DNA from: Chitinophagales bacterium | Lineage (GTDB): Bacteria > Bacteroidota > Bacteroidia > Chitinophagales > UBA10324 | Length of the DNA stretch: 64,000 bases | Direction: 5' to 3' | Assembly (NCBI GenBank): GCA_013816805.1 | Contig: JACDDS010000010.1 | Location: forward strand, 62,001 to 126,000 | Part shown: positions 1-64,000 of the stretch, in pieces | How positions within the stretch are numbered: position 1 is the first letter of the stretch | How the letters are laid out: every line of letters begins with the position of its first letter | The notes under the pieces: generated by a model | Seen by the model: the letters and a program-made list of their open reading frames with translations, nothing else | Database searches by the model: none | What the model was told of the DNA's origin: nothing | Translations under genes and position numbers: made by a program

Positions 1-228
1 AATGCTGCCAATATCTACCGGAGAACCAAACTTCCCGGATTTATCAGAAAGTTGTGCGGTAAAAACATTGCCCGATTTCGCCGGGGCATCAACGGTATAG
101 CTTACGTCCACCATTTCGCCGCCGCATAAGGGTGTGCCCTTAATTTTTTGCGTGGTAATAGTAGTAAGCGCTGCCCACGAAAATGAATACAGGCAAACGC
201 AGGTTATCAATAGGAAAATTTTTTTCAT
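1..228 (-). CDS. Secreted protein, N-terminal 76 residues only (runs off the window start)
   Basis: The reverse strand reads from an ATG at 228 to the window edge without a stop. The first 20 or so residues form a signal peptide (MKKIFLL, then a hydrophobic run ending SWAA). The mature part speaks of GTPLCGGEMVDVSYTVDAP, a beta-sandwich style common in Bacteroidota cell-surface proteins. The C-terminus, where a T9SS sorting domain might lie, is outside the window. The function is unknown. Confidence 0.75.
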   Translation of the reverse strand, partial: MKKIFLLITCVCLYSFSWAALTTITTQKIKGTPLCGGEMVDVSYTVDAPAKSGNVFTAQLSDKSGKFGSPVDIGSI

Positions 229-587
229 GTTGTATTTTTTAATGTTGCAGAGTTGTTTTTAGGAAGTATCAAAAGTAGAAAGAAATTGATGACAGCAATA
301 AAAAAAGATTTTATTTTTTATCATTAAACCATACCAGTTTTTTTATGTCTAAGCTTGTTTTCATTAGTGCCTCGTGAGTTGAATGCGGAGAAGTATATTT
401 TAATTATACTGAATAAAAGATAAAGAGATGAAAGTGTATGTTCCATAATTTCTAGTTGGATAACACTAATTTTGCATCATCCATTTAGATTACCCTAAAA
501 AACAATGCCTTTTAGTTTTATTTCTTTGGTCTGTAAGTTGCATGGGGTAATGTTTATACTAAAATTCTATAAATTAAAATTCCTTTA
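229..587. other. Intergenic region between divergent secreted-protein genes
   Basis: These 359 bases separate two divergent genes and should hold both promoters. The sequence is very A+T-rich. I see no ORF, RNA gene, long repeat or complete TTTG-N19-21-TAnnTTTG promoter; TAAGTTG at about 535 is only a weak -7 candidate. Confidence 0.5.
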
Positions 588-2696
588 ATGGTATCTTCTT
601 TACGGTGGTGTCTGACTGTTATTATTATTTACACTTTTATTGAAAAATCTTCTGCACAGTTTCAATACATTTCACCTGTACCGGGAAGTATTTACCATAA
701 TCCTTCCACAAACATCATTTTAAAAAATGGTAATTTAATTGATAGCCTGTCCTTAACCCCCGGCTTATTTACTGTGGTTGGTTCTGTGAGCGGAGTTCAT
801 TCCATACGGGTTACTTTGTCTGATGACCAACAGACCATAGTCGCATATCCTGCAACCTACTTTGCAGACAGTGAAACAGTAAATGTTTCTGTTGCGACAG
901 GCATAAAAACTTCAACCGGGTTGGTTCTGAGAGATACTGCCTTCCAGTTTCAAACGCATCCTGATTACTATTTTAACAGAGGCTATGGAAAAAGATCTTA
1001 TGATTTGGATGGGGAAATTCCGCATAAAGCATATTTACCAGTTGACACAAGAACGGATTCTTCTGAAATCCCCTTGCCGCAATTTCTAATTACTGATAAT
1101 GGAAACGAATATCCTTCCAGGGTCTTTTACTACAATTTTAAATCCAGCGGCGAGCAGGACACCACCGATGACTATCAATTCAAAACCATTTTAAATGACA
1201 ATGGTGACTCTGTTTATGCATCCTATGATAACAATACCGGTATCGACTTCAAATTAAATAACAACGGATACCTGACCTTTTTTAATGGGTACGACAGTTC
1301 ATTTCAAATGATGGATTCTTCATATCACCTCATTGATAGCTTTTTCGCCGGCAATGGATATTATGCGGATGGCCATGACTTTCAAATTTTTCCCGACGGG
1401 CATAGCTACTTACTTGCTTACGATGAACAAATAATTGATATGAGCAAGGTGGTGAACAACGGAATAGATACTGCACACGTTACCGGTCTGATATTACAGG
1501 AGCTGGACAAGAAAAAGCAGGTTGTTTTTGAATGGAGAAGCTGGGATCACTTCGATATCCGGGATTCTTATGAACTTTTACATAACCACGCTGATATTGA
1601 TTTGGTACACGGGAATTCCATTGAACTGGAACAGGATGGCAATATCCTTCTCTCATCACGCCACTTGAGTGAAGTGACTAAGATTAACCATGCTACAGGT
1701 GAAACTATCTGGCGCTTCGGCGGAAAGAACAATCAATTTGCTTTTATTAATGACCCCGATTCCATCCCTTTCTATTACCAGCACGATGCCAGGCAGCTTG
1801 CTAACGGTCATATCACACTATTCAACAATAATAAGCAGGAAGGTATACCCGCCTCTGTAAAAGAATATGCTCTTGATGAAATTAATAAAACGGCCATGCT
1901 GGTCTGGTCTTACGTTCATCCCAGCCTCGACAGCGGCGCCATTATCATTAGCAATGCAATGGGTAATGCGCAGCGGTTACCAAATGGCAATACATTTATT
2001 TGCTGGGGTTATTTTATCAAGACTGCCCAGGTATCTTATCCGAATTTTACCGAAGTCGATTCACTCGGTAATATTGTATGGGAATTCCGGTTTACCGGGA
2101 ATGAGAATTACATCTCCTACAGGGCTTTTAAATTCGACTGGAAGCCTTGTGGATTGCCGGTACCTGCATCACTGGTAGTCAATAGTGTTACCTATAATTC
2201 AGCTGGCCTGAGCTGGGCGGTCCCCTCCTTTGCCAGTAACTACGAAGTGGACTATAAGGAAAGTGCTGCTGCAGACTGGATTGTGTTAACCACTTTCAAC
2301 AATAGCTACTTGCTTACCAGCCTCGTGCCCGAAACGCAGTACGACTGGCGGGTGAAAACAATTTGCACTGCAATGAGTGATAGCTCAGATTATACACCCG
2401 TTGAGCATTTTAACACCTTATCTACAGGGATTTCTTCGCCGCTGTCAGAAAAATTTTCTTTCTTCCCAAATCCCACCAAAGAAGTCTTGAACCTGGATTA
2501 CATACTAAATAAAAATAGCCCTGTTAATTGCTTCATTATAAATATGCTTGGAGAAATAGTGTTTAATAAGGCGTGGCATGAAACAGAAGGACATCATCTT
2601 TCTATCATCACTTTGCCATATTTGAATAAAGGGATTTACCTAATTGGCTTTAAAACAGAAGGTCAGGAATTCTACAAAAAAGTAATCATTCAATGA
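588..2696 (+). CDS. Secreted arylsulfotransferase-like (ASST) protein with T9SS sorting domain, paralog 1
   Basis: A 702-residue secreted protein. A signal peptide (about 1-23, ending SSAQF) precedes an Ig/Big-like domain (about 25-125). The middle part (about 160-515) is a beta-propeller of the arylsulfotransferase superfamily, with VHGNSIE (His341), SSRHLSE (Arg358, His359), TIWRFGGKNNQF and YQHDAR (His399). A fibronectin type III domain (about 520-608) and a T9SS type A C-terminal domain starting FFPNPT follow. Family members move sulfate between phenolic compounds, but many Bacteroidota homologs have no tested activity, so the substrate is unknown. It is the first of three tandem paralogs; the ATG at 588 is chosen because the signal peptide begins there. 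Confidence 0.85.
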   Translation: MVSSLRWCLTVIIIYTFIEKSSAQFQYISPVPGSIYHNPSTNIILKNGNLIDSLSLTPGLFTVVGSVSGVHSIRVTLSDDQQTIVAYPATYFADSETVNVSVATGIKTSTGLVLRDTAFQFQTHPDYYFNRGYGKRSYDLDGEIPHKAYLPVDTRTDSSEIPLPQFLITDNGNEYPSRVFYYNFKSSGEQDTTDDYQFKTILNDNGDSVYASYDNNTGIDFKLNNNGYLTFFNGYDSSFQMMDSSYHLIDSFFAGNGYYADGHDFQIFPDGHSYLLAYDEQIIDMSKVVNNGIDTAHVTGLILQELDKKKQVVFEWRSWDHFDIRDSYELLHNHADIDLVHGNSIELEQDGNILLSSRHLSEVTKINHATGETIWRFGGKNNQFAFINDPDSIPFYYQHDARQLANGHITLFNNNKQEGIPASVKEYALDEINKTAMLVWSYVHPSLDSGAIIISNAMGNAQRLPNGNTFICWGYFIKTAQVSYPNFTEVDSLGNIVWEFRFTGNENYISYRAFKFDWKPCGLPVPASLVVNSVTYNSAGLSWAVPSFASNYEVDYKESAAADWIVLTTFNNSYLLTSLVPETQYDWRVKTICTAMSDSSDYTPVEHFNTLSTGISSPLSEKFSFFPNPTKEVLNLDYILNKNSPVNCFIINMLGEIVFNKAWHETEGHHLSIITLPYLNKGIYLIGFKTEGQEFYKKVIIQ

Positions 2697-2805
2697 TCAG
2701 AAAGTAGAAGCTGACTTTCAAATGCCCTTTATAATTAATTGTATAATCCAGATTTTAGAGGGAACATTGCGGAAAATTTAGTCATTTTTTAGTAACTAAT
2801 TACAA

Positions 2806-4917
2806 ATGAAAAAATATTTTTTATTAGGTTTCTTATTAATAAGTTTTTTACATGTTAAAAAAGGTTTTGCCCAGTTTGAATACATTTCTCCCAAACCGAA
2901 TAGCATATATCATAATACCACTACAAATATTATTCTAAAAAACGGGGCACTTATAGACAGTACCTCACTGTCAGACAGCCTCTTTACGGTTACCGGCACA
3001 CTCAGCGGAAATCATACAGTTACTTTAATCCTTTCCGACGATAAAAAAACTATATTAATATATACCCAGCTTCCTTTTTCCCAAGGTGAAACTGTAACTG
3101 TAACGGTAGATTCTGCAATAAAAAAGCAAACCGGTGAGATCATCGCTGGTACCAGGTTTCAATTTCAAACGCATCCTGCGTTTACTGCTGGCAGACAGGC
3201 AGAGATGAAAAATGCTTTGGAAAAAATTTATAGCGATGAGCGTGGACTTAATCAGCTTAAAGTAAACCGGTCACAGTCAGATTCTATACCTCTTCCCCAA
3301 TATGAGATTACTTCCACCGGAAAAGAATTTACAGGTGATGCTTTCTTCTACAATTTTAAAAGCACAATTCCGGGAGATCAGACTGATGATTACCAGTTCC
3401 GAACCATACTTAAAGATAGCGGCGATTCCGTATATGCAGTTCGCAATAATAATGCAGGCATAGATTTTAAGATAAATCATAATGGATATCTTACCTACTA
3501 TAATGAAGAAGACAGTGGTTTTGAAATGATGGACTCTAATTACCGTGTTATAGATTCATTTTTTGCAGGAAACGGGTACCAGGCAGATAACCATGAATTC
3601 CAGATTTTCCCTGACGGTCATTGCTTTTTTCTGAGCTACGATGTACAGGTGCTAAACATGAAATTATATTATCCCAATGGCGATACAGCAGCCAATGTTA
3701 CCGGAACCATATTACAGGAACTGGATAAAAATAAACATGTAGTTTTTGAATGGAGAAGCTGGGATAACTTTGCCATTAATGATTCTTACATAGATGCTAA
3801 TAATATACACGACGTAGACCTGGTTCACGGAAATGCTATTGAAATTGATGCAGATAGTAATATTCTTCTCTCATCCCGGCATTTAAGTGAAATCACAAAA
3901 ATTGATCACAATACTGGAGGAACTATTTGGAGATGGGGTGGCAAAAACAACCAGTTCACGTTTATAAACGATACGGTAAACCGTAACCAGTTTTATTACC
4001 AGCACGATATTCGTCGCTTACCTAATGGAAACTATTCTCTTTTTAATAATAATAACACGCAACCCACTCCCTCTTCCGCAAAGGAATATACACTGGATCC
4101 TATAAATAAAACTGCTACATTGAAATGGATCTTCATCCGTCCCCCCATTGATGACAAAAAGTTAAACAGCAATGCAATGGGTAATGTGCAGCTACTGCCG
4201 AACGGCGATCGTTTTATTTGCTGGGGACTTATTGCACCTACGGACCCGCCAGCGCCAATGCCCAATTTTACAGAAGTGGATTCTCTTGGTAACATTGTGT
4301 GGGAATTCCGATTTACAGGCAATGAGGGATATTTTTCTTACCGCGCCTTTAAATTTAACTGGGAACGATGTGGAGCACCGTTGCCCGAATCACTTGCCAT
4401 TAGCGATATTACCTCAAAATCTGCGAACTTTTCCTGGGGAGTACCTTCTTATGCCTCTCAATTCGAGTTTGATTATAAGACCGATTCCAGCACTGAATGG
4501 ACCAGCTTCGTAACCGCCGACCATTCCTATTTTTTAACTGATTTGATGCCTGAGACCGTTTATGACTGGCGGATCAGAACGGTATGCACTGTTTTTAATG
4601 ACAGCTCTGAATATTCCCCGATCCAGAAATTTAATACTATTGCGAGCACTATTTCTCAATCGGCCGGAACGAATTTTTATTTTTATCCAAATCCTGCAAG
4701 TGATCGCTTACGGCTGAATTTCGATTTACAAAAAAGCAGCACCGTTACATTCTTTATTTCCAACGTGATTGGGGAAGCTATTTACTCAAAGCAATGGACT
4801 GCGAAAGAGGGCTTCAATTCAAATGAGATTTATTTACCCGCACTTTCTTCCGGCATTTATTTTACAAACTTTAAAAGTAATACGGGGGAGGCCCACAAGC
4901 AATTAGTTATTAGGTGA
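2806..4917 (+). CDS. Secreted arylsulfotransferase-like (ASST) protein with T9SS sorting domain, paralog 2
   Basis: This 703-residue protein has the same architecture as the upstream gene: signal peptide ending KKGFAQF, N-terminal beta domain, ASST-like propeller with VHGNAIE, SSRHLSEITK and YQHDIRRL, fibronectin type III domain, and a T9SS type A domain starting FYPNPAS. Long stretches are nearly identical to paralog 1, pointing to a local tandem duplication. The 109-base gap upstream contains no obvious terminator, so it may be co-transcribed with paralog 1. The acceptor and donor of any sulfotransfer cannot be told from the sequence. Confidence 0.85.
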   Translation: MKKYFLLGFLLISFLHVKKGFAQFEYISPKPNSIYHNTTTNIILKNGALIDSTSLSDSLFTVTGTLSGNHTVTLILSDDKKTILIYTQLPFSQGETVTVTVDSAIKKQTGEIIAGTRFQFQTHPAFTAGRQAEMKNALEKIYSDERGLNQLKVNRSQSDSIPLPQYEITSTGKEFTGDAFFYNFKSTIPGDQTDDYQFRTILKDSGDSVYAVRNNNAGIDFKINHNGYLTYYNEEDSGFEMMDSNYRVIDSFFAGNGYQADNHEFQIFPDGHCFFLSYDVQVLNMKLYYPNGDTAANVTGTILQELDKNKHVVFEWRSWDNFAINDSYIDANNIHDVDLVHGNAIEIDADSNILLSSRHLSEITKIDHNTGGTIWRWGGKNNQFTFINDTVNRNQFYYQHDIRRLPNGNYSLFNNNNTQPTPSSAKEYTLDPINKTATLKWIFIRPPIDDKKLNSNAMGNVQLLPNGDRFICWGLIAPTDPPAPMPNFTEVDSLGNIVWEFRFTGNEGYFSYRAFKFNWERCGAPLPESLAISDITSKSANFSWGVPSYASQFEFDYKTDSSTEWTSFVTADHSYFLTDLMPETVYDWRIRTVCTVFNDSSEYSPIQKFNTIASTISQSAGTNFYFYPNPASDRLRLNFDLQKSSTVTFFISNVIGEAIYSKQWTAKEGFNSNEIYLPALSSGIYFTNFKSNTGEAHKQLVIR

Positions 4918-5095
4918 ATTAAAGAGTCAAATATTTCGGGGCCTAAACCTTTTGCCGGATCTCTCGTAAAAGAGCTTGCACTTTTCAAAATAAATCCACT
5001 CTGAATTTGAACCTTATCCATTCATCCGCAGGTGGTTTATACTGCGGAAAGTATTTTATCCAAACACCATTTCTTAACAACCTGTAATCGTAATC

Positions 5096-7198
5096 ATGAA
5101 AAAAAAGCGCTCTTTAATAGCTTCCTGTTTATTTGTATGCCTTTCAGTAATTGTTAATGCCCAATTCAATTATATCAGCCCTGTTCCCGGGTCAAAGTAT
5201 CATTATCCGCAGGAAACAATTATTCTTAAAACCGGTGAAGCCTTTGATGAAAATTCAACTCTGAAAAAAGACATCGTCGAAATCTACGGTTCCAAAAGCG
5301 GCAAACACGGGTGGAAGACAATTCTTTCTGAAAATAAAACACTGATCATTAAACCTGAACCGGAATTTGCATGGAATGAAACAGTAACTGTAATCGTCCA
5401 TAATAATCTTAAAAAGAAAGATGGCACTACCATAACAGGCAACTCTTTTTCTTTCGATATCAGAAATGGAATCTCAACAGAGGAAAGAGAGCGCTATCTC
5501 CGGAGCGATAAAGAAATAATACGGGAAGATTTTCCGAATAATATATTACCTGAACAATTACGAACAGGCAATCTGGATTCCATGCCCACCTTTGTTATCA
5601 ATGTAAATAATAACCCCGCGCATGGACAAATCTTTTATGATAACCAGTCGGATGATGAAAATGATACAAACTCTTTTCCCACCATTATCAATAACAACGG
5701 CTCCATAATTTGGGCAAAGGATTTAGGCATGAACGGACACGATTTTAAGATTAATTATAATGGCTATCTCACCTATTATGATCTGGTAAATTTTCAGTGG
5801 ATCATTATGGATTCAAATTATAACCGGATTGATTCTGTTCAATGCGGAAACGGATATGAATTAGAGACCAACGGCCACGATTGTGTTATCTATCCTGATA
5901 AGCATACATTCCTCCTTGCGTATGATGATCAAACTATTGACATGAGCCAGGTAGTCGCGGGGGGGAATTCGGATGCAACCGTAAAAGGCCTGATTGTGCA
6001 GGAACTGGACATCAAAAAGAATGTAGTATTTCAATGGAGAAGCTGGGACCACTTCCAAATAACGGATGCCGACTCAAACACTGTGCTCACCGGGCTTACC
6101 GTGGATTACGTTCATGGAAACGCAGTGGAGCGCGATAACGACGGCAATATAATGGTCTCCTGCCGCAATCTGTGCGAGATTACTAAAATCAATACCTCTA
6201 CCGGCGATATTATATGGAGGATGGGCGGAGAAAATAACCAGTTTAAATTTTTGAAGGACAATATTCCGCAGCATTTCAGCTACCAGCATGATATCCGCAG
6301 AATCACAAATGGCCATGTTACCCTTTTCAATGATGGAGATTATCTTCCTGTTCAAATATCGAGCGCCAAGGAATATGCATTGGATGAAGTAAATAAGGTT
6401 GCCACACTTACCTGGTATTATGAGCATCCGGATATTAATGGCAATCATGTGTACGGACGCGCTTCCGGAAGCACTCAACGCCTGCCCAATGGAAATACCA
6501 TGATCAGCTGGGGAACGATATATGCCGACCAGGGAATTCCAAATATTACGGAGGTTGATCTCAATAAAAACATTACCTGGGAAATGACTTTCGACGATGG
6601 AACTCAAAGAAGTTACCGCACGCATAAGTATGCATGGAATCCCTGCAGCCGCATTACCTCTTACACCATGAATGCCGCACCCGGAAAAACACAAGTGACT
6701 TTATCGTGGGGGGATGCCACCGGCGCTACTAAATACAAGGTATACTACCGGATGGCAGGAACCGGCACCTGGATCACTGCAGGAAAAACAAGCAGCACCC
6801 AATTGGTTATAAAAAATCTTATAACTTCCACTAAGTATGAATGGAGGGTAAAAACGATCTGCTCCGGCAATGGGACTTCCCATTATTCTGAAACAGCTTC
6901 GTTTACTACACTTTCGGCCAGAGAAACAGATCCTCTAAACAGTGGCACTGATTTGCTTGATGCTGAAGTTTATCCTAATCCTGCATTCGCGGTGATTACC
7001 CTATCAATAAAAGGAGATAGTGGAAATGAGCCTGCTTTAGTCACTATCCGTAATATGCTCGGTGAAATTCAAATGACACAGGAAATTGCTAATGCAGGGC
7101 AAATACAGTTGAACGTTCAGAATTTATCTAAAGGCTTTTATACTGCAGAAATACGTTGCGGAGCGAAATCGGTTATTAAAAAATTTATAAAGGAATAG
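5096..7198 (+). CDS. Secreted arylsulfotransferase-like (ASST) protein with T9SS sorting domain, diverged paralog 3
   Basis: This 700-residue protein is the most diverged of the three paralogs. It has a signal peptide ending VNAQF, the N-terminal beta domain, the propeller with VHGNAVE and YQHDIRRI, a fibronectin type III domain and a T9SS type A domain (VYPNPAF). Where paralogs 1 and 2 have SSRHLSE it reads SCRNLCE, so the histidine after the arginine is asparagine. Whether that residue takes part in catalysis in this branch is unknown. The change may mean a different substrate or loss of activity. Confidence 0.85.
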   Translation: MKKKRSLIASCLFVCLSVIVNAQFNYISPVPGSKYHYPQETIILKTGEAFDENSTLKKDIVEIYGSKSGKHGWKTILSENKTLIIKPEPEFAWNETVTVIVHNNLKKKDGTTITGNSFSFDIRNGISTEERERYLRSDKEIIREDFPNNILPEQLRTGNLDSMPTFVINVNNNPAHGQIFYDNQSDDENDTNSFPTIINNNGSIIWAKDLGMNGHDFKINYNGYLTYYDLVNFQWIIMDSNYNRIDSVQCGNGYELETNGHDCVIYPDKHTFLLAYDDQTIDMSQVVAGGNSDATVKGLIVQELDIKKNVVFQWRSWDHFQITDADSNTVLTGLTVDYVHGNAVERDNDGNIMVSCRNLCEITKINTSTGDIIWRMGGENNQFKFLKDNIPQHFSYQHDIRRITNGHVTLFNDGDYLPVQISSAKEYALDEVNKVATLTWYYEHPDINGNHVYGRASGSTQRLPNGNTMISWGTIYADQGIPNITEVDLNKNITWEMTFDDGTQRSYRTHKYAWNPCSRITSYTMNAAPGKTQVTLSWGDATGATKYKVYYRMAGTGTWITAGKTSSTQLVIKNLITSTKYEWRVKTICSGNGTSHYSETASFTTLSARETDPLNSGTDLLDAEVYPNPAFAVITLSIKGDSGNEPALVTIRNMLGEIQMTQEIANAGQIQLNVQNLSKGFYTAEIRCGAKSVIKKFIKE

Positions 7199-7447
7199 AT
7201 TCCTGATAAATTGGTAAGCCGGAATATTCCTTTATCAATTGTGGCAATGGCGGGTTTTAATGAAGCGGTTTTAAAAGCTGTTGTTGCGAACGAAGTGAAG
7301 TAATCTGCCTATAAGACCATTTGATAATTTATGGAGATTCCTGTGACTCTTACCTTCGCAAAGACGCAGTTAGCAAGCTTAAATGGCTTGGGAGATTTAA
7401 CTGGTAATGGGTGAACATCTATATTGTCAATAACTTTAACTTTGAGT

Positions 7448-7741
7448 ATGCTCACAAAAGATGTTCAGCAAACAATCATCGAACGAATAAAGCCTTACAA
7501 ACCAACACGGATTGGGATTTTTGGCTCGTATTCAAGAGATGAGCAAACAGAAGGAAGTGATCTTGATATCCTGATAGATTTTAAAGACAGCATCGACCTA
7601 TTCGACCTCGTTGGCCTGGAACAGCAACTCAGTGAATTGATTGGTGTGAAAGTAGACCTGGTTACCGAAGCTTCCGTGCATCCATCTCTCAGAACGTATA
7701 TTCTGGCTGATTTGAAATTGCTCCTTAATGAAGAGGGATGA
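7448..7741 (+). CDS. mntA: MntA-type nucleotidyltransferase antitoxin
   Basis: A 97-residue minimal nucleotidyltransferase. The pol-beta signature GSYSRDEQTEGSDLDIL is complete, with GS, the arginine and both metal-binding aspartates. In known MntA-HepT pairs the MntA protein modifies the HepT RNase and so silences it. The frame is open from a TTG at 7424, but the ATG at 7448 (MLTKDVQQ) fits the usual family start better. The following hepT gene begins 14 bases before this stop, the usual overlap for this pair, but that toxin gene is broken, leaving this antitoxin orphaned. Confidence 0.85.
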   Translation: MLTKDVQQTIIERIKPYKPTRIGIFGSYSRDEQTEGSDLDILIDFKDSIDLFDLVGLEQQLSELIGVKVDLVTEASVHPSLRTYILADLKLLLNEEG

Positions 7742-8050
7742 TCATGTCTACGTCAGACATATTCTATTTTGCATTGAAGGCATTGAAGAATATACTCAGC
7801 AATTGACTTTTGAAAAATTTATTATCAATAAGTTAATTCAGGATGGTGTATTGGGAAATCTTGAAATTATTGGCGAAGCAGTAAAAAATATCTGTGACGA
7901 GTTTAGGAATCTCCATACTGAAATTCCATGAAGAAGATGTCAGGAATGAGATAAAAACTTATTCATGATTACAGGGGTGTTGATATGCAATCTGTTTGGA
8001 AAGCAGTTCACCACTCAATCCCGGAATTGAAAACTTACTGCAGAAAATTA
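7728..8050 (+). pseudogene. hepT: Decayed HepT-like (DUF86) toxin gene
   Basis: The frame opens like a normal HepT (MKRDDHVYVRHILFCIEGIE, later GEAVKNI) but stops after 67 codons at TEIP, directly before the expected Trp. One base appears lost there. In the +1 frame one reads KKMSGMR, a stop, then KLIHDYRGVDMQSVWKAVHHSIPELKT. That downstream piece is the family's C-terminal half with the R-x4-H-x-Y RNase motif. Near 8030 the frame seems to slip again. At least a frameshift, an in-frame stop and a second indel separate the motif from the start, so no active toxin is expected. The 3' end is approximate. Confidence 0.75.
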
Positions 8051-8067
8051 GGTCGATCAGGACATAT

Positions 8068-8988
8068 TTACAGCTCTTCTTTACGGAAGGGCTTTTTTAT
8101 TTGGTTTGGAATCAGACCGACAATTTGATTCCGGAACTTATAACCAGTATAAAAGATCACTGAAAAGAGAATGAAAAGTGTTCCGATATAAAATCCTGCA
8201 TTCAATTCGTTTTGCTCGTTGAAAAAAATAAACGCCAGTATTATTCCATATACCGGTTCCATATTCAGTGATAGACTAGCCGTGAAGGCCGAAACGTAAC
8301 GCAGGGATTTCATGGAAAGATTAAAAGGAATTACGGTACATACAATGGTAAAGATCATCAGCAATAACCAGTCCTGTGAATCCGGGATGTATTTGTCGGT
8401 AGGAAAAAGGTATAAATAAGCCGGCATTAAAAGCGTGAGGTAAACGAACCCGCTGCACAGCTCATAGGTGGTTACCGTCTCCGAATTGTACTTCATCATC
8501 AGCTTCCTGTTTAGTATGGTAAAATACGAACCGAGTAATGCAGAGATCAGTCCGAGGATAATACCGGTACGGTAGATCTCATGAAAGGTGAAGATCAAAA
8601 ACATTCCTATCACGGCAAACAGGGCAAGAAAAAATTCCTGCCAGCTAAACTTCTGCTTCATGATCAGCGGTTCCATGATGGCTGAGAACACTGCGATCAT
8701 GGCAAGGCAGCTCATGCCAACGGAAATGTTGGAATACTTAATCGAACCGTAAAAGAAAAGCCAGTGAATAGCTACCAGCAACCCCACTAAGCTGATGCGC
8801 ATCGTTTCTTTCCACGGGAGCCATTTTACATTTTTTGTAAATAGTGAAATGATGATCCAGCAGGCAGAAGTCAGCAGCAGGCGGTACCATACTAATAATC
8901 CTTCTGTCAGTTGAATGGCTTTGGCAAAGAGGCCGGTAAAACCCCATAAAAAGATACTGATGTGCATAAGAATTAAAGAGCGGCGCAT
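8068..8988 (-). CDS. EamA/DMT-family permease
   Basis: A 306-residue, very hydrophobic protein with about ten membrane segments arranged as two repeats. It starts MRRSLILMHISIFLWGFTG, typical of EamA transporters, with LVWYRLLL in the first repeat and TASLSLNMEPVYGIILAF in the second. Members export amino acids, metabolites or drugs; the substrate here is not predictable. It converges on the decayed toxin gene. The ATG at 8988 places the first membrane helix at the usual distance. Confidence 0.85.
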   Translation of the reverse strand: MRRSLILMHISIFLWGFTGLFAKAIQLTEGLLVWYRLLLTSACWIIISLFTKNVKWLPWKETMRISLVGLLVAIHWLFFYGSIKYSNISVGMSCLAMIAVFSAIMEPLIMKQKFSWQEFFLALFAVIGMFLIFTFHEIYRTGIILGLISALLGSYFTILNRKLMMKYNSETVTTYELCSGFVYLTLLMPAYLYLFPTDKYIPDSQDWLLLMIFTIVCTVIPFNLSMKSLRYVSAFTASLSLNMEPVYGIILAFIFFNEQNELNAGFYIGTLFILFSVIFYTGYKFRNQIVGLIPNQIKKPFRKEEL

Positions 8989-9217
8989 GTAAATATCTGC
9001 AAAAGTAATAGATACCCACTGAGGTTTAAGTGTGCCTGAATAATATTCAATTGTGCAACGGAAATCACTGTAATTTGGTTATAATGATCAATAAAACAAG
9101 GTATTGACCCGGAGAGAAGTGAATGGTGAATTATCAATCTTGTTAAGAAAGTATCTGCATTCGTGGATACATATTTGTAAGTAGTGGTTCAAATAGAATT
9201 ATTTATAAATTTAAATC

Positions 9218-9880
9218 ATGAATAACTTGAAATCACTATTACTAGTCGCTTCCCTTTCCTTTGCAACCTTCAGTGCTTATTCGCAGGCAACGGTTACTTC
9301 CACCAGTATTGAAAAAGAAAACCGCAATGCCGTGATGGTAGCGATCGACCAGCCGGTTAATATTACAGAAAATGCCCTGGAGCAGCGTTTGAAGCACTCC
9401 GGGCTAAGCGGCAAAACGCGTAACAATGCTACCAGTTACAAGGCAGTTACCCTTTCGGAAATAGCACCGGAAAAGGTGGACATCTATACTAAGGTAGAGC
9501 CGGGACAAAACAAAAACACCAGCATTGTGTATATGGCAGTATCTAAAGGGTACAATAATTTTACGAATTCTGAAGGTGACAGCATGATCACGGAGCATAT
9601 TAAAACGTTCCTGAACTCCTTTGTAAAAGATGCGAGCGCTTTTTCAGCCGATCTTAATGTTGCCAGTCAGCTCGATGAGGTAAACAGCCTGCAAAAAGAC
9701 TACGACAATCTAATGGATGATTTAAAGGCTTTGGAAGCAAAGAAGGCAGATATTGAAAGCAGCATCGCCAATAAGACGAAAGATATCCAGGCAAAAAAAG
9801 AGGACCTTGATCAAAAGAAACAAGCGCTTGAAGATCTGAAAACTAAAAGGGCCGGATTGGACGATACACTTAAGCATTAA
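9218..9880 (+). CDS. Secreted or periplasmic coiled-coil protein of unknown function
   Basis: A 220-residue protein with a signal peptide (about 1-22, ending SAYSQA). The middle part has no family I recognise. Residues about 150-220 are a charged, Lys/Asp/Leu-rich heptad region typical of a coiled coil (ALEAKKADIESSIANKTK and following). There is no T9SS domain and no lipobox. A strong terminator directly follows, so it is likely a single-gene transcript. Confidence 0.75.
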   Translation: MNNLKSLLLVASLSFATFSAYSQATVTSTSIEKENRNAVMVAIDQPVNITENALEQRLKHSGLSGKTRNNATSYKAVTLSEIAPEKVDIYTKVEPGQNKNTSIVYMAVSKGYNNFTNSEGDSMITEHIKTFLNSFVKDASAFSADLNVASQLDEVNSLQKDYDNLMDDLKALEAKKADIESSIANKTKDIQAKKEDLDQKKQALEDLKTKRAGLDDTLKH

Positions 9881-9883
9881 CTT

Positions 9884-9912
9884 AAAAACCTGTGGCTCCA
9901 CAGGTTTTTTTT
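9884..9912 (+). terminator. Rho-independent terminator after the coiled-coil protein gene
   Basis: Arms 9884-9895 and 9898-9909 are perfect complements (AAAAACCTGTGG and its inverse) with a tiny loop, followed by more T residues. It begins four bases after the stop codon. Confidence 0.85.
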
Positions 9913-9954
9913 ATTTGGGGTTCTTCCCGCTTATCTCACTATACTTAGGCAGGT

Positions 9955-9990
9955 ATCGGTAAACCGACGGATTTACGTCGATCCTGGTTA
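9955..9990. repeat. Nested short inverted repeats at the edge of the restriction/defence island
   Basis: Three imperfectly nested palindromes lie here: TCGGT-AA-ACCGA (9955-9966), CGACG-N6-CGTCG (9964-9979) and an outer GGTAAACC/GGTTACC pair. No T run follows on either strand, so this is not a clear terminator. It lies 20 bases beyond the end of the last island gene and may be a boundary or regulatory structure. Confidence 0.4.
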
Positions 9991-10009
9991 CCATTCTATT
10001 TTTGTAGCA

Positions 10010-10783
10010 TTATTTTATATTGACAATTTCCTCTCTAAAAATATGCTCTCCAGCATTTGATAGTAATCGATTTTTGTAACAATTATATTTTTTGAAACAG
10101 TCACGAACATCATCATTATCGTGAATCTTTTTTTCTGTAAAAAGAAGTTTTCCAAGAATTTTAGAAACATGATCACGGGGACTGATTAATCTCGTATCAA
10201 CTAAGTTCAAAATATAATTTCCAAAACCTCCCGGCCTACCTGCCTTTGCTTTTTCATTAATTTTTTGTAGCAGCTCATACTTTGAATCTTCTTCAGAGAG
10301 TCTCTCTCCAAGAAACCAGCATCTGTAAATCATAATACCGGTGTTATCAACCAAATGATCAAAAATGATTTTTGCATACCTAAACAAATTAGAACCGGAT
10401 TTTTTGAAATCATAGCGCCATCTTGTTTCTTCAAGAAAGAAATTCATGTTTAGCCATCTCCAAAACCCCCAATTGGATAAAAGGTATCTATCAATGGACA
10501 GGTTGCGATGTAGAATCAGAGCAAATTCAAAATCAATCCTGCTTCTATCGCCTCCCTTAAAACTTTTCATTACAGCTTTCATTTCTACTTTCGCTTTTTC
10601 AACTGCGTCTATAAATTCATCAGAGCCAATTCCTTCTTCGTGAAATCCCAAATTTTTTAATTGCTTATTAAACTCTTCTTGTTTAAAAGTTACAAGAAAT
10701 TTAAGTCTCTCTGAGAATTCAATTCCTTCTGTAGGACGCAGATAGAAATTGTAAAACTCTCGCTTATCAGAGTAGTGTTTCAT
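10010..10783 (-). CDS. Unknown island protein, possibly DUF6339-like (last gene of the ATPase operon)
   Basis: A 257-residue soluble protein without signal peptide or membrane segment. It is rich in aromatic residues, with WGFWRWLNMNF (about 104-114), RYAKIIFDHLVDNTG (about 138-152) and IYRCWFLGERLSEE. This layout recalls DUF6339-type proteins coded beside phage-defence ATPases, but that is from memory and weak. Its ATG overlaps the stop of the preceding gene by four bases, which implies translational coupling. Its steady linkage to the ATPase suggests a partner role in the same system. No nuclease motif is evident. Confidence 0.65.
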   Translation of the reverse strand: MKHYSDKREFYNFYLRPTEGIEFSERLKFLVTFKQEEFNKQLKNLGFHEEGIGSDEFIDAVEKAKVEMKAVMKSFKGGDRSRIDFEFALILHRNLSIDRYLLSNWGFWRWLNMNFFLEETRWRYDFKKSGSNLFRYAKIIFDHLVDNTGIMIYRCWFLGERLSEEDSKYELLQKINEKAKAGRPGGFGNYILNLVDTRLISPRDHVSKILGKLLFTEKKIHDNDDVRDCFKKYNCYKNRLLSNAGEHIFREEIVNIK

Positions 10784-11793
10784 CGATTTAAAATTTTGAT
10801 TCTTTTTTCTTTTTCAATCAAACTTTTCAAATGCTTTTTGTATTTGAACTTTTTTTTGATTTGAAAATTTTCAAAAAGTTTTTTTGAGTAGTTGAGATAT
10901 ATCTCAATTAAATCTTCAGCTTCAGGTTTATTAATAATGATCTCTCTTAACTCTATTGATCGAACTTCCACTAACTCAGAGATGAAATCTATCAATGCTG
11001 TGTATCGTTTGTTTTGATCATCGTATATGCTTTTAAAGAGCAACCACTTTAGGTAGTTATCGGCAAACGAAAGAAAAGAGAACATAAAGGCCGTATCGAC
11101 ACAAAGTAAATCGTCTTGCTTAAAGTGGTTATCAAAATCTTGGTGGTAATGAATTTCCGGCAACTCTGATCCGGTATTATCAAGTCCAGAAATCTTAAAC
11201 AAAAATTGACCTGTATCGTCGGGGCTTATTGGAAGAAAGTTCTTCTGTGTTCTTTCTGTTTCAATGTCATCAATTATTATTTCAATTTCTTTACTTGCAC
11301 TGAGGATGGAAAGTGGTTTCTCTGCAATGTCAAAGTAATCCCCTTTTACTGCTGAGTCTCTTGCGATACAATACTCAATGATGAGACTTCCAAATACTTT
11401 ACTGAGATCGACAAGAAATTCAGTTTCATTCTTGATAGATATATCTTGCAGATTGATGACTTTCTGATCGAGACAAAATTTTGAAAATGGTGAATAAAGC
11501 TGAATGCGTAAGTGAGCTTCTTCCATGGGGTTTTCAATTTTTGCCAAAAGATCTTTAACATCACTTAAGTTTCTCCCTTGTTCCCAATCAAACGACAGAA
11601 TGATTTTGAGTAGCTTCGTTTCGATACGCGGTATAATGATTTTTGCTCCAACTTCAAGATTGTACAAATCAATATCGTAAGCTGGACCAAAAGATTGTTC
11701 GATGTCAGTTCCATCAAACACGATTTTAATAGAATGTCTTACAAGATTATTCTTGCGCCTGTAAGACGGAATTGGAATTGTATTGATGCTCAT
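10780..11793 (-). CDS. Unknown island protein, 337 residues, coupled to the GHKL ATPase
   Basis: A soluble 337-residue protein of no family I recognise. The N-terminal half is beta-rich (IKIVFDGTDI, KLLKIILSFDWEQG); the C-terminal third is helical and ends in a very basic tail (KKKFKYKKHLKSLIEKEKR), a possible nucleic-acid contact. The ATG overlaps the end of the upstream ATPase gene by 47 bases and its stop overlaps the next start by four, so the three genes form a tight translational unit. No PD-(D/E)XK, HNH, GIY-YIG or helicase motif is visible by eye. Confidence 0.7.
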   Translation of the reverse strand: MSINTIPIPSYRRKNNLVRHSIKIVFDGTDIEQSFGPAYDIDLYNLEVGAKIIIPRIETKLLKIILSFDWEQGRNLSDVKDLLAKIENPMEEAHLRIQLYSPFSKFCLDQKVINLQDISIKNETEFLVDLSKVFGSLIIEYCIARDSAVKGDYFDIAEKPLSILSASKEIEIIIDDIETERTQKNFLPISPDDTGQFLFKISGLDNTGSELPEIHYHQDFDNHFKQDDLLCVDTAFMFSFLSFADNYLKWLLFKSIYDDQNKRYTALIDFISELVEVRSIELREIIINKPEAEDLIEIYLNYSKKLFENFQIKKKFKYKKHLKSLIEKEKRIKILNR

Positions 11794-13753
11794 TTAAAGT
11801 GGTCTTTTCAGAAAGTTTTATCAATGGGGAAAGATTTTTGTATTCAGATCGATTTTGTATTGAACATGTTCTAATAATTATTTCCTTGGTTTCTTCTGGA
11901 AGAATTGTTATCGAAGGTGAACTACCTTCCTCGATAAGAAGAAAATTTTCATTGAATATTTGCAAATGAGCAAATTCGGGAATGCGTAGGATTTGTAGTA
12001 ATTCAAAACTTACTTTCTCTTCGCCTTCAAGAGTATTAAGTGCCGATTGGAACGATAAAGCAAGTTCATCCCGCCATTTAGAAATAAGTTTCATTTTGAC
12101 AACGTAGCGATCATGATCATCAAAATAGCTTTCTAAAATGTTCGCCTGATATTTTGCTTTAGAAATCGGAGTATCTCCTTTTGTTTTCAATCCCCCAAGA
12201 AGCTTAAACATTTTACAGATGTCTTTATTCGGTGGAATCGGTTCAGTCTTTATGAATATTTTTTTAAGTCCCTCAAGAATTTTGTTTTTGATTTGCCGCA
12301 CTCGATTTGTTGGGTTTTTCAAATCGAATCTTTCCAAATGACAAATTGATATTTCTTCCTTTGTAGAGCACCACGTGTTGTGTGCTGGATTTTCTGAGTA
12401 TGCAAGAAATAAATCCATGTGTTCTCTTGCCTGCTGATTCTTTTCAGTTCTGGAAAGAACACCTGCAAACAGAATACTTTCAGTTTTCACTTGATCATTT
12501 ACAAGTTCTGTTAGTGCTTCCCCCTGATAATAACTTACTATCATTCCATTGTTTCTTGCGAGCGCTACTGTATCGCTGGTTTTCCATGTGTCCTTGAAAT
12601 CCTTAAATTCTTCTTTATTAAGAATTCTTACAGCCAAATCAATTGCAACAGATGTTTTATTATGCCATGCAGATTGATTTTTCTCTGATCGATATGCGTC
12701 ACTTAATTTCGGCAAATCAATGCTGATCTTTTCCATTTTAAATCCTTCACTTTCAGGATACCCGTCATCACGCCACTGTAATAGTTTTAGTTTATATTTC
12801 AGTTCTGGCACATTAAACAAATAGTTTCTGTCAATCGTAATCGTTTCGCCACTGGTCGTAATCTGACATTTTAGTCTATTGTGAAAAATTGGGATAAACC
12901 AGTTCTTTAAAATTTCATCTCTGAATTCTTGAATCATACCTTCAAGCGAATAGTCTTCAATTACAGGACAGAATCCCGGAATAAAAAGCGTAGTTCCATA
13001 TTCAGAATTTTCCCTGGAATTCAATTCAAATAAATCTGCTTCTCTGTCAGCGTCATCATTCACAAAAGGCAATGCATCGGAAGCTGTTCCATTCTCTACG
13101 CGACAATAAAATGATTGACCAGAGTATTTAAAATCTTCTTTGTTATTATAAAATGGCGAGAACACGCCTCTTCCTAGAAATCTCTTCGTAGTAGACTTCC
13201 ATTTCTGCGATAAAACTGAGTATGCGAAAAAAAACCATACCCCTGAAATAAAAGTATAAATAGAACTTCCCTTACCCCATGTACCCCCTTGAACTGAACT
13301 ATCCTTTTCGCTTGAATTTATTATTCTCATCAGCGCATTGAAGTTCGACTTTTCATCATCAAGTGGTTTTTCATCTCCCACAAGTCCTTTGCAATTCTTT
13401 TCAATTATTTGCAGCGAAAACCATTTCTTCTTTCGAGCCAATAATTTGATTCCATTCTGCATCAATTCTTTTGCATCCTGATACTTGGTATTCTTATAAG
13501 ATTTTTTGAAATAGTTTTCAAAATATTCATCCCCCATGCGCCGAATGAATCTGTCAACTGAAGCTTTGGACATTTCGGACAGTTCATAAGTTACTTCTAC
13601 AGGTTCCCTTACATCAAATGGAACATCGAGTTTGTTTTGAATATCCTCACGAATTAACAAAGCAATATTATGTTCACCCAAGTCTTTGATTCTTCCAGGA
13701 ATGTTGTCTGAACCAGCAGTTCCGCTCTGACCTTTGAGCTCAATGTTTTTCAT
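11747..13753 (-). CDS. GHKL (Hsp90/MutL/MORC-like) ATPase of a methyltransferase-linked defence island
   Basis: A 668-residue protein with a GHKL-type ATP-binding site. The N-box reads REDIQNKLD (Glu36, Gln39, Asn40, Asp43). The G1 region is IIEKNCKGLVG (about 116-126), with Glu118 where the canonical aspartate would be. A G2-like box GGTWGKGSS (156-164) follows. Such ATPases occur beside cytosine methyltransferases and Vsr-like nucleases in the MutL/MORC-type restriction systems described by Iyer, Abhiman and Aravind. The remaining 500 residues are unassigned. It is likely the energy-using core of the island. It begins two bases after the 77-residue gene and overlaps the next gene by 47 bases. 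Confidence 0.75.
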   Translation of the reverse strand: MKNIELKGQSGTAGSDNIPGRIKDLGEHNIALLIREDIQNKLDVPFDVREPVEVTYELSEMSKASVDRFIRRMGDEYFENYFKKSYKNTKYQDAKELMQNGIKLLARKKKWFSLQIIEKNCKGLVGDEKPLDDEKSNFNALMRIINSSEKDSSVQGGTWGKGSSIYTFISGVWFFFAYSVLSQKWKSTTKRFLGRGVFSPFYNNKEDFKYSGQSFYCRVENGTASDALPFVNDDADREADLFELNSRENSEYGTTLFIPGFCPVIEDYSLEGMIQEFRDEILKNWFIPIFHNRLKCQITTSGETITIDRNYLFNVPELKYKLKLLQWRDDGYPESEGFKMEKISIDLPKLSDAYRSEKNQSAWHNKTSVAIDLAVRILNKEEFKDFKDTWKTSDTVALARNNGMIVSYYQGEALTELVNDQVKTESILFAGVLSRTEKNQQAREHMDLFLAYSENPAHNTWCSTKEEISICHLERFDLKNPTNRVRQIKNKILEGLKKIFIKTEPIPPNKDICKMFKLLGGLKTKGDTPISKAKYQANILESYFDDHDRYVVKMKLISKWRDELALSFQSALNTLEGEEKVSFELLQILRIPEFAHLQIFNENFLLIEEGSSPSITILPEETKEIIIRTCSIQNRSEYKNLSPLIKLSEKTTLNEHQYNSNSVLQAQE

Positions 13754-13755
13754 AC

Positions 13756-13989
13756 TTAAAATTTAAAAATGTTCTTCGACTTCTTATTGAGTTGATCGTG
13801 AAAACTTGCTTCAGCAATCTTGACTCTCTCTCGGATAGCTAAAAACATTTTCCTCACATCGACATCTGTGTACTCATAGTTGTTTTTATTTGAGCAATTG
13901 GAAAGTGAATCTAATTTATCAAGCAGGGCCTGTACTCGTTTTCCTGCTACATTTTCAAATCTTTTTCTTCTTTCCGATTTATCAGTCAT
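13756..13989 (-). CDS. Small basic protein leading the ATPase operon
   Basis: A 77-residue charged protein (SERRKRFENVAGKRVQALLD, then NCSNKNNYEYTDVDVRKMF). The pattern of RRKRFE..A.KR followed by L..LSNCSN..NYEYT..DV recalls a small protein family I have seen beside accessory genes in Firmicutes; its function is not known. It is separated from the ATPase start by only two bases, so the pair should be one transcript. A DNA-binding or assembly role is possible but unproven. Confidence 0.7.
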   Translation of the reverse strand: MTDKSERRKRFENVAGKRVQALLDKLDSLSNCSNKNNYEYTDVDVRKMFLAIRERVKIAEASFHDQLNKKSKNIFKF

Positions 13990-14012
13990 TGCTAAATTTT
14001 AACTTAATTATT

Positions 14013-14020
14013 CAAATATA
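14013..14020 (-). promoter_or_regulatory. Candidate -7 element for the ATPase operon
   Basis: On the minus strand this reads TATATTTG, a perfect TAnnTTTG -7 element of Bacteroidota, 24 bases before the start codon of the 77-residue gene. No good TTTG -33 element is found at the proper spacing. It suggests that the ATPase operon can be transcribed separately from the methyltransferase gene. Confidence 0.4.
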
Positions 14021-14103
14021 TTCAAACTTTCTTATTCTATTGAAAAATATTTATGCGGTTCTTGGACTATATTGTTAAACTATATACATAATATAACGGA
14101 ATT

Positions 14104-15666
14104 TTAGTAATTATTTACGGTTTTATAAACAATCGTAGCTATTTTGATGGCAAGAAGTGGAGGAACCGCATTTCCCACTTGAATGTATTGTGCAGTCCTC
14201 TGCCCACAGAAAAAGTAATTGTCCGGAAATGTTTGAATTCTTGCAGCTTCCCTCACACTGAAGCTACGGCATTGGGAAGGATCAGGGTGTATGTAATAAT
14301 GACTATCTTTTGAGATATGACTGGTAATAGTATTTGAGGGCTTGTAAGGTAATTGAACTTTGAATCGATCAACAAATGTTCCGTATTGAATTGCCTTATT
14401 AACATTTTGATGTACAGGTAAAAGTTGAATTGGAAAATCGTATAACCTTGGAGAGACTTTATGAATTACGGTGTAACATGAGCTAAAAAGGTACCGGTAA
14501 AGGTCTTTAATGATATGTCCCCTTGAAGAATGATTTACTACACCAAGTATTCTTTTATCCAAAAACCAATCGGGCTTATAAGAAACAAATGGTGAGAATC
14601 TAATAAACTCTTTTCCATTATCGTATTTGGGTGGTTTGAGCTCCTTGAGAACTTTATTAATCTCCTTTTTCACCGCTCTTTCAATTTTCAATTCCTTGAG
14701 CTGCTTCTTGAGCGCTTTCAGATTCTTCACCCATAAGGTCTTAGAGTCTTTCGCTTTTGAAATTGTACTACGGATTCTCGGTAAACCATCGATAACAACT
14801 TTCAACGGAACTGAAGGTTCCTTTATAAGGAGGGGAATGTCATTGATTGACAAATCATTTCTTACTCCCAAAAGAATAACTCGATGCCTTGCCTGTGGAA
14901 TACCATACTCTTCTGCGCGAATTACAAAATCGAATGAATTGAATTGTGGCACATCAAACAATTGCAGTTGTTTATTTCGCCGTGATGAGACAAGAGAGAA
15001 AATTTTGTAACCAGGACAGACGAACGTAATATTTTTTTTGCCTTTTAATTTTGAGTATGCTTCAAATGGATTTTGAAGGTCGAGTATTAGTTGCTTAAAA
15101 ATTAATTCATCATCAATCTTAGAGGACAATAGTCCCTTTACGTTTTCCATGACAAAGAGATGAGGATTATGCACCGCTAGGATTCTGAAATATTCTCTGT
15201 ACAAATAAACTCTTTCATCCTCTTTGTTCAATCCTTTCGTTTCTCCCCTGCGAGCGCGGCCAACAAGTGAATATGCCTGACAAGGTGGACCACCAATAAG
15301 AACCCATGGTTCCGCTCCGTCTAATGCAGTTTTGATTCGTTCATCGATTTCTTCTTCAGAAGTTTCACCAAGAGTTGCTTGCCATGCTTCCTTGGAAGCT
15401 CTAATAAATTCATAATGATGCCTTGCAAATAACTCTTGACGCGAAATCTCTCCTCTTAAATGACTATAATAATCATCCGGTACCTCTGATTTTTTATACT
15501 GTCGATAAAAACTTCTCAATAAAAGCGTGTCGTATGCCCATTTTTCTTTCTCAATAGACAAAGCAACTTTAAATAGTGGATTTTCATTTTCATCAACCAA
15601 TGAAGAGAACCCTTCACCTAATCCCCCGGGACCTGCAAAAATGTCAATGACTTTAATAGGCATCAT
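14104..15666 (-). CDS. dcm: DNA (cytosine-5) methyltransferase
   Basis: A 520-residue C5 methyltransferase that should methylate a short palindromic site. The motifs are in order: I (DIFAGPGGLGEGF, about 8-20), IV (GGPPCQAYS with catalytic Cys129), VI (ENV, 174-176), VIII (QARHRVILLG) and X (QVGNAVPP near the C-terminus). The region between VIII and X is long enough for a target-recognition domain. It is longer than the roughly 330-420 residues of minimal family members. The start lies 17 bases after the stop of the C-like regulator, and vsr is upstream, the classical Dcm-Vsr linkage. The recognition sequence is not predictable. Confidence 0.95.
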   Translation of the reverse strand: MMPIKVIDIFAGPGGLGEGFSSLVDENENPLFKVALSIEKEKWAYDTLLLRSFYRQYKKSEVPDDYYSHLRGEISRQELFARHHYEFIRASKEAWQATLGETSEEEIDERIKTALDGAEPWVLIGGPPCQAYSLVGRARRGETKGLNKEDERVYLYREYFRILAVHNPHLFVMENVKGLLSSKIDDELIFKQLILDLQNPFEAYSKLKGKKNITFVCPGYKIFSLVSSRRNKQLQLFDVPQFNSFDFVIRAEEYGIPQARHRVILLGVRNDLSINDIPLLIKEPSVPLKVVIDGLPRIRSTISKAKDSKTLWVKNLKALKKQLKELKIERAVKKEINKVLKELKPPKYDNGKEFIRFSPFVSYKPDWFLDKRILGVVNHSSRGHIIKDLYRYLFSSCYTVIHKVSPRLYDFPIQLLPVHQNVNKAIQYGTFVDRFKVQLPYKPSNTITSHISKDSHYYIHPDPSQCRSFSVREAARIQTFPDNYFFCGQRTAQYIQVGNAVPPLLAIKIATIVYKTVNNY

Positions 15667-15683
15667 TCTGCTTTTTTTGAGGC

Positions 15684-15902
15684 CTATTTGAAAGAAGCAG
15701 TATTAAAAAATTCTTGGATCGAAGTATCAAGAGCTGTAATAATCTTTTCAAGATTAATTACCGAGACATTTCGTTTACCATTCTCAACTTCATTGAGATA
15801 GGTTTTGTCAACTTCTGCTTTGAATGCAAGTGATTCCTGAGTGAGTTTTAATTCTTGCCTGAGTTCTTTGATGCGAAGCCCAATCTTCTTGCGGATATCC
15901 AT
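15684..15902 (-). CDS. XRE-family controller (C) protein of the restriction-modification island
   Basis: A 72-residue protein made of a single helix-turn-helix domain (GLRIKELRQELKLTQESLA, then DKTYLNEVENGKRNVSV). Size and position immediately before a methyltransferase match C proteins, which time the expression of restriction genes. A GACTTATAGTC palindrome on the minus strand lies 23 bases upstream of its ATG, matching the C-box pattern, so self-regulation is likely. Which downstream genes it controls besides dcm is inference. Confidence 0.85.
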   Translation of the reverse strand: MDIRKKIGLRIKELRQELKLTQESLAFKAEVDKTYLNEVENGKRNVSVINLEKIITALDTSIQEFFNTASFK

Positions 15903-15924
15903 GCCCGCAAGCTATCCGTCATTC

Positions 15925-15935
15925 GACTATAAGTC
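15925..15935 (-). promoter_or_regulatory. C-box operator (GACT-N3-AGTC)
   Basis: The minus strand reads GACTTATAGTC, a perfect 4-bp palindrome with three-base spacer, the same form as the C-boxes of PvuII-type controllers. It lies between vsr and the C-like gene, at a position where it would overlap the promoter of the latter. A second tandem box is not clear; GACGGATAGCT nearer the gene is a weak candidate. Confidence 0.65.
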
Positions 15936-15960
15936 AATCGGAAATAAGTGAACTTTTGAG

Positions 15961-16374
15961 TTATTTAATAAATTCTTGGGTTAGTTTCTTTAGTGTTTTT
16001 GCAGATTTTCCAGCTTTGAAAGCGCACTCCCAAATATTTATAATTTTCCAATTTTCTTTTTGAAGCTTTTTCAAAACACCCTTATCTACCTCTCTATTTC
16101 TATTTATCTTTTGCAACCACCATTCTGTTCTTGTCTTTGGAACCACAAAATATTTGCATCCCTTATGTCCATGCCAAAAACATCCATGAACAAAAATCAC
16201 CGTTCTGTATTTCTTTAAAACTATATCCGGCTTGCCTGGTAGCTTTTTATCATGCAGCCGAAACCGAAAACCATTTTTGTGAAGAAAGCTTCTGACAATT
16301 AATTCAGGCTTCGTATTCTTAGAGCGAATACGAGACATGTTAAAGCTGCGGGTTCTCTTATCGTGCACATCCAT
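15961..16374 (-). CDS. vsr: Very short patch repair (Vsr) endonuclease
   Basis: A 137-residue Vsr nuclease, which nicks next to T:G mismatches arising from deaminated 5-methylcytosine. It begins MDVHDKRTRSFNMSRIRSKN, the family start; the frame runs 24 codons further upstream but those residues do not belong. Catalytic Asp50 (LPGKPD) and His63 and His68 (HGCFWHGH) are present, as are the zinc ligands Cys65, His70, Cys73 and Cys117, nearly the numbering of the E. coli enzyme. It stands upstream of the C-like gene and dcm in the same direction. In ATPase-type systems Vsr-like proteins may also act as the restriction nuclease, which remains open here. Confidence 0.93.
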   Translation of the reverse strand: MDVHDKRTRSFNMSRIRSKNTKPELIVRSFLHKNGFRFRLHDKKLPGKPDIVLKKYRTVIFVHGCFWHGHKGCKYFVVPKTRTEWWLQKINRNREVDKGVLKKLQKENWKIINIWECAFKAGKSAKTLKKLTQEFIK

Positions 16375-16561
16375 CTTTATCAGGGCTTTCAAAAGATAAA
16401 CTCCTCCATGCTTATAATCTCTTATATAGCTTCCGAAAATCGGCAAGAGAAATACAATTTAATTCCTTCATAAACATTCAATGCAAGCATGATTTATCAC
16501 CTGTCACAATCTGGTTTGTCTGTGATGAGTGCAAACCGCAATGAGAGAGTCTTCATCATCG

Positions 16562-16921
16562 TTAATAAATTGAAATGAGGGTCTCAGCAGGTATTTTCAG
16601 CTTTTCATGAAGTTCTCTTATCATAGTAAGGGATAGTTTGCGCTTGCCCCGTAATATTTCGGATTTGCGACTGCGCCCGCCCAATATTTTATTTAGCTCT
16701 TTTTCGTCAATTCCCATTTGATCGAGACGAAATTTAATTGCCTCAATAGGATTTGGAGGGGGAATAGGATAGTTCTTTGCTTCATAGGCTTCTGCCAGTA
16801 TAGAAAGTGCTTCCATTTCATCTGAAAGAGGAGAATCCGCTCTCAGATTCTTTTGCATCAGTTCATAAATGCGCTCAAGCGCAGCTTCATGATCTTTTTT
16901 TGTTTTAATGAGTTTTAACAT
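16562..16921 (-). CDS. higA: HigA-type antitoxin (HTH)
   Basis: About 119 residues, counted from MLKLIKTKKDHEAAL. The N-terminal half is helical with YELMQKNL and ILAEAYEAKNYPI, and the C-terminal half is a helix-turn-helix (DEKELNKILGGRSRKSEILR), the HigA layout in which the DNA-binding domain recognises GRSRKSE. It binds and silences the HigB toxin and represses its own operon. The start overlaps the end of higB by 17 bases. The frame is open 16 codons further upstream, but that start would lie deep inside higB. Confidence 0.88.
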   Translation of the reverse strand: MLKLIKTKKDHEAALERIYELMQKNLRADSPLSDEMEALSILAEAYEAKNYPIPPPNPIEAIKFRLDQMGIDEKELNKILGGRSRKSEILRGKRKLSLTMIRELHEKLKIPAETLISIY

Positions 16922-17216
16922 ACGCAATAGTTTTTGCATCAATTTTATTATACTCTTCATGTGTACCAAGCCATACTATAAAAATAATTTGTAACCGGTA
17001 TTCAATATCAACAATGAGCCTGTACTTATTGCCATGAATATTAAACACCGCCCTTTTTTTGCCGATTACAGAAGCATTGCCCACCTGTTGCTTTAGTTCA
17101 TTGTGATTTTTCCAGTGAGCCAAACGTGCTTCATCATACCATGAAAATAGAGACTGTTCTGCTTCCCTTTTCTTTTCTGTATAAAGCTTAATGGATTTAA
17201 TAGCTATTACTCTCAT
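16905..17216 (-). CDS. higB: HigB-type mRNA interferase toxin
   Basis: A 103-residue RelE/HigB-fold toxin that cleaves mRNA on the ribosome. Visible marks are WYDEARLAHWKNHNELKQ, the ASVIGKKRAVFNIHGNKYRL strand and the C-terminal IIFIVWLGTHEEYNKID. The start MRVIAIKS at 17216 is the usual one; 17 extra codons upstream are not conserved in style. The toxin gene precedes the antitoxin, the typical order for HigBA. The pair may stabilise the neighbouring restriction island. Confidence 0.88.
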   Translation of the reverse strand: MRVIAIKSIKLYTEKKREAEQSLFSWYDEARLAHWKNHNELKQQVGNASVIGKKRAVFNIHGNKYRLIVDIEYRLQIIFIVWLGTHEEYNKIDAKTIAYVKTH

Positions 17217-17492
17217 CGCCTCGTACAAATATACAGAATGTAACCAATTTGGGAACGATGTCCTCAAAATTTCATAAAATTATATTGTCTTCTATTTTTC
17301 AGCAAACTGTATTACAGTTACATACATTACGAAAAGTAAGTTTTAAATTATATCATGGACTTAATTCCACGTATCACTTTTTTTTATAAGATTATCCGGT
17401 TTTCCACATTTTTCTTTTGTATGGCAAAATAGGTTTTGCTTCTTTCGCGGGGAAGAAATTCTACAATAGTCTTTAAGTACTAACCCAACGCC

Positions 17493-20480
17493 ATGCTAAA
17501 AAAACACCCATTTTTTAGGCATGCACTACGTGTATGCTTATTCTTAACCCTTCTGAAAACTGCCGCTTCCGCACAAAATATACAGCTTACCCTCGGAGTC
17601 AGGCAACCCTTATCTCTTGATTACGTCGGCTATAATGGAATGAACACCACTCACAGCGGTGAGTGGTGGAACGAGCCCGACCTGATGAAGCACATCCCAT
17701 TGCTGAAACCAAAGACAATCCGCTACCCGGGCGGCAGCATTGCCAACTGGTGGGACTGGAAAAGCGGGTGGTTTATTGACCGGAAAGACCTGCCTCAAAA
17801 ATATAAGGACCTTACACCTCAGCCTAATACGCTTGAGAACTTCAAGAAAACACTCGACAGCTGCCATGCCACTACGGTCTACGATCTTAACATGATGACA
17901 TCCACCGTCAGTGACCAGATTAAGATGCTGAAGCACGCCCAATCCATAGGCATGGATGTTACTTATATAGAGCTGGGTAATGAGTTCTACATCCTTGGTA
18001 CTAATAATGGCGAAGGTGATGGAGATTCTGCCTTGCTTATAAAAGAATTTCCCACTGCAAATGCCTATGGCGATACCTGCACCGTCTGGATCGATTCTAT
18101 CCGGCGTTATTTTCCGAATGCTAAAATTGCAGCCCAGGGCACTTTTAACAAGACTGGTGAGGACCGCCGGGAAACCTGGGATGAGCTGGTGGCTACCACA
18201 CTGAAAGGTGAAGATGCCATTACCTACCATTGTTATTATGCAGGAGAAAACCCCAATTGTAAAAACCCCGGTAAATATCTTTCATCTGATATTGCCGAAT
18301 TTCTATGGCGGCCCTTTGATGCCTGGAACATTTTATATTCAAAAGATTTAAGCATCTTAAAAAAGGGGAATGAAGCCTGGATAACAGAATATAACCTGGA
18401 TGATGCGAAGAAGCCTGTTCACGGCTCCTGGAGTCATGCCCTTTTCATTGCAAGCTACAGTATGCAGTTCCTGCAGGATGCAAGGATTAAGATGATAGAG
18501 TGCCATGACATGAATGGCAATGCAGTACACGGTACCTATTTTGAAAGCGTAAGCGGCCTCAATTTTTCGAACGATGATAATGATTATATATCGCCGCCCA
18601 ATCCACAGAGCACCACTCCATGGGACCTCACTGCTGCTGGTATCGCCATGAAGGTAATGGGCGTTGCTATGGATAAAAATAGCTATACAGCACCGCTATA
18701 CTTCGGCACCTCACCCTCCGTCACCTTTAAGGATGAAGACGGTGTTAGTATCAGCTATCCTGCCCTTTTCGGATTTCACTTCTCCAACAGCAATTCCTCT
18801 GATGCCGTTATCCTGAACCTTTCAGATAAGACTTATAATCTGACTACCACTGATATCTTTCCAAAGGGCGGTACTTACGATCGCTATGATGCGGATCCCC
18901 TTTCCTATCCCGCAAAAGAATCACAGGTAAATGATGTATCCGGAAATCTCTCATCTGCTACCCTTACATTGAAGCCATATTCTATTACGCATATTACTTC
19001 CAACAGTGTTCCCGATCCACCGCCTGCTGCATTAAAAATTAAAGTAACCGGCTCAAAAACTTTTTGCGAAGGTGATAGCCTTCAGTTGGATGCCGGCTCA
19101 CAATACATTAACTATAAGTGGTCAACAGGTGCGACATCCCAAAAGATCTGGGTGCGCGATTCAGGCCTCTATACGGTAAGAGCTTACACCGATCAATTCG
19201 GTTATGCCGTAGGAGATACCGTTTTTATTCATACCAATCCACTTCCTAAGGCACCTCACATAAACCTTACTTCAGGGAAGAAGGAATTTTGTAAAGGTGG
19301 AAGTGCCAAACTCAGTCCAAGCTTTGATCTTTCTGATTATGAAGTTTTATGGAACAATGGAATGACAACCCAGTCGATAACGGTTACCACCAGTGGTGAT
19401 TACTGGCTCACCATTACCGATAAGAACGGTTGTCAAAGCAACTCTGATGAGGAAACGATTACGGTTGATCCATTACCAAAGCCTGTAATTACCGCCAATG
19501 GACCAACCTCATTTTGTTATAATGAAAGTGTAACACTCGATGCAGGAAAAGTATATGAGAGTTATGAATGGTCGGATGGAAAGCATGGACAAACTGTAGA
19601 AATAGATGACGAGGGATCTTATACCGTTACCGTGAAAAATGATAATAACTGCGAGGGAACTTCTCCTGCAATAGCTGTTACAGTATGGACCCCTGGAGAT
19701 CCAAATGTTACGGTGAATGGCCCGAAGGAGTTTTGCGATGGAACTTCTCCTACGTATTTAAGCACCCAGTCCGGGTATTCTTATCAATGGCAGAGAACGG
19801 GAACAAACATACCTGGTGCCACGGCCAAGACATACTATCCAACAGAAAATGGAAATTACCGCGTTATAATAAGTGATAACCATTCCTGTACAAAAACCTC
19901 AGATGCAAGCACTATAACGGTTGATAAATTACCATCTGCAAAGATTAGTATTGATGGCCCTTTGAATCTTTGTTTGGGAGGATCAACTATACTGCAGGCC
20001 AAAACGGGAACAGGCTACAAATATCAGTGGCTGAAAAACGGAGTAATTATTTCAGGCGCCACACTTCTCACCTATGTTGCCATTAAACCCGCCGACTATA
20101 CCTATACAGTAACGGATAATAATGGATGCTCATCCACTGCAGATGCTGTGAGTATCACTTCAAATTGTAAAGATGGTTTAGAACCGGATTTCGGAAATGG
20201 AATATTGCAGGAAAATATGCAGATTTATCCAAACCCGGCATTAAATCAAATTCACGTGCAGGTGGTATTCAGCGCTCCATCATCTGAACCTTGTTTGCTG
20301 CAGATCACCAACCTTTTGGGTGCAGTGCTGTACAGTGCAGAAAAGATGGCGGATGGTGCTCTTTTTTCAGACGATATAATTTTAAATACCGGCATTAAAG
20401 ATGGAGTTTATATCGTGGCGGTCCGGTGTGGAAAGGAAATACAGCGTAAAGAATTTATAGTGGCATCCGGAAAAAAATAA
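17493..20480 (+). CDS. Secreted clan GH-A glycoside hydrolase with Ig-like repeats and T9SS domain
   Basis: A 995-residue secreted enzyme. A signal peptide ends KTAASAQN (about 28). Residues about 30-420 look like a (beta/alpha)8 hydrolase of clan GH-A: RYPGGSIANWWDW, acid/base candidate Glu164 in ELGNEFY and nucleophile candidate Glu299 in WITEYNL. The closest flavour is arabinofuranosidase or GH39/GH79-like enzymes, but I cannot fix the family. A beta-sandwich follows, then about four Ig/PKD-like repeats of roughly 85-90 residues (about 510-900), each with FC-x-G-x-S and a W or Y core, and a T9SS type A domain (YPNPALNQ). It is transcribed away from higBA and ends in a clear terminator. Confidence 0.85.
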   Translation: MLKKHPFFRHALRVCLFLTLLKTAASAQNIQLTLGVRQPLSLDYVGYNGMNTTHSGEWWNEPDLMKHIPLLKPKTIRYPGGSIANWWDWKSGWFIDRKDLPQKYKDLTPQPNTLENFKKTLDSCHATTVYDLNMMTSTVSDQIKMLKHAQSIGMDVTYIELGNEFYILGTNNGEGDGDSALLIKEFPTANAYGDTCTVWIDSIRRYFPNAKIAAQGTFNKTGEDRRETWDELVATTLKGEDAITYHCYYAGENPNCKNPGKYLSSDIAEFLWRPFDAWNILYSKDLSILKKGNEAWITEYNLDDAKKPVHGSWSHALFIASYSMQFLQDARIKMIECHDMNGNAVHGTYFESVSGLNFSNDDNDYISPPNPQSTTPWDLTAAGIAMKVMGVAMDKNSYTAPLYFGTSPSVTFKDEDGVSISYPALFGFHFSNSNSSDAVILNLSDKTYNLTTTDIFPKGGTYDRYDADPLSYPAKESQVNDVSGNLSSATLTLKPYSITHITSNSVPDPPPAALKIKVTGSKTFCEGDSLQLDAGSQYINYKWSTGATSQKIWVRDSGLYTVRAYTDQFGYAVGDTVFIHTNPLPKAPHINLTSGKKEFCKGGSAKLSPSFDLSDYEVLWNNGMTTQSITVTTSGDYWLTITDKNGCQSNSDEETITVDPLPKPVITANGPTSFCYNESVTLDAGKVYESYEWSDGKHGQTVEIDDEGSYTVTVKNDNNCEGTSPAIAVTVWTPGDPNVTVNGPKEFCDGTSPTYLSTQSGYSYQWQRTGTNIPGATAKTYYPTENGNYRVIISDNHSCTKTSDASTITVDKLPSAKISIDGPLNLCLGGSTILQAKTGTGYKYQWLKNGVIISGATLLTYVAIKPADYTYTVTDNNGCSSTADAVSITSNCKDGLEPDFGNGILQENMQIYPNPALNQIHVQVVFSAPSSEPCLLQITNLLGAVLYSAEKMADGALFSDDIILNTGIKDGVYIVAVRCGKEIQRKEFIVASGKK

Positions 20481-20503
20481 CGATATAGTTTTCAGGGCAA
20501 TCA

Positions 20504-20539
20504 TGCCGCCGGGGCTAAACGCTTCGGCGGTATTTTTTT
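20504..20539 (+). terminator. Rho-independent terminator after the glycoside hydrolase gene
   Basis: A GC stem (CCGCCG at 20506-20511 with CGGCGG at 20525-20530) with a 13-base loop is followed by TATTTTTTT. It starts 24 bases after the stop codon. Confidence 0.85.
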
Positions 20540-20708
20540 ACAGTTGATGCAGTGAGTAAGCTTAATCTTTAATTTCTCAGCAGATATAGAATCTGTATGC
20601 AAATGCAATCAATTAAGGGACAATAAGCTCATTGTCCTCCTTTATGAATAGGTCCACTATATGTACGCACGCAAGATATAAGTAGCATGGTATTAACTAA
20701 ATTGCACC

Positions 20709-21413
20709 ATGAAAATTCAATTTTTAGGTACTGGCGGCGCCTTTGATCCCGAATATGGAAATGCCGCTGCGCTCGTTCGCAGTAATGGAAAGGCTTACCT
20801 GGTCGATTGTGGGTTTACTGTGTATGCTAAGTTAAAAGAGCACAACCTTTTTAATGAAATTGATTATATCCTGCTAACGCATCTTCACAATGACCATACC
20901 GGCAGCCTGGCCAATGTGCTGTTGCATTATAATTTAATCAGCAATCCGGGAGAAAAAATGAAAATTATTTACCCTGCTAAAAAGTACAGAAGGCAGATAA
21001 GCGATTTTCTTTCGGTGGCACTGATCGATACGGATAAATATGTTGACTGGGTTTCTATAAAAGATACAGGTAATGTGCAGGCGATAGATACCTATGGGTT
21101 GCATGTTAAAAATTATCAAACGTATGGTTATTATTTTCGTGAAGGCAATGATGTAATAGCATATTCCGGAGATATTGGCGATGGTAATTTCATTTTCCAA
21201 AAACTAAAGAAGAATAAAATAACCGGTGCTATTGTCTTTCACGATATAACCTTTGATAAAGATCCATGTCACACACATTACCCTGTTCTTATGGAGCATT
21301 TAGAGGATCATCAAATCCATGGTTACCATTGTAATCCCGAAAAAAATAAAATTGATAATGTGATTCCGCTGGTTGCAGATCAGCCCAGGTTTTTGGTTAA
21401 AAAAAACCTTTAA
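20709..21413 (+). CDS. Metallo-beta-lactamase-fold hydrolase
   Basis: A 234-residue MBL-fold protein. It starts MKIQFLGTGGAF as RNase Z-like members do, and carries the metal motif THLHNDHTGS (about 60-69), a later aspartate in YSGDIGDG and HDITFD. It lacks the long RNase Z exosite arm, so it is probably a small phosphodiesterase or hydrolase rather than tRNA 3' processing enzyme. A PH-domain protein gene follows ten bases later, suggesting one transcript. Confidence 0.85.
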   Translation: MKIQFLGTGGAFDPEYGNAAALVRSNGKAYLVDCGFTVYAKLKEHNLFNEIDYILLTHLHNDHTGSLANVLLHYNLISNPGEKMKIIYPAKKYRRQISDFLSVALIDTDKYVDWVSIKDTGNVQAIDTYGLHVKNYQTYGYYFREGNDVIAYSGDIGDGNFIFQKLKKNKITGAIVFHDITFDKDPCHTHYPVLMEHLEDHQIHGYHCNPEKNKIDNVIPLVADQPRFLVKKNL

Positions 21414-21422
21414 GCATCAATC

Positions 21423-21926
21423 ATGGAATATAGGGCTTCACTGGATACTCTGTCAAGAATGATTACTGCGGGAACAATTTTACTTTTTATAATACTGGGA
21501 TATGGAAGTGTTCGCAGCCAGGACAAAAATATGGTCAGTAATATATCACTGTATTCCGTGATAATAATATTTTTGTTTCTGGTCATTATCATTGGAAGTT
21601 ACCTGTACAGCACAGAAAAATACATTGTGGAAAATGGAGAGCTGGTTATTAAGGGACCGGCAAAAGAACGCAGAATCCGGATTGCCGATATTACAGAGGC
21701 TCGCCTTCTTGAAAGTGCAGAAACAAAAATGATCCGCATCTTCGGCGTGGGAGGTCTCTTTGGCTATTATGGCAGGTATTATAGCAGCAGTCTGGGGAAG
21801 ATTACTCAGTATGCTTCACAAAGAAGAAATAAAATTCTACTGCATACTTCAGATAGTGAAAGCATAATAATAACCCCGGATGATATCGGTTTGCTGAACC
21901 TGCTTCAGATTGCAAAACCGAAATAA
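21423..21926 (+). CDS. Membrane protein with bacterial PH domain
   Basis: A 167-residue protein with two membrane helices (about 13-30 and 38-60) and a C-terminal bacterial PH-like domain: YIVENGELVIKGPAKERRIR, then ITEARLLESAE and the ending IIITPDDIGLLNLLQI. PH-like proteins of this shape are membrane-bound and of unknown role. It directly follows the MBL hydrolase gene. Confidence 0.75.
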   Translation: MEYRASLDTLSRMITAGTILLFIILGYGSVRSQDKNMVSNISLYSVIIIFLFLVIIIGSYLYSTEKYIVENGELVIKGPAKERRIRIADITEARLLESAETKMIRIFGVGGLFGYYGRYYSSSLGKITQYASQRRNKILLHTSDSESIIITPDDIGLLNLLQIAKPK

Positions 21927-22010
21927 GAAATGATCTCTCAATAATTTATTAATGTATATAGCTGTATTTTCGGAAGATCCCGAATCAGCTATTTTAAATA
22001 AATATTACGC

Positions 22011-22886
22011 ATGCCATTTCACGCCGGGTTTGTTTCAATAATTGGAAAACCCAATTCCGGCAAATCCACATTGCTCAATGCTTTTGTAGGAGAAAAAATT
22101 TCAATTATAACAGCAAAAGCACAAACTACACGGCATCGCATCCGGGGAATTTTATCCGGAGAAAATTTTCAAATTGTCTTTTCCGATACACCCGGGCTTA
22201 TCGATAGCAAATATGAGCTGCACCGGAACATGATGAAAACTGTGGAGGAATCGCTGAAAGATGCTGATATTTTGCTGGTGATGGCTGATGCAACAAAAAA
22301 TCTGGAAAGTATCATTGAGCTCGCGGAACGGTTAAGGAAAATCAATCTGCCAAAAATTATTGCATTAAATAAGAGTGATGCGGTAAAAAAGGAACAGTTG
22401 CAGGTCTTGGAAGAGGCAGCGAAAAAACAGTTTCCGGATGCCTCTGTTATTTCCATCTCCGCCCTGCTTAAACAAAATATTGATAAGTTGCTTGATACTA
22501 TTATTAAAAAGCTGCCGGAGCATCATGCATATTATACATCGGATGAGCTGACCGATCGTTCTGAACGATTTATTGTTTCAGAGACTATACGTGAAAAAAT
22601 ATTCCAGCAGTTTCAGCAGGAAGTACCCTATTCTTCGGAAGTAATAATACAGGAATGGAAAGATGAAATTAACATCATAAAAATACGGGCCGAGATTATA
22701 GTGGAGCGTGACTCTCAGAAAGGTATCATACTGGGCAGGAACGGCCAGTCAATAAAACAACTGGGCATAGAAGCAAGGAAGGATATTGAATCATTTCTGA
22801 ATAAAAAAATTTTTCTTGGATTAACTGTCAAGGTCAACCCCGGCTGGCGAAATGATGAAAAAGCATTAAAATATTATGGGTATTAA
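22011..22886 (+). CDS. era: GTPase Era
   Basis: A 291-residue Ras-like GTPase that binds 16S rRNA and helps 30S assembly. It has the P-loop GKPNSGKST (about 12-20), switch and DTPG motif, NKSD, and a C-terminal KH domain with GRNGQSIKQLG (about 243-253). The length is normal for Era. The der gene follows 44 bases later, an order common in Bacteroidota. Confidence 0.96.
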   Translation: MPFHAGFVSIIGKPNSGKSTLLNAFVGEKISIITAKAQTTRHRIRGILSGENFQIVFSDTPGLIDSKYELHRNMMKTVEESLKDADILLVMADATKNLESIIELAERLRKINLPKIIALNKSDAVKKEQLQVLEEAAKKQFPDASVISISALLKQNIDKLLDTIIKKLPEHHAYYTSDELTDRSERFIVSETIREKIFQQFQQEVPYSSEVIIQEWKDEINIIKIRAEIIVERDSQKGIILGRNGQSIKQLGIEARKDIESFLNKKIFLGLTVKVNPGWRNDEKALKYYGY

Positions 22887-22930
22887 ATCAGGGATGAGCT
22901 TTCACTTACCTGAATGAAAGGAGATATGAA

Positions 22931-24235
22931 ATGAACAACACCGTTGCAATTGTAGGCCGTCCAAATGTTGGTAAGTCAACACTCTTTAACAGGCTGATTG
23001 GGAGCCGTAAGGCTATTATTGATGATACCAGCGGAGTAACCCGTGACCGGATTTACGGCATTGGTGATTGGGGAGGAAAATCGTTTAACGTAATTGATAC
23101 AGGAGGATTGGTGTCTCACACGGAAGATAAATTTGAGATAGAGATTAAAAAACAGGTATTAGTGGCGATGGAAGAAGCCACTGTAATCTTATTTATTGCA
23201 GATGTAACGGTTGGTATCACTGACCTGGAAGTCGACATTGCAAAACTGCTGCGCAAAAACAAAAAAAAGATAATTCTGGTAGTAAATAAGGTGGATAATA
23301 TCCAGCGGCAATATGCTGCCAATGAATTTTATAAGCTTGGCTTTGAAAAGATTCATTTTGTCTCAAGTATAAGCGGCAGCGGTACAGGCGAGTTGCTCGA
23401 TGATATTATTCCTATGATTGAAGAGCCAGCTCACGATTTATCAGAATATCTTCCGAAGTTTTCAATTATAGGTCAGCCCAATGTTGGTAAATCATCGCTT
23501 GTTAATGCGCTGATGGGTTATGAGCGCAACATCGTTACAGATATTGCGGGCACCACACGTGATGCCATTCATTCACACTATAAGCTATTTCAAAAAGAAT
23601 TCATTCTGATAGACACTGCCGGTATCCGGAAAAAGGCTAAAGTAAATGAGGACCTCGAATTTTATTCCGTTATAAGAGCAGTAAAGGCGATTGATGAGGC
23701 AGACGTTTGCATCCTGATGATTGATGCGCAAACCTCAGTCGAAAAACAGGATCTCAATATTTTAGGGATGATCGAAAAAAAGAGAAAAGGTGTGGTGCTG
23801 GTTATTAATAAATGGGATCTTGTTGAAAAAGAAACAAATTCAATGAAGAAAGTTGAAGATGAAATTCGCAATAAGATAGCACCCTTTAAGGATGTGCCTG
23901 TTATTTTCACATCCGTAATTGAAAAGCAAAGGATTTTCAAGGTGATTGAAATAGCATTAACGGTTCATGAAAACAGGAAGAGAAAGGTTGATGACCAGGA
24001 GCTGAATGATTGTATAATAAAAGCTATATCTGAATTTCGCCATCCCACTATTCGCGGCCGGTTTTTAGAGATCAGTAAAGTGGAGCAGGTTCCTGCCTCC
24101 AGCCCTACCTTTATTTTTTATACAAATTTCCCAAACGATATTCAAAACTCGTACAGGCAATACCTGGAAAATCAATTAAGGATTCACTTCAGACTGACCG
24201 GCGTACCAATCAATCAATTTTTTAGAAAAGGATAG
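22931..24235 (+). CDS. der: Ribosome biogenesis GTPase Der (EngA)
   Basis: A 434-residue protein with two consecutive GTPase domains, with P-loops GRPNVGKST (about 8-16) and GQPNVGKSS (about 182-190), and a C-terminal KH-like domain ending in NQFFRKG. The tandem G domains are found only in Der, which acts in late 50S assembly. It sits downstream of era in the same direction. Confidence 0.97.
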   Translation: MNNTVAIVGRPNVGKSTLFNRLIGSRKAIIDDTSGVTRDRIYGIGDWGGKSFNVIDTGGLVSHTEDKFEIEIKKQVLVAMEEATVILFIADVTVGITDLEVDIAKLLRKNKKKIILVVNKVDNIQRQYAANEFYKLGFEKIHFVSSISGSGTGELLDDIIPMIEEPAHDLSEYLPKFSIIGQPNVGKSSLVNALMGYERNIVTDIAGTTRDAIHSHYKLFQKEFILIDTAGIRKKAKVNEDLEFYSVIRAVKAIDEADVCILMIDAQTSVEKQDLNILGMIEKKRKGVVLVINKWDLVEKETNSMKKVEDEIRNKIAPFKDVPVIFTSVIEKQRIFKVIEIALTVHENRKRKVDDQELNDCIIKAISEFRHPTIRGRFLEISKVEQVPASSPTFIFYTNFPNDIQNSYRQYLENQLRIHFRLTGVPINQFFRKG

Positions 24236-24292
24236 TAAAAAACATTTCTATATTTGCCCCGCAATTTTAAACCTTAAAAAATTAACATCCCA

Positions 24293-24532
24293 ATGAAACA
24301 AATATTTTTTGCTCTCTTTGCCTCTGCGGCATTTTCTTTCACCGCATGTAATACAACAACTCATAAAGCTGAAATGACGGATTCAACCCAGGTAAATAGC
24401 ATGATGAACGAGGCTATGGATTCAGTAAATTCATCAACAAATACCGGAATGGATACTGCAAGACATATGATGAATGACATGAATGACACAATGATGAACA
24501 GAAACGATACCATGAAGCATAAGATGAAGTAG
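24293..24532 (+). CDS. Small Met/Asn/Asp-rich putative lipoprotein
   Basis: A 79-residue protein with a signal sequence and a lipobox-like FTAC (Cys19), which predicts a lipid anchor. The mature part has low complexity and is unusually rich in methionine, asparagine, aspartate and threonine (MMNDMNDTMMNRNDTMKHK). No family is recognised. A metal-binding role of the Met and His residues is possible but speculative. A terminator follows 50 bases on. Confidence 0.7.
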   Translation: MKQIFFALFASAAFSFTACNTTTHKAEMTDSTQVNSMMNEAMDSVNSSTNTGMDTARHMMNDMNDTMMNRNDTMKHKMK

Positions 24533-24581
24533 AATAGTGCCGATACCGTGCACTTTAGTTCCGCAGATTTTTAAATTAATT

Positions 24582-24612
24582 AACCCTTCCTTAATGGAGG
24601 GGTTTTTATTTT
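24582..24612 (+). terminator. Rho-independent terminator
   Basis: Arms AACCCTTCC (24582-24590) and GGAGGGGTT (24596-24604), with one G-T pair, are followed by a T-rich tail. It closes the small lipoprotein gene, and possibly the era-der transcript. Confidence 0.8.
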
Positions 24613-24628
24613 GAGACTATAATTGCTG

Positions 24629-26236
24629 TTAAGGCAGTATGCTTTGATTGATTGCCTCTACTGCCTTTTGCAATACAGGATCACTGTCATTGATAACAGC
24701 ATAAAATGCATCTGCATTAAATTTTTCTCTTGCCAAAAAGGCTTTTATACGGATAGTTATATATGGCTGAGCGCTTGCCTGCTCCATTGCAGTTGATGAA
24801 ATGTTATTTTTTCCCGCAAAAGCGAGAAACGCTCCATAGATATTATCATCAACGGAAAAATTTTTTCTGAATTGAGTTAATGAGGAATAAGAGCTTAGCA
24901 GGGAAGGATGATTTTGATAATAATCATATGAAAATTGCTGTATCAACCCCTGGCTGAAAGCTTTGTTTAAAAAGTGATTGGAGTTATTGGTAGTGTCGAG
25001 CGGAACAAAAATATCAGGAGTAATTCCACCTCCTCCATATACCACTCTCCCTTTAGACGTATAATACTTCATAGTATCATTCAGGTGTATACTGTCTTTA
25101 TTTGACAATTCACCGTTATGAAATCTGTCACGCACTTCATTATAGTATGCATCCAGATCATGATTATAAGGTTTCTGAATACAGCGACCGGATGGTGTAT
25201 AATAGTGGGCAACTGTTAAGCGAAGCGCCGATCCATCACTAAGGGCATATTGTTCCTGCACTAAACCTTTTCCGAACGAACGACGGCCCACCACCACACC
25301 ACGGTCCCAGTCCTGAACAGCGCCTGTAACAATTTCGCTTGCAGATGCAGAACCTTCGTCAACCAAAATCGCTAAAGCACCTTCCTCGAACTGGCCCAGA
25401 ACTCTCGTCTTATAATCAGTGCGGGAATACACACGTCCTTTGGTATAGACCATCAGCTTTTGCTGATCTAACAGCTCATCAATTATATCTGTTGCAGCAT
25501 TTAGTAATCCTCCCCCATTCTGTCGCAGGTCAATTACCAGGCTGCTCATGCCCTGCTGCTTTAATTTTTTAATTGCACTAATAAATTCGTTATAAGTTGT
25601 TTCGCTGAAGCGGTTAATTTTTATAAAGCCGGTTTTATCATCAATCATATATGATGCATCAATACTATACATAGGAATTTTATCCCTTGTAATGGTAAAA
25701 TCCATCAACGACTTATTCCCCTTTCGGAGCACCGCAATGGTCACTTTGCTTCCTTTTGAACCCCGCAGATGATGGATCACATCCAGGTCCTGCACCTTTT
25801 TGCCTGCAAAAGTGGTGTCATTGATCTTTATGATCTTATCTCCTGAAAAAATACCTGAGGATTCAGCCGGCCCGCCGGATACAGTGGATACCACCATAAT
25901 GGTATCATTGACGATATAAAATTCTATGCCTATTCCTTCGAAGTTTCCTTCAAGTTCTGAGTTTACATCTTTCAGCTCACTGGCAGGAATAAAGGTAGAG
26001 TGAGGGTCAAGGTTCTCTAAAACTTTATCAATTGCGCCGTCTTCCAGATTACTTACGTTGATAGTGTCTACATATTTTGCCTGAACATAGCTTAGCACTT
26101 CGTTAAGTTCACCTGTACGCTTATTTGGGGTGAGTGCCATTTCCTGATGGCTGCTGAGAAGTAATCCAATTTGTATTCCGGCTATAAGTATAATGGCCAT
26201 AATTACCGGAAGCCAGATAGAAAATTTTCCATTCAT
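24629..26236 (-). CDS. S41-family carboxy-terminal processing peptidase with PDZ domain
   Basis: A 535-residue CtpA-type serine protease. A single N-terminal membrane anchor (about 8-29) is followed by a helical N-domain with LDPHSTFIP, a PDZ domain (about 95-175) and the S41 core. The catalytic Ser298 (DEGSASASE) and Lys323 (SFGKGLVQ) are 25 residues apart, as in the plant D1 protease. It should act in the periplasm on misfolded or precursor proteins. It converges on the small lipoprotein gene. Confidence 0.92.
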   Translation of the reverse strand: MNGKFSIWLPVIMAIILIAGIQIGLLLSSHQEMALTPNKRTGELNEVLSYVQAKYVDTINVSNLEDGAIDKVLENLDPHSTFIPASELKDVNSELEGNFEGIGIEFYIVNDTIMVVSTVSGGPAESSGIFSGDKIIKINDTTFAGKKVQDLDVIHHLRGSKGSKVTIAVLRKGNKSLMDFTITRDKIPMYSIDASYMIDDKTGFIKINRFSETTYNEFISAIKKLKQQGMSSLVIDLRQNGGGLLNAATDIIDELLDQQKLMVYTKGRVYSRTDYKTRVLGQFEEGALAILVDEGSASASEIVTGAVQDWDRGVVVGRRSFGKGLVQEQYALSDGSALRLTVAHYYTPSGRCIQKPYNHDLDAYYNEVRDRFHNGELSNKDSIHLNDTMKYYTSKGRVVYGGGGITPDIFVPLDTTNNSNHFLNKAFSQGLIQQFSYDYYQNHPSLLSSYSSLTQFRKNFSVDDNIYGAFLAFAGKNNISSTAMEQASAQPYITIRIKAFLAREKFNADAFYAVINDSDPVLQKAVEAINQSILP

Positions 26237-26640
26237 TTATTACAAAAAATTCCGGCAAAGAAACAATATAATTTCCGATAAGTTTTGGACTGATTAAATC
26301 AATTGAATGTGAAAGCGAGCACTTAAAAATGGATGAGCTTAGTGAGTCCTCTTTTTTACAACAGAGATAACCTACAACACAAAAGGTCGTAATTAAAATT
26401 CAGGGTGCCGGCTTAGCAAACTTGCTCCCTTTTGAATTTGAGAAAAAACATTGAAAGGGAGAATATCAGCAATAGAGCAAATGTGAAGTAGATTTTTATA
26501 TGTGAAATTTAAAATGATTAAATATGTATAATGATTATTAGAAAACGCAGATACATTTTGGCTATTGTTTTTTCTGACTGGTCAGAAAGTTTTAATCTGA
26601 TTCTTTGTTAGCTTGTTGATTTTGATCAAGAAAAAAGATT
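26237..26640. other. Intergenic region upstream of murQ
   Basis: This 404-base stretch separates the divergent S41 protease and murQ genes. It holds no credible ORF or RNA gene. Its one notable structure is the inverted repeat at 26571-26588. Confidence 0.5.
26571..26588. promoter_or_regulatory. Inverted repeat upstream of murQ, possible operator
   Basis: TTTCTGAC and GTCAGAAA form a perfect 8-bp inverted repeat with a two-base spacer, 52 bases before the murQ start. No T run follows, so it is more likely a repressor site than a terminator. The protein that binds is unknown. Confidence 0.45.
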
Positions 26641-27471
26641 ATGCAACCAGATATAAAAAAAATAACTGAGTCAGGCTCCCGGTATCATAACCTTGAAGAA
26701 ATGAGTATTCAGGAGCTACTGATCAGCATTAATAGTGAAGATAAGACAGTGCCGGAAGCAGTGGAAAAAGCAATTCCGCAAATTGAAAAGCTGGTAGAAG
26801 CTGTCCTGCAAAAAATGAAAAATTCAGGGCGCCTCTTTTATATCGGGAGCGGAACCAGTGGGCGGTTAGGAATAGTGGATGCATCTGAGTGTCCGCCCAC
26901 TTTCGGTGTGCCATACGGATGGGTAGTAGGATTGATTGCAGGTGGTGATGGAGCAATTCGTAAAGCAGTTGAATTTGCTGAAGATGATGAAAACCAGGGA
27001 TGGAAAGATTTGCAGGAATATGAAATTTCATGCCTGGATATAGTAATTGGAATCACGGCTTCCGGAAGTACTCCGTATGTAACAGGTTCCATTAAAAAAT
27101 GCAGGGAGCATGGAATTGTTACAGGCTGCATAACCTGCAATACGCAAACTGCACTCGCATCCATTGCTGATTTTCCAGTTGAAGTTGTGGTAGGTCCTGA
27201 ATTTATATCTGGCAGCACACGCATGAAGGCGGGCACAGCCCAAAAGCTTGTTTTAAACATGATCAGCACATCAGTAATGATACAAATGGGAAAAGTATTA
27301 GACAACAAAATGGTAGACATGCAACTAAGTAATGAAAAGCTTATTGACCGGGGAACAAAAATGCTTACCCGGGAGTTTGCATGGGATTATAGACGTGCAC
27401 GTGCAATTTTGCTGGAGTATGGCAGCGTAAGGAAAGTATTGCAGGTTCACCAGCGCAATAAAAAAAAATAG
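26641..27471 (+). CDS. murQ: N-acetylmuramic acid 6-phosphate etherase
   Basis: A 276-residue SIS-domain enzyme that splits the lactyl ether of MurNAc-6-phosphate to give GlcNAc-6-phosphate in cell-wall recycling. It shows the family marks SGTSGRLGIVDASECPPTFG (about 65-84), ITASGSTPYV, and SGSTRMKAGTAQK (about 196-208). The N-terminus (ESGSRYHNLEEMSIQELL) also fits. It is slightly shorter than the usual 300 residues, ending soon after the helical C-terminal segment. No murP or amgK neighbour is present. Confidence 0.93.
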   Translation: MQPDIKKITESGSRYHNLEEMSIQELLISINSEDKTVPEAVEKAIPQIEKLVEAVLQKMKNSGRLFYIGSGTSGRLGIVDASECPPTFGVPYGWVVGLIAGGDGAIRKAVEFAEDDENQGWKDLQEYEISCLDIVIGITASGSTPYVTGSIKKCREHGIVTGCITCNTQTALASIADFPVEVVVGPEFISGSTRMKAGTAQKLVLNMISTSVMIQMGKVLDNKMVDMQLSNEKLIDRGTKMLTREFAWDYRRARAILLEYGSVRKVLQVHQRNKKK

Positions 27472-27559
27472 TTCGTACACGGTCAGCTTAAAATCCTTTT
27501 GTAATTTTAATTATCGGTTTACCATACAGTATGTAACCGGTAATTTGTAGTTAAAAAAA

Positions 27560-28135
27560 ATGCATAACATAGAACCATATTATAACTGGCTGGACTTTTA
27601 CGTTTCTGAAGAAGATAAATCATCGCCGTTCTATGGAAAGGAATACAGTGAGTTTGAATTCACCAACACCATATATAATTTCTTTATTCATCCACAGTGG
27701 GATAATTTCGGCTCTCCCACCTTATATATGAAAGTTTTATTTGCAGATTATGAACACCATTTCGTAATCATAGAGCTTATAGGAGAATGGAATGATGCAA
27801 TCAGTAACGATGTAATGTTTTTGAAGCGGGAAGTAATGGACATTTTTATTGGTCATGGCATCAATAAATTTGTCCTGATTGGTGAGAATGTTCTGAATTT
27901 TCATGAAAGCGATGATTGTTATTATGAAGAATGGTATGAGGATATCCGCGATGAAGGTGGCTGGATAGCACTCATTAACTTTCGGGACCATGTTCTGGAT
28001 CAGATGCGCCGGCTGAGACTGCAAAACTTTATTCTTTTCGGAGATCAGTGGAATCAAATAAACTGGCGTGTTATTAAGCCATACCACTTTCCGCATCTTA
28101 TTGAAAACAGGATGCTGCAGGAATCTGCCTCATAA
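27560..28135 (+). CDS. Conserved-looking hypothetical protein, 191 residues
   Basis: A soluble, acidic and aromatic-rich protein (YYNWLDFYVSEEDKSSPFYG at the start, INWRVIKPYHFPHLIENRML at the end). No signal peptide, membrane helix or known motif is seen. The intact frame and normal codon use support a real gene. It converges with the oxidoreductase gene 25 bases later. I cannot assign a function. Confidence 0.7.
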   Translation: MHNIEPYYNWLDFYVSEEDKSSPFYGKEYSEFEFTNTIYNFFIHPQWDNFGSPTLYMKVLFADYEHHFVIIELIGEWNDAISNDVMFLKREVMDIFIGHGINKFVLIGENVLNFHESDDCYYEEWYEDIRDEGGWIALINFRDHVLDQMRRLRLQNFILFGDQWNQINWRVIKPYHFPHLIENRMLQESAS

Positions 28136-28160
28136 CTTTATAAGACATCAGCTTTAAGTT

Positions 28161-29186
28161 TTATTTACTTTTCCCGACGCCATAAATTCGTTCTATAATC
28201 TCAACTACTTTCATGCCTTCTAAGGCATTGGTGCTTATAGTTGAATTTCCCAGTAAAACATCTACCACATTTTCTATTACAAAATGATGGTTCGCAGCAC
28301 TCCCTTTATATCCGCCGTAGTCATTCGGAGGGTTTGATGGTGGAAGCTCCGGCATAGTATAATTGCGGATATGGCAGTACTCTACCTTTTCCATGTATTG
28401 CCCTCCTACTTTCACACTTCCATGCTCGCCTATTATGGTCATGCTGCTTTCCAGGTTAGTATCCCACACTGAGGTGGAATAGTTGAAGCAGCCCATTCCC
28501 CCGTTTAAAAAATGAAAGCTCACCAGCCCTGAGTCGTCTAAAAACTGAGTGCTTTGCTGATGATTATTATTTTCGAATCGCGCCTGAATATCCCGGATAT
28601 CTCCAAAGAGCCAGTACATCATATCCACAAAGTGACTGAACTGTGTAAAAAGCGGGCCGCCATCCAATTCTTTAGATCCCTTCCACGAATTTTTTTTATA
28701 GTAACGCTCATCCCTGTTCCAATAACAATTCACCTGCACGGTGTAAATTTTTCCCAGCCTTTTTTCATTGATTAAACTTTTGAGCCATTTTGCCGGAGGA
28801 CTATACCGGTTCTGCATCACACAAAAGACCTGTTTGGACATCTGAAGTGATTTAAAAATCACTTCCTCACAGTCAGCTTTGCTCAATCCCATCGGCTTTT
28901 CAATTACTACATTGCATCCTTTTTCCAAAGCGGAAATAGCAAGCTTTGTGTGCAGGCCATTAGGCGTGCAAATGCAGACTACATCGGGTTGTAATTCGGC
29001 TTTTAGTAAATCCTCAGTCGAATTATAAAATGGTGTGTGAAAATCATCTTGAGCTACTTCTGCACAAAGTGGATTGATATCTGCAACGCCCAGAAGCTGT
29101 GCGTTTGGATGTTCCAAAATCATTTGAGCATGACGTCTCCCAATATGCCCAAATCCAACTATCGTAAAGCCTATTTTTCGATTCAT
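28161..29186 (-). CDS. Gfo/Idh/MocA-family NAD(P)-dependent sugar oxidoreductase
   Basis: A 341-residue dehydrogenase. The Rossmann start is FTIVGFGHIGRRHAQMI, the family EKP motif appears in VIEKPMGLSKAD (about 94-105), and the C-terminal domain carries FTQFSHFVDMMYWLFGDI. The pattern resembles WlbA/WbpB-type dehydrogenases of UDP-GlcNAc-derived uronic sugars. The following gene on the same strand upstream is a lipid-linked sugar transferase, so a role in surface polysaccharide synthesis is likely. The exact substrate is inference. Confidence 0.88.
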   Translation of the reverse strand: MNRKIGFTIVGFGHIGRRHAQMILEHPNAQLLGVADINPLCAEVAQDDFHTPFYNSTEDLLKAELQPDVVCICTPNGLHTKLAISALEKGCNVVIEKPMGLSKADCEEVIFKSLQMSKQVFCVMQNRYSPPAKWLKSLINEKRLGKIYTVQVNCYWNRDERYYKKNSWKGSKELDGGPLFTQFSHFVDMMYWLFGDIRDIQARFENNNHQQSTQFLDDSGLVSFHFLNGGMGCFNYSTSVWDTNLESSMTIIGEHGSVKVGGQYMEKVEYCHIRNYTMPELPPSNPPNDYGGYKGSAANHHFVIENVVDVLLGNSTISTNALEGMKVVEIIERIYGVGKSK

Positions 29187-29271
29187 CTCAAAATCATTTG
29201 GAATATGTACCGCGCCAGCCGTTTCTGAATGTCATTATGAGTGCGTAGTTGAAATAAAAGACCCGGAACGT

Positions 29272-30705
29272 TTAATAGGCGTTTTTCTCACCTTTCACCA
29301 TATTCCATACAGTAAGCAAAATGATTTTAATATCCAGCAGAAAGCTCCAGTTTTCAATATAAAAGACATCTGCAAGCACCCGCTGATGCATTAATTCCGG
29401 ATCGGTCGTTTCACCCCGGAAACCTCGCACTTGTGCTAATCCTGTTATGCCTGGTTTGGCTAAATGGCGCACCATATATTTCTCGACTATCGGGCGGTAA
29501 ATTTCATTCAGCTTAATCGGGTGCGGACGCGGACCTACTACACTCATTTGGCCTTTCAATACGTTTAAAAACTGCGGCAATTCATCGATATTAAATTTAC
29601 GCAGGTATTTTCCCACTCGTGTAATCCGAACATCGTCCTTAGTGGCTTGCACGAATTCATTATCACCCTGCGTAACGGTCATAGTCCGGAATTTGAAACA
29701 TTGAAAAGTCTGATAATTTCTGCCGGATCGGTTTTGCAGGTAGAATATGGGACCCTTAGAATCCAGTTTAATAAGATATCCTATAAGGGGGATGATCCAG
29801 CTAAGCAGAAGCAGCGTTACCATCAGTGAAAAAACGATATCGAAACCCCGCTTAACCATCCTGTTAAATATTTCACCCAGAGGCTCCGGCCGTATGGATA
29901 TTACAGGATAGAAGCCATAAAAATCGACGGTGATCATCCTGTTCTGAAAAGCGCTGAAATCAGGCACCACTTTAAAACGAATGAGATTATCTTCAGCAAA
30001 ACGCATGAGGTCATTTATCTTATCCCGTTCTCTTAATGGTAAAGCACAAAAAATTTCATCTATCTTTTTTTCGAGTGAAAAACGCTTCCCGTCTTCTATA
30101 CTACCGTCGAGGTTGTATTGTGAATCTACCGGAAGCTTATCATCAAAAATTCCAAGAGGTTTAAAGCCATAACCGGTATACTCATTCAAAGTATCAAACA
30201 TCCGCTTCCCCATTTGATCGCCTCCGAAAACCACTACTTTAAAAGTGTTTCTTCCCGACTGTCGTTCCTGCTTCAGCAAATACATAAGGCCTAATCGGAG
30301 CAATGAATCAAATATTAGAAAAAAGAAATAACCGTAAACGAAGAGAATGCGGGATATGGAAAAATTTTTTAACAGCAGTACCACCATAGAAAGAACCATG
30401 GCGTGAAAAGCAATTGATTGAAAGTGTTTTGTAAAAGATTTTTCAAATTGCTCAAAGCGCTGTGGTGAATAGAGTTTTAAAAAATAAGATACAACCAGCC
30501 AGCTGCCAATAAGGGCAAACGATACCTTGAAAAAAAAATCCTTAAAATTTGGCTTGAAGTGGCCCCAGATGAGAAGATAACCTACCAGAAAGGAAAAAAG
30601 AAGCAGGGTAAGATCTCCTAAAAGATTAATCAGTGAATAAATTCGAAATTTTTCCCGGAGCATTAATTGGAAAAATGAGCTAAGCTGACTTTTGACAAGC
30701 GCCAA
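29272..30705 (-). CDS. Polyprenyl-phosphate sugar-1-phosphate transferase (WcaJ-like)
   Basis: A 477-residue initiating glycosyltransferase. Four membrane helices (about 20-130), a CoA-binding-like Rossmann domain with VVVFGGDQMGKRMF, another helix near 285-305, and the catalytic PglC-like domain with KFRTM, KYLRKFNIDELPQFLNVLKG and SVVGPRPHP. It loads the first sugar phosphate onto undecaprenyl phosphate for exopolysaccharide or O-antigen. It lies upstream of the Gfo/Idh/MocA gene in the same direction. Confidence 0.92.
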   Translation of the reverse strand: MALVKSQLSSFFQLMLREKFRIYSLINLLGDLTLLLFSFLVGYLLIWGHFKPNFKDFFFKVSFALIGSWLVVSYFLKLYSPQRFEQFEKSFTKHFQSIAFHAMVLSMVVLLLKNFSISRILFVYGYFFFLIFDSLLRLGLMYLLKQERQSGRNTFKVVVFGGDQMGKRMFDTLNEYTGYGFKPLGIFDDKLPVDSQYNLDGSIEDGKRFSLEKKIDEIFCALPLRERDKINDLMRFAEDNLIRFKVVPDFSAFQNRMITVDFYGFYPVISIRPEPLGEIFNRMVKRGFDIVFSLMVTLLLLSWIIPLIGYLIKLDSKGPIFYLQNRSGRNYQTFQCFKFRTMTVTQGDNEFVQATKDDVRITRVGKYLRKFNIDELPQFLNVLKGQMSVVGPRPHPIKLNEIYRPIVEKYMVRHLAKPGITGLAQVRGFRGETTDPELMHQRVLADVFYIENWSFLLDIKIILLTVWNMVKGEKNAY

Positions 30706-30930
30706 AAGTAATTATTTCAAGGTAATAATAACAGACAGATATTGTTTATCTGATAAGGGAGCTACATTCTTCCAACTATCAATTTTAATTTGAGAACACA
30801 GGAAAGAGTGACGTTCAGTTGCGAGCCATATGGTTTCACATAGATAACCAGTAACAGTTTAATTTCTTAGACCGATCCACTATTTAAACTCAGCAAGTGT
30901 TATTTTAACGGCGAGAAAGATTATAAACAC

Positions 30931-31257
30931 TCAATATTTCAAAAATTTTCTTTTCCAGAAAATTGAAAAAATAATAACAACAAATCCCGATAGTACCACA
31001 ATAGTAGAAAGCGTAATTCTTCTGAAGCTATAAATAACATTAGGATCCCACTTATCAGGAGGTTGATTTCCCCCTGCCATTAATAAATAGCCAACAATTA
31101 ATAAGGCTAAGCCAATACCCAAAACGATATAGTTTTCACGGTTAAACAGAAAAACATGCTGAACCAAATTCCGTTGGGATGAAATTGGATTTACAGTTTT
31201 TTTTGAACGGATAATGGTGGATTGCTTAGGGAGCGGAGATGTTTGAGTTTTCGCCAT
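30931..31257 (-). CDS. DUF3098 family membrane protein
   Basis: A 108-residue protein with two membrane helices (about 47-62 and 82-101). FNRENYIVLGIGLALLIVGY, LMAGG and a WDPNVIYSFRRIT segment are the marks of DUF3098, a family restricted to Bacteroidota. It follows ftsX at 41 bases, the conserved order in this phylum, which suggests a cell-envelope role. The function is unknown. Confidence 0.85.
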   Translation of the reverse strand: MAKTQTSPLPKQSTIIRSKKTVNPISSQRNLVQHVFLFNRENYIVLGIGLALLIVGYLLMAGGNQPPDKWDPNVIYSFRRITLSTIVVLSGFVVIIFSIFWKRKFLKY

Positions 31258-31298
31258 AATAAAATGTGAAAAGCAAAGATAGTTGGTTCCTTCAACTT

Positions 31299-32174
31299 TT
31301 AATAAAGCTCATCCAGGTTCATTCTGAGGTATTTGCCGATAGCAAAACGGGTGCTTATCAAAGAAAAAAGTAATCCGGCAACCATAATACCTGCCAAAAC
31401 ACCGAATGTTACTTTGATGTCGTTCAGCACATTTAAATCAGGAATCTGTTTTAATGAAAAATTTAAAACTGATAAAAGAGCAAGAATGGCAACTACAGAA
31501 GCAATAAAGCCATCGATGAGGCTTCGTTTGATAAACGGCCAGGTAACAAAGCTTCTCGTAGCTCCTACTAATTGCATGCTACGTATCAGGAATCGATTGG
31601 AAAACATAGAAAGTCGTATAGTACCATCTATAAGAGATATGGCAATTATCAGGAACAGTAAACTTATGGCGCTCATGATCCAGCCAATTTTCCGAAGGTG
31701 ATCATTTATTACCGATACCAGTTTACGCTCATAATAAAATTCGCCGGCAGCAGGATTTGACATCACCCGGTTTTCAATTACATCAATACTATCCTGGCTT
31801 GTGTAATCTGCATTAAGCTTTAAATTAATAGAGGCAAAAAGCGGGTTGTAGCTAAGCAGATCTTTAAAATTTTCCTCATTATCCTGCATAAAAATTTTGG
31901 CTGCCTGCTGTTTTGAAATATAATCAGCACTTTTTACCCATGGCTGTTCCTGTAGTTTTTTCTCTAAGTCAATAATTATCTTTTCGCTCGTATTGTCTTT
32001 AATAATTACAGTAAATTCAAGATTTTCTTTGAACTCGTTCGTGAGTTTTGTGCCTTGAACAAATAGAAAAGCAGCTATTCCAAGCATAAATAATACTAAT
32101 GCCGTCATGAAAATAATATAGAAATGCGACGGCTTGAAACGTCGCCTGGTTTGAATATTATGAATATCAGCCAT
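31299..32174 (-). CDS. ftsX: Cell-division protein FtsX
   Basis: A 291-residue ABC-permease-like protein with four membrane helices: one near the N-terminus (HFYIIFMTALVLFMLGIAAF), an extracellular domain with the conserved WVKSADYISKQQAAKIF, and three C-terminal helices around SMQLVGATRSFVTWPFIKRS. FtsX with FtsE controls peptidoglycan hydrolases at the septum. I prefer the ATG at 32174 (MADIHNIQTRRRFK), though the frame is open from 32234. DUF3098 follows. Confidence 0.9.
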   Translation of the reverse strand: MADIHNIQTRRRFKPSHFYIIFMTALVLFMLGIAAFLFVQGTKLTNEFKENLEFTVIIKDNTSEKIIIDLEKKLQEQPWVKSADYISKQQAAKIFMQDNEENFKDLLSYNPLFASINLKLNADYTSQDSIDVIENRVMSNPAAGEFYYERKLVSVINDHLRKIGWIMSAISLLFLIIAISLIDGTIRLSMFSNRFLIRSMQLVGATRSFVTWPFIKRSLIDGFIASVVAILALLSVLNFSLKQIPDLNVLNDIKVTFGVLAGIMVAGLLFSLISTRFAIGKYLRMNLDELY

Positions 32175-32299
32175 CTTAAGATTTCCGTGCGAAAATAAAA
32201 AATCCTTTTTTGGAATTTCGTTCGATGGCTTCATCGTATACCGCCAGAGAATTGCAGACCGTAACCATTTTTTAATATCAATTACTTGTTTAATAGCAG

Positions 32300-32331
32300 T
32301 TCGTCAATCCATCGGCCATATATTAGTTTTG
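32300..32331 (+). promoter_or_regulatory. Candidate Bacteroidota promoter for leuS
   Basis: A perfect TAnnTTTG element (TAGTTTTG, 32324-32331) is preceded at 20 bases by TTCG (32300-32303), one mismatch from TTTG. The start codon of leuS is 22 bases after the -7 element. Confidence 0.55.
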
Positions 32332-32353
32332 CAGACATTTAGATGTAATAGTA

Positions 32354-35300
32354 ATGAAGGAAATTGATTTTTTCGAAGTTGAAAAAAGGGTGAAAGAAAT
32401 CTGGAAGGCACAGGATGTATTCCGGGTAAACTCCGATCCTTCCAGACCAAAATATTATGTGCTGGATATGTTTCCATATCCTTCAGGAGCAGGGCTTCAT
32501 GTGGGTCATCCTCTCGGGTATATTGCGTCTGATATTATTTCCCGGTATAAGCGATTGAAGGGGTTTAATGTATTGCATCCAATGGGATACGATTCTTTTG
32601 GACTTCCTGCGGAGCAGTATGCCATTCAAACCGGCCAACATCCTGCAATTACTACCGAAACAAATATTAAAACATTTCGTGAACAGCTCGATAAACTAGG
32701 ACTTTCTTATGATTGGAGTCGCGAAATACGAACCAGTGATCCTGAATTTTATAAATGGACCCAATGGATTTTTATACAACTCTTTCATTCGTGGTATAAT
32801 AATAAAACAGACCGGGCAGAGGGCATTGACGTTCTTATCAATGAATTTGAAAATTCGGGAAATAAAAATGTTCATGCGGCTTGCAATGAAGTAAATATTT
32901 TTTCAGCAGATGATTGGAAAGGATTTTCTGAAAAAGTAAAATCTGTTATCCTGCTGAACTATCGTCTTGCCTACATAGCAGACTCCTGGGTAAACTGGTG
33001 TCCGGCTTTGGGAACTGTTCTTGCCAACGATGAAGTAAAGGATGGCGGAAGCGAACGAGGTGGTTATCCTGTGATAAGAAAAATAATGAAGCAGTGGAGC
33101 CTTCGCATCACTGCTTATGCTGAACGGCTATTATCGGCCTTGGAAAAACTAGATTGGAGTGATTCTATAAAGGAAACCCAAAAAAATTGGATTGGAAAAA
33201 GCGCAGGCTGCACCATCGCGTTTCAGGTTGAAGATTCAAAGGTTCATGGCGGAACTTCAAATCTTAAAATTGAAGTGTTTACCACAAGACCCGATACTAT
33301 TTTTGGAGTATCGTATCTCGCCCTGGCTCCGGAACATGAGCTTATTGAAAAGATTACTACTCCGGAATATAAAAATGCAGTTGATGAGTATGTGAACTAT
33401 GCAAAAAACCGCAGCGAGCGAGACCGCATGGCGGATGTAAAAAAAATAACGGGTCAATTCACCGGCGCATATGCAGTACATCCTTTCACGAAAAGAAACA
33501 TTCCTGTCTGGATTGCAGAGTATGTCCTTGCCGGCTACGGCACGGGCGCATTGATGGCCGTTCCTGCCCACGACCAGCGGGACTGGAACTTCGCAAAACA
33601 TTTTGAAAAGGATTTAATGGAGCAGTTGAGGCACAGCCCTATAATAGAAGTTATTTCAGGAGGAAATGTCAATAAGGAGGCATATGAAGAATTCTATTCA
33701 GCCGGACACTTAGTAAATTCTGAAATGTTTAATGGCAATTCCCCCGTAGTTGCAAAAGTTCAAGTGATAAACTTCATTGTGGATGAGGGAATAGGTAAAC
33801 GCAAAATAAATTACAAAATGCGCGATGCCATTTTCGGAAGGCAACGCTATTGGGGAGAACCTATTCCTATTTACTATGACGAAGAGGGAATTCCCTATAC
33901 TGTTGATGAAGATGATTTACCAGTCATTTTGCCTGAGGTAGATAAATATCTTCCCACTGAAACCGGCGAACCACCATTGGCAAGGGCAAAGGATTGGACC
34001 TACTCACCGCCGTCTCACCTTTCCTTAGATGAGGAAGATAGCAGGCATGCGCGCACGCAAGTCCTCTCCCTGGGAGAGGACTTGCGTGAGGTAAAAAACA
34101 TAGAAAGAACTAGCGATGAAAATGAAGTAAGGAAGCCTGGCTACATGACTGCCGATGAGCAAACATGGTTTAGGCATAAAAATAATGCTAATGAATTAAG
34201 AAGAGAGGCTACCCCCGCAGAGATGATTTTATGGGGAGCACTTCGAAATAAAAAATTAGGAGTTCGATTCAGACGACAGCATGTGATTGAAAATTTTATT
34301 GTTGATTTTGTAAGCCTGGAAAAAAAATTGGTTATAGAGCTGGATGGTGAAGTTCATAAGCAGCAACAAGATCATGACGATTACCGCACACAAAGATTAA
34401 TGGAATACGGGTACCATGTATTGCGTTTTTGGAATGCTGAAGTTATTGATAATACAAGAAAGGTGATTGAAAGGATTGAACAGGCGCTTCGGGACCCTCA
34501 CCCAGAAATGGGGATTGAAAGAACAAAACAGGCATCTCAAGAATCTCCTCCCCAACCCTTCTCCAAAGGAGAAGGGAATATTCCTACCCACAAGGAAGAT
34601 TTGGAGGGTGCCTACCCTCTTGAAACCACCACCATGCCCGGCTGGGCAGGCAGCAGCTGGTATTATTTGCGCTACGAAGATCCCGGCTACCCTGATCGGT
34701 TCGCATCCAAAGAAGCTGTTGATTACTGGCAGAACATTGATCTCTATTTAGGTGGTGATGAGCATGCAACCGGTCATCTGTTTTATTTCCGCTTCTGGAC
34801 AAAATTTTTATTCGATAGAGGATGGATTCCTTTTGATGAGCCTGCAAAGAAATTGGTTAATCAGGGTAAGATACAGGGGGTATCTAAATTTATATATGAA
34901 ATAAAACCAATAGGTACATTAAACACAGTGTCCGTAGTAGTAGAGAAATCCAATGAGATTTATATATCCTCAAGTCTTTACGAAAAATATCGAACACAAA
35001 AAATAGATCCCAAAACTTTACTTTCTATCATTAACTCGCAATTTCCAGGCTATGTTGATATTGAAGATGTACTGGAAGATCAACATTTTTTGATAACACC
35101 TAAACGTGTAAATGTAAAATATGTGAATGGAAATGAATTGAATACTGAAGCTATTAAAAAGGAAACTTTTGAATTTGGTAATTCCGCATTTATAAAAGAT
35201 GATGGAAAATATCTTTGTGGCAATGCAGTTGAGAAAATGTCTAAAAGGTATGGCAACGTCGTCAATCCCGATGATGTCTTAAAAGATTATGGTGCCGATT

Positions 35301-35917
35301 GCTTTCGGATGTATGAAATGTTTCTTGGTCCTTTGGAGCAAAATAAACCCTGGGATACGAAAGGCATTGACGGAGTTTCCCGCTTCCTAAAAAAATTCTG
35401 GAAATTATTTTGTGACAGCAACGGCAACTGGACGGTTAATCATGACAAGGCAACTAATGAGGAATTAAAAATTCTTCATCGTACCATAAAAAAAACAGGT
35501 GAAGATATTGATCGTTTATCCTTCAACACTTCAGTAAGTTCATTTATGATTTGTGTGAATGAATTGACGGAACGCAATTGCCATAAACAGGAAATACTGG
35601 AACCATTGCTGATTATTCTTTCTCCTTTCGCTCCTTTTTTAACAGAATACCTGTGGGAAAAAATGGATTATAAAGAGTCTATTATCCAAGCTTCTTTTCC
35701 TCAATACGATGAATTATTGTTGGTTGAGAAAACTTTTGAATATCCGGTAGCCATAAACGGAAAAACCCGGATCAGGTTAATCCTTTCACTCGATTTATCC
35801 TCGGCAGAAGTGGAAAAAGAAGTGCTTCAGATAAGTGACCTTAAGAAATACTTTGATGGTAAATCACCAAAAAAAATAATTTATATAAAAGGAAAAATGA
35901 TCAATGTGGTGGTCTGA
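32354..35917 (+). CDS. leuS: Leucyl-tRNA synthetase with an in-frame DUF559 endonuclease-domain insertion
   Basis: An 1187-residue LeuRS, about 190 residues longer than it would be without the insertion. HVGH (49-52, the HIGH motif), the editing domain with TTRPDTIFG, RQRYWGEPIP, TMPGWAGSSWYYLRY and KMSKR (961-965, the KMSKS motif) are all present and in order, so charging of tRNA-Leu should be kept. Between LPVILPEVDKYLPTETGEPPL and YPLETTTMPGW lies an extra stretch (about 560-746) that carries a complete DUF559 nuclease domain. The frame is open throughout. As the only leuS in view it is probably essential, so the insertion must be tolerated in a surface loop. Confidence 0.95.
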   Translation: MKEIDFFEVEKRVKEIWKAQDVFRVNSDPSRPKYYVLDMFPYPSGAGLHVGHPLGYIASDIISRYKRLKGFNVLHPMGYDSFGLPAEQYAIQTGQHPAITTETNIKTFREQLDKLGLSYDWSREIRTSDPEFYKWTQWIFIQLFHSWYNNKTDRAEGIDVLINEFENSGNKNVHAACNEVNIFSADDWKGFSEKVKSVILLNYRLAYIADSWVNWCPALGTVLANDEVKDGGSERGGYPVIRKIMKQWSLRITAYAERLLSALEKLDWSDSIKETQKNWIGKSAGCTIAFQVEDSKVHGGTSNLKIEVFTTRPDTIFGVSYLALAPEHELIEKITTPEYKNAVDEYVNYAKNRSERDRMADVKKITGQFTGAYAVHPFTKRNIPVWIAEYVLAGYGTGALMAVPAHDQRDWNFAKHFEKDLMEQLRHSPIIEVISGGNVNKEAYEEFYSAGHLVNSEMFNGNSPVVAKVQVINFIVDEGIGKRKINYKMRDAIFGRQRYWGEPIPIYYDEEGIPYTVDEDDLPVILPEVDKYLPTETGEPPLARAKDWTYSPPSHLSLDEEDSRHARTQVLSLGEDLREVKNIERTSDENEVRKPGYMTADEQTWFRHKNNANELRREATPAEMILWGALRNKKLGVRFRRQHVIENFIVDFVSLEKKLVIELDGEVHKQQQDHDDYRTQRLMEYGYHVLRFWNAEVIDNTRKVIERIEQALRDPHPEMGIERTKQASQESPPQPFSKGEGNIPTHKEDLEGAYPLETTTMPGWAGSSWYYLRYEDPGYPDRFASKEAVDYWQNIDLYLGGDEHATGHLFYFRFWTKFLFDRGWIPFDEPAKKLVNQGKIQGVSKFIYEIKPIGTLNTVSVVVEKSNEIYISSSLYEKYRTQKIDPKTLLSIINSQFPGYVDIEDVLEDQHFLITPKRVNVKYVNGNELNTEAIKKETFEFGNSAFIKDDGKYLCGNAVEKMSKRYGNVVNPDDVLKDYGADCFRMYEMFLGPLEQNKPWDTKGIDGVSRFLKKFWKLFCDSNGNWTVNHDKATNEELKILHRTIKKTGEDIDRLSFNTSVSSFMICVNELTERNCHKQEILEPLLIILSPFAPFLTEYLWEKMDYKESIIQASFPQYDELLLVEKTFEYPVAINGKTRIRLILSLDLSSAEVEKEVLQISDLKKYFDGKSPKKIIYIKGKMINVVV
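34032..34039 (+). repeat. Left 8-bp direct repeat AGGAAGAT
   Basis: Identical to 34593-34600 and in the same codon phase (Glu-Asp in both). It may be a target-site duplication, though an 8-bp match can also be chance. Confidence 0.45.
34054..34088. repeat. Perfect hairpin with 17-bp arms inside leuS
   Basis: Arms 34054-34070 and 34072-34088 are exact inverse complements (starting CACGCAAGTCC) around a one-base loop. Such a strong palindrome inside a tRNA synthetase gene is unusual, and it marks the left flank of the DUF559 cassette. Confidence 0.9.
34556..34576. repeat. Perfect hairpin with 9-bp arms inside leuS
   Basis: CCCTTCTCC (34556-34564), loop AAA, GGAGAAGGG (34568-34576). It encodes PFSKGEG and lies on the right flank of the DUF559 cassette, 16 bases before the right direct repeat. 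Confidence 0.9.
34593..34600 (+). repeat. Right 8-bp direct repeat AGGAAGAT
   Basis: The second copy of the repeat at 34032-34039, read in the same phase, just before the resumption of conserved LeuRS sequence (YPLETTTMPGW). Confidence 0.45.
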
Positions 35918-36003
35918 ACTGTGAGGCGACGATAAACCCATATTGAGGCTTTAGTTGATAGGGATTCTTCAAACATCAGAACTATTGCTCCACTTTATAA
36001 AAT

Positions 36004-36540
36004 CTATAGAATAGACTTTATCATTATCCAATCATTATCCACCTGATCGCCCAAAGTGAATTTATGAGTTCCGGCCTTCATAAATCCATGCCGTTTATAG
36101 AAGCCAATTGCTGTATTATTTTCCCATACTCCCAGCCAGATCAGATCAAATCTTTTTTCTTCCGCAAACAGGAAAATCTGGTCCATAATTTTAGCTCCGA
36201 TTGATTGTCCCGTAAGCTGCGGAGATACATATAACCTTGAGATCTCAAGCGGATTTTGATATTTAATAACAATGCCAGGTTCCGGCGTCTCAATGTCAGG
36301 ATCTGCCTGCAGCAGTTTTGCATAACCTAATAACCGGTCATCTTTCTCTGCTACAAAATAGGTGATCAGGGAATCTGAAAGCTCCTCGTGCAATTTTTCA
36401 ATTGTGAAATTCTCTTTTAAATAAATATTCATATTTGCAGATGAGGTAGTTGTAACCCACTTTTCGTAAAAAGAAGTCCTTCCTAACTCGCATAGTTTCT
36501 CTGCATCATTATAGGTTCCTTTCCGGATTACTGCATCCAT
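36004..36540 (-). CDS. GNAT-family N-acetyltransferase
   Basis: A 178-residue GNAT protein. ISRLYVSPQLTGQSIGAKIM (about 108-127) includes the acetyl-CoA-binding Q/RxxGxG/A-type loop, and the C-terminal WENNTAIGFYKRHGFMKAG is the usual last motif. The frame also permits a start two codons earlier at 36546. The substrate is unknown; spermidine/spermine-like or ribosomal-protein acetyltransferases share this shape. It converges on leuS. Confidence 0.88.
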   Translation of the reverse strand: MDAVIRKGTYNDAEKLCELGRTSFYEKWVTTTSSANMNIYLKENFTIEKLHEELSDSLITYFVAEKDDRLLGYAKLLQADPDIETPEPGIVIKYQNPLEISRLYVSPQLTGQSIGAKIMDQIFLFAEEKRFDLIWLGVWENNTAIGFYKRHGFMKAGTHKFTLGDQVDNDWIMIKSIL

Positions 36541-36636
36541 AACCATATCATTGTAGGTTTACTGGTCATAATTTTGAACTTTATCCCAGACAGAGTCTGT
36601 TCTTATACTGTACAAAAATATAAATGATTTAAGTGT

Positions 36637-37494
36637 ATGGCTGAAAGAATAAGGATTATCGAATGCCCCCGGGATGCTATGCAGGGTATTAAACACTATA
36701 TTCCAACCGAAGAAAAAATTGTCTATCTCAATCTATTGCTTGATGCCGGATTTGATACTATTGACTTTGGAAGTTTTGTTTCTCCCAAAGCAATACCACA
36801 GCTTTCAGACACAGCACTGGTATTATCTAAATTAAACTGGACTGCTGAAAAATCACGCCTGCTTGCAATAATAGCCAATACGCGCGGTGCTAAGGAAGCT
36901 GCAATGTTTGATGAAATTTCCTATCTGGGGTTTCCTTTTTCTGTCTCAGAAACATTTCAGCAACGTAATGCAAATGCTTCTATTAAGGATTCTTTGAAGA
37001 GAGTGGAAGAAATTCAGAACCTCTGCGTGAAGCATAAAAAAGAACTGGTACTCTATATATCGATGGCATTCGGAAATCCATACGGAGACGCATGGAGCCC
37101 GGATACGGTGATGTACTGGACAGAAAAAATGGTTCAAATGGGAATAAAAATAATTTCTCTTGCTGATACTGTTGGGGTTGCTACAGCAGCAATTATTTCT
37201 TCACTTTTTAAAGATCTTATTCCCCGATTTTCGGATATTGAATTTGGGGCGCACTTTCATACTACACCTGAAACATGGAGAGAAAAAATGGAAGCTGCCT
37301 ACACAAATGGATGCAAAAGATTTGATGGTGCTCTCCGGGGATTTGGCGGTTGCCCTATGGCGATGGATAAATTGACCGGTAATATGCCTACTGAAAATAT
37401 TATTGATTTTTTTACTGAAAAAAATATAGAAACAGGTATTCGTGAAGATTATTTTTTAAGAGCTTTAAAAAAAGCGAATGAGGTATTTCACTAG
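36637..37494 (+). CDS. Hydroxymethylglutaryl-CoA lyase
   Basis: A 285-residue HMGL-like TIM-barrel enzyme, expected to split HMG-CoA into acetoacetate and acetyl-CoA at the end of leucine breakdown. It starts RIIECPRDAMQGIKHYIP, with DAGFDTIDFGSFVSPKAIPQ, ISLADTVGVA, GAHFHTTPE (metal His) and the Cys loop GFGGCPMAMDKLTGNMPTE (about 233-251). Nearby CoA-transferase genes support this role. Confidence 0.9.
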   Translation: MAERIRIIECPRDAMQGIKHYIPTEEKIVYLNLLLDAGFDTIDFGSFVSPKAIPQLSDTALVLSKLNWTAEKSRLLAIIANTRGAKEAAMFDEISYLGFPFSVSETFQQRNANASIKDSLKRVEEIQNLCVKHKKELVLYISMAFGNPYGDAWSPDTVMYWTEKMVQMGIKIISLADTVGVATAAIISSLFKDLIPRFSDIEFGAHFHTTPETWREKMEAAYTNGCKRFDGALRGFGGCPMAMDKLTGNMPTENIIDFFTEKNIETGIREDYFLRALKKANEVFH

Positions 37495-37513
37495 TTTTAT
37501 AGAATGAATAATT

Positions 37514-38191
37514 TTAATTAGTTCCACCTGCCTTATTCTCACGCTTACCGAAAATCAGGCTTCCTATACGCACCATGGTACTGCCTTCATCTACAGCAAT
37601 TTCATAGTCACCGCTCATACCCATTGACAGTATATCAGGATTAAAATTTGATCCTTTATATTGAGCTGACAGCCTGTAAAAATTATTTAGCTCCCGGAAT
37701 TCTTTTCTAACCTGGTCAGCATCATCAGTAAATGTTGCAATTCCCATAAATCCCCGGATAAAAATATGTTTCATGTTCCTTAAATCACCATCCATCAGTA
37801 TTTCTTTTGCCTCTCCATAGTTAAAACCAAACTTCGTTTCTTCATGCGCAATGTGAATTTGCAGCAACACATCAACTACACGATTAATTTTTTTTGCCTC
37901 TTTATTAATTTCGCGCAGCAGCTTAAAGCTATCTACCGATTGAATAAGCTTTACAATCCGGATCACGGATTTTACCTTATTGGTTTGAAGGTGACCTATC
38001 AGGTGCCATTCAATATCATCTGGAAGTAACGGATGCTTTTCTATTATTTCCTGAACTCTATTTTCACCGAAAATATGCTGCCCTGCATTATATATCTCTA
38101 AAATTGCCGATGCAGGCTGAGTTTTACTTACAGCAACCAGCTTAACTTTACGCTCATTCAGGTAATTAATTAAATAAGAATAATTGGTCAT
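37514..38191 (-). CDS. YggS/PROSC-family PLP-binding protein
   Basis: A 225-residue PLP homeostasis protein. KLVAVSKTQP holds the PLP-binding lysine (about residue 23), followed by FGENRVQE, EWHLIGHLQTNKVK and the C-terminal LSMGMSGDYEIAVDEGSTMVRIG. These are all typical for the family, which manages free pyridoxal phosphate. It is convergent with the HMG-CoA lyase gene and divergent from the DUF4296 gene. Confidence 0.94.
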   Translation of the reverse strand: MTNYSYLINYLNERKVKLVAVSKTQPASAILEIYNAGQHIFGENRVQEIIEKHPLLPDDIEWHLIGHLQTNKVKSVIRIVKLIQSVDSFKLLREINKEAKKINRVVDVLLQIHIAHEETKFGFNYGEAKEILMDGDLRNMKHIFIRGFMGIATFTDDADQVRKEFRELNNFYRLSAQYKGSNFNPDILSMGMSGDYEIAVDEGSTMVRIGSLIFGKRENKAGGTN

Positions 38192-38258
38192 CAGCTCCGG
38201 TAATTTAAAACAAGATACTTTTGGATTTTGTAAAAACTTATTTCAATTTATATTCTGA

Positions 38259-38675
38259 ATGATAAGAATAATTGGACTTTATGTGTGCTTAATATCCTTC
38301 CTTCTTTCCTGTGGTGAGGAAACTGAACAAGTGCCACCCGATTTATTACCCAAAAATAAAATGACAGCAATACTTACGGATGTGCACATTGCTGAAAGCG
38401 CTCTAAATACTAACGGACTCACAAGAGAACAAATTGACCGTGCAATGGCGATACGATACCAGCAAATTATGAAAAAGGACAGTGTTACCTATTCACAATT
38501 TTCAAACACCTATGATTATTACCTGCACCATCCCGCAGATATGGATGATGTATATCAGGAAGTAGTAAATCGCCTTACTGCCCTTGAGAGTCGAACAAAA
38601 GTAAAGGATAGAAAATCTTTAAATATCGATTCACTACGGTTACTTAGAAAGAAAGTACCTATTTTAGAAAAGTAA
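38259..38675 (+). CDS. DUF4296 family putative lipoprotein
   Basis: A 138-residue protein with a lipoprotein signal (LISFLLSCGEE, Cys18). The body (PPDLLPKNKMTAILTDVHIA, then YSQFSNTYDYYLHHPADM) matches DUF4296, a Bacteroidota lipoprotein family of unknown function. Confidence 0.85.
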   Translation: MIRIIGLYVCLISFLLSCGEETEQVPPDLLPKNKMTAILTDVHIAESALNTNGLTREQIDRAMAIRYQQIMKKDSVTYSQFSNTYDYYLHHPADMDDVYQEVVNRLTALESRTKVKDRKSLNIDSLRLLRKKVPILEK

Positions 38676-38724
38676 AAACCTCCCGCTACTTTATTCAAAT
38701 AATTACTTTCGTAAAATAATTCAA

Positions 38725-39423
38725 ATGATAGATAAAACTGTTTCGGGGGCTGATGAGGCGATTCAAGATATTTTCGAGGGCGCTGTGCTGATGTTGGGAG
38801 GGTTTGGTTTATGTGGCATTCCTGAAAACTCTATTTCTGCGTTGGTTAAAAAAGGAATTAAAAATCTTACCTGCATTTCGAATAATGCGGGAGTGGATGA
38901 TTTTGGCCTGGGGTTGTTACTCAAAACCCGGCAGATAAAAAAGATGATTTCATCCTATGTTGGTGAGAATGCTGAATTTGAGCGTCAATTGCTCGCCGGG
39001 GAATTAGACGTTGAATTAATTCCTCAGGGAACCTTAGCTACCCGCTTACAAATGGCAGCAATGGGAATCCCTGCATTTTTTACACCTGCAGGCTACGGAA
39101 CAGAAATAGCAGAAGGAAAAGAAATACGGGAATTCGATGGTAAGATGTATTTGATGGAACATGCACTGCATGCTTCTTTTGCAATGGTGAAAGCTTGGAA
39201 AGGCGATACTTCAGGTAATCTGGTATTCAGAAAAACTACAAGAAACTTTTCGACATCGATGGCTAAAGCTGGAGATGTCACCATTGCAGAAGTGGAACAC
39301 CTGGTACAACCCGGAGAGCTGGATCCTGACCATATCCACGTTGCGGGAATTTATGTTCACCGCATTTTTAAGGGTGCGAATTATGAAAAAAGAATTGAAC
39401 GCCGAACGGTGGCAATAAAATAA
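38725..39423 (+). CDS. scoA: 3-oxoacid CoA-transferase subunit A
   Basis: A 232-residue alpha subunit of a class I CoA-transferase. The glycine-rich [13 protein letters not shown] (about 22-34) and [16 protein letters not shown] are diagnostic. With the B subunit 13 bases downstream it should activate acetoacetate using succinyl-CoA. The neighbours for HMG-CoA lyase and 4-hydroxyphenylpyruvate dioxygenase produce or lead to acetoacetate. Confidence 0.93.
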
Positions 39424-39436
39424 TTATTTAATTAGC

Positions 39437-40096
39437 ATGGCACTGGATAAATTTAGTATTGCAAAGCGAATTGCTCAGGAGCTAAAAGATGGTTATTATG
39501 TAAATCTGGGTATTGGAATTCCAACATTGGTTTCCAACTACATACCAAGAGGAATACGGATTGTGCTGCAATCGGAAAATGGGATTTTAGGTATGGGACC
39601 CTATCCGGATGAATCTGAGGTAGATCCGGATTTAATCAATGCCGGAAAAGAAACTGTTACCGTAATACCTGGTGCATGTTTCTTTGATTCAGCGGAAAGC
39701 TTTGGCATGATTAGGGCAGGAAAAGTAGATCTAACGGTATTAGGAGCTATGGAAGTTTCAGATGAAGGCGATATTGCCAATTGGAAAATACCTGGTAAAA
39801 TGGTGAAGGGAATGGGCGGTGCAATGGACCTGGTAGCTGCAGCCAAAAACATCATTGTTGCTATGATGCATACCAATCCGAAGGGAGAATCAAAACTATT
39901 ACCCAGGTGTACATTGCCATTAACCGGTGTTAAATGTGTAAAAAGAATTGTTTCTGACCTTGCGGTTATTGATATTACCCCTGAAGGTTTTAAGCTACTG
40001 GAACGCGCACCAGGTGTTTCTGTTGAGGAAATAAAAATTAAAACAGCCGGCCGATTAATTATTGAAGGAGAAATTCCGGAAATGATGATCAGCTAG
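39437..40096 (+). CDS. scoB: 3-oxoacid CoA-transferase subunit B
   Basis: A 219-residue beta subunit. [14 protein letters not shown] and the catalytic glutamate in [11 protein letters not shown] (about residue 49) are present, along with [14 protein letters not shown]. It is coupled to scoA at 13 bases and completes the enzyme. Confidence 0.94.
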
Positions 40097-40224
40097 AACT
40101 ACAGTTATTATGTGTAGAGCATAAACTTCTTTATAATTTTAGTTTCCGTAGCTACAATAAACCGAACCCTTTATTCCTTTAGCCCGTTTACAATAAATCT
40201 TAAGCACACTTAAAAAAATTCCCA

Positions 40225-41349
40225 ATGGAAACACTTAGCGAAGTTGCTGTAAAATCTGAGGTTGACTTTTTGCCAATCAATGGAACAGATTATGTAGAAT
40301 TTTATGTAGGAAATGCAAAACAGGCAGCACATTATTATCAAACTGCTTTTGGGTTTACGCCTGTTGCATTTGCCGGACTAGAAACCGGTCTCCGGGATCG
40401 CGCATCGTATGTGATGCAACAAGACAAGGTTCGCTTTGTGCTTACAGCGTCACTGGTCGACGATTCGCCTATTGCCGAGCACGTAAAAAAACACGGTGAT
40501 GGTGTGAAGGTAATTGCTCTTTGGGTAGATGATGCACGAAAGGCATATGAAGAAACAGTAAAACGGGGAGCGAAATCATACTTGAAGCCGGTATTAGATA
40601 AAGATGATTTTGGTGAAGTGATTAAATCTGGAATTTATACTTATGGTGAGACAGTGCATATTTTTATTGAAAGAAAAAATTACCATGGAGCTTTTTTGCC
40701 GGGTTATAAACAATACTCATCACCTGCTCAAACAAATGATGTCGGGATCAAGTATGTAGATCACATGGTTGGTAATGTAGGTTGGAATGAAATGAACCAG
40801 TGGGTTAAATTTTACGAAGATGTAATGGGATTCAAAAATATTCTGTCATTCGATGATAAAGACATAAGCACAGAATACTCTGCTCTGATGAGTAAGGTTA
40901 TGAGCAGTGGCAATGGAAGAATTAAATTTCCGATCAATGAACCTGCTGAGGGGAAAAAGAAATCTCAGATTGAAGAATACCTTGAATTTTATGGAAGCCA
41001 GGGAGTTCAGCATGTGGCTTTAGCGACCGATAATATTATTGAGACTGTAACAACACTTCAAAACAGGGGCGTTGAATTTTTGAAAGTACCTTCCTCTTAC
41101 TACGAAAGTATTCTCGATCGTGTTGGAACTATTGATGAAGAATTAGCATCGCTCAAAACATTGGGAATTCTTATAGATCGTGATGATGAAGGTTATTTAC
41201 TTCAGATTTTTACAAAGCCTGTCGAAGACCGCCCTACATTGTTCTTCGAAATTATTCAAAGGAAGGGAGCCAGGTCATTTGGTAAAGGAAATTTCAAAGC
41301 TTTATTTGAAGCTATTGAGCGGGAGCAAGAACTCAGGGGAACTCTGTAA
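40225..41349 (+). CDS. hppD: 4-hydroxyphenylpyruvate dioxygenase
   Basis: A 374-residue vicinal-oxygen-chelate enzyme with two beta-alpha repeat halves. It makes homogentisate from 4-hydroxyphenylpyruvate in tyrosine breakdown. The iron ligands are seen in VDHMVGNV (His about 180), QHVALATDNI (His about 260) and LFFEIIQRKG (Glu about 340). The length is typical for the family. Homogentisate breakdown yields acetoacetate, which links it to scoAB. A terminator follows. Confidence 0.95.
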   Translation: METLSEVAVKSEVDFLPINGTDYVEFYVGNAKQAAHYYQTAFGFTPVAFAGLETGLRDRASYVMQQDKVRFVLTASLVDDSPIAEHVKKHGDGVKVIALWVDDARKAYEETVKRGAKSYLKPVLDKDDFGEVIKSGIYTYGETVHIFIERKNYHGAFLPGYKQYSSPAQTNDVGIKYVDHMVGNVGWNEMNQWVKFYEDVMGFKNILSFDDKDISTEYSALMSKVMSSGNGRIKFPINEPAEGKKKSQIEEYLEFYGSQGVQHVALATDNIIETVTTLQNRGVEFLKVPSSYYESILDRVGTIDEELASLKTLGILIDRDDEGYLLQIFTKPVEDRPTLFFEIIQRKGARSFGKGNFKALFEAIEREQELRGTL

Positions 41350-41366
41350 TTGTTTCTAATAATTAT

Positions 41367-41401
41367 AAAAGAAGCGAAACTTTCCATCGCTTCTTTTTTT
41401 T
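41367..41401 (+). terminator. Rho-independent terminator after hppD
   Basis: Eleven-base perfect arms (AAAAGAAGCGA at 41367-41377, inverse at 41387-41397) with a nine-base loop and a T tail, 18 bases after the hppD stop. Confidence 0.88.
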
Positions 41402-41635
41402 GTAAATAATTTCATCGCGGATAATTAACTCAAAAAGTACTTTTCATAAAATTGAATTTGGAATTTAAAAATTCCAATAGCTGATGTCATTCATCATAAA
41501 ACAATGGGTTGGCGATTTACAATTCAGCTTCTGAAATTTTTTTTTGAAATCAAAATTTTAATGATTGTTCGCATCGTTTAGAAAATTTTTTCCCTTATTC
41601 ACATTATTGTGTTTATAAAAATGTAAAAGAAAATT

Positions 41636-41665
41636 TTTGTTAAGAATTAATTCAGACGTATTTTG
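41636..41665 (+). promoter_or_regulatory. Candidate promoter for the Lys/Ala-rich small protein gene
   Basis: TTTG (41636-41639), a 19-base spacer and TATTTTG (41659-41665, one base short of TAnnTTTG) lie 16 bases before the ATG at 41682. Confidence 0.4.
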
Positions 41666-41681
41666 ATGAAAATTTTAAACT

Positions 41682-41795
41682 ATGGCTACAAAAAAGAAAG
41701 CAGCAAAAAAGGCTGCAAAGAAAGCGGCTCCTAAAAAAGGTGCTGCAAAAAAAAGTGGTGGCAGTAGCGGTGGTGCTAATAAAAAAATGAAATAA
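41682..41795 (+). CDS. 37-residue Lys/Ala-rich histone H1-like protein
   Basis: An ATG-started frame of 37 codons made almost wholly of Lys, Ala and Gly. The first half repeats KKAA units (KKAAKKAAKKAAPKK) and the second half is Gly/Ser-rich (SGGSSGGANKKMK). This is the composition of histone H1 tails and AlgP-like DNA-binding proteins. A promoter-like sequence before it and a very strong terminator 18 bases after it support a real single-gene unit. A nucleoid role is inferred from composition only. Confidence 0.75.
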   Translation: MATKKKAAKKAAKKAAPKKGAAKKSGGSSGGANKKMK

Positions 41796-41812
41796 TTAGC
41801 ACACGCTATTTT

Positions 41813-41852
41813 AATAAGGGGCGCTAAAAATTTAGCGCCCCTTATTTTTTTG
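41813..41852 (+). terminator. Strong Rho-independent terminator
   Basis: Sixteen-base perfect arms (41813-41828 and 41831-41846, core GGGGCGC) with a two-base loop and a T run. It closes the 37-residue protein gene. Confidence 0.92.
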
Positions 41853-42023
41853 TAAAGAATCCAACCTTGATTGATATTACCGATCAGCGTTTAATTAAAA
41901 TATTCCTGGCTGCAATTAATCTAAGCCCGGTGAACGTTGAAAATTTTCAGCAATAAATAATTAAACGATCAATTGTTTGCTGTAACTATATAGCAATACA
42001 AAACAAACTTAACCCATGAAAAA

Positions 42024-42057
42024 TGTGAAAGCCCAAAGTGTTTTTACATTAAATTTG
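42024..42057 (+). promoter_or_regulatory. Candidate promoter of the tRNA operon
   Basis: A perfect -7 element TAAATTTG (42050-42057) lies 19 bases before the first base of tRNA-Pro. TGTG at 42024-42027, 22 bases upstream, is a weak -33 element. Confidence 0.55.
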
Positions 42058-42076
42058 CCATCCTTAGAATTAATTT

Positions 42077-42150
42077 CGGGGTGTAGCGCAGTTGGCTAGC
42101 GTGCCACGTTCGGGACGTGGAGGTCGGAGGTTCGAGTCCTCTCACCCCGA
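42077..42150 (+). tRNA. tRNA-Pro (anticodon CGG)
   Basis: A 74-base cloverleaf. The acceptor CGGGGTG pairs with CACCCCG, the anticodon stem is CCACG/CGTGG around the loop TTCGGGA, giving anticodon CGG, and the T arm contains GGTTCGAGTCC. The discriminator is A; CCA is not encoded. Confidence 0.95.
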
Positions 42151-42214
42151 CATAATTACATCTTAAACCTGTTTTATCCTGCTTCCGGTGTAATACACTT
42201 GCAAATTAACATTT

Positions 42215-42287
<73 letters not shown>

Positions 42288-42438
42288 CTGGTGTAATATG
42301 ATATCTTAATAATATAGCTGCCATTCCTTGTTTGTTTATTTTATGGAGAAGAATTTAGTTTTCTAAATGTATCTTCCATTCTTAATAAAAGTATAGTAAC
42401 AATAGTAAGTCGGAAATTCCTATAACATTTTACAGTAT

Positions 42439-43083
42439 ATGGAAAATAGTCTGCTGGCAAACTTGCGCAAGGATTATCAATCAAAACTTCTGGATGAAAA
42501 AAGTATTAATGTAAATCCCCTTCAGCAATTTGAAACCTGGTTCGATGAGGCCATTGAATCTAAGCTTCCTGAACCAAATGCCATGACGATTGCAACCTGT
42601 GGTATTGATTTTAAACCTTCAGCACGCATCGTTTTATTAAAGGGAATTGAAAACGGTTCGTTTTTATTTTATACTAATTATCAAAGCCGGAAAGGAAAAG
42701 AACTACTATGGAATCCCTACGCAGCGTTGCTTTTTTTCTGGAATGAATTACATCGTCAGGTCAGAATTGAAGGACGGGTTGAAAAAACTTCATCTGAAAT
42801 CTCAGATGCTTATTTTGAGAGCAGACCTTTCGGTAGTCAATTAAGTGCACTTGTTTCGCCGCAAAGTGAAATAATTCAGGACAGAGATTGGCTCGAAGAA
42901 AAGCTGGATATAGCAAGAAAGCAGTTTGATCCAAATCCCCTCAAGCGACCACGGCAATGGGGAGGTTACCGGCTAATTCCTAATTCATTCGAATTTTGGC
43001 AGGGACGCCCTAACAGGTTGCATGACCGTATTCTGTTTACCCAAATTGCTAATGGGTGGAAGATGGAAAGGTTAGGTCCATAA
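42439..43083 (+). CDS. pdxH: Pyridoxamine 5'-phosphate oxidase
   Basis: A 214-residue FMN-dependent oxidase of vitamin B6 synthesis and salvage. It shows MTIATCGIDFKPSARIVLLK, FYTNYQSRKGKEL (FMN binding), ALLFFWNELHRQVRIEG and the C-terminal PNSFEFWQGRPNRLHDR, which binds PLP. The last residues (KMERLGP) match the family end. Confidence 0.96.
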   Translation: MENSLLANLRKDYQSKLLDEKSINVNPLQQFETWFDEAIESKLPEPNAMTIATCGIDFKPSARIVLLKGIENGSFLFYTNYQSRKGKELLWNPYAALLFFWNELHRQVRIEGRVEKTSSEISDAYFESRPFGSQLSALVSPQSEIIQDRDWLEEKLDIARKQFDPNPLKRPRQWGGYRLIPNSFEFWQGRPNRLHDRILFTQIANGWKMERLGP

Positions 43084-43116
43084 ACGCCGTAATCGCAATT
43101 CAAAAAAAACTAGTAT

Positions 43117-43293
43117 TTATTTAGGTTCTTTTTTTCGTACCGTTCTTTTTACCGGTTCTGCCTTTGGTGGCTCGGACTCAGTAACGGTTGCAGGTTTTAC
43201 TAAAGGTGTAGTTTCAGTTTTCCTTTTACGACTATTGCCATATGACCCTTTAAATATTTTTCCTTTCTTACTTTTTTTATCTCCTTTACCCAT
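43117..43293 (-). CDS. Small ribosomal protein bTHX-like, with C-terminal extension
   Basis: A 58-residue frame starting MGKGDKKSKKGKIFKGSYGN, which matches bacterial THX, a small basic protein held in the head of the 30S subunit. Usual THX proteins end soon after this segment. Here about 30 further residues, Pro/Thr/Glu then Arg/Lys-rich (EPPKAEPVKRTVRKKEPK), are added. It is separated from the HU gene by 90 bases and reads in the same direction. Confidence 0.8.
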   Translation of the reverse strand: MGKGDKKSKKGKIFKGSYGNSRKRKTETTPLVKPATVTESEPPKAEPVKRTVRKKEPK

Positions 43294-43323
43294 AAGAAAC
43301 TTTTTAGTAATTAATATGACTCA

Positions 43324-43355
43324 CAAAGGTGCTTTATAAATGATACATTCCTCAA
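43324..43355 (-). promoter_or_regulatory. Candidate promoter of the bTHX-like gene
   Basis: On the minus strand a TTG (43353-43355) is followed after 21 bases by CACCTTTG (43324-43331), one mismatch from TAnnTTTG, 30 bases before the start codon. Confidence 0.4.
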
Positions 43356-43383
43356 TCGATATGTTAAATTTTATGTTTGACTA

Positions 43384-43656
43384 TTATTTAACCTTTGAGG
43401 CAAACTCTTTACCTGCCTTAAACCTGACAACCTTTTTTGCAGCAATATTAATGGTAGTTCCCGTTTGCGGATTTCGGCCTTTACGGGCAGAACGACGGGA
43501 AACACTAAAAGTACCAAAACCAACAAGGGTGATCTTACCTCCTTTTTTTAACGTCATCATTGTAGTGCTGATAAAAGAATCTAATGCGCTACCTGCTTGA
43601 GCTTTGGAAATTTTTGAATCGCCGGATATTTTTGCAATCAGTTGCCCTTTATTCAT
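43384..43656 (-). CDS. HU-family DNA-binding protein
   Basis: A 90-residue HU-type nucleoid protein, MNKGQLIAKISGDSKISKAQ at the start. The DNA-gripping arm is GFGTFSVSRRSARKGRNPQTG (about 46-66), followed by KVVRFKAGKEFASKV. It has its own well-formed promoter. Confidence 0.95.
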   Translation of the reverse strand: MNKGQLIAKISGDSKISKAQAGSALDSFISTTMMTLKKGGKITLVGFGTFSVSRRSARKGRNPQTGTTINIAAKKVVRFKAGKEFASKVK

Positions 43657-43699
43657 TATTGGAGTTTTATTAGTGAAACAATCGTTGTCTTAAGCAGTT

Positions 43700-43730
43700 C
43701 AAAAATATGTGCTTTCATGCATATTCCAAA
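43700..43730 (-). promoter_or_regulatory. Bacteroidota promoter of the HU gene
   Basis: On the minus strand TTTG (43727-43730), exactly 19 bases, then TATTTTTG (43700-43707). Both elements match the TTTG-N19-TAnnTTTG consensus without mismatch. The start codon lies 43 bases downstream of the -7 element. Confidence 0.75.
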
Positions 43731-43872
43731 TGTTTAGTAAGTTATTTTAGTTAAAGATAAACAGCTATAGGATTAAAAGATGTCATTCCCTCTATTTGTG
43801 AGAAAATATTGAGACTTATTCCTTAATAGAATAGTTGCACATTGTGTTATTTACTTTGCAATTTAGCTGGTA

Positions 43873-45987
43873 TCAGGAGATTTTACTCCACTGTTTTTCT
43901 TTTTTAGATTGTGATACCAGGAATCTTTTAATCATAATATGATCAGGCCGTTCTAACTCGGAATCGATTTCCAAAATCTTTTCTGCTTCCATCCTGGCGC
44001 TTTGAAGAATTTTTTGATCTTTTGTCAGGTCTGCAATTTGGAAAGTATCAATACCGGATTGCTGAGTTCCCTGAATGTTACCCGGCCCCCTCAATCGCAG
44101 ATCTTCATCCGCTATTACAAAACCATCAGTTGTTTTGGTCATGATTTGCATGCGTGCGCGAGCTTCACTACTAAGCCTTTCTCCTGTAAGCAAAATACAA
44201 TACGATTGATTAGCCCCTCTCCCTACCCTTCCACGTAATTGATGCAACTGCGAGAGGCCAAACCTTTCAGCACTTTCAATCACTATTACATTGGCATTTG
44301 GGATATCTACACCTACCTCAATCACGGTAGTCGCAACCATAATATTCGTTTCATTCCGGATGAACCTATCCATTTCAAAATTACGGGCGTCGGCCTTCAT
44401 CTTTCCATGAACAATGCTTATTGCAAACTCCGGAAGTGGAAAGGCCCGGGAAATACTTTCGTATCCATCCATTAAAAACTTATAGTCCTGTTTTTCAGAT
44501 TCTTCAATCAGCGGGTATACTACATATATTTGTCTGCCCGATTTAATTTGCTCCTTCATAAAACCAAAAACTCTTAACCTGGCAGCATCGCTGCGATGGA
44601 CCGTTTTAATATTCTTTCGACCCGGAGGCAATTCATCAATAACAGAGAGATCGAGATCTCCATATAATGTCATTGCAAGAGTTCGTGGTATCGGTGTTGC
44701 AGTCATCACTAGTACATGTGGTGGGCGTTTATTCTTCGACCAAAGAAGGGCACGCTGCTCTACACCAAAACGGTGTTGCTCATCAATTACTGCCAGTCCC
44801 AGGTTGCTGAATATCACCTGGGCTTCAATTAAAGCATGAGTGCCAATGATCAATTGAATCTCACCGGATTTCAGTTTTTCCAGGGTATTCTTTCTGGAAC
44901 TGCCTTTTACGCCGGAAGTTAGTAAGTCAATATTTATTGAAAGCCCGGCTGCAAGATCAGTCAGATTTCTGAAATGCTGCTGCACTAAAATTTCTGTAGG
45001 CACCATCAGGCAGGCCTGAAATCCGTTATTAATCGCCATTAATACTGTTAGGAATGAAACAATTGTTTTACCGCTTCCAACATCTCCCTGCAAGAGTCTA
45101 TTCATTTGTTTGCCTGATAGCAGATCGGTTCGGATTTCTTTAATAACCCGCTTTTGAGCATTCGTGAGCTCAAAAGGTAATTTCTCTTTGTAAAAAATAT
45201 TGAAAAGCGGATCCAGCCTGGGAAACAGAAACCCAGCAGAATCATTTTTTCTTCCAAGTTTTAATTGGAGAATGTGCAACTGGGAAAAAAAAAGTTCTTC
45301 AAATTTAAACCGAAAACGAGACTGCTCTGCATCGATTTCACTATGTGGCTGGTGAATTTGTTTGAATGCAGTAAAACGATCCGGTAGTTTAAAATGATCT
45401 AAAATTTCGCCATTGAGATTTTCCTCAATATCTGCCCGGTTCAACATTAGGAGCAGATCTCTTACTATTTTTTCAATTCCAATACTATGTAATCCCCGCG
45501 ACTTTAATTTTTCCGTAGAAGAATATACAGGCTGCAATCTTCCTTCTATCGCCGGTGAATTTGTTTGATAGGCTGAAATTTCAGGATGAACGATTGAATA
45601 TTTTCCTTTAAATAAACCCGGTTTACCAAACACTACATATTTTTTTCCAACCTCTATATTTTTTTCAATCCACCGTATTTCCTTAAACCAAACCAGTTCT
45701 ATTTCCCCTGTTTCATCCACGAGATAGGCAATAAACCTCTTCCCTTTCTTTTCGCCGAGCATATTAATTTCTGCAATTTTTCCTACAATCTGGGCAAAGG
45801 CGGTAGCCGGGGTTAGCTGGTTTATTTTGTAAAATTTTGTTCTGTCTACATAACGAAATGGAAAGTGTTGCAATAAATCTCCAAAGGTGTAAATACTCAG
45901 TTCCTTTTTTAATAAATCAGCACGTTGAGGGCCTATACCTTTAAGGTATTCAATAGGAGTTAAAAGAATTTTGTTAATCTGAGCCAT
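43873..45987 (-). CDS. recG: ATP-dependent DNA helicase RecG
   Basis: A 704-residue helicase that reverses stalled forks and branch-migrates junctions. An N-terminal wedge/OB domain (about 60-150), helicase motif I GDVGSGKT (about 297-304), motif II DEQHRFG, motif III MTATPIPRTLAMTLYGD, and the RecG C-terminal motifs QLHQLRGRVGRG and LRLRGPGNIQGTQQSG are all present. The length is normal for the family. Confidence 0.97.
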   Translation of the reverse strand: MAQINKILLTPIEYLKGIGPQRADLLKKELSIYTFGDLLQHFPFRYVDRTKFYKINQLTPATAFAQIVGKIAEINMLGEKKGKRFIAYLVDETGEIELVWFKEIRWIEKNIEVGKKYVVFGKPGLFKGKYSIVHPEISAYQTNSPAIEGRLQPVYSSTEKLKSRGLHSIGIEKIVRDLLLMLNRADIEENLNGEILDHFKLPDRFTAFKQIHQPHSEIDAEQSRFRFKFEELFFSQLHILQLKLGRKNDSAGFLFPRLDPLFNIFYKEKLPFELTNAQKRVIKEIRTDLLSGKQMNRLLQGDVGSGKTIVSFLTVLMAINNGFQACLMVPTEILVQQHFRNLTDLAAGLSINIDLLTSGVKGSSRKNTLEKLKSGEIQLIIGTHALIEAQVIFSNLGLAVIDEQHRFGVEQRALLWSKNKRPPHVLVMTATPIPRTLAMTLYGDLDLSVIDELPPGRKNIKTVHRSDAARLRVFGFMKEQIKSGRQIYVVYPLIEESEKQDYKFLMDGYESISRAFPLPEFAISIVHGKMKADARNFEMDRFIRNETNIMVATTVIEVGVDIPNANVIVIESAERFGLSQLHQLRGRVGRGANQSYCILLTGERLSSEARARMQIMTKTTDGFVIADEDLRLRGPGNIQGTQQSGIDTFQIADLTKDQKILQSARMEAEKILEIDSELERPDHIMIKRFLVSQSKKEKQWSKIS

Positions 45988-46101
45988 TTTAAAAATAGTC
46001 GAAAATAAAATTGAGTAAAAGGTTAATAAATTAGTTTACTAAAATTATATTGATACATTTTCAGTCATTGAGAAACTTCAATTTGTTTAAAACTGATAAC
46101 C

Positions 46102-46599
46102 ATGTTTACTAGCTTATTGGCACGAAAAGAGAAAATAAAACGATTTGGCAACGGTTACCAATTACTACAGAAGGTAATACAACCATTACAAAGAGAAGTA
46201 TTGTTTTTCCGGGCACGACGCAATGTCTGGAACATTAATGAAATAGTAATTCATATTGCTGATCTGGAGGCAGGTGCTTATGTGAATTTCAGAAGAGCTA
46301 TTGCAGAACCTACAGAAACAATTTTCGCTTTTGATAAAGATTTGTGGGTGGAATCTCTCGGATACTATAGTCAGCCACTAGAAGCATCACTAAAACTTTT
46401 TCGCCTATTAAGAGCCAGCAATTATCTATTGCTTAAAAACATACCTTCTGATGCCTGGTTAAATACAGTAAATTATCAAAGACACGGACAAATTTCTCTG
46501 GAAGATTTGATGGACCTGTATGATCAACAATTAAGTAAAGCTTTTGAAGAAATAGAAGATATTCACTCAGCCTGGAAAAAGCAACAGGTAAATATTTAA
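46102..46599 (+). CDS. DinB-like four-helix protein, probably without its metal site
   Basis: A 165-residue helical protein of DinB shape. NINEIVIHIADLEAGAY (about 49-65) holds the first histidine of the usual metal triad, and YQRHGQISLEDLMDLYDQQL the third helix. Where the family normally has a C-terminal H-x3-H, this protein has Gln-Gln-Leu-Ser, so the two later metal ligands are lost. It may thus be a non-catalytic member. Function unknown. Confidence 0.7.
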   Translation: MFTSLLARKEKIKRFGNGYQLLQKVIQPLQREVLFFRARRNVWNINEIVIHIADLEAGAYVNFRRAIAEPTETIFAFDKDLWVESLGYYSQPLEASLKLFRLLRASNYLLLKNIPSDAWLNTVNYQRHGQISLEDLMDLYDQQLSKAFEEIEDIHSAWKKQQVNI

Positions 46600-46765
46600 A
46601 ATATTCCAGAGTTTGAGGCCTTGTTAATACCATGCAATTTAATTGTTCGTTCGTAACTATTAAGGAATCTGTGTTCTTATTATTGTACAATTGTAAATTA
46701 GTAATCACAATAGGATTGTACCTTGCGCCCCTTCTATTAAAATTATCCATAAAATAATCCTATAA

Positions 46766-47449
46766 ATGAAGAAAATACTTACAGTTGCTCTTTTTATAGT
46801 AACTACCCAATCGTTTGCTCAGACAGTGGGAAGCGTTCGGTTTGGATTACAATTTAGCCCACAGTTGAGCTGGATGGGTAATTCAGGTAACGTTACAAGA
46901 AGTGGAAGCAGGTTTGGACTGGCTTACGGCCTGTTAACTGAATTTTATATTCCAAAGAATTATGCTCTAGCTACTGGTTTAGGTGTTTCATATGAGGGCG
47001 GAGAACTGACTTACAATGATGCTTCTACTATGTTCAATTCCTTTGCAAACAGATCTTTTTCTTCCGGTACTTCAGTTGTCTATCGTCTTGAATACATAGA
47101 AATCCCTGTATCAATAAAGCTTAAAACAAATCAGATTGGTTATGTTACCTATTATGGGCAATTTGGTCTGATGGGAAGCATAAATATTAAATCGCGGGCA
47201 GACATTACTTCACAGACGGGCACTATTACTGAAATAATGAACAAGGTAGATTTTGGAAAAGATGTTACACCAGCAAACCTCGCATTATTAATCGGCGGTG
47301 GAATTGAATATGAATTATCCGGAAATACTGCTGTCAATGCCGGTTTGCAATTCACAAACGGCTTTATTGACATTACTGATAATCCAAAAAATTTCGTTTC
47401 AAAAAATATAATGAACCATCTTCGGCTTCAACTCGGAATTTTCTTTTAA
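46766..47449 (+). CDS. Outer-membrane beta-barrel protein (PorT-like family)
   Basis: A 227-residue protein with a signal peptide (ending SFAQT, about 20) and alternating beta strands ending in the aromatic-terminal strand HLRLQLGIFF, the mark of outer-membrane barrels. GLAYGLLTEFYIPKNYALATG and YLEIPVSIKLKTNQIG-like strands fit the eight-stranded OMP_b-brl_2/PorT group. Its ligand or partner is unknown. Confidence 0.85.
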   Translation: MKKILTVALFIVTTQSFAQTVGSVRFGLQFSPQLSWMGNSGNVTRSGSRFGLAYGLLTEFYIPKNYALATGLGVSYEGGELTYNDASTMFNSFANRSFSSGTSVVYRLEYIEIPVSIKLKTNQIGYVTYYGQFGLMGSINIKSRADITSQTGTITEIMNKVDFGKDVTPANLALLIGGGIEYELSGNTAVNAGLQFTNGFIDITDNPKNFVSKNIMNHLRLQLGIFF

Positions 47450-47591
47450 TAAGAGATTCCTGACTATGTTAATATACCATCTAAGCTTAAAACAATTTAA
47501 AATTACCCTAAGTAAGAATTTCCGATAAGTATAAAGGGATAATAATTGCGAATTGATAGAATACTATATTTAACTCCAATAATCCCGGTAA

Positions 47592-49229
47592 ATGAAGATT
47601 GCGCTTGCACAGCAGAACTACCTGATAGGAGATTTTGAAGGTAATCGGACAAAAATTATTGCTGGAATCCGGGAAGCCAAAACGATGGGCGCTGATTTGG
47701 TATTATTCTCTGAACTGTGCGTATGCGGCTATCCACCCAGAGATTTTCTGGAATTTTCAGATTTTATAAATCAATGCAAAGAATCGGTCAGCCTCATTGC
47801 TCAGGAGGCCCAGGGAATTGGTGTTTTGGTCGGTGCTCCATCTGTCAATTCTAGTCCGGAAGGAAAAGATTTATACAATTCAGCGCATTTTCTGTATGAT
47901 GGCAAGGTGCAGTACATCATCAATAAATCGCTATTACCAAACTATGATGTATTTGATGAATACCGTTATTTTGAACCAAATCAAAGTTTTGGAGTGTATG
48001 ATTTCATGGGAAGAAGAATAGGGTTAACGGTATGTGAAGATATCTGGAATGAAGGCATCAATCCATTATACATTACTACACCGGTTGAAAAACTTAAAGA
48101 GTTCGGTCCTGATTATTTACTCAATATTTCCGCATCTCCATTTGATCACAATAAGGCTGTTAACAGAATTGAATTACTAAGTGGTTTAGCAAAAGAATAT
48201 CACCTTCCTATTTTTTATTGCAACTGTGTAGGGGCACAAACTGAATTAATTTTCGACGGAGGCTCCCTCGTAATTGCTCCTGACGGGAAAGTATTCGATG
48301 AAATGAATTATTTCTCCGAACAGGTAAAAGTGTATGACCTGGATGAAGTAATTACGAATAAAAAAAAATCGTTTGAGCAGCCAAAAAAAAGAATTAACCT
48401 AATGCAAGATGCATTACTTACCGGCATCAGGGACTATTTCTCTAAGATGAATTTCCAGAAAGCCATTCTGGGATTGAGCGGAGGTATTGATTCAGCAGTT
48501 GTGGCGTGTCTGGCAACAGATGCATTGGGTAAAAAGAATGTGAAGGCCTTGCTGATGCCATCAGAATATTCTTCAACAAGCTCCATTACTGACGCCAGGC
48601 AATTGGCAGAAACTTTGGGAATCGATTACAGCATAATTACCATAAAAGAAGTTTATGAATCGTGCTTAGGTGTACTTAACCCATTGTTCCAAAATCAGCC
48701 TTTTGATGTTACTGAAGAAAATATCCAGGCCCGCATACGAGCTATTTTTTTAATGGCCATGTGTAACAAGCATCATTATATTTTGCTCAATACTTCTAAT
48801 AAAAGTGAAATGGCAGTTGGATATGGAACTTTGTATGGTGATATGTGTGGTGGTATTTCTGTTCTCGGTGATGTTTATAAAACGGAAGTAATAGAACTCG
48901 CCCATTATATTAATGAGAAGGAAGAGATCATTCCTGTAAACACTATAACCAAACCTCCTTCTGCAGAACTGCGGCCAGATCAAAGAGATTCAGACTCACT
49001 TCCCGAATATGAAGTACTCGATAAAATTCTGTTCCAATATATAGAACACCGGAAAGGCCCTTTAGAGTTAATTAAGATGGGTTTTGAAAAGCCGCTTATT
49101 GATCGTATCCTGAAGCTTGTAAACACCAATGAGCACAAACGCTACCAGGCAGCCCCTGTACTGCGGGTCTCCCAAAAAGCTTTCGGCTCTGGGAGGCGGT
49201 TGCCGATTGTTGCAAAATATCTTGCCTGA
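47592..49229 (+). CDS. nadE: Glutamine-dependent NAD+ synthetase
   Basis: A 545-residue two-domain enzyme. The N-terminal nitrilase-type glutaminase has Glu41 (LFSELCVCGYPP), the lysine in KSLLPNYDVFDE and the cysteine in GLTVCEDIW. The C-terminal synthetase has the ATP-pyrophosphatase loop LGLSGGIDSAVV (about 297-308), NTSNKSEMAVGYGT and PSAELRPDQRDSDSLP. It turns nicotinate adenine dinucleotide into NAD+ with ammonia from glutamine. Confidence 0.97.
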   Translation: MKIALAQQNYLIGDFEGNRTKIIAGIREAKTMGADLVLFSELCVCGYPPRDFLEFSDFINQCKESVSLIAQEAQGIGVLVGAPSVNSSPEGKDLYNSAHFLYDGKVQYIINKSLLPNYDVFDEYRYFEPNQSFGVYDFMGRRIGLTVCEDIWNEGINPLYITTPVEKLKEFGPDYLLNISASPFDHNKAVNRIELLSGLAKEYHLPIFYCNCVGAQTELIFDGGSLVIAPDGKVFDEMNYFSEQVKVYDLDEVITNKKKSFEQPKKRINLMQDALLTGIRDYFSKMNFQKAILGLSGGIDSAVVACLATDALGKKNVKALLMPSEYSSTSSITDARQLAETLGIDYSIITIKEVYESCLGVLNPLFQNQPFDVTEENIQARIRAIFLMAMCNKHHYILLNTSNKSEMAVGYGTLYGDMCGGISVLGDVYKTEVIELAHYINEKEEIIPVNTITKPPSAELRPDQRDSDSLPEYEVLDKILFQYIEHRKGPLELIKMGFEKPLIDRILKLVNTNEHKRYQAAPVLRVSQKAFGSGRRLPIVAKYLA

Positions 49230-49266
49230 TCCAAATGGATTTGTTAATTTTAAGAGGCATCAACTT

Positions 49267-49842
49267 ATGGAAACTTTTATACTTAAAACGTCTGCTTTTC
49301 ATATGACAGAGGAGGAGTTCTTTGATTTCTGCCAGCAAAATGACACGCTGCATATTGAGCGGAATGAAAATGGCGAAATTATAGTTAGTGAGCCGTCCGG
49401 AAATTATACCAGTATGTTAAACATTAAGCTGGTAACAAAACTCGAAAATTGGAATGAGCAATACCAGCTGGGATATGCATTCAATACCGACGCAGGTTTT
49501 ACGCTTCCAAATCACGCAGTTCTATCACCGGATGCTGCCTGGATTCGGAAAGAACGGTTTGATAGCCTTTCTGAAGCAGATAAAGAACGGTTTGCACATA
49601 TTTGTCCCGACTTTGTGATTGAATTAAAATCCCCATCGGACTCACTTAAAGATTTAAAACTAAAAATGCTGGAGTGGATACAAAATGGTTGCCGTTTCGC
49701 ATTACTTATTAATCCACAGGAACAGAGGGTATTGATTTACAGGGAAAATGGAACAACAGAGGACCGGTCTTTCAGGGAAAAAATTTCAGGTGAAGAGATC
49801 CTTCCCGGTTTTGAGTTGGATTTAAATTTTATTAAAATATAG
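49267..49842 (+). CDS. Uma2-family (DUF820) putative nuclease
   Basis: A 191-residue protein of the Uma2 PD-(D/E)XK family. It shows LSPDAAWIRKERF (about 93-105) with the metal Asp, and PDFVIELKSPSDSLKDLKLK (about 117-136) with the E-x-K pair, followed by WIQNGCRFALLINP. Uma2 proteins often occur in many copies and their targets are unknown. The frame extends back into nadE to 49129, but the ATG at 49267 lies after the nadE stop and gives the usual N-terminus. Confidence 0.88.
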   Translation: METFILKTSAFHMTEEEFFDFCQQNDTLHIERNENGEIIVSEPSGNYTSMLNIKLVTKLENWNEQYQLGYAFNTDAGFTLPNHAVLSPDAAWIRKERFDSLSEADKERFAHICPDFVIELKSPSDSLKDLKLKMLEWIQNGCRFALLINPQEQRVLIYRENGTTEDRSFREKISGEEILPGFELDLNFIKI

Positions 49843-49910
49843 ACCTTAATCAAGTCTTCGAATATATTAATCCAGAAAGGAATTGGCCCTTAATATTTGA
49901 AAGTCAAAAT

Positions 49911-51461
49911 TTAATTCAATAAAATTTCTTCCCCCTCCTTATCATAGAAATGATATTCCATAATGCCCATGTTATCAGTAGAATCAACATTCACCCAGCG
50001 CTTCAGCGTTAACCACCAGTTCATTCTCATGGAAGGAAATCCTTTGGTTATATATGCTTCTATATAAGGATGCACGAAAAGTGTAATCTTTTTCTGATTA
50101 TTTTTAGTTACAATGTGCTTTAGATTTTTTACAATTTCATCCATAATAAGAATGGAAGGTCCAATCTTTCCTGTGCCATTACAGGAAGGACATGCTTCAT
50201 CTGTTTCGATATTAACCTGAGGTTTAACTCTTTGGCGTGTTATCTGTATAATTCCAAATTTATTCAGGGGCAAAACAGTATGCCGGGCTTTGTCAAGCTT
50301 CATAGCATCTGTTATTTTTTTATTTAACAGACGTTTATTTTCCAGACTTTTAACATCAATAAAGTCAATAACAATAATTCCTCCTATATCTCGCAGCCGG
50401 AGTTGCCGGGCAATTTCTTCTGCCGCCTCCAGGTTTACGGTCATTGCATTGGCTTCCTGCGTTTCGTCATTAGACATCTTATGACCACTATTCACATCAA
50501 TAACATGTAGTGCTTCGGTATGTTCAATTATGAGATAAGCACCGCTGGCGAGATTTACTGTTTTACCGAAGGCAAATTTTATTTGCTTCGTAATGTCAAA
50601 CTGATCGAATAATGGCGTACGGCCAGTATAAAGCTGGACTATATCTTCTTTTTCAGGCGCAATCCTTTCAATGTAATTCCTGATCTCCTGAAAAATGTCT
50701 TTTGAATTTACTACAATACGATTAAAGGACGGATTAAGCATATCCCTTAGAAGCGTTGAAGTTTTACTCATTTCGCTGGAAACTTTTTTGGGCGCTTCAG
50801 ATGCCCTCAGGTTAGCTTTCAGCTGCTTCCATTTCTCCATCAAATGTGACATATCTTCATGAAGATCCTGCACTGACTTGCCTTCAGCGAGTGTTCGCAG
50901 AATCACTCCAAAATTTTTTGGCCGGATACTTTCCAGTAAACGCAGCAGTCTCCGCCTTTCATCACTTGAAGTGATTTTTTTAGAAATGCTGATGGTATTT
51001 GTAAAAGGAATTAAAACCAGGTATCTGCCTGGCAGCGAAATATCGCAGGATAGACGATGGCCTTTAGTTGAAATGGGTTCTTTTGTGATTTGAACCATTA
51101 AAGGCTGCCGTTTGGAAATATTATTCGCAATTTTTCCCGTTTTTTGAGTCTCGGGCTCGAGCTTAAAATCGGCAAGATCATCTCCTATGGTTCCATCAAA
51201 AGCAAGCTTGGAGAATTTCTGAAGGGACCGTATTTGCGGTCCGAGATCGGAATAATGCAGGAATCCATTTTTGGGCTGTCCAATATCAATAAAAGCAGCA
51301 TTTAAGCCCGGCAATATTTTAACCACTTTGGCTAGAATAATATCGCCAATGGCCATGCTCTGATTGAGCTTCTCCTGGTGAAGCTCAACTAATGTTTTAT
51401 CCTCGAGCAAAGCAATTTCCACTCCGTTTGATCCGGAGTCAATTATAAGTTCCCTATCCAC
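49911..51461 (-). CDS. rng: Ribonuclease E/G family protein (RNase G)
   Basis: A 516-residue endoribonuclease for rRNA maturation and mRNA decay. An S1 domain (about 35-140) with LPGLNAAFIDIGQPKNGFLH, the catalytic DNase I-like region with IDVNSGH and GGIIVIDFIDVKS, and the zinc-link CPSCNGTG (about 426-433) are all present. The length matches RNase G rather than RNase E, and no long C-terminal scaffold is present. Confidence 0.95.
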   Translation of the reverse strand: MDRELIIDSGSNGVEIALLEDKTLVELHQEKLNQSMAIGDIILAKVVKILPGLNAAFIDIGQPKNGFLHYSDLGPQIRSLQKFSKLAFDGTIGDDLADFKLEPETQKTGKIANNISKRQPLMVQITKEPISTKGHRLSCDISLPGRYLVLIPFTNTISISKKITSSDERRRLLRLLESIRPKNFGVILRTLAEGKSVQDLHEDMSHLMEKWKQLKANLRASEAPKKVSSEMSKTSTLLRDMLNPSFNRIVVNSKDIFQEIRNYIERIAPEKEDIVQLYTGRTPLFDQFDITKQIKFAFGKTVNLASGAYLIIEHTEALHVIDVNSGHKMSNDETQEANAMTVNLEAAEEIARQLRLRDIGGIIVIDFIDVKSLENKRLLNKKITDAMKLDKARHTVLPLNKFGIIQITRQRVKPQVNIETDEACPSCNGTGKIGPSILIMDEIVKNLKHIVTKNNQKKITLFVHPYIEAYITKGFPSMRMNWWLTLKRWVNVDSTDNMGIMEYHFYDKEGEEILLN

Positions 51462-51706
51462 AGTACATTATTTTCAAAATCCCTCTCGGGAATGCACCAC
51501 GTTGCAGGAAAAGTGGAAAGCCAATGGAAGAGAGCAGAACCAGGAAATATCAGACTAATTCATAAACTGAGGTTCTTGCCGAAAATCTTTTTCGTAACAC
51601 AATGTTGCCTGGTGGATGAAATTTGTATGAAAAATCATTCTAAGGATATTCTTCCAGAAGAAGAAGCCAATTTATTATAGGCAACTGACGGAAACCGGTG
51701 TTATCT

Positions 51707-51796
51707 CTATTTCTTCTTATGGCGATTCTTACGCAACCGCTTTTTACGCTTGTGCGTCGCCATTTTATGTCTTTTCCGCTTTTTACCTGAAGGCAT
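51707..51796 (-). CDS. 29-residue mS38/AURKAIP1-COX24-like basic protein
   Basis: A tiny frame of 29 codons (MPSGKKRKRHKMATHKRKKR and a KNRHKKK end). It matches the COX24/AURKAIP1 C-terminal motif known from the mitochondrial ribosomal protein mS38 and from small proteins widespread in Bacteroidota, including one seen in ribosome structures of the phylum. It lies 4 bases after the TPR gene stop on the same strand and likely forms one transcript with HU and TPR genes. A ribosomal role is inferred from the family. Confidence 0.8.
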   Translation of the reverse strand: MPSGKKRKRHKMATHKRKKRLRKNRHKKK

Positions 51797-51800
51797 GGAG

Positions 51801-52688
51801 TTATGAGTTTTTTATTTGTTTTATATAATTATCTATTTGCGCATCAAAATCAGCACTGTTAACCAATGACTTACAAGATTCAAACGCTTTAATTGCTTCG
51901 CTTTTTCTTCCCAATGCGCGATACGCTTCGGCTAAATGAAAATATGCTTCGGAATTTTTAGGATCTACTGATACCAGCTTCTCCAATCGGGTCACCGCTT
52001 TATCATACTGTCCGGAAAGAACCGCTAATCTACCTAAAATTAAATTCATGTATTTATTGTCCGGTTCTTTGTTCTCTACATCCTTCAACAATAACACACC
52101 CTGCATAACCTGCCCCAAGCCATCAACATAGCAGATTGCTTCTTTCACCGGATAATCCATATTATCTGAATCCAGTATGGCTAATTGATGATAACATTTT
52201 GCAGCTTCCTGTGCTCCATAAATTTTAGCAAGGCTATCTGAAGTGGTAGGAAAGCCCATGAATAAGCGGTTCGCTGCTTCCTCCCATGTTTTTTTTTCAT
52301 TATTAATTTCAGCTGCATCTTCAAAATATTTACCCCCTACAATAATATTTCCTGTCCTGGTCCAGGCATTGCCAATTGATTGCAACAGTAATGCTTTTTC
52401 ACTGTTTCCTCTTACTTTTAGCAAAGAAAGTTGCAATGCTTCTATAGAATCTTTTTGAATATCTGTTAAGGTGGCTTTCGCTTTAACAACCAGCTTCTCA
52501 AAATCAACTGTTACAGCGTGAGAGGCTGTACCTTGCATGGTACCCGATAATGACGGAGCATCCGCCGTTTTTTCCTGTGGTGGCTTGGTATTGCCATATA
52601 GATAAAGAGCAATAACTAACACGGCACCAATTATTATTAAAGAGATTTGCTGAAGTCGCAAGGAAGAATTATTTTTTAACCTGAACAC
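51801..52688 (-). CDS. Membrane-anchored TPR protein
   Basis: A 295-residue protein with one N-terminal membrane helix (LIIIGAVLVIALYLYG, about 17-32), a charged and helical central part, and TPR repeats in the C-terminal half (NLILGRLAVLSGQYDKAVTR and AYFHLAEAYRALGRKSEAIK). Its start overlaps the HU/IHF-like gene by 20 bases. TPR proteins mediate protein contacts; the partner is unknown. Confidence 0.85.
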   Translation of the reverse strand: MFRLKNNSSLRLQQISLIIIGAVLVIALYLYGNTKPPQEKTADAPSLSGTMQGTASHAVTVDFEKLVVKAKATLTDIQKDSIEALQLSLLKVRGNSEKALLLQSIGNAWTRTGNIIVGGKYFEDAAEINNEKKTWEEAANRLFMGFPTTSDSLAKIYGAQEAAKCYHQLAILDSDNMDYPVKEAICYVDGLGQVMQGVLLLKDVENKEPDNKYMNLILGRLAVLSGQYDKAVTRLEKLVSVDPKNSEAYFHLAEAYRALGRKSEAIKAFESCKSLVNSADFDAQIDNYIKQIKNS

Positions 52689-52962
52689 TGCTTTTTACTT
52701 TATCCATAAATGTTTTGGCAGGCTTAAATGCCGGAATAAAATGTTCAGGAATTATAATGGCTTCATTCTTTTTTATATTTCGACCAATCTTTTGTTTACG
52801 TTTCTTTACAATAAAACTTCCAAAACCCCTTACATATACGTTCTCCCCTTGTTTCAACGAATCTTTTATTTCCTTAAAAAATGATTCCAGGGCCACTAAT
52901 ACATCCACTTTAGCAATTCCGGTCTTATCAGAAATCTTATTTATCAAATCCACTTTTCTCAT
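52669..52962 (-). CDS. HU/IHF-family DNA-binding protein
   Basis: A 97-residue HU-fold protein (MRKVDLINKISDKTGIAKVD). The arm region is FGSFIVKKRKQKIGRNIKKN, longer and more basic than in the other HU gene of this window, and IIPEHFIPAFKPAKTFMDKV fits the IHF-like group of Bacteroidota. It heads a three-gene unit with the TPR and mS38-like genes. Confidence 0.93.
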   Translation of the reverse strand: MRKVDLINKISDKTGIAKVDVLVALESFFKEIKDSLKQGENVYVRGFGSFIVKKRKQKIGRNIKKNEAIIIPEHFIPAFKPAKTFMDKVKSSVQVKK

Positions 52963-53140
52963 AGTTCCACTTAATTTATAACTAATTAATTATTAAATTA
53001 TTCCATTATGAATGTCGCAAATTTCGAAAAAATTATTTAACCCAAAAGAAACTCGTTTTTTAAAAGAATTTAACCATGTTTTATGTGCCTTTTCTTTGTT
53101 GGGTAAAATCTAAGAAGAATAATTAATTCAGTATACCTCA

Positions 53141-54211
53141 ATGAATGAAATCTTAAAAAAGCAAATCGACTTTCCAAAGAAATTACTTAGGTGGCATTCT
53201 GAAAATAATCGCCAAATGCCATGGAAGGAAACAACGGACCCTTACAAAATATGGTTGTCTGAGATTATCCTGCAGCAAACCAGGGTGGAACAAGGACTTC
53301 CGTATTATCTGGAAATTGTTAAGAAATTTCCCAATGTAAAGGACCTTGCTTTGGCACCGGAGGATGAAGTAATGAAAGTGTGGCAAGGGCTGGGCTATTA
53401 TACACGTGCAAGAAATATGCACGCGGCAGCGAAACAAATCATGCAAGAATATGATGGAATTTTTCCTGAAACTTATAAAACAATTTTAAGCTTAAAGGGG
53501 GTTGGGCCCTATTCTGCTGCTGCTATTTCCTCTTTCTCATTTAACCTGGCTTATGCCGTATTGGATGGAAATGTTTTTCGTGTATTGTCACGCATCTTTG
53601 GAATTGCGCTTCCGGTTGATTCATCTGAAGGAAAGAAAGTATTCGCAGAAACTGCTCATGAACTTCTGGATAAAAAAAATCCTGCTGCATACAACCAGGC
53701 TATAATGAATTTTGGGGCATTAATTTGCAGGCCTCTTAACCCCGATTGCCTGAACTGTGTTTTTAAAAGAGATTGTTATGCTTTTAACAATGGTACTATC
53801 CCTCTTTTTCCTTTTAAACAGAAAAAAGTTAAGGTAAAGAACCGTTGGTTTAATTATGTAGTTATTTCAAACGGAGAAGAAGTTTTTATTGAGAGAAGAA
53901 ACCAAAATGATATATGGCAGGGCTTATATCAATTTCCATTAATTGAAACAAATACTTACAAGAATATAACACAATTTAAAAAGATATTAAAATCACAGAG
54001 TTTCTTAGGCGGAAAGGATTTTACCCTTAGAACGGTATCGGATATTGTAAAGCATAAATTAACCCATCAAAGAATAAGCGTACAATTTTTAAAAGCCGAA
54101 ACAGACTTTGTGAAAGGTAACTCTTGGTGGCTCTCAGTTAAAAAAAATGATTTACAACGCTACGCTTTCCCAAAAGTAATAGCGAATTACATTGAAAATT
54201 CACTATATTAG
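53141..54211 (+). CDS. mutY: A/G-specific adenine glycosylase MutY
   Basis: A 356-residue repair glycosylase that removes adenine opposite 8-oxoguanine. WLSEIILQQTRVEQGLPYY has the catalytic Glu (about residue 43), the helix-hairpin-helix is LKGVGPYSAAAI, LDGNVFRVL has the catalytic Asp, and the iron-sulfur loop is C-x6-C-x2-C-x5-C (CRPLNPDCLNCVFKRDC). The C-terminal third is the NUDIX-like domain. It heads the mutY-ssb-gldE-gldD row typical of gliding Bacteroidota. Confidence 0.95.
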   Translation: MNEILKKQIDFPKKLLRWHSENNRQMPWKETTDPYKIWLSEIILQQTRVEQGLPYYLEIVKKFPNVKDLALAPEDEVMKVWQGLGYYTRARNMHAAAKQIMQEYDGIFPETYKTILSLKGVGPYSAAAISSFSFNLAYAVLDGNVFRVLSRIFGIALPVDSSEGKKVFAETAHELLDKKNPAAYNQAIMNFGALICRPLNPDCLNCVFKRDCYAFNNGTIPLFPFKQKKVKVKNRWFNYVVISNGEEVFIERRNQNDIWQGLYQFPLIETNTYKNITQFKKILKSQSFLGGKDFTLRTVSDIVKHKLTHQRISVQFLKAETDFVKGNSWWLSVKKNDLQRYAFPKVIANYIENSLY

Positions 54212-54241
54212 ATTTACTTTTCACTCCTAAAAACTATTACC

Positions 54242-54661
54242 ATGAGAGGAATTAACAAAGTTATTCTGGTCGGCAACCTGGGTAAAGATCCCGAGGTAAA
54301 CCATCTTGAAAGCGGGGTTATGGTTGCTAAATTTCCATTGGCCACTTCAGAAAGCTATATGGATAAAACAGGAAATCGAGTGGATCAAACAGAATGGCAC
54401 AATGTTGTGTGCTGGAGAAAGCTTGGAGAGATAGCTGAAAAATATTTAAAAAAAGGAAGTAAAATTTATGTTGAAGGAAAAATCAGAACGAGGAACTACA
54501 CCGATAAAGAAAATCAGAAAAAATATTTTACTGAAATTATAGCAGATAATTTTGTAATGCTCGATAGCAAACCGGACGGAAGCAACAGTGGAAATATGTC
54601 ACCTGCTACTGAGGGAAGTGACTCCATATCTGATGAAATGGCAGATGATCTTCCGTTCTAA
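54242..54661 (+). CDS. ssb: Single-stranded DNA-binding protein
   Basis: A 139-residue SSB. The OB fold starts RGINKVILVGNLGKDPEV and includes TEWHNVVCWRKLGEIAEKYL; a short flexible linker leads to the acidic tip ADDLPF, the docking tail for partner proteins. It follows mutY by 30 bases. Confidence 0.96.
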   Translation: MRGINKVILVGNLGKDPEVNHLESGVMVAKFPLATSESYMDKTGNRVDQTEWHNVVCWRKLGEIAEKYLKKGSKIYVEGKIRTRNYTDKENQKKYFTEIIADNFVMLDSKPDGSNSGNMSPATEGSDSISDEMADDLPF

Positions 54662-54683
54662 AAATTAATTTAAAAAATCTTCA

Positions 54684-56036
54684 TTGGATTTATTTTGTAG
54701 TATTCCTTTGGTGTGCTTACTCATTCACGAATTAGTGACAGTAACATTTCCGATTGAGCTGGCTTTATCAGTTCTTACCATTTTCATGTTGCTGTTGATG
54801 TCCGTATTTGTTACCGGGTCGGAACACGCTTTATTTTCACTTACATCGGGTGAACTGGAAGAAATGGAAAATAAAGCTCCCAGAACCTCCCGTCACATTC
54901 AGCATTTAATTGCCCGGCCACGCCGTTTGCTGATGCTTATCCGCGTGTTGCAAACAATAGTGAATGTTGGCATCCTGTTTTTTACTTTTAGAATAGGTGT
55001 TTTGCCACTTGACAATTTAGTGGTGGAATGGTTCGGTTATTTCTTTGAGCTGGTATTGCTTATAATTGTCTTACTTGTGTTTGAGGAAATTATACCCAAG
55101 GTCTTTGCAGGACGTAATAATATTTTATGGTCGAAAATAATGGCGGGGCCTTTATTTTACTTAGGCCAGGTTTTATATCCCGTAACCGAATTATTGATCA
55201 ATGCATCCTATTTTGTCGAGAAGAAATTTGCGCGCCCTGATGAAGGACGCCAGGAAGAAGTAATGGAAAAGCAGGAAGAGCAGTTAATGGAAGATAGCGA
55301 CCAGCACGATCTTCCCATTCTAAAAGGAATTCTGAAATTCGGCACCATTACCATTCGTCAAATTATGAAACCCCGAATTGATATGAACGGGGTAGATGAA
55401 AAATTATCTTTTCAGCAACTCTTAAAAACAGTTCGGGAAACACGTTATTCACGTTTGCCCGTCTATCGAAAAACCTTGGATGAGATAGTTGGTATCTTAT
55501 ATTCAAAAGACCTGTTGAACCTTCTCGATAATGAAAAACAAAACTGGCAGTCTCTAATCCGGACGGCTTACTTTGTACCTGAAGGCAAAAAAATTTCAGA
55601 ACTGCTTACGGAACTTCAGAAAAATCAAACTCACATTTCCATTGTGGTTGATGAGTATGGGCGAACAGCGGGATTGGTAACCCTTGAAGATATTGTAGAA
55701 GAAATTATCGGTGAAATCAGAGATGAAACAGATGAGCGCATTGAACTGGAGTATGTACAGGTTGATAAGAATAATTTTGTATTTGAGGGCAAAACATCCA
55801 TCAGCGATTTTTGCCATGTTATGAATATACCGGAAAATTTTTTTGATGAGGTTAAAAGTGAAAGTGACTCTCTCGGCGGGCTGTTGCTGGAAATCCAGGG
55901 TAATATTCCTCAGCCAAATGAGGTTATAGAATATGAAAACTTTTTGTTCACTGTTTTATCTCTTGAAAATTATAGAATTCAAAAGGTGAAGGTAACGAGG
56001 TCAGAAATTTATTCTGCAGGTACTGTAAACAATTAA
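54684..56036 (+). CDS. gldE: Gliding motility-associated protein GldE (CorC/CBS family)
   Basis: A 450-residue membrane protein with an N-terminal DUF21 domain of four helices (about 22-185), two CBS domains (IMKPRIDMNGVD and RETRYSRLPVYRKTLDEIVG, then SIVVDEYGRTAGLVTLEDIV) and a CorC_HlyC C-terminal domain. The order ssb-gldE-gldD identifies it as GldE. The frame begins with TTG at 54684; no ATG is found before the first membrane helix, so the exact start is uncertain. Confidence 0.9.
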   Translation: MDLFCSIPLVCLLIHELVTVTFPIELALSVLTIFMLLLMSVFVTGSEHALFSLTSGELEEMENKAPRTSRHIQHLIARPRRLLMLIRVLQTIVNVGILFFTFRIGVLPLDNLVVEWFGYFFELVLLIIVLLVFEEIIPKVFAGRNNILWSKIMAGPLFYLGQVLYPVTELLINASYFVEKKFARPDEGRQEEVMEKQEEQLMEDSDQHDLPILKGILKFGTITIRQIMKPRIDMNGVDEKLSFQQLLKTVRETRYSRLPVYRKTLDEIVGILYSKDLLNLLDNEKQNWQSLIRTAYFVPEGKKISELLTELQKNQTHISIVVDEYGRTAGLVTLEDIVEEIIGEIRDETDERIELEYVQVDKNNFVFEGKTSISDFCHVMNIPENFFDEVKSESDSLGGLLLEIQGNIPQPNEVIEYENFLFTVLSLENYRIQKVKVTRSEIYSAGTVNN

Positions 56037-56690
56037 GTGATTTTCAATATGGAAATGCAGGCTTCAGCGAATTACGGCATTTTCAAAGTTGTGAATTACA
56101 CTATAACTTTTTTTATTATTGTTTTGAATTTAGCAGGATGTCGTTCGGATTATTCTCCAAAGCCCCGGGGATATTTTAAAATTGCTTTACCCCAACGCGG
56201 CTATCAGCACTTTAATAATAGTGAATGTCCTTTTAGTTTTGATTACCCTAAATATGGGAAGATAAACCGCGATACTATTTTTTTTGATACCATTCCTGAT
56301 AATCCCTGCTGGCTGAATATTTCATTCCCATTACTTAATGGAAATTTATATTTAAGCTATAAACGGATTGGCGGAAAAAATAGCCTTGATCGGCTCATTA
56401 ACGATTCCCATGAGCTAACCTATAAACATACGGTGAAGGCAGACTATATTAATGAAAATTTACTTTCTACACCAAACCATGTACATGGCATTCTGTATGA
56501 AGTAGGTGGTAACGCGGCATCGGAAATTCAATTCTTCGTTACTGACAGCGTGGAGCATTTTCTAAGGGGATCCCTTTATTTTTATAATACTCCAAATGCA
56601 GACTCGATTGCTCCTGCAGTTAATTTTTTAAAGCCCGATATTATTGAGTTGATAAGAACATTGAGGTGGAAAGAATCAGACAATGAGTGA
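56037..56690 (+). CDS. gldD: Gliding motility lipoprotein GldD
   Basis: A 217-residue lipoprotein with a signal segment ending LNLAGC (lipobox, Cys35) and the GldD marks YSPKPRGYFKIALPQRGYQH, FSFDYPKYGKI and CWLNISFP. GldD is needed for gliding and for some T9SS functions in Flavobacterium. It begins one base after the gldE stop, at GTG 56037, or at ATG 56049. Confidence 0.9.
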   Translation: MIFNMEMQASANYGIFKVVNYTITFFIIVLNLAGCRSDYSPKPRGYFKIALPQRGYQHFNNSECPFSFDYPKYGKINRDTIFFDTIPDNPCWLNISFPLLNGNLYLSYKRIGGKNSLDRLINDSHELTYKHTVKADYINENLLSTPNHVHGILYEVGGNAASEIQFFVTDSVEHFLRGSLYFYNTPNADSIAPAVNFLKPDIIELIRTLRWKESDNE

Positions 56691-57560
56691 TCAGGCTTCC
56701 ACCAGTTCCTGTGCTGCATTAATCAGTGCCTTTCTTTTTTTATAATTGTACCAAACATCAGGTACTGTTTTCTTCATCAGTGTATCAATGTGACGCATGC
56801 CTACAAGGTTTACGATCCCCTGCATTTTTGTAGTGATACTTTCCATAGCACGAAGGGAAAGGGCCAGTCCACTTTCAATATATTCCATATGGTGCCAGTA
56901 ACCACCAGGCATAAATAAAGTATCTCCGTGGTCCAGCACCAATTCATAGCCTGATAAATATTTTAATGCCGGGAAGTGTGCTTCATCAAGACCGTTATAA
57001 TATTTTTCAAAATTAACAAGACTCTGTACCGTAAAGGGCAAATGATACAAGCGGTTTCTCTGATCAGGTTTGAAAAGTAATACCCGTTTGCTGCCAAGAA
57101 ATTGCGTATGAAAAATATGAGATAGATCCATATCGAAATGCATGTGGGTAACTGAACCTGCGCCACCGGTAAAAAGCATTGGATATTTTTTGAGAAAGCC
57201 GCCCGTTAACTCCTCCGGATACAAAAAATCCTGAATAAGCTCAGGAGCCCGGGATAAAATATTGAAAAGGAAAATACGCAGTCCTGCAGGGTCTGATTTA
57301 ATCTTATCCAAATAAGACCCGAATTTCATAACTCCATCTGGTTTGTTTACCGGAGTATACGGATCTGATTTCTCGTTATTATAAACTGCAACATCGTGCC
57401 CGCCCACTTTACTTTTTATATATTCAAAGGTCCACTTTTCATAAGCGGGCCATTTTTTTGCAAGGTCTTTAATGATTACAGGGCGGTTGGGTACTAAATA
57501 TTTACTATTGAAATCTTCACAGGAAATGGACAATACGGTATCAATGGGTTCCAGTATCAT
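56691..57560 (-). CDS. Cupin-like (JmjC/cupin_8) dioxygenase
   Basis: A 289-residue JmjC-like cupin. HMHFDMDLSHIFHTQFLG (about 141-158) gives the metal H-x-D, PGGYWHHMEY (about 217-226) the second His, and KRVLLFKPDQ the 2-oxoglutarate contact. PVIIKDLAKKWPAYEKWTFE at the start is typical for protein hydroxylases of this group. The substrate is unknown. It converges with gldD. Confidence 0.88.
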   Translation of the reverse strand: MILEPIDTVLSISCEDFNSKYLVPNRPVIIKDLAKKWPAYEKWTFEYIKSKVGGHDVAVYNNEKSDPYTPVNKPDGVMKFGSYLDKIKSDPAGLRIFLFNILSRAPELIQDFLYPEELTGGFLKKYPMLFTGGAGSVTHMHFDMDLSHIFHTQFLGSKRVLLFKPDQRNRLYHLPFTVQSLVNFEKYYNGLDEAHFPALKYLSGYELVLDHGDTLFMPGGYWHHMEYIESGLALSLRAMESITTKMQGIVNLVGMRHIDTLMKKTVPDVWYNYKKRKALINAAQELVEA

Positions 57561-57661
57561 GGCACAAAGTTGAAATAATTTTGTATTTAAGTCGCCATGT
57601 TAACTTATTGTATTTGTTAAATGGAAGTTAAAATAACCCAAAAAAATCTCGCTATGTAGGC

Positions 57662-58009
57662 TTAAATATTAGAATTACCATCCATTTCTTCAAACCATCC
57701 TGCAGTTCCTCCTTCCAGAAAGTATGCATTCTTAAATCCGAGATCTCTCAAAAGCTGTGCAGCACTTTGTGATCGTTGGTTTCCATGGTTACAGATTGTT
57801 ACAATAGTTTTTGATTTCGAATCTTCATCATCGATTGTTGATTTTAATTCTTCTGCTGAGAGGTTTAAAGCTTCAGGCACATGATGCTTATCATATTCCT
57901 CTTTAGAGCGAACATCAACTAATTGAACATTCGGTTCTTTTCCTGTCAGCATATCTTTTATCTCCTTCAAACTGATGGAAGTCTTTGGAGCATTCATAAT
58001 TGTCTTCAT
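57662..58009 (-). CDS. Single-domain rhodanese
   Basis: A 115-residue rhodanese-like protein. QLVDVRSKEEYDKHHVPEALN and the active-site loop CNHGNQRSQSA (Cys about 78) are intact, with YFLEGGTAGWFEEM at the end. It probably carries sulfur as a persulfide. It stands beside icd without a clear functional link. Confidence 0.92.
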   Translation of the reverse strand: MKTIMNAPKTSISLKEIKDMLTGKEPNVQLVDVRSKEEYDKHHVPEALNLSAEELKSTIDDEDSKSKTIVTICNHGNQRSQSAAQLLRDLGFKNAYFLEGGTAGWFEEMDGNSNI

Positions 58010-58085
58010 GTAATTGAGGAAAAAATAGTTATTGAATAATGGTGCTTATCGTAATCTCAAGAACTTCATTCACTTTTTTATTTCC

Positions 58086-59417
58086 CTACGACATGTTGCT
58101 GATAATTTCATCTCCAAATTCTGAACATTTTAGGAGCGAAGCACCTTCCATAAGCCGATGAAAATCATAGGTTACACGTTTCAGTTCAATTGATTTCTCC
58201 AATCCTTTGTAAATGAGGTCTGCTGCTTCCTGCCATCCAAGGTACTCAAACATCATAGCGCCGGAGAGAATAACTGAGCCAGGATTTACTTTATCCTGGT
58301 TGGCATACTTAGGTGCTGTGCCATGGGTAGCCTCAAAAATGGCGTGTCCGGTAATGTAGTTGATATTTGCCCCGGGAGCTATTCCTATCCCTCCTACCTG
58401 AGCTGCAAGAGCATCTGAAAGATAATCACCATTCAGGTTCAATGTTGCTATCAAATCAAAGTCTTCCGGGCGGGTGAGCACCTGCTGAAGGGTAATGTCT
58501 GCAATGGCATCTTTAATTAAAACCTTGCCGGAAGCAAGTGCAGCTTTTTGCTCAGCATTGGCACTACCCTCATCCTGTAATTTTTTCGTGCGCTCCCATT
58601 GCATCCAGGTATAAGTTTGATCAGGATATTTCTCCATTGCCAGTTGATATCCCCAGTCACGAAATGCACCTTCCGTGAATTTCATGATATTTCCTTTATG
58701 TACTAATGTTATAGATTTTCTTTTATGGCGAATAGCGTATTCAATTGCTGCCATAATTAATCGCTGTGATCCAATTTTCGATACAGGCTTAATACCAATA
58801 CCAACAGCCGTTTCCGGATTGTCTTTACTCTTTGCGAGTTTCAGAAATTCTTTACCGCGTTTCTTATCGCTAAAGCGAATTTTGGTATATTCTGCCGGAA
58901 AACTTTTTTTCAAAAATTTCAGGATTTTTTCAGCTTCAGGAGTACCTGCTGCGTATTCGATACCTGCATAAATATCTTCCGTGTTTTCACGAAATATCAC
59001 CATGTCAACCAATTCAGGATGCTTCACGGGTGAAGGCACTCCGTCGAAGTATCTGACAGGTCTTAAGCAAACATAGAGATCAAGAATTTGCCTAAGTGCC
59101 ACGTTTAATGATCGTATTCCTCCACCCACCGGGGTGGTTAAGGGACCCTTTATTCCTACCAGGTATTCTTTAAATGCGTCCAGGGTAGCATCAGGCAGCC
59201 AACTCCCACTTTGATTAAACGATTTTTCTCCCGCTAATACTTCTTTCCATACAATTTTTCTTTTGTTTTTATAAGCATTAGCAACCGCAGCGTCAAATAC
59301 ACGCACAGAGGCCCGCCAAATATCGGGGCCTGTTCCATCGCCTTCAATAAAAGGTATAACAGGGTCATTGGGAACTTTGATCTTTCCCCGACTCATTACT
59401 ATTGTATTTCCTTCCAT
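58086..59417 (-). CDS. icd: NADP-dependent isocitrate dehydrogenase
   Basis: A 443-residue homodimeric IDH of the TCA cycle. [27 protein letters not shown] with the substrate-binding serine, [32 protein letters not shown] and [15 protein letters not shown] are all present. The length is a little above that of the E. coli enzyme. NADP preference is inferred from overall similarity. Confidence 0.95.
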
Positions 59418-59620
59418 ATTGATTTTTCGTTTTAAAAAGATTAAAGATAGGAGGATAAATGTTTAATTACTTTCTGGTAAGAGTATATAAACGTTTTAAT
59501 ACTACGACTGATTGGCTGGGGTTAGCTTAAAATTGAGGTAATATTGGTAAAAATGAATTTCCACCTTTATAATAGTAAGATACTTTCTGATAGCTGAAGG
59601 CTGATCTCTGAAAGTTCTTC

Positions 59621-60325
59621 TCAATCTTTTACTACCAGCTTAAATCCCACGCTGTGTATATTATCAATAGAAATTTTGGAATCGTCCCTAAGATATTTTC
59701 GCAACCGCGATATAAATACATCGAGCGACCTGCCCAGGTAATAATCATCAGCACCCCATATCTGTTTCAATAATTCCTCCCGGGGTATCACTTCATTTTG
59801 CTTCATACACAGCCAGCGTAACACTTCCGCTTCCCGCATTGTAAGTGTAATTTCTTTTCTGTCAATCCCTAAAGTAAGATTGGAGAAATCAAAATTATAC
59901 TGACCTACCGTAAATTTCAATTTGGTTTGCTGATCGCTTTTACTGATTTTACTTCTTTTAAGAAAAACTTCAATTTTAAAGATCAGTTCATCTATACTGA
60001 ATGGCTTGGTAACGTAGTCATCAGCCCCAATTCTAAATCCTGCTATTTTGTCTTCTAGCATTGATTTGGCTGTAATGAAAATGATTGGGATGTTAAAATT
60101 TTTACTTCTTATTTTTTGAGCCAGAGAAATTCCATCTAGTTTTGGCAGCATAATATCCAGCAAGCAGAGATCCACCTTTTCCTTTTCAAAGATCTCCCAG
60201 CCTGCTAGTCCGTCCACACAATGCCTTACTCTAAAACCCCGGGTTTCAAGATTATCCTTCGTTACAAATCCAAGGTTAATATCGTCTTCCACTAATAGCA
60301 GATTCGGCTTTACTTCTTGCATCAC
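59621..60325 (-). CDS. OmpR-family response regulator (RprY-like)
   Basis: A 234-residue regulator. The receiver domain begins NLLLVEDDINLGFVTKDN and has the phosphorylated Asp in LCLLDIMLPKLDG (about residue 56), then KPFSIDEL. The C-terminal winged helix has MREAEVLRWLCMKQNEVIPR and SLDVFISRLRKYLRDD. The start overlaps the end of the sensor kinase by 50 bases, so they are coupled. Its target genes are unknown. Confidence 0.93.
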   Translation of the reverse strand: MMQEVKPNLLLVEDDINLGFVTKDNLETRGFRVRHCVDGLAGWEIFEKEKVDLCLLDIMLPKLDGISLAQKIRSKNFNIPIIFITAKSMLEDKIAGFRIGADDYVTKPFSIDELIFKIEVFLKRSKISKSDQQTKLKFTVGQYNFDFSNLTLGIDRKEITLTMREAEVLRWLCMKQNEVIPREELLKQIWGADDYYLGRSLDVFISRLRKYLRDDSKISIDNIHSVGFKLVVKD

Positions 60326-61604
60326 TTGAATTAATTTTTATGCAAGGTATAAAAATGGAAAAATTACTGCCATGGTTTTTCTCGCTTTCCAGTTTCATTT
60401 TCCAGTTATGGGCATTTATTACAAGCCTCAGGTAATGCAGTCCTAATCCAAACCCTTTCACATTGTGGATATTGCCGGTTGGTACTCTGAAAAATTTATC
60501 AAATACTTTCTGCTGAAACTCCTGTGAAATGCCAATACCATTATCTTTTACAGAAAAAATAATTTCACCGTTTTCATTCAGTGTTTGAATATTAATTTCA
60601 GGCATGTCCTCAGTATACTTAACTGCGTTATCCAGCAGGTTATATATAATATTAGTAAGGTGAACACGATCTGCCATAATCATGTGGTCGCAGGCATCAA
60701 GATGATAGAGGATTCTTCCCTGGTTATCGTCCAGCTTTAGACTGAAGTTGGGAATTACTTCACTAATAAGCTCGTGCAGATTAATTTCTTCGAGGTGCAG
60801 TTCTATTTTGTCACGTTCAATCTTCGCCATCTGAAGCAATTTATCGACCTGATTTCTTAACCGGTTTACTTCACTGCTGATGATGTTTGCATAGTTCCGA
60901 AGTCTTTCAGGCTGCAATATAATGTCGGGTTTGCTTAAGACCTCGGATGAAATGGCAATGGTAGAAATGGGTGTCTTAAACTCATGTGCCATATTGTTTA
61001 TAAAATCCTTCTGCATTTCTACCACACGGAATTGTTTCAGGATAACAAAAATGGTATAGAAAAAGAAGAAAACGACGATGAGCAGAATGAATGATGAAAA
61101 GATCCAGATGGTCATTTTTACCCCTATGTATGAAGAACGTTTAGGAAAAGATACGATGGCATAATACGCTTCGTTTTTAAATATGGGAAGATCTGTGCTT
61201 ACACTGTAGAGCCGGTCCCGTTCATGGAGATCTACATTGCGCCTGAATACGGGTGTATCATTAGCAACTGAAAAAACGGAGTAATTAAAATCCACATCAA
61301 GATTCGGATAGGAAAGCTCAGTACGTAAATAAAATTCAAGCACATTGCAATCTATCTGGTCGTTGATGTTTAGCTGAAAATTACGCGGGGAGATTTTTCG
61401 TATTACATCCAGTGTGGCAATAGTATTGGTGGAAGAATAATCTATTTGCTCCACTACGCGGCGCAATGAAAGTGCTACTGCATCATCGAAATTGGCCTCC
61501 TTTACTTGTAAGGCCTTCTGCACCCAAAATATCTGCGTTATCAAAGCCCCGGTAATACAGATTCCACCAAGGATAAGCACAAAGCGGAGCGGTGACTTTT
61601 TCAT
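60276..61604 (-). CDS. Sensor histidine kinase (RprX-like)
   Basis: A 442-residue membrane kinase with a helix at about 9-28, a periplasmic sensing domain, and a second helix at about 160-185. NNMAHEFKTPISTIAIS is the phospho-accepting H-box; N (YNLLDNAVKYTED), G1 (VKDNGIGIS) and G2 (GFGLGLHYL) boxes follow. The signal is unknown. It is upstream of and overlaps the response regulator. Confidence 0.93.
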   Translation of the reverse strand: MKKSPLRFVLILGGICITGALITQIFWVQKALQVKEANFDDAVALSLRRVVEQIDYSSTNTIATLDVIRKISPRNFQLNINDQIDCNVLEFYLRTELSYPNLDVDFNYSVFSVANDTPVFRRNVDLHERDRLYSVSTDLPIFKNEAYYAIVSFPKRSSYIGVKMTIWIFSSFILLIVVFFFFYTIFVILKQFRVVEMQKDFINNMAHEFKTPISTIAISSEVLSKPDIILQPERLRNYANIISSEVNRLRNQVDKLLQMAKIERDKIELHLEEINLHELISEVIPNFSLKLDDNQGRILYHLDACDHMIMADRVHLTNIIYNLLDNAVKYTEDMPEINIQTLNENGEIIFSVKDNGIGISQEFQQKVFDKFFRVPTGNIHNVKGFGLGLHYLRLVINAHNWKMKLESEKNHGSNFSIFIPCIKINSSDARSKAESAISGRRY

Positions 61605-61691
61605 GCATTACAAAGGTATTATTTCGCCACCAGGATATATGGAGCGTCGAGTGACTTGCATTCTTAAAGCAGAAATTGTCAAGCATCCCAA

Positions 61692-62273
61692 TTATTGCTG
61701 GGAAAGAAATTCGGCGTTTATAGTTATGGTAACATCCTGACCTGCTACAGCACCACCTGCCTCAATCATTTTATTCCACTTGAGGTTATAATCAAAGCGG
61801 TTAATGATGGTTGTAGCCTTAAACCCCACATGTGTTCCGCGCTGATCTTTTACTGATCCGCCATAGGTTACATCAAAAGTTACAGGCTTAGTAACATCGC
61901 GTATCGTTAGATTTCCCAACAGCTGATATTTTTTATCGCTTACCTTATTGATGGACGTGCTCTTAAAAGTCATTTGCGAAAATTGCTGTGCATTAAAAAA
62001 ATCATCAGACTTCAGATGGTTATCCCGCATCTCATTATTAGTGCTTAGGCTACTTACATCGACATTAAAATTAACCTGGGCATCGGTAAAATCAGGTTTG
62101 GAAGAAATAAAAGTTCCATCGAAGGATTTGAATTCACCTTCCATTTCATTGATCATCATATGCTCAACTGTAAATTTCACCTTTGAATGTGCTTTATCGA
62201 GAGTCCATTGAGTTTGAGCGAAAACAGTAATATGCATAATGGATATTAAAATAATGACAAGAAGTTTTTTCAT
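61692..62273 (-). CDS. Secreted YceI-family protein
   Basis: A 193-residue protein with a signal peptide (starting MKKLLVIILISIMHITVFAQ) and one YceI lipocalin-like domain: WTLDKAHSKVKFTVEHMMI, DFFNAQQFSQMTFKST, and GFKATTIINRFDYNLKWN. Such proteins bind isoprenoid lipids in the periplasm. The start at 62273 is chosen because the signal peptide begins there, though the frame is open to 62327. Confidence 0.92.
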   Translation of the reverse strand: MKKLLVIILISIMHITVFAQTQWTLDKAHSKVKFTVEHMMINEMEGEFKSFDGTFISSKPDFTDAQVNFNVDVSSLSTNNEMRDNHLKSDDFFNAQQFSQMTFKSTSINKVSDKKYQLLGNLTIRDVTKPVTFDVTYGGSVKDQRGTHVGFKATTIINRFDYNLKWNKMIEAGGAVAGQDVTITINAEFLSQQ

Positions 62274-62327
62274 TTGTTGAAAGGGGTGTTTAAAAAATTT
62301 GGAATAAGATTTCGAACAAAGAAACAA

Positions 62328-62766
62328 AATATAAGTTCCTCTAAACGTGATAAGAAGTCTATGGTGGCATTATAATATAAATGATTCGCATTTTATTTTG
62401 ATAGGTCAATCCTTCACCATAGACTCGGGGAAGTTTGCCATAATAACCAGCAAGTTGTTTTTTACCGAAGTTTTTTCTCTTATAACGTTTGAATAAACCA
62501 GATTTGACTTTATTGAACGGAATTTTTTTCTTATTCCAAAATCATAGCTTATCGCCATAAACAAAGCAGAAGTTTATAGAGCAGTTTGACAACGATTCAT
62601 TCCGCATTATAATCGATATCGTATTTTGTGAAAAAGCATTTTATAATTGAATATCGCAACTCAATTAATTGCATTATGGCTTCCCCAAATTAATAACATA
62701 AATAAAAGCTTAAAAAAAAACCGCCCCCAACTAGAGGCGGCTTAAATTTTTTTTATGTTAACCCAA
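62328..62766. other. Intergenic region between the YceI gene and a T9SS protein gene
   Basis: An A+T-rich stretch of 439 bases. No ORF of note, RNA gene or repeat is seen apart from the terminator at 62712-62742. The part next to 62328 should hold the promoter of the YceI gene. Confidence 0.5.
62712..62742 (-). terminator. Rho-independent terminator of the T9SS secreted protein gene
   Basis: On the minus strand CCGCCTC (from 62740) pairs with GGGGCGG (to 62721), with one wobble, followed by a run of nine T residues. It lies 27 bases after the stop codon. Confidence 0.85.
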
Positions 62767-64000
62767 CTAATTCTTCTCAAACCTCAAAACCTGCTTGTGT
62801 AAAGCATCCTGAGAAGTGATATTGATTAAATACATTCCCTTAGCGAGCTGTGAGACATCTTCACTCCAGCCGGAAGTACCTGCAGGATAGACCTTTGTCA
62901 TTATTGTTTTTCCGGTTACATCCGTAAGTACAATCTGTAAAGACTGATCGGAAACTCCTGATAATTGAATCTGAACCTGACTGTTTGCCGGATTTGGAAA
63001 AAGAGAGGCACTCCAAAGGTTTAAAGCGGCACTGGACTTTGCCTGTGGCGCATTACCAACTGTAACTTTCACTACACGCACAGAGTAATCACCGTTATTC
63101 ACATACTCATGAGCGCACCAGAAGGTAGTGTTATCAGAAGGATCGATACAGGAAGAAGAATAATCGCCCCATCTGCCTCCGCTATAACCGGTAGTAGCAG
63201 TAGTGGTAAATTGCGGAGCCGAAGTGCTGCCTGCGCCATCAGAAGAAAAATGCGCGGCCACGGTTCCTTGCTCAAATGTTGTGCTGCTGGAAGATGAACA
63301 GGAAATGATTGCATCGCCATTGTTATTCATGCTGATAGTACCCATCCAATAATATTTAGGTGCAGTTGCAGCAGCATCGAATAATGTTCCTGATTGAAGA
63401 AGCACCGGTGATGTAGTAAGATTTCCGATTTGATACCACCTTACTGCATCGCGATTGCCGGATCCAATGCCGACTCCACTGCTGTTTACTAAAATGGAAT
63501 GAGAACACCAGAGTGAAGAAGCACCTGTGTTTACATCTTTATGAATAGTTGCCAACAATAATCTTGCATCTATCGCATCCATAGATGAACCGTTTTTATT
63601 TGGAACATCATTAGGGAAGGCAGTGGATGGCACCGTGAGATTCATTCCCGGTGAGAGCGTAGCAGTTGATCCCGATATAATAACGCGGTGTGCAACAAGC
63701 AAACCGTTTTGATTATAGTCGATGCCCACAAAGTATCCTTCTGTAGCAGCAGGATCGTCATTTGACACACCCTGCGGAGTATAGATACCACCGGTAGATG
63801 CACTCCCTATATTCCTAAATGCAAATACTTTTAAAACACCCTTATATAATTTATTTTTCTTAATTACGAAAACGGTCGAATGCTCATTGGAATTAAACAT
63901 GTTGCAACCGATATATAAAGCATTTGCATCAACGCCAAGTGTTTCATAATCTGCAAAAAGTCCGGCATCACCAGCCGGAGCTACTGTATTCTGTGCAAAT
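62767..64000 (-). CDS. Secreted T9SS protein, C-terminal part (runs off the window end)
   Basis: The frame is open from the window edge to the stop at 62767, so at least 411 C-terminal residues are seen; an internal ATG at 63900 is not the true start, because GLFADYETLGVDANALYIGC reads on upstream in frame. The visible domain looks like a beta-propeller or sialidase-like fold (VRWYQIGNLTTSPVLLQSG, GGRWGDYSSSCIDPSDNTTF, FWCAHEY). The T9SS type A domain starts LFPNPANS and ends QVLRFEKN. The substrate is unknown. Confidence 0.85.
   Translation of the reverse strand, partial: FAQNTVAPAGDAGLFADYETLGVDANALYIGCNMFNSNEHSTVFVIKKNKLYKGVLKVFAFRNIGSASTGGIYTPQGVSNDDPAATEGYFVGIDYNQNGLLVAHRVIISGSTATLSPGMNLTVPSTAFPNDVPNKNGSSMDAIDARLLLATIHKDVNTGASSLWCSHSILVNSSGVGIGSGNRDAVRWYQIGNLTTSPVLLQSGTLFDAAATAPKYYWMGTISMNNNGDAIISCSSSSSTTFEQGTVAAHFSSDGAGSTSAPQFTTTATTGYSGGRWGDYSSSCIDPSDNTTFWCAHEYVNNGDYSVRVVKVTVGNAPQAKSSAALNLWSASLFPNPANSQVQIQLSGVSDQSLQIVLTDVTGKTIMTKVYPAGTSGWSEDVSQLAKGMYLINITSQDALHKQVLRFEKN

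Follow-up and report, generated by a model that had tools for sequence, protein, structure and literature searches.

A hairpin-bounded DUF559 nuclease read in frame within leucyl-tRNA synthetase: a probable homing-like element recurrent in Bacteroidota

Within the window (the whole 64-kb stretch of DNA analyzed here), the leucyl-tRNA synthetase (LeuRS) gene leuS carries about 200 extra codons (~600 bp) encoding a complete DUF559 domain. Hairpins flank this domain, and inserts of the same kind are present in frame in more than 20 host families. We consider it probable that the insert is a selfish, homing-like nuclease element, bounded by palindromes and translated along with its host as an additional domain that the host tolerates. 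The anatomy and recurrence of the element can be read from sequence, from which we infer its movement.

Results

The insert in leuS and its boundaries

The leuS frame runs unbroken through 1187 codons, and the editing, catalytic and anticodon domains of LeuRS are all matched by Pfam in the chimera. Alignments with LeuRS of uninterrupted relatives end at about residues 551-558 and restart at 751-754, and the insert boundaries were therefore placed where the alignment breaks and resumes (Table 1). One uninterrupted relative (G005), whose LeuRS is 69% identical over the N-terminal part, reads GEPPLARASNWKYKEKYNFELTTMPGW at this site. Thus, the original prediction of a DUF559 domain lodged in frame within LeuRS, with LeuRS motifs intact on either side, is confirmed by the open frame, the Pfam matches and the uninterrupted alleles. 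The latter emerged, in both close and distant relatives, from the alignment that had been proposed as a check. The predicted coordinates (34032-34592) were nearly right, the insert being slightly wider.

Table 1. Positions of the features discussed in the text
Feature	Position	Strand	Details and basis
leuS, leucyl-tRNA synthetase, host frame	32354..35917	+	1187 aa plus stop; ORF, Pfam, TIGR00396
Insert, aa 551-753	34004..34612	+	missing in uninterrupted relatives; ends +/- few codons
Left palindrome	34054..34088	.	17-bp perfect hairpin, CCTCTCC core, runs into GTGAGG arm; arms, DNA fold
DUF559 nuclease domain, aa 608-712	34175..34489	+	Vsr/EDxHD-like fold; Pfam, profile, fold
E623 codon to D664 codon	34220..34345	+	E623, D651, E662, D664; then H668, D675; conserved columns
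Right palindrome	34556..34576	.	9-bp hairpin CCCTTCTCC-AAA-GGAGAAGGG, CCTCCCCAA arm before; hairpin scan, DNA fold
Nuclease-less palindrome pair, 53-aa in-frame stretch in type I R-like gene	L170 2-2899, G000:C15 near 96278	-	

The interrupted gene is the only LeuRS of the source genome: it scores 914 bits over its joined pieces, and no second listed locus exceeds the TIGR00396 cut-off. In 13 further carrier genomes the carrier locus is again the sole LeuRS listed above the family cut-off; one such locus is truncated by the contig end (G004) and another has its C-terminal part in a separate frame (G162). The latter (G162:C350 685-4117) is split 3′ of the insert into frames of 865 and 307 aa, which may reflect either a sequencing error or a real break. 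A second LeuRS-like locus, broken and sub-threshold, is present in G043 (C80 2892-4139), where the main LeuRS has the insert. Judging by these alignments and searches, the window insert occupies, without a shift of frame, a variable loop of the sole leuS, and the host domains are intact.

Two simpler accounts of the insert were rejected. An old lineage-specific LeuRS domain is incompatible with the absence of the insert from both close and distant relatives. An assembly artefact is at odds with the recurrence of the pattern in many assemblies, including those of the named isolates Ilyomonas limi, Pedobacter sp. Leaf194, Gillisia mitskevichiae DSM 19839, Flavobacterium cucumis DSM 18830 and Hymenobacter psychrotolerans DSM 18569. 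An AlphaFold model of the full-length chimera (18 sequences; mean pLDDT 62, pTM 0.40) was too poor for placing the domain relative to its host and was therefore set aside.

The nuclease domain

The domain matches PF04480 (DUF559) with 117.8 bits against a cut-off of 20.6, and the sole other Pfam match in the insert, MTES_1575, is sub-threshold and overlaps DUF559. The positions of the two glutamates and two aspartates named in the original prediction are right in the translation, and they are followed by a histidine and a further aspartate (Table 1). The columns of the four acids and of the later aspartate are kept in all 80 in-gene copies that we collected (see below), and that of the histidine in 79. 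Presumably E623, D651, E662 and D664 are the catalytic residues, as the prediction and the type of fold would have it.

In a search against PDB, the domain profile (A3) matched 3hrl with E = 1.7e-31 and 3r3p, the homing endonuclease I-Bth0305I, with E = 2.8e-6. The structural model of the isolated domain (mean pLDDT 81) gave the same picture, with fold alignments to 3hrl (Z = 16.9), I-Bth0305I (Z = 13.0; rmsd 2.3 over 90 residues) and Vsr (Z = 10.5). By both profile and modeled fold, the nuclease groups with I-Bth0305I and Vsr, and it is apparently an intact nuclease of the homing type. DNA binding could be supplied by the host or by the linkers. An extract of PMC9403480 already places a DUF559 gene in the EDxHD homing family.

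Palindromic ends

The hairpins flanking the domain, which have no place in the original prediction, are the key to the element. The left arms (34054-34070 and 34072-34088) are 100% complementary with 1 nt between them, and the hairpin folds as DNA at -20.3 kcal/mol (z -7.5). The right one folds at -9.2 kcal/mol (z -3.5); of all hairpins in the 64-kb window, it alone passes a filter of stem at least 7, loop 2-7 and a C/T-rich arm. In DNA folding both outperform all 200 shuffles.

Palindromic ends of this kind recur in many copies. C-rich hairpins are found on both sides of 88 of 133 in-gene copies compared with 11 of 480 random windows. An end unit usually combines an arm with a hairpin, CCTCACCCC-nn-CCCCTCTCC-loop-GGAGAGGGG; the arm is outermost in most cases, and the order is sometimes reversed (56 to 12 among in-gene copies). 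When the 250 nt to the left of the domain were compared with the 300 nt to its right at a threshold score of 14, terminal inverted repeats (TIRs) were detected in 48 of the 80 in-gene copies and 14 of the 24 free ones, but in just 1 of 520 control segments drawn from these loci. A score of at least 14 was reached by 54% of own end pairs and 6% of mispaired ends (180 copies, both sets); the ends of one element therefore match each other far better than they match those of others. The two ends of the window copy do not match each other (score 7, equal to background), each being a hairpin by itself; they may differ in origin or have decayed. A transposon or MITE with target-site duplication was considered and dismissed: in 97 elements with clear inverted repeats, direct host repeats did not rise above chance, the lengths of flank repeats being as in mispaired controls.

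Does the nuclease belong to the palindromes, or is it merely their passenger? One could envisage the palindrome itself as the mobile unit, moved in trans by a RAYT/TnpA-REP (HUH) enzyme, all the more so since the source genome has a palindrome pair devoid of nuclease. The pattern CCTCTCC-loop-GGAGAGG, the one searched, occurs in this genome at two places, the leuS insert and C15:96278. At the second place two palindromes face each other, without a nuclease, in frame within a 966-aa ResIII/EcoEI_R_C protein. Three relatives, 62-69% identical to this type I R-like protein, lack query residues 456-508 and have 12 nt instead, and we therefore count the pair as a nuclease-less insertion. As far as these sequences tell, the source genome thus has two in-frame insertions, one with and one without a nuclease. 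It also has six weak Y1_Tnp matches, five of them over the cut-off (best 28 bits), and the layout of REPtrons is similar according to an extract of PMC8266576. Against mobilization in trans stand the occurrence of the searched pattern at only two places, which also led us to discard the idea of a dispersed palindrome family in this genome, and the hairpins of the two Y1_Tnp loci examined (at L171 there are two, of stem 10 and stem 8, and they are not of the C-rich kind; L172 has none with a stem of 8 or more). Furthermore, the nuclease keeps its acids and a low dN/dS (see below), and the similarity of TIRs goes, if weakly, with that of the nucleases (r = 0.205, p = 0.001; for pairs below 55% identity, r = 0.068, p = 0.08). 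A Y1 (HUH) transposase was sought in the element as well, and the non-LeuRS Pfam matches in the window chimera were DUF559 and the sub-threshold MTES_1575 alone. On the whole, we consider a passenger nuclease quite unlikely.

Recurrence across genomes and host genes

DUF559 had been expected to be normally free-standing. This does not hold in the phylum. PF04480 matched in 187 of the 396 genomes searched from the order and in 222 of the 395 from the phylum, and 74 and 50, respectively, of the best-scoring 150 matches lie in open frames of at least 300 aa. The suggestion to look for DUF559 within other housekeeping genes proved productive, the same kind of insert being found in many hosts. We read 104 distinct copies, 80 in long frames and 24 in short ones; long-frame places were preferentially fetched, and for that reason the host counts that follow are no estimate of frequency.

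The hosts of the 80 in-gene copies form 23 similarity clusters, some of which, such as restriction methylases, are possibly interrelated. LeuRS accounts for 24 copies (at two sites, A and B), MetH and IleRS for 12 each, HsdR for 5 and CinA for 4. Pfam and NCBIfam matches of representatives add MnmE, an Lhr-like helicase, UvrA, acetyl-CoA synthetase, adenine deaminase, RecQ, TrpA, an amino-acid kinase, several restriction-modification proteins and others, and Pfam further points to guanylate kinase, methylmalonyl-CoA mutase and others. A MetRS host, clustered together with LeuRS, was named by motif, and RecG, RecJ and ValRS hosts were likewise recognized by their motifs. Most copies (71 of 80) are internal, while 9 lie within 70 residues of a frame end and may be end fusions. 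At one locus (L090 957-2423 and downstream) DUF559 ends uroporphyrinogen decarboxylase C-terminally, and more such palindromes follow.

Named genomes were searched with a query built from in-gene copies, and the outcome is biased accordingly: the best 80 of 572 loci contain 81 copies, 56 in long and 25 in short frames. The long-frame copies belong to Bacteroidota in 55 cases and to a Paceibacterota MAG in one, whereas all 12 copies from Cyanobacteriota, Chloroflexota and Thermomicrobiota are among the short-frame ones. A LeuRS with a site-B DUF559 insert (L255 ~4209-6854) comes from a contig binned as Candidatus Paceibacterota, and either cross-phylum transfer or a binning error would account for it. 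Phage and plasmid records offered no lead to a vehicle: relatives were found in 3 of 50,697 phage and 36 of 72,556 plasmid records, all below 60% identity.

Insertion sites

The lengths of LeuRS loop B are bimodal, with 42 loops of 32-53 aa and 40 of 166-266 aa, in a set that is enriched for carriers and takes in one PBECR3 case (G037, see below). Several sites lie close to conserved sequence. Expressed as conservation percentiles, the flanks reach the 93rd downstream and 53rd upstream at LeuA, the 95th downstream and 87th upstream at LeuB, the 98th upstream at IleA, the 97th on both sides at MetH1 and the 99th at HsdR; the flanks of the IleB insert, at the 62nd, are not highly conserved. These values suggest that at LeuA, LeuB, IleA, MetH1 and HsdR the inserts adjoin highly conserved stretches on at least one side. 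We grade this pattern as suggestive because we chose the stretches by hand, at the motif closest to each insert, and because few sequences entered three of the four alignments (12 for IleRS, 9 for MetH and 5 for HsdR).

Location in essential genes, often adjoining conserved motifs, with a homing-type nuclease aboard, is also what one would expect of an unusual intein or intron, removed from the protein or RNA by a mechanism invisible to profiles. This is very improbable. The LeuRS sites are loops of variable length and the frame is open throughout. Moreover, intein families, including the Hint splicing domain, are missing among the Pfam and NCBIfam matches listed for the scanned chimeras (for UvrA, the best 25 of 178 NCBIfam matches), which upholds, as far as profiles go, the earlier statement that the insert is not an intein. 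Likewise, Rfam gave no match over 32300-36000 of the window at E up to 1, and in nine other loci, at gathering thresholds, it detected no intron, a SAM riboswitch being the sole match. The riboswitch lies upstream of an insert-carrying metH (L089 6752-6846, minus strand).

The same loops accommodate other sequences. In genus g31, three LeuRS without an insert (L175, L177 and L181) have in-frame short tandem repeats in the site-B loop, which therefore collects several kinds of repeat. A different nuclease, PBECR3, is present in frame in the loop immediately preceding TTRP(D/E)T in one LeuRS (L035 ~1836-2483, from G037) and one ValRS (L294, from G292), a place homologous to the DUF559 site in other species. 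The L035 insert has a 6-bp C-rich hairpin near its right end. Another LeuRS (L030 1-3111, minus strand, from G053) has an extra nuclease-like-looking stretch after query residue 850, with no Pfam match.

Distribution, trees and selection

In the genomes sampled, occupation is patchy, even within a genus. Genus g31 (18 genomes) has 15 readable LeuRS, of which 4 have the site-B insert and 11 do not; in the LeuRS tree of 12 of these g31 species the carriers do not form a single clade (AU p = 0.027), implying at least 2-3 changes. In the DUF559 tree, the window copy falls into a group of 61 rows (SH-aLRT 92) made up of in-gene copies only, with none of the 24 free ones; within it sites are clustered and hosts change. 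As proof of independent insertions at the same site this tree failed: with 111 columns it cannot reject a single origin for either LeuA (AU p = 0.33) or the four g31 LeuB inserts (p = 0.67).

The dN/dS of the domain is 0.03-0.11 in nine of the ten computable printed pairs, near the values of the hosts, and 0.34 in the remaining one (L083/L118); these ratios are rough because the dS of the domain exceeds 1 in eight of the ten pairs, and most other pairs are saturated. In one pair (L111/L121) similarity is higher for the element than for most of the surrounding IleRS, as would follow from a more recent exchange, and the zone of similarity is essentially the element alone. Two other pairs have no such zone, and a host tract that would indicate co-conversion of flanks was seen in none of the three pairs examined. 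In the L125/L129/L139 group, divergence is instead greater for the element than for its host.

A low dN/dS and full sets of acids would also be found in in-gene copies if the nuclease were useful to LeuRS and the other hosts, for instance in phage defence or DNA repair, and were kept for that reason as part of a domesticated bifunctional enzyme. The presence of the unrelated PBECR3 family at the homologous loop of LeuRS and ValRS may be read in the same way. A homing nuclease predicts conserved acids equally, though, and a function tied to the host is hard to square with more than 20 host families, with patchy presence within a genus and with free-standing copies that have the same palindromic ends. 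We therefore regard the new bifunctional synthetase-nuclease, one of two options in the original prediction, as unlikely, the same domain being present in so many host families. The other option, a selfish nuclease element in a tolerated loop, gains support from the uninterrupted alleles, the bounding hairpins and the recurrence in many hosts.

Discussion

Our preferred reading, that of a selfish homing-like element, can be spelled out as follows. The window copy would belong to an element widespread in Bacteroidota, in which the frame of a Vsr/EDxHD-type (DUF559) nuclease lies between C-rich palindromes. The nuclease would either form an additional domain of the host enzyme or be released from it. 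It might then recognize DNA coding for a conserved motif and cut alleles devoid of the element, often adjoining DNA that encodes such a strongly conserved motif, with insertion into the nearest tolerated loop; repair from the occupied copy would install the element, which amounts to homing. The palindromes might serve as recognition or replication ends that a ribosome can read through. With the frame kept and the loop tolerant, the host enzyme would remain active and the nuclease would be co-made. Since nothing is spliced out, only in-frame insertions in tolerated loops of indispensable genes would be expected to persist, and loss of the element would take a precise deletion from an essential gene. 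Movement, cutting and recognition of the hairpins are thus steps that we infer for the element.

Whether these elements deserve a class of their own is, in our estimation, an even question. Such a class would consist of autonomous hairpin-ended homing nucleases that become permanent, unspliced domains of essential enzymes, an intein-like lifestyle without splicing. It would include an adapted lineage and nuclease-less derivatives, with PBECR3 in the homologous LeuRS and ValRS loops as a convergent occupant of the niche.

If the reading is correct, one of the domains of conserved enzymes throughout the phylum is often a nuclease that is foreign and apparently active, and the annotation of such fusions changes, as they would not be multifunctional enzymes. 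The inserts would further provide a natural map of the LeuRS, IleRS, ValRS and MetH loops that tolerate a 110-residue domain plus linkers, and many natural replicates for testing whether homing elements are able to persist unspliced. Finally, DUF559, a common family that Pfam still lists as "of unknown function", would acquire a testable role.

Among the titles and abstract openings listed in searches of the open-access PMC literature, none describes such an in-frame, hairpin-ended DUF559 element, and comparison with known systems reveals likeness to several of them. We did not file the element as an intein, intron, REPtron or classical transposon because their defining features, when tested for, were not found. 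Inteins with a homing endonuclease likewise reside in frame in conserved genes, often adjoining conserved motifs, and have a homing-type nuclease; the present element, in contrast, has no splicing domain, occupies tolerated loops and, to judge from its sequence, is retained by the enzyme. In REPtrons (TnpA-REP/RAYT plus flanking REPs), evolution likewise combines a small enzyme gene with short flanking hairpins in both orientations, but they feature an HUH enzyme in place of the Vsr-like nuclease and are extragenic rather than intragenic and in frame. Free-standing DUF559 genes (PRK09767; PDB 3hrl) have the same domain family, with end inverted repeats in over half of the free copies sampled, whereas copies related to that of the window form the in-gene group from which those free copies are absent.

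The closest precedents are found in two other systems. EDxHD homing endonuclease I-Bth0305I (PDB 3r3p) has a homologous catalytic domain by profile and fold. It is listed in PDB as a mobile intron protein and, according to an extract of PMC3943268, has long extra DNA-binding parts; in the present element the domain lies between palindromes in a continuous frame, with no intron. Rickettsia palindromic elements, reported in frame in many unrelated protein genes (Ogata 2000 and 2002, via an extract of PMC10969869), are like the present element selfish palindromic DNA translated within their hosts. As described in that extract, they are ~150 bp long, encode a conserved peptide and come with no mention of a nuclease, whereas the element described here is ~600 bp long, resides in Bacteroidota rather than Rickettsia and encodes a complete nuclease.
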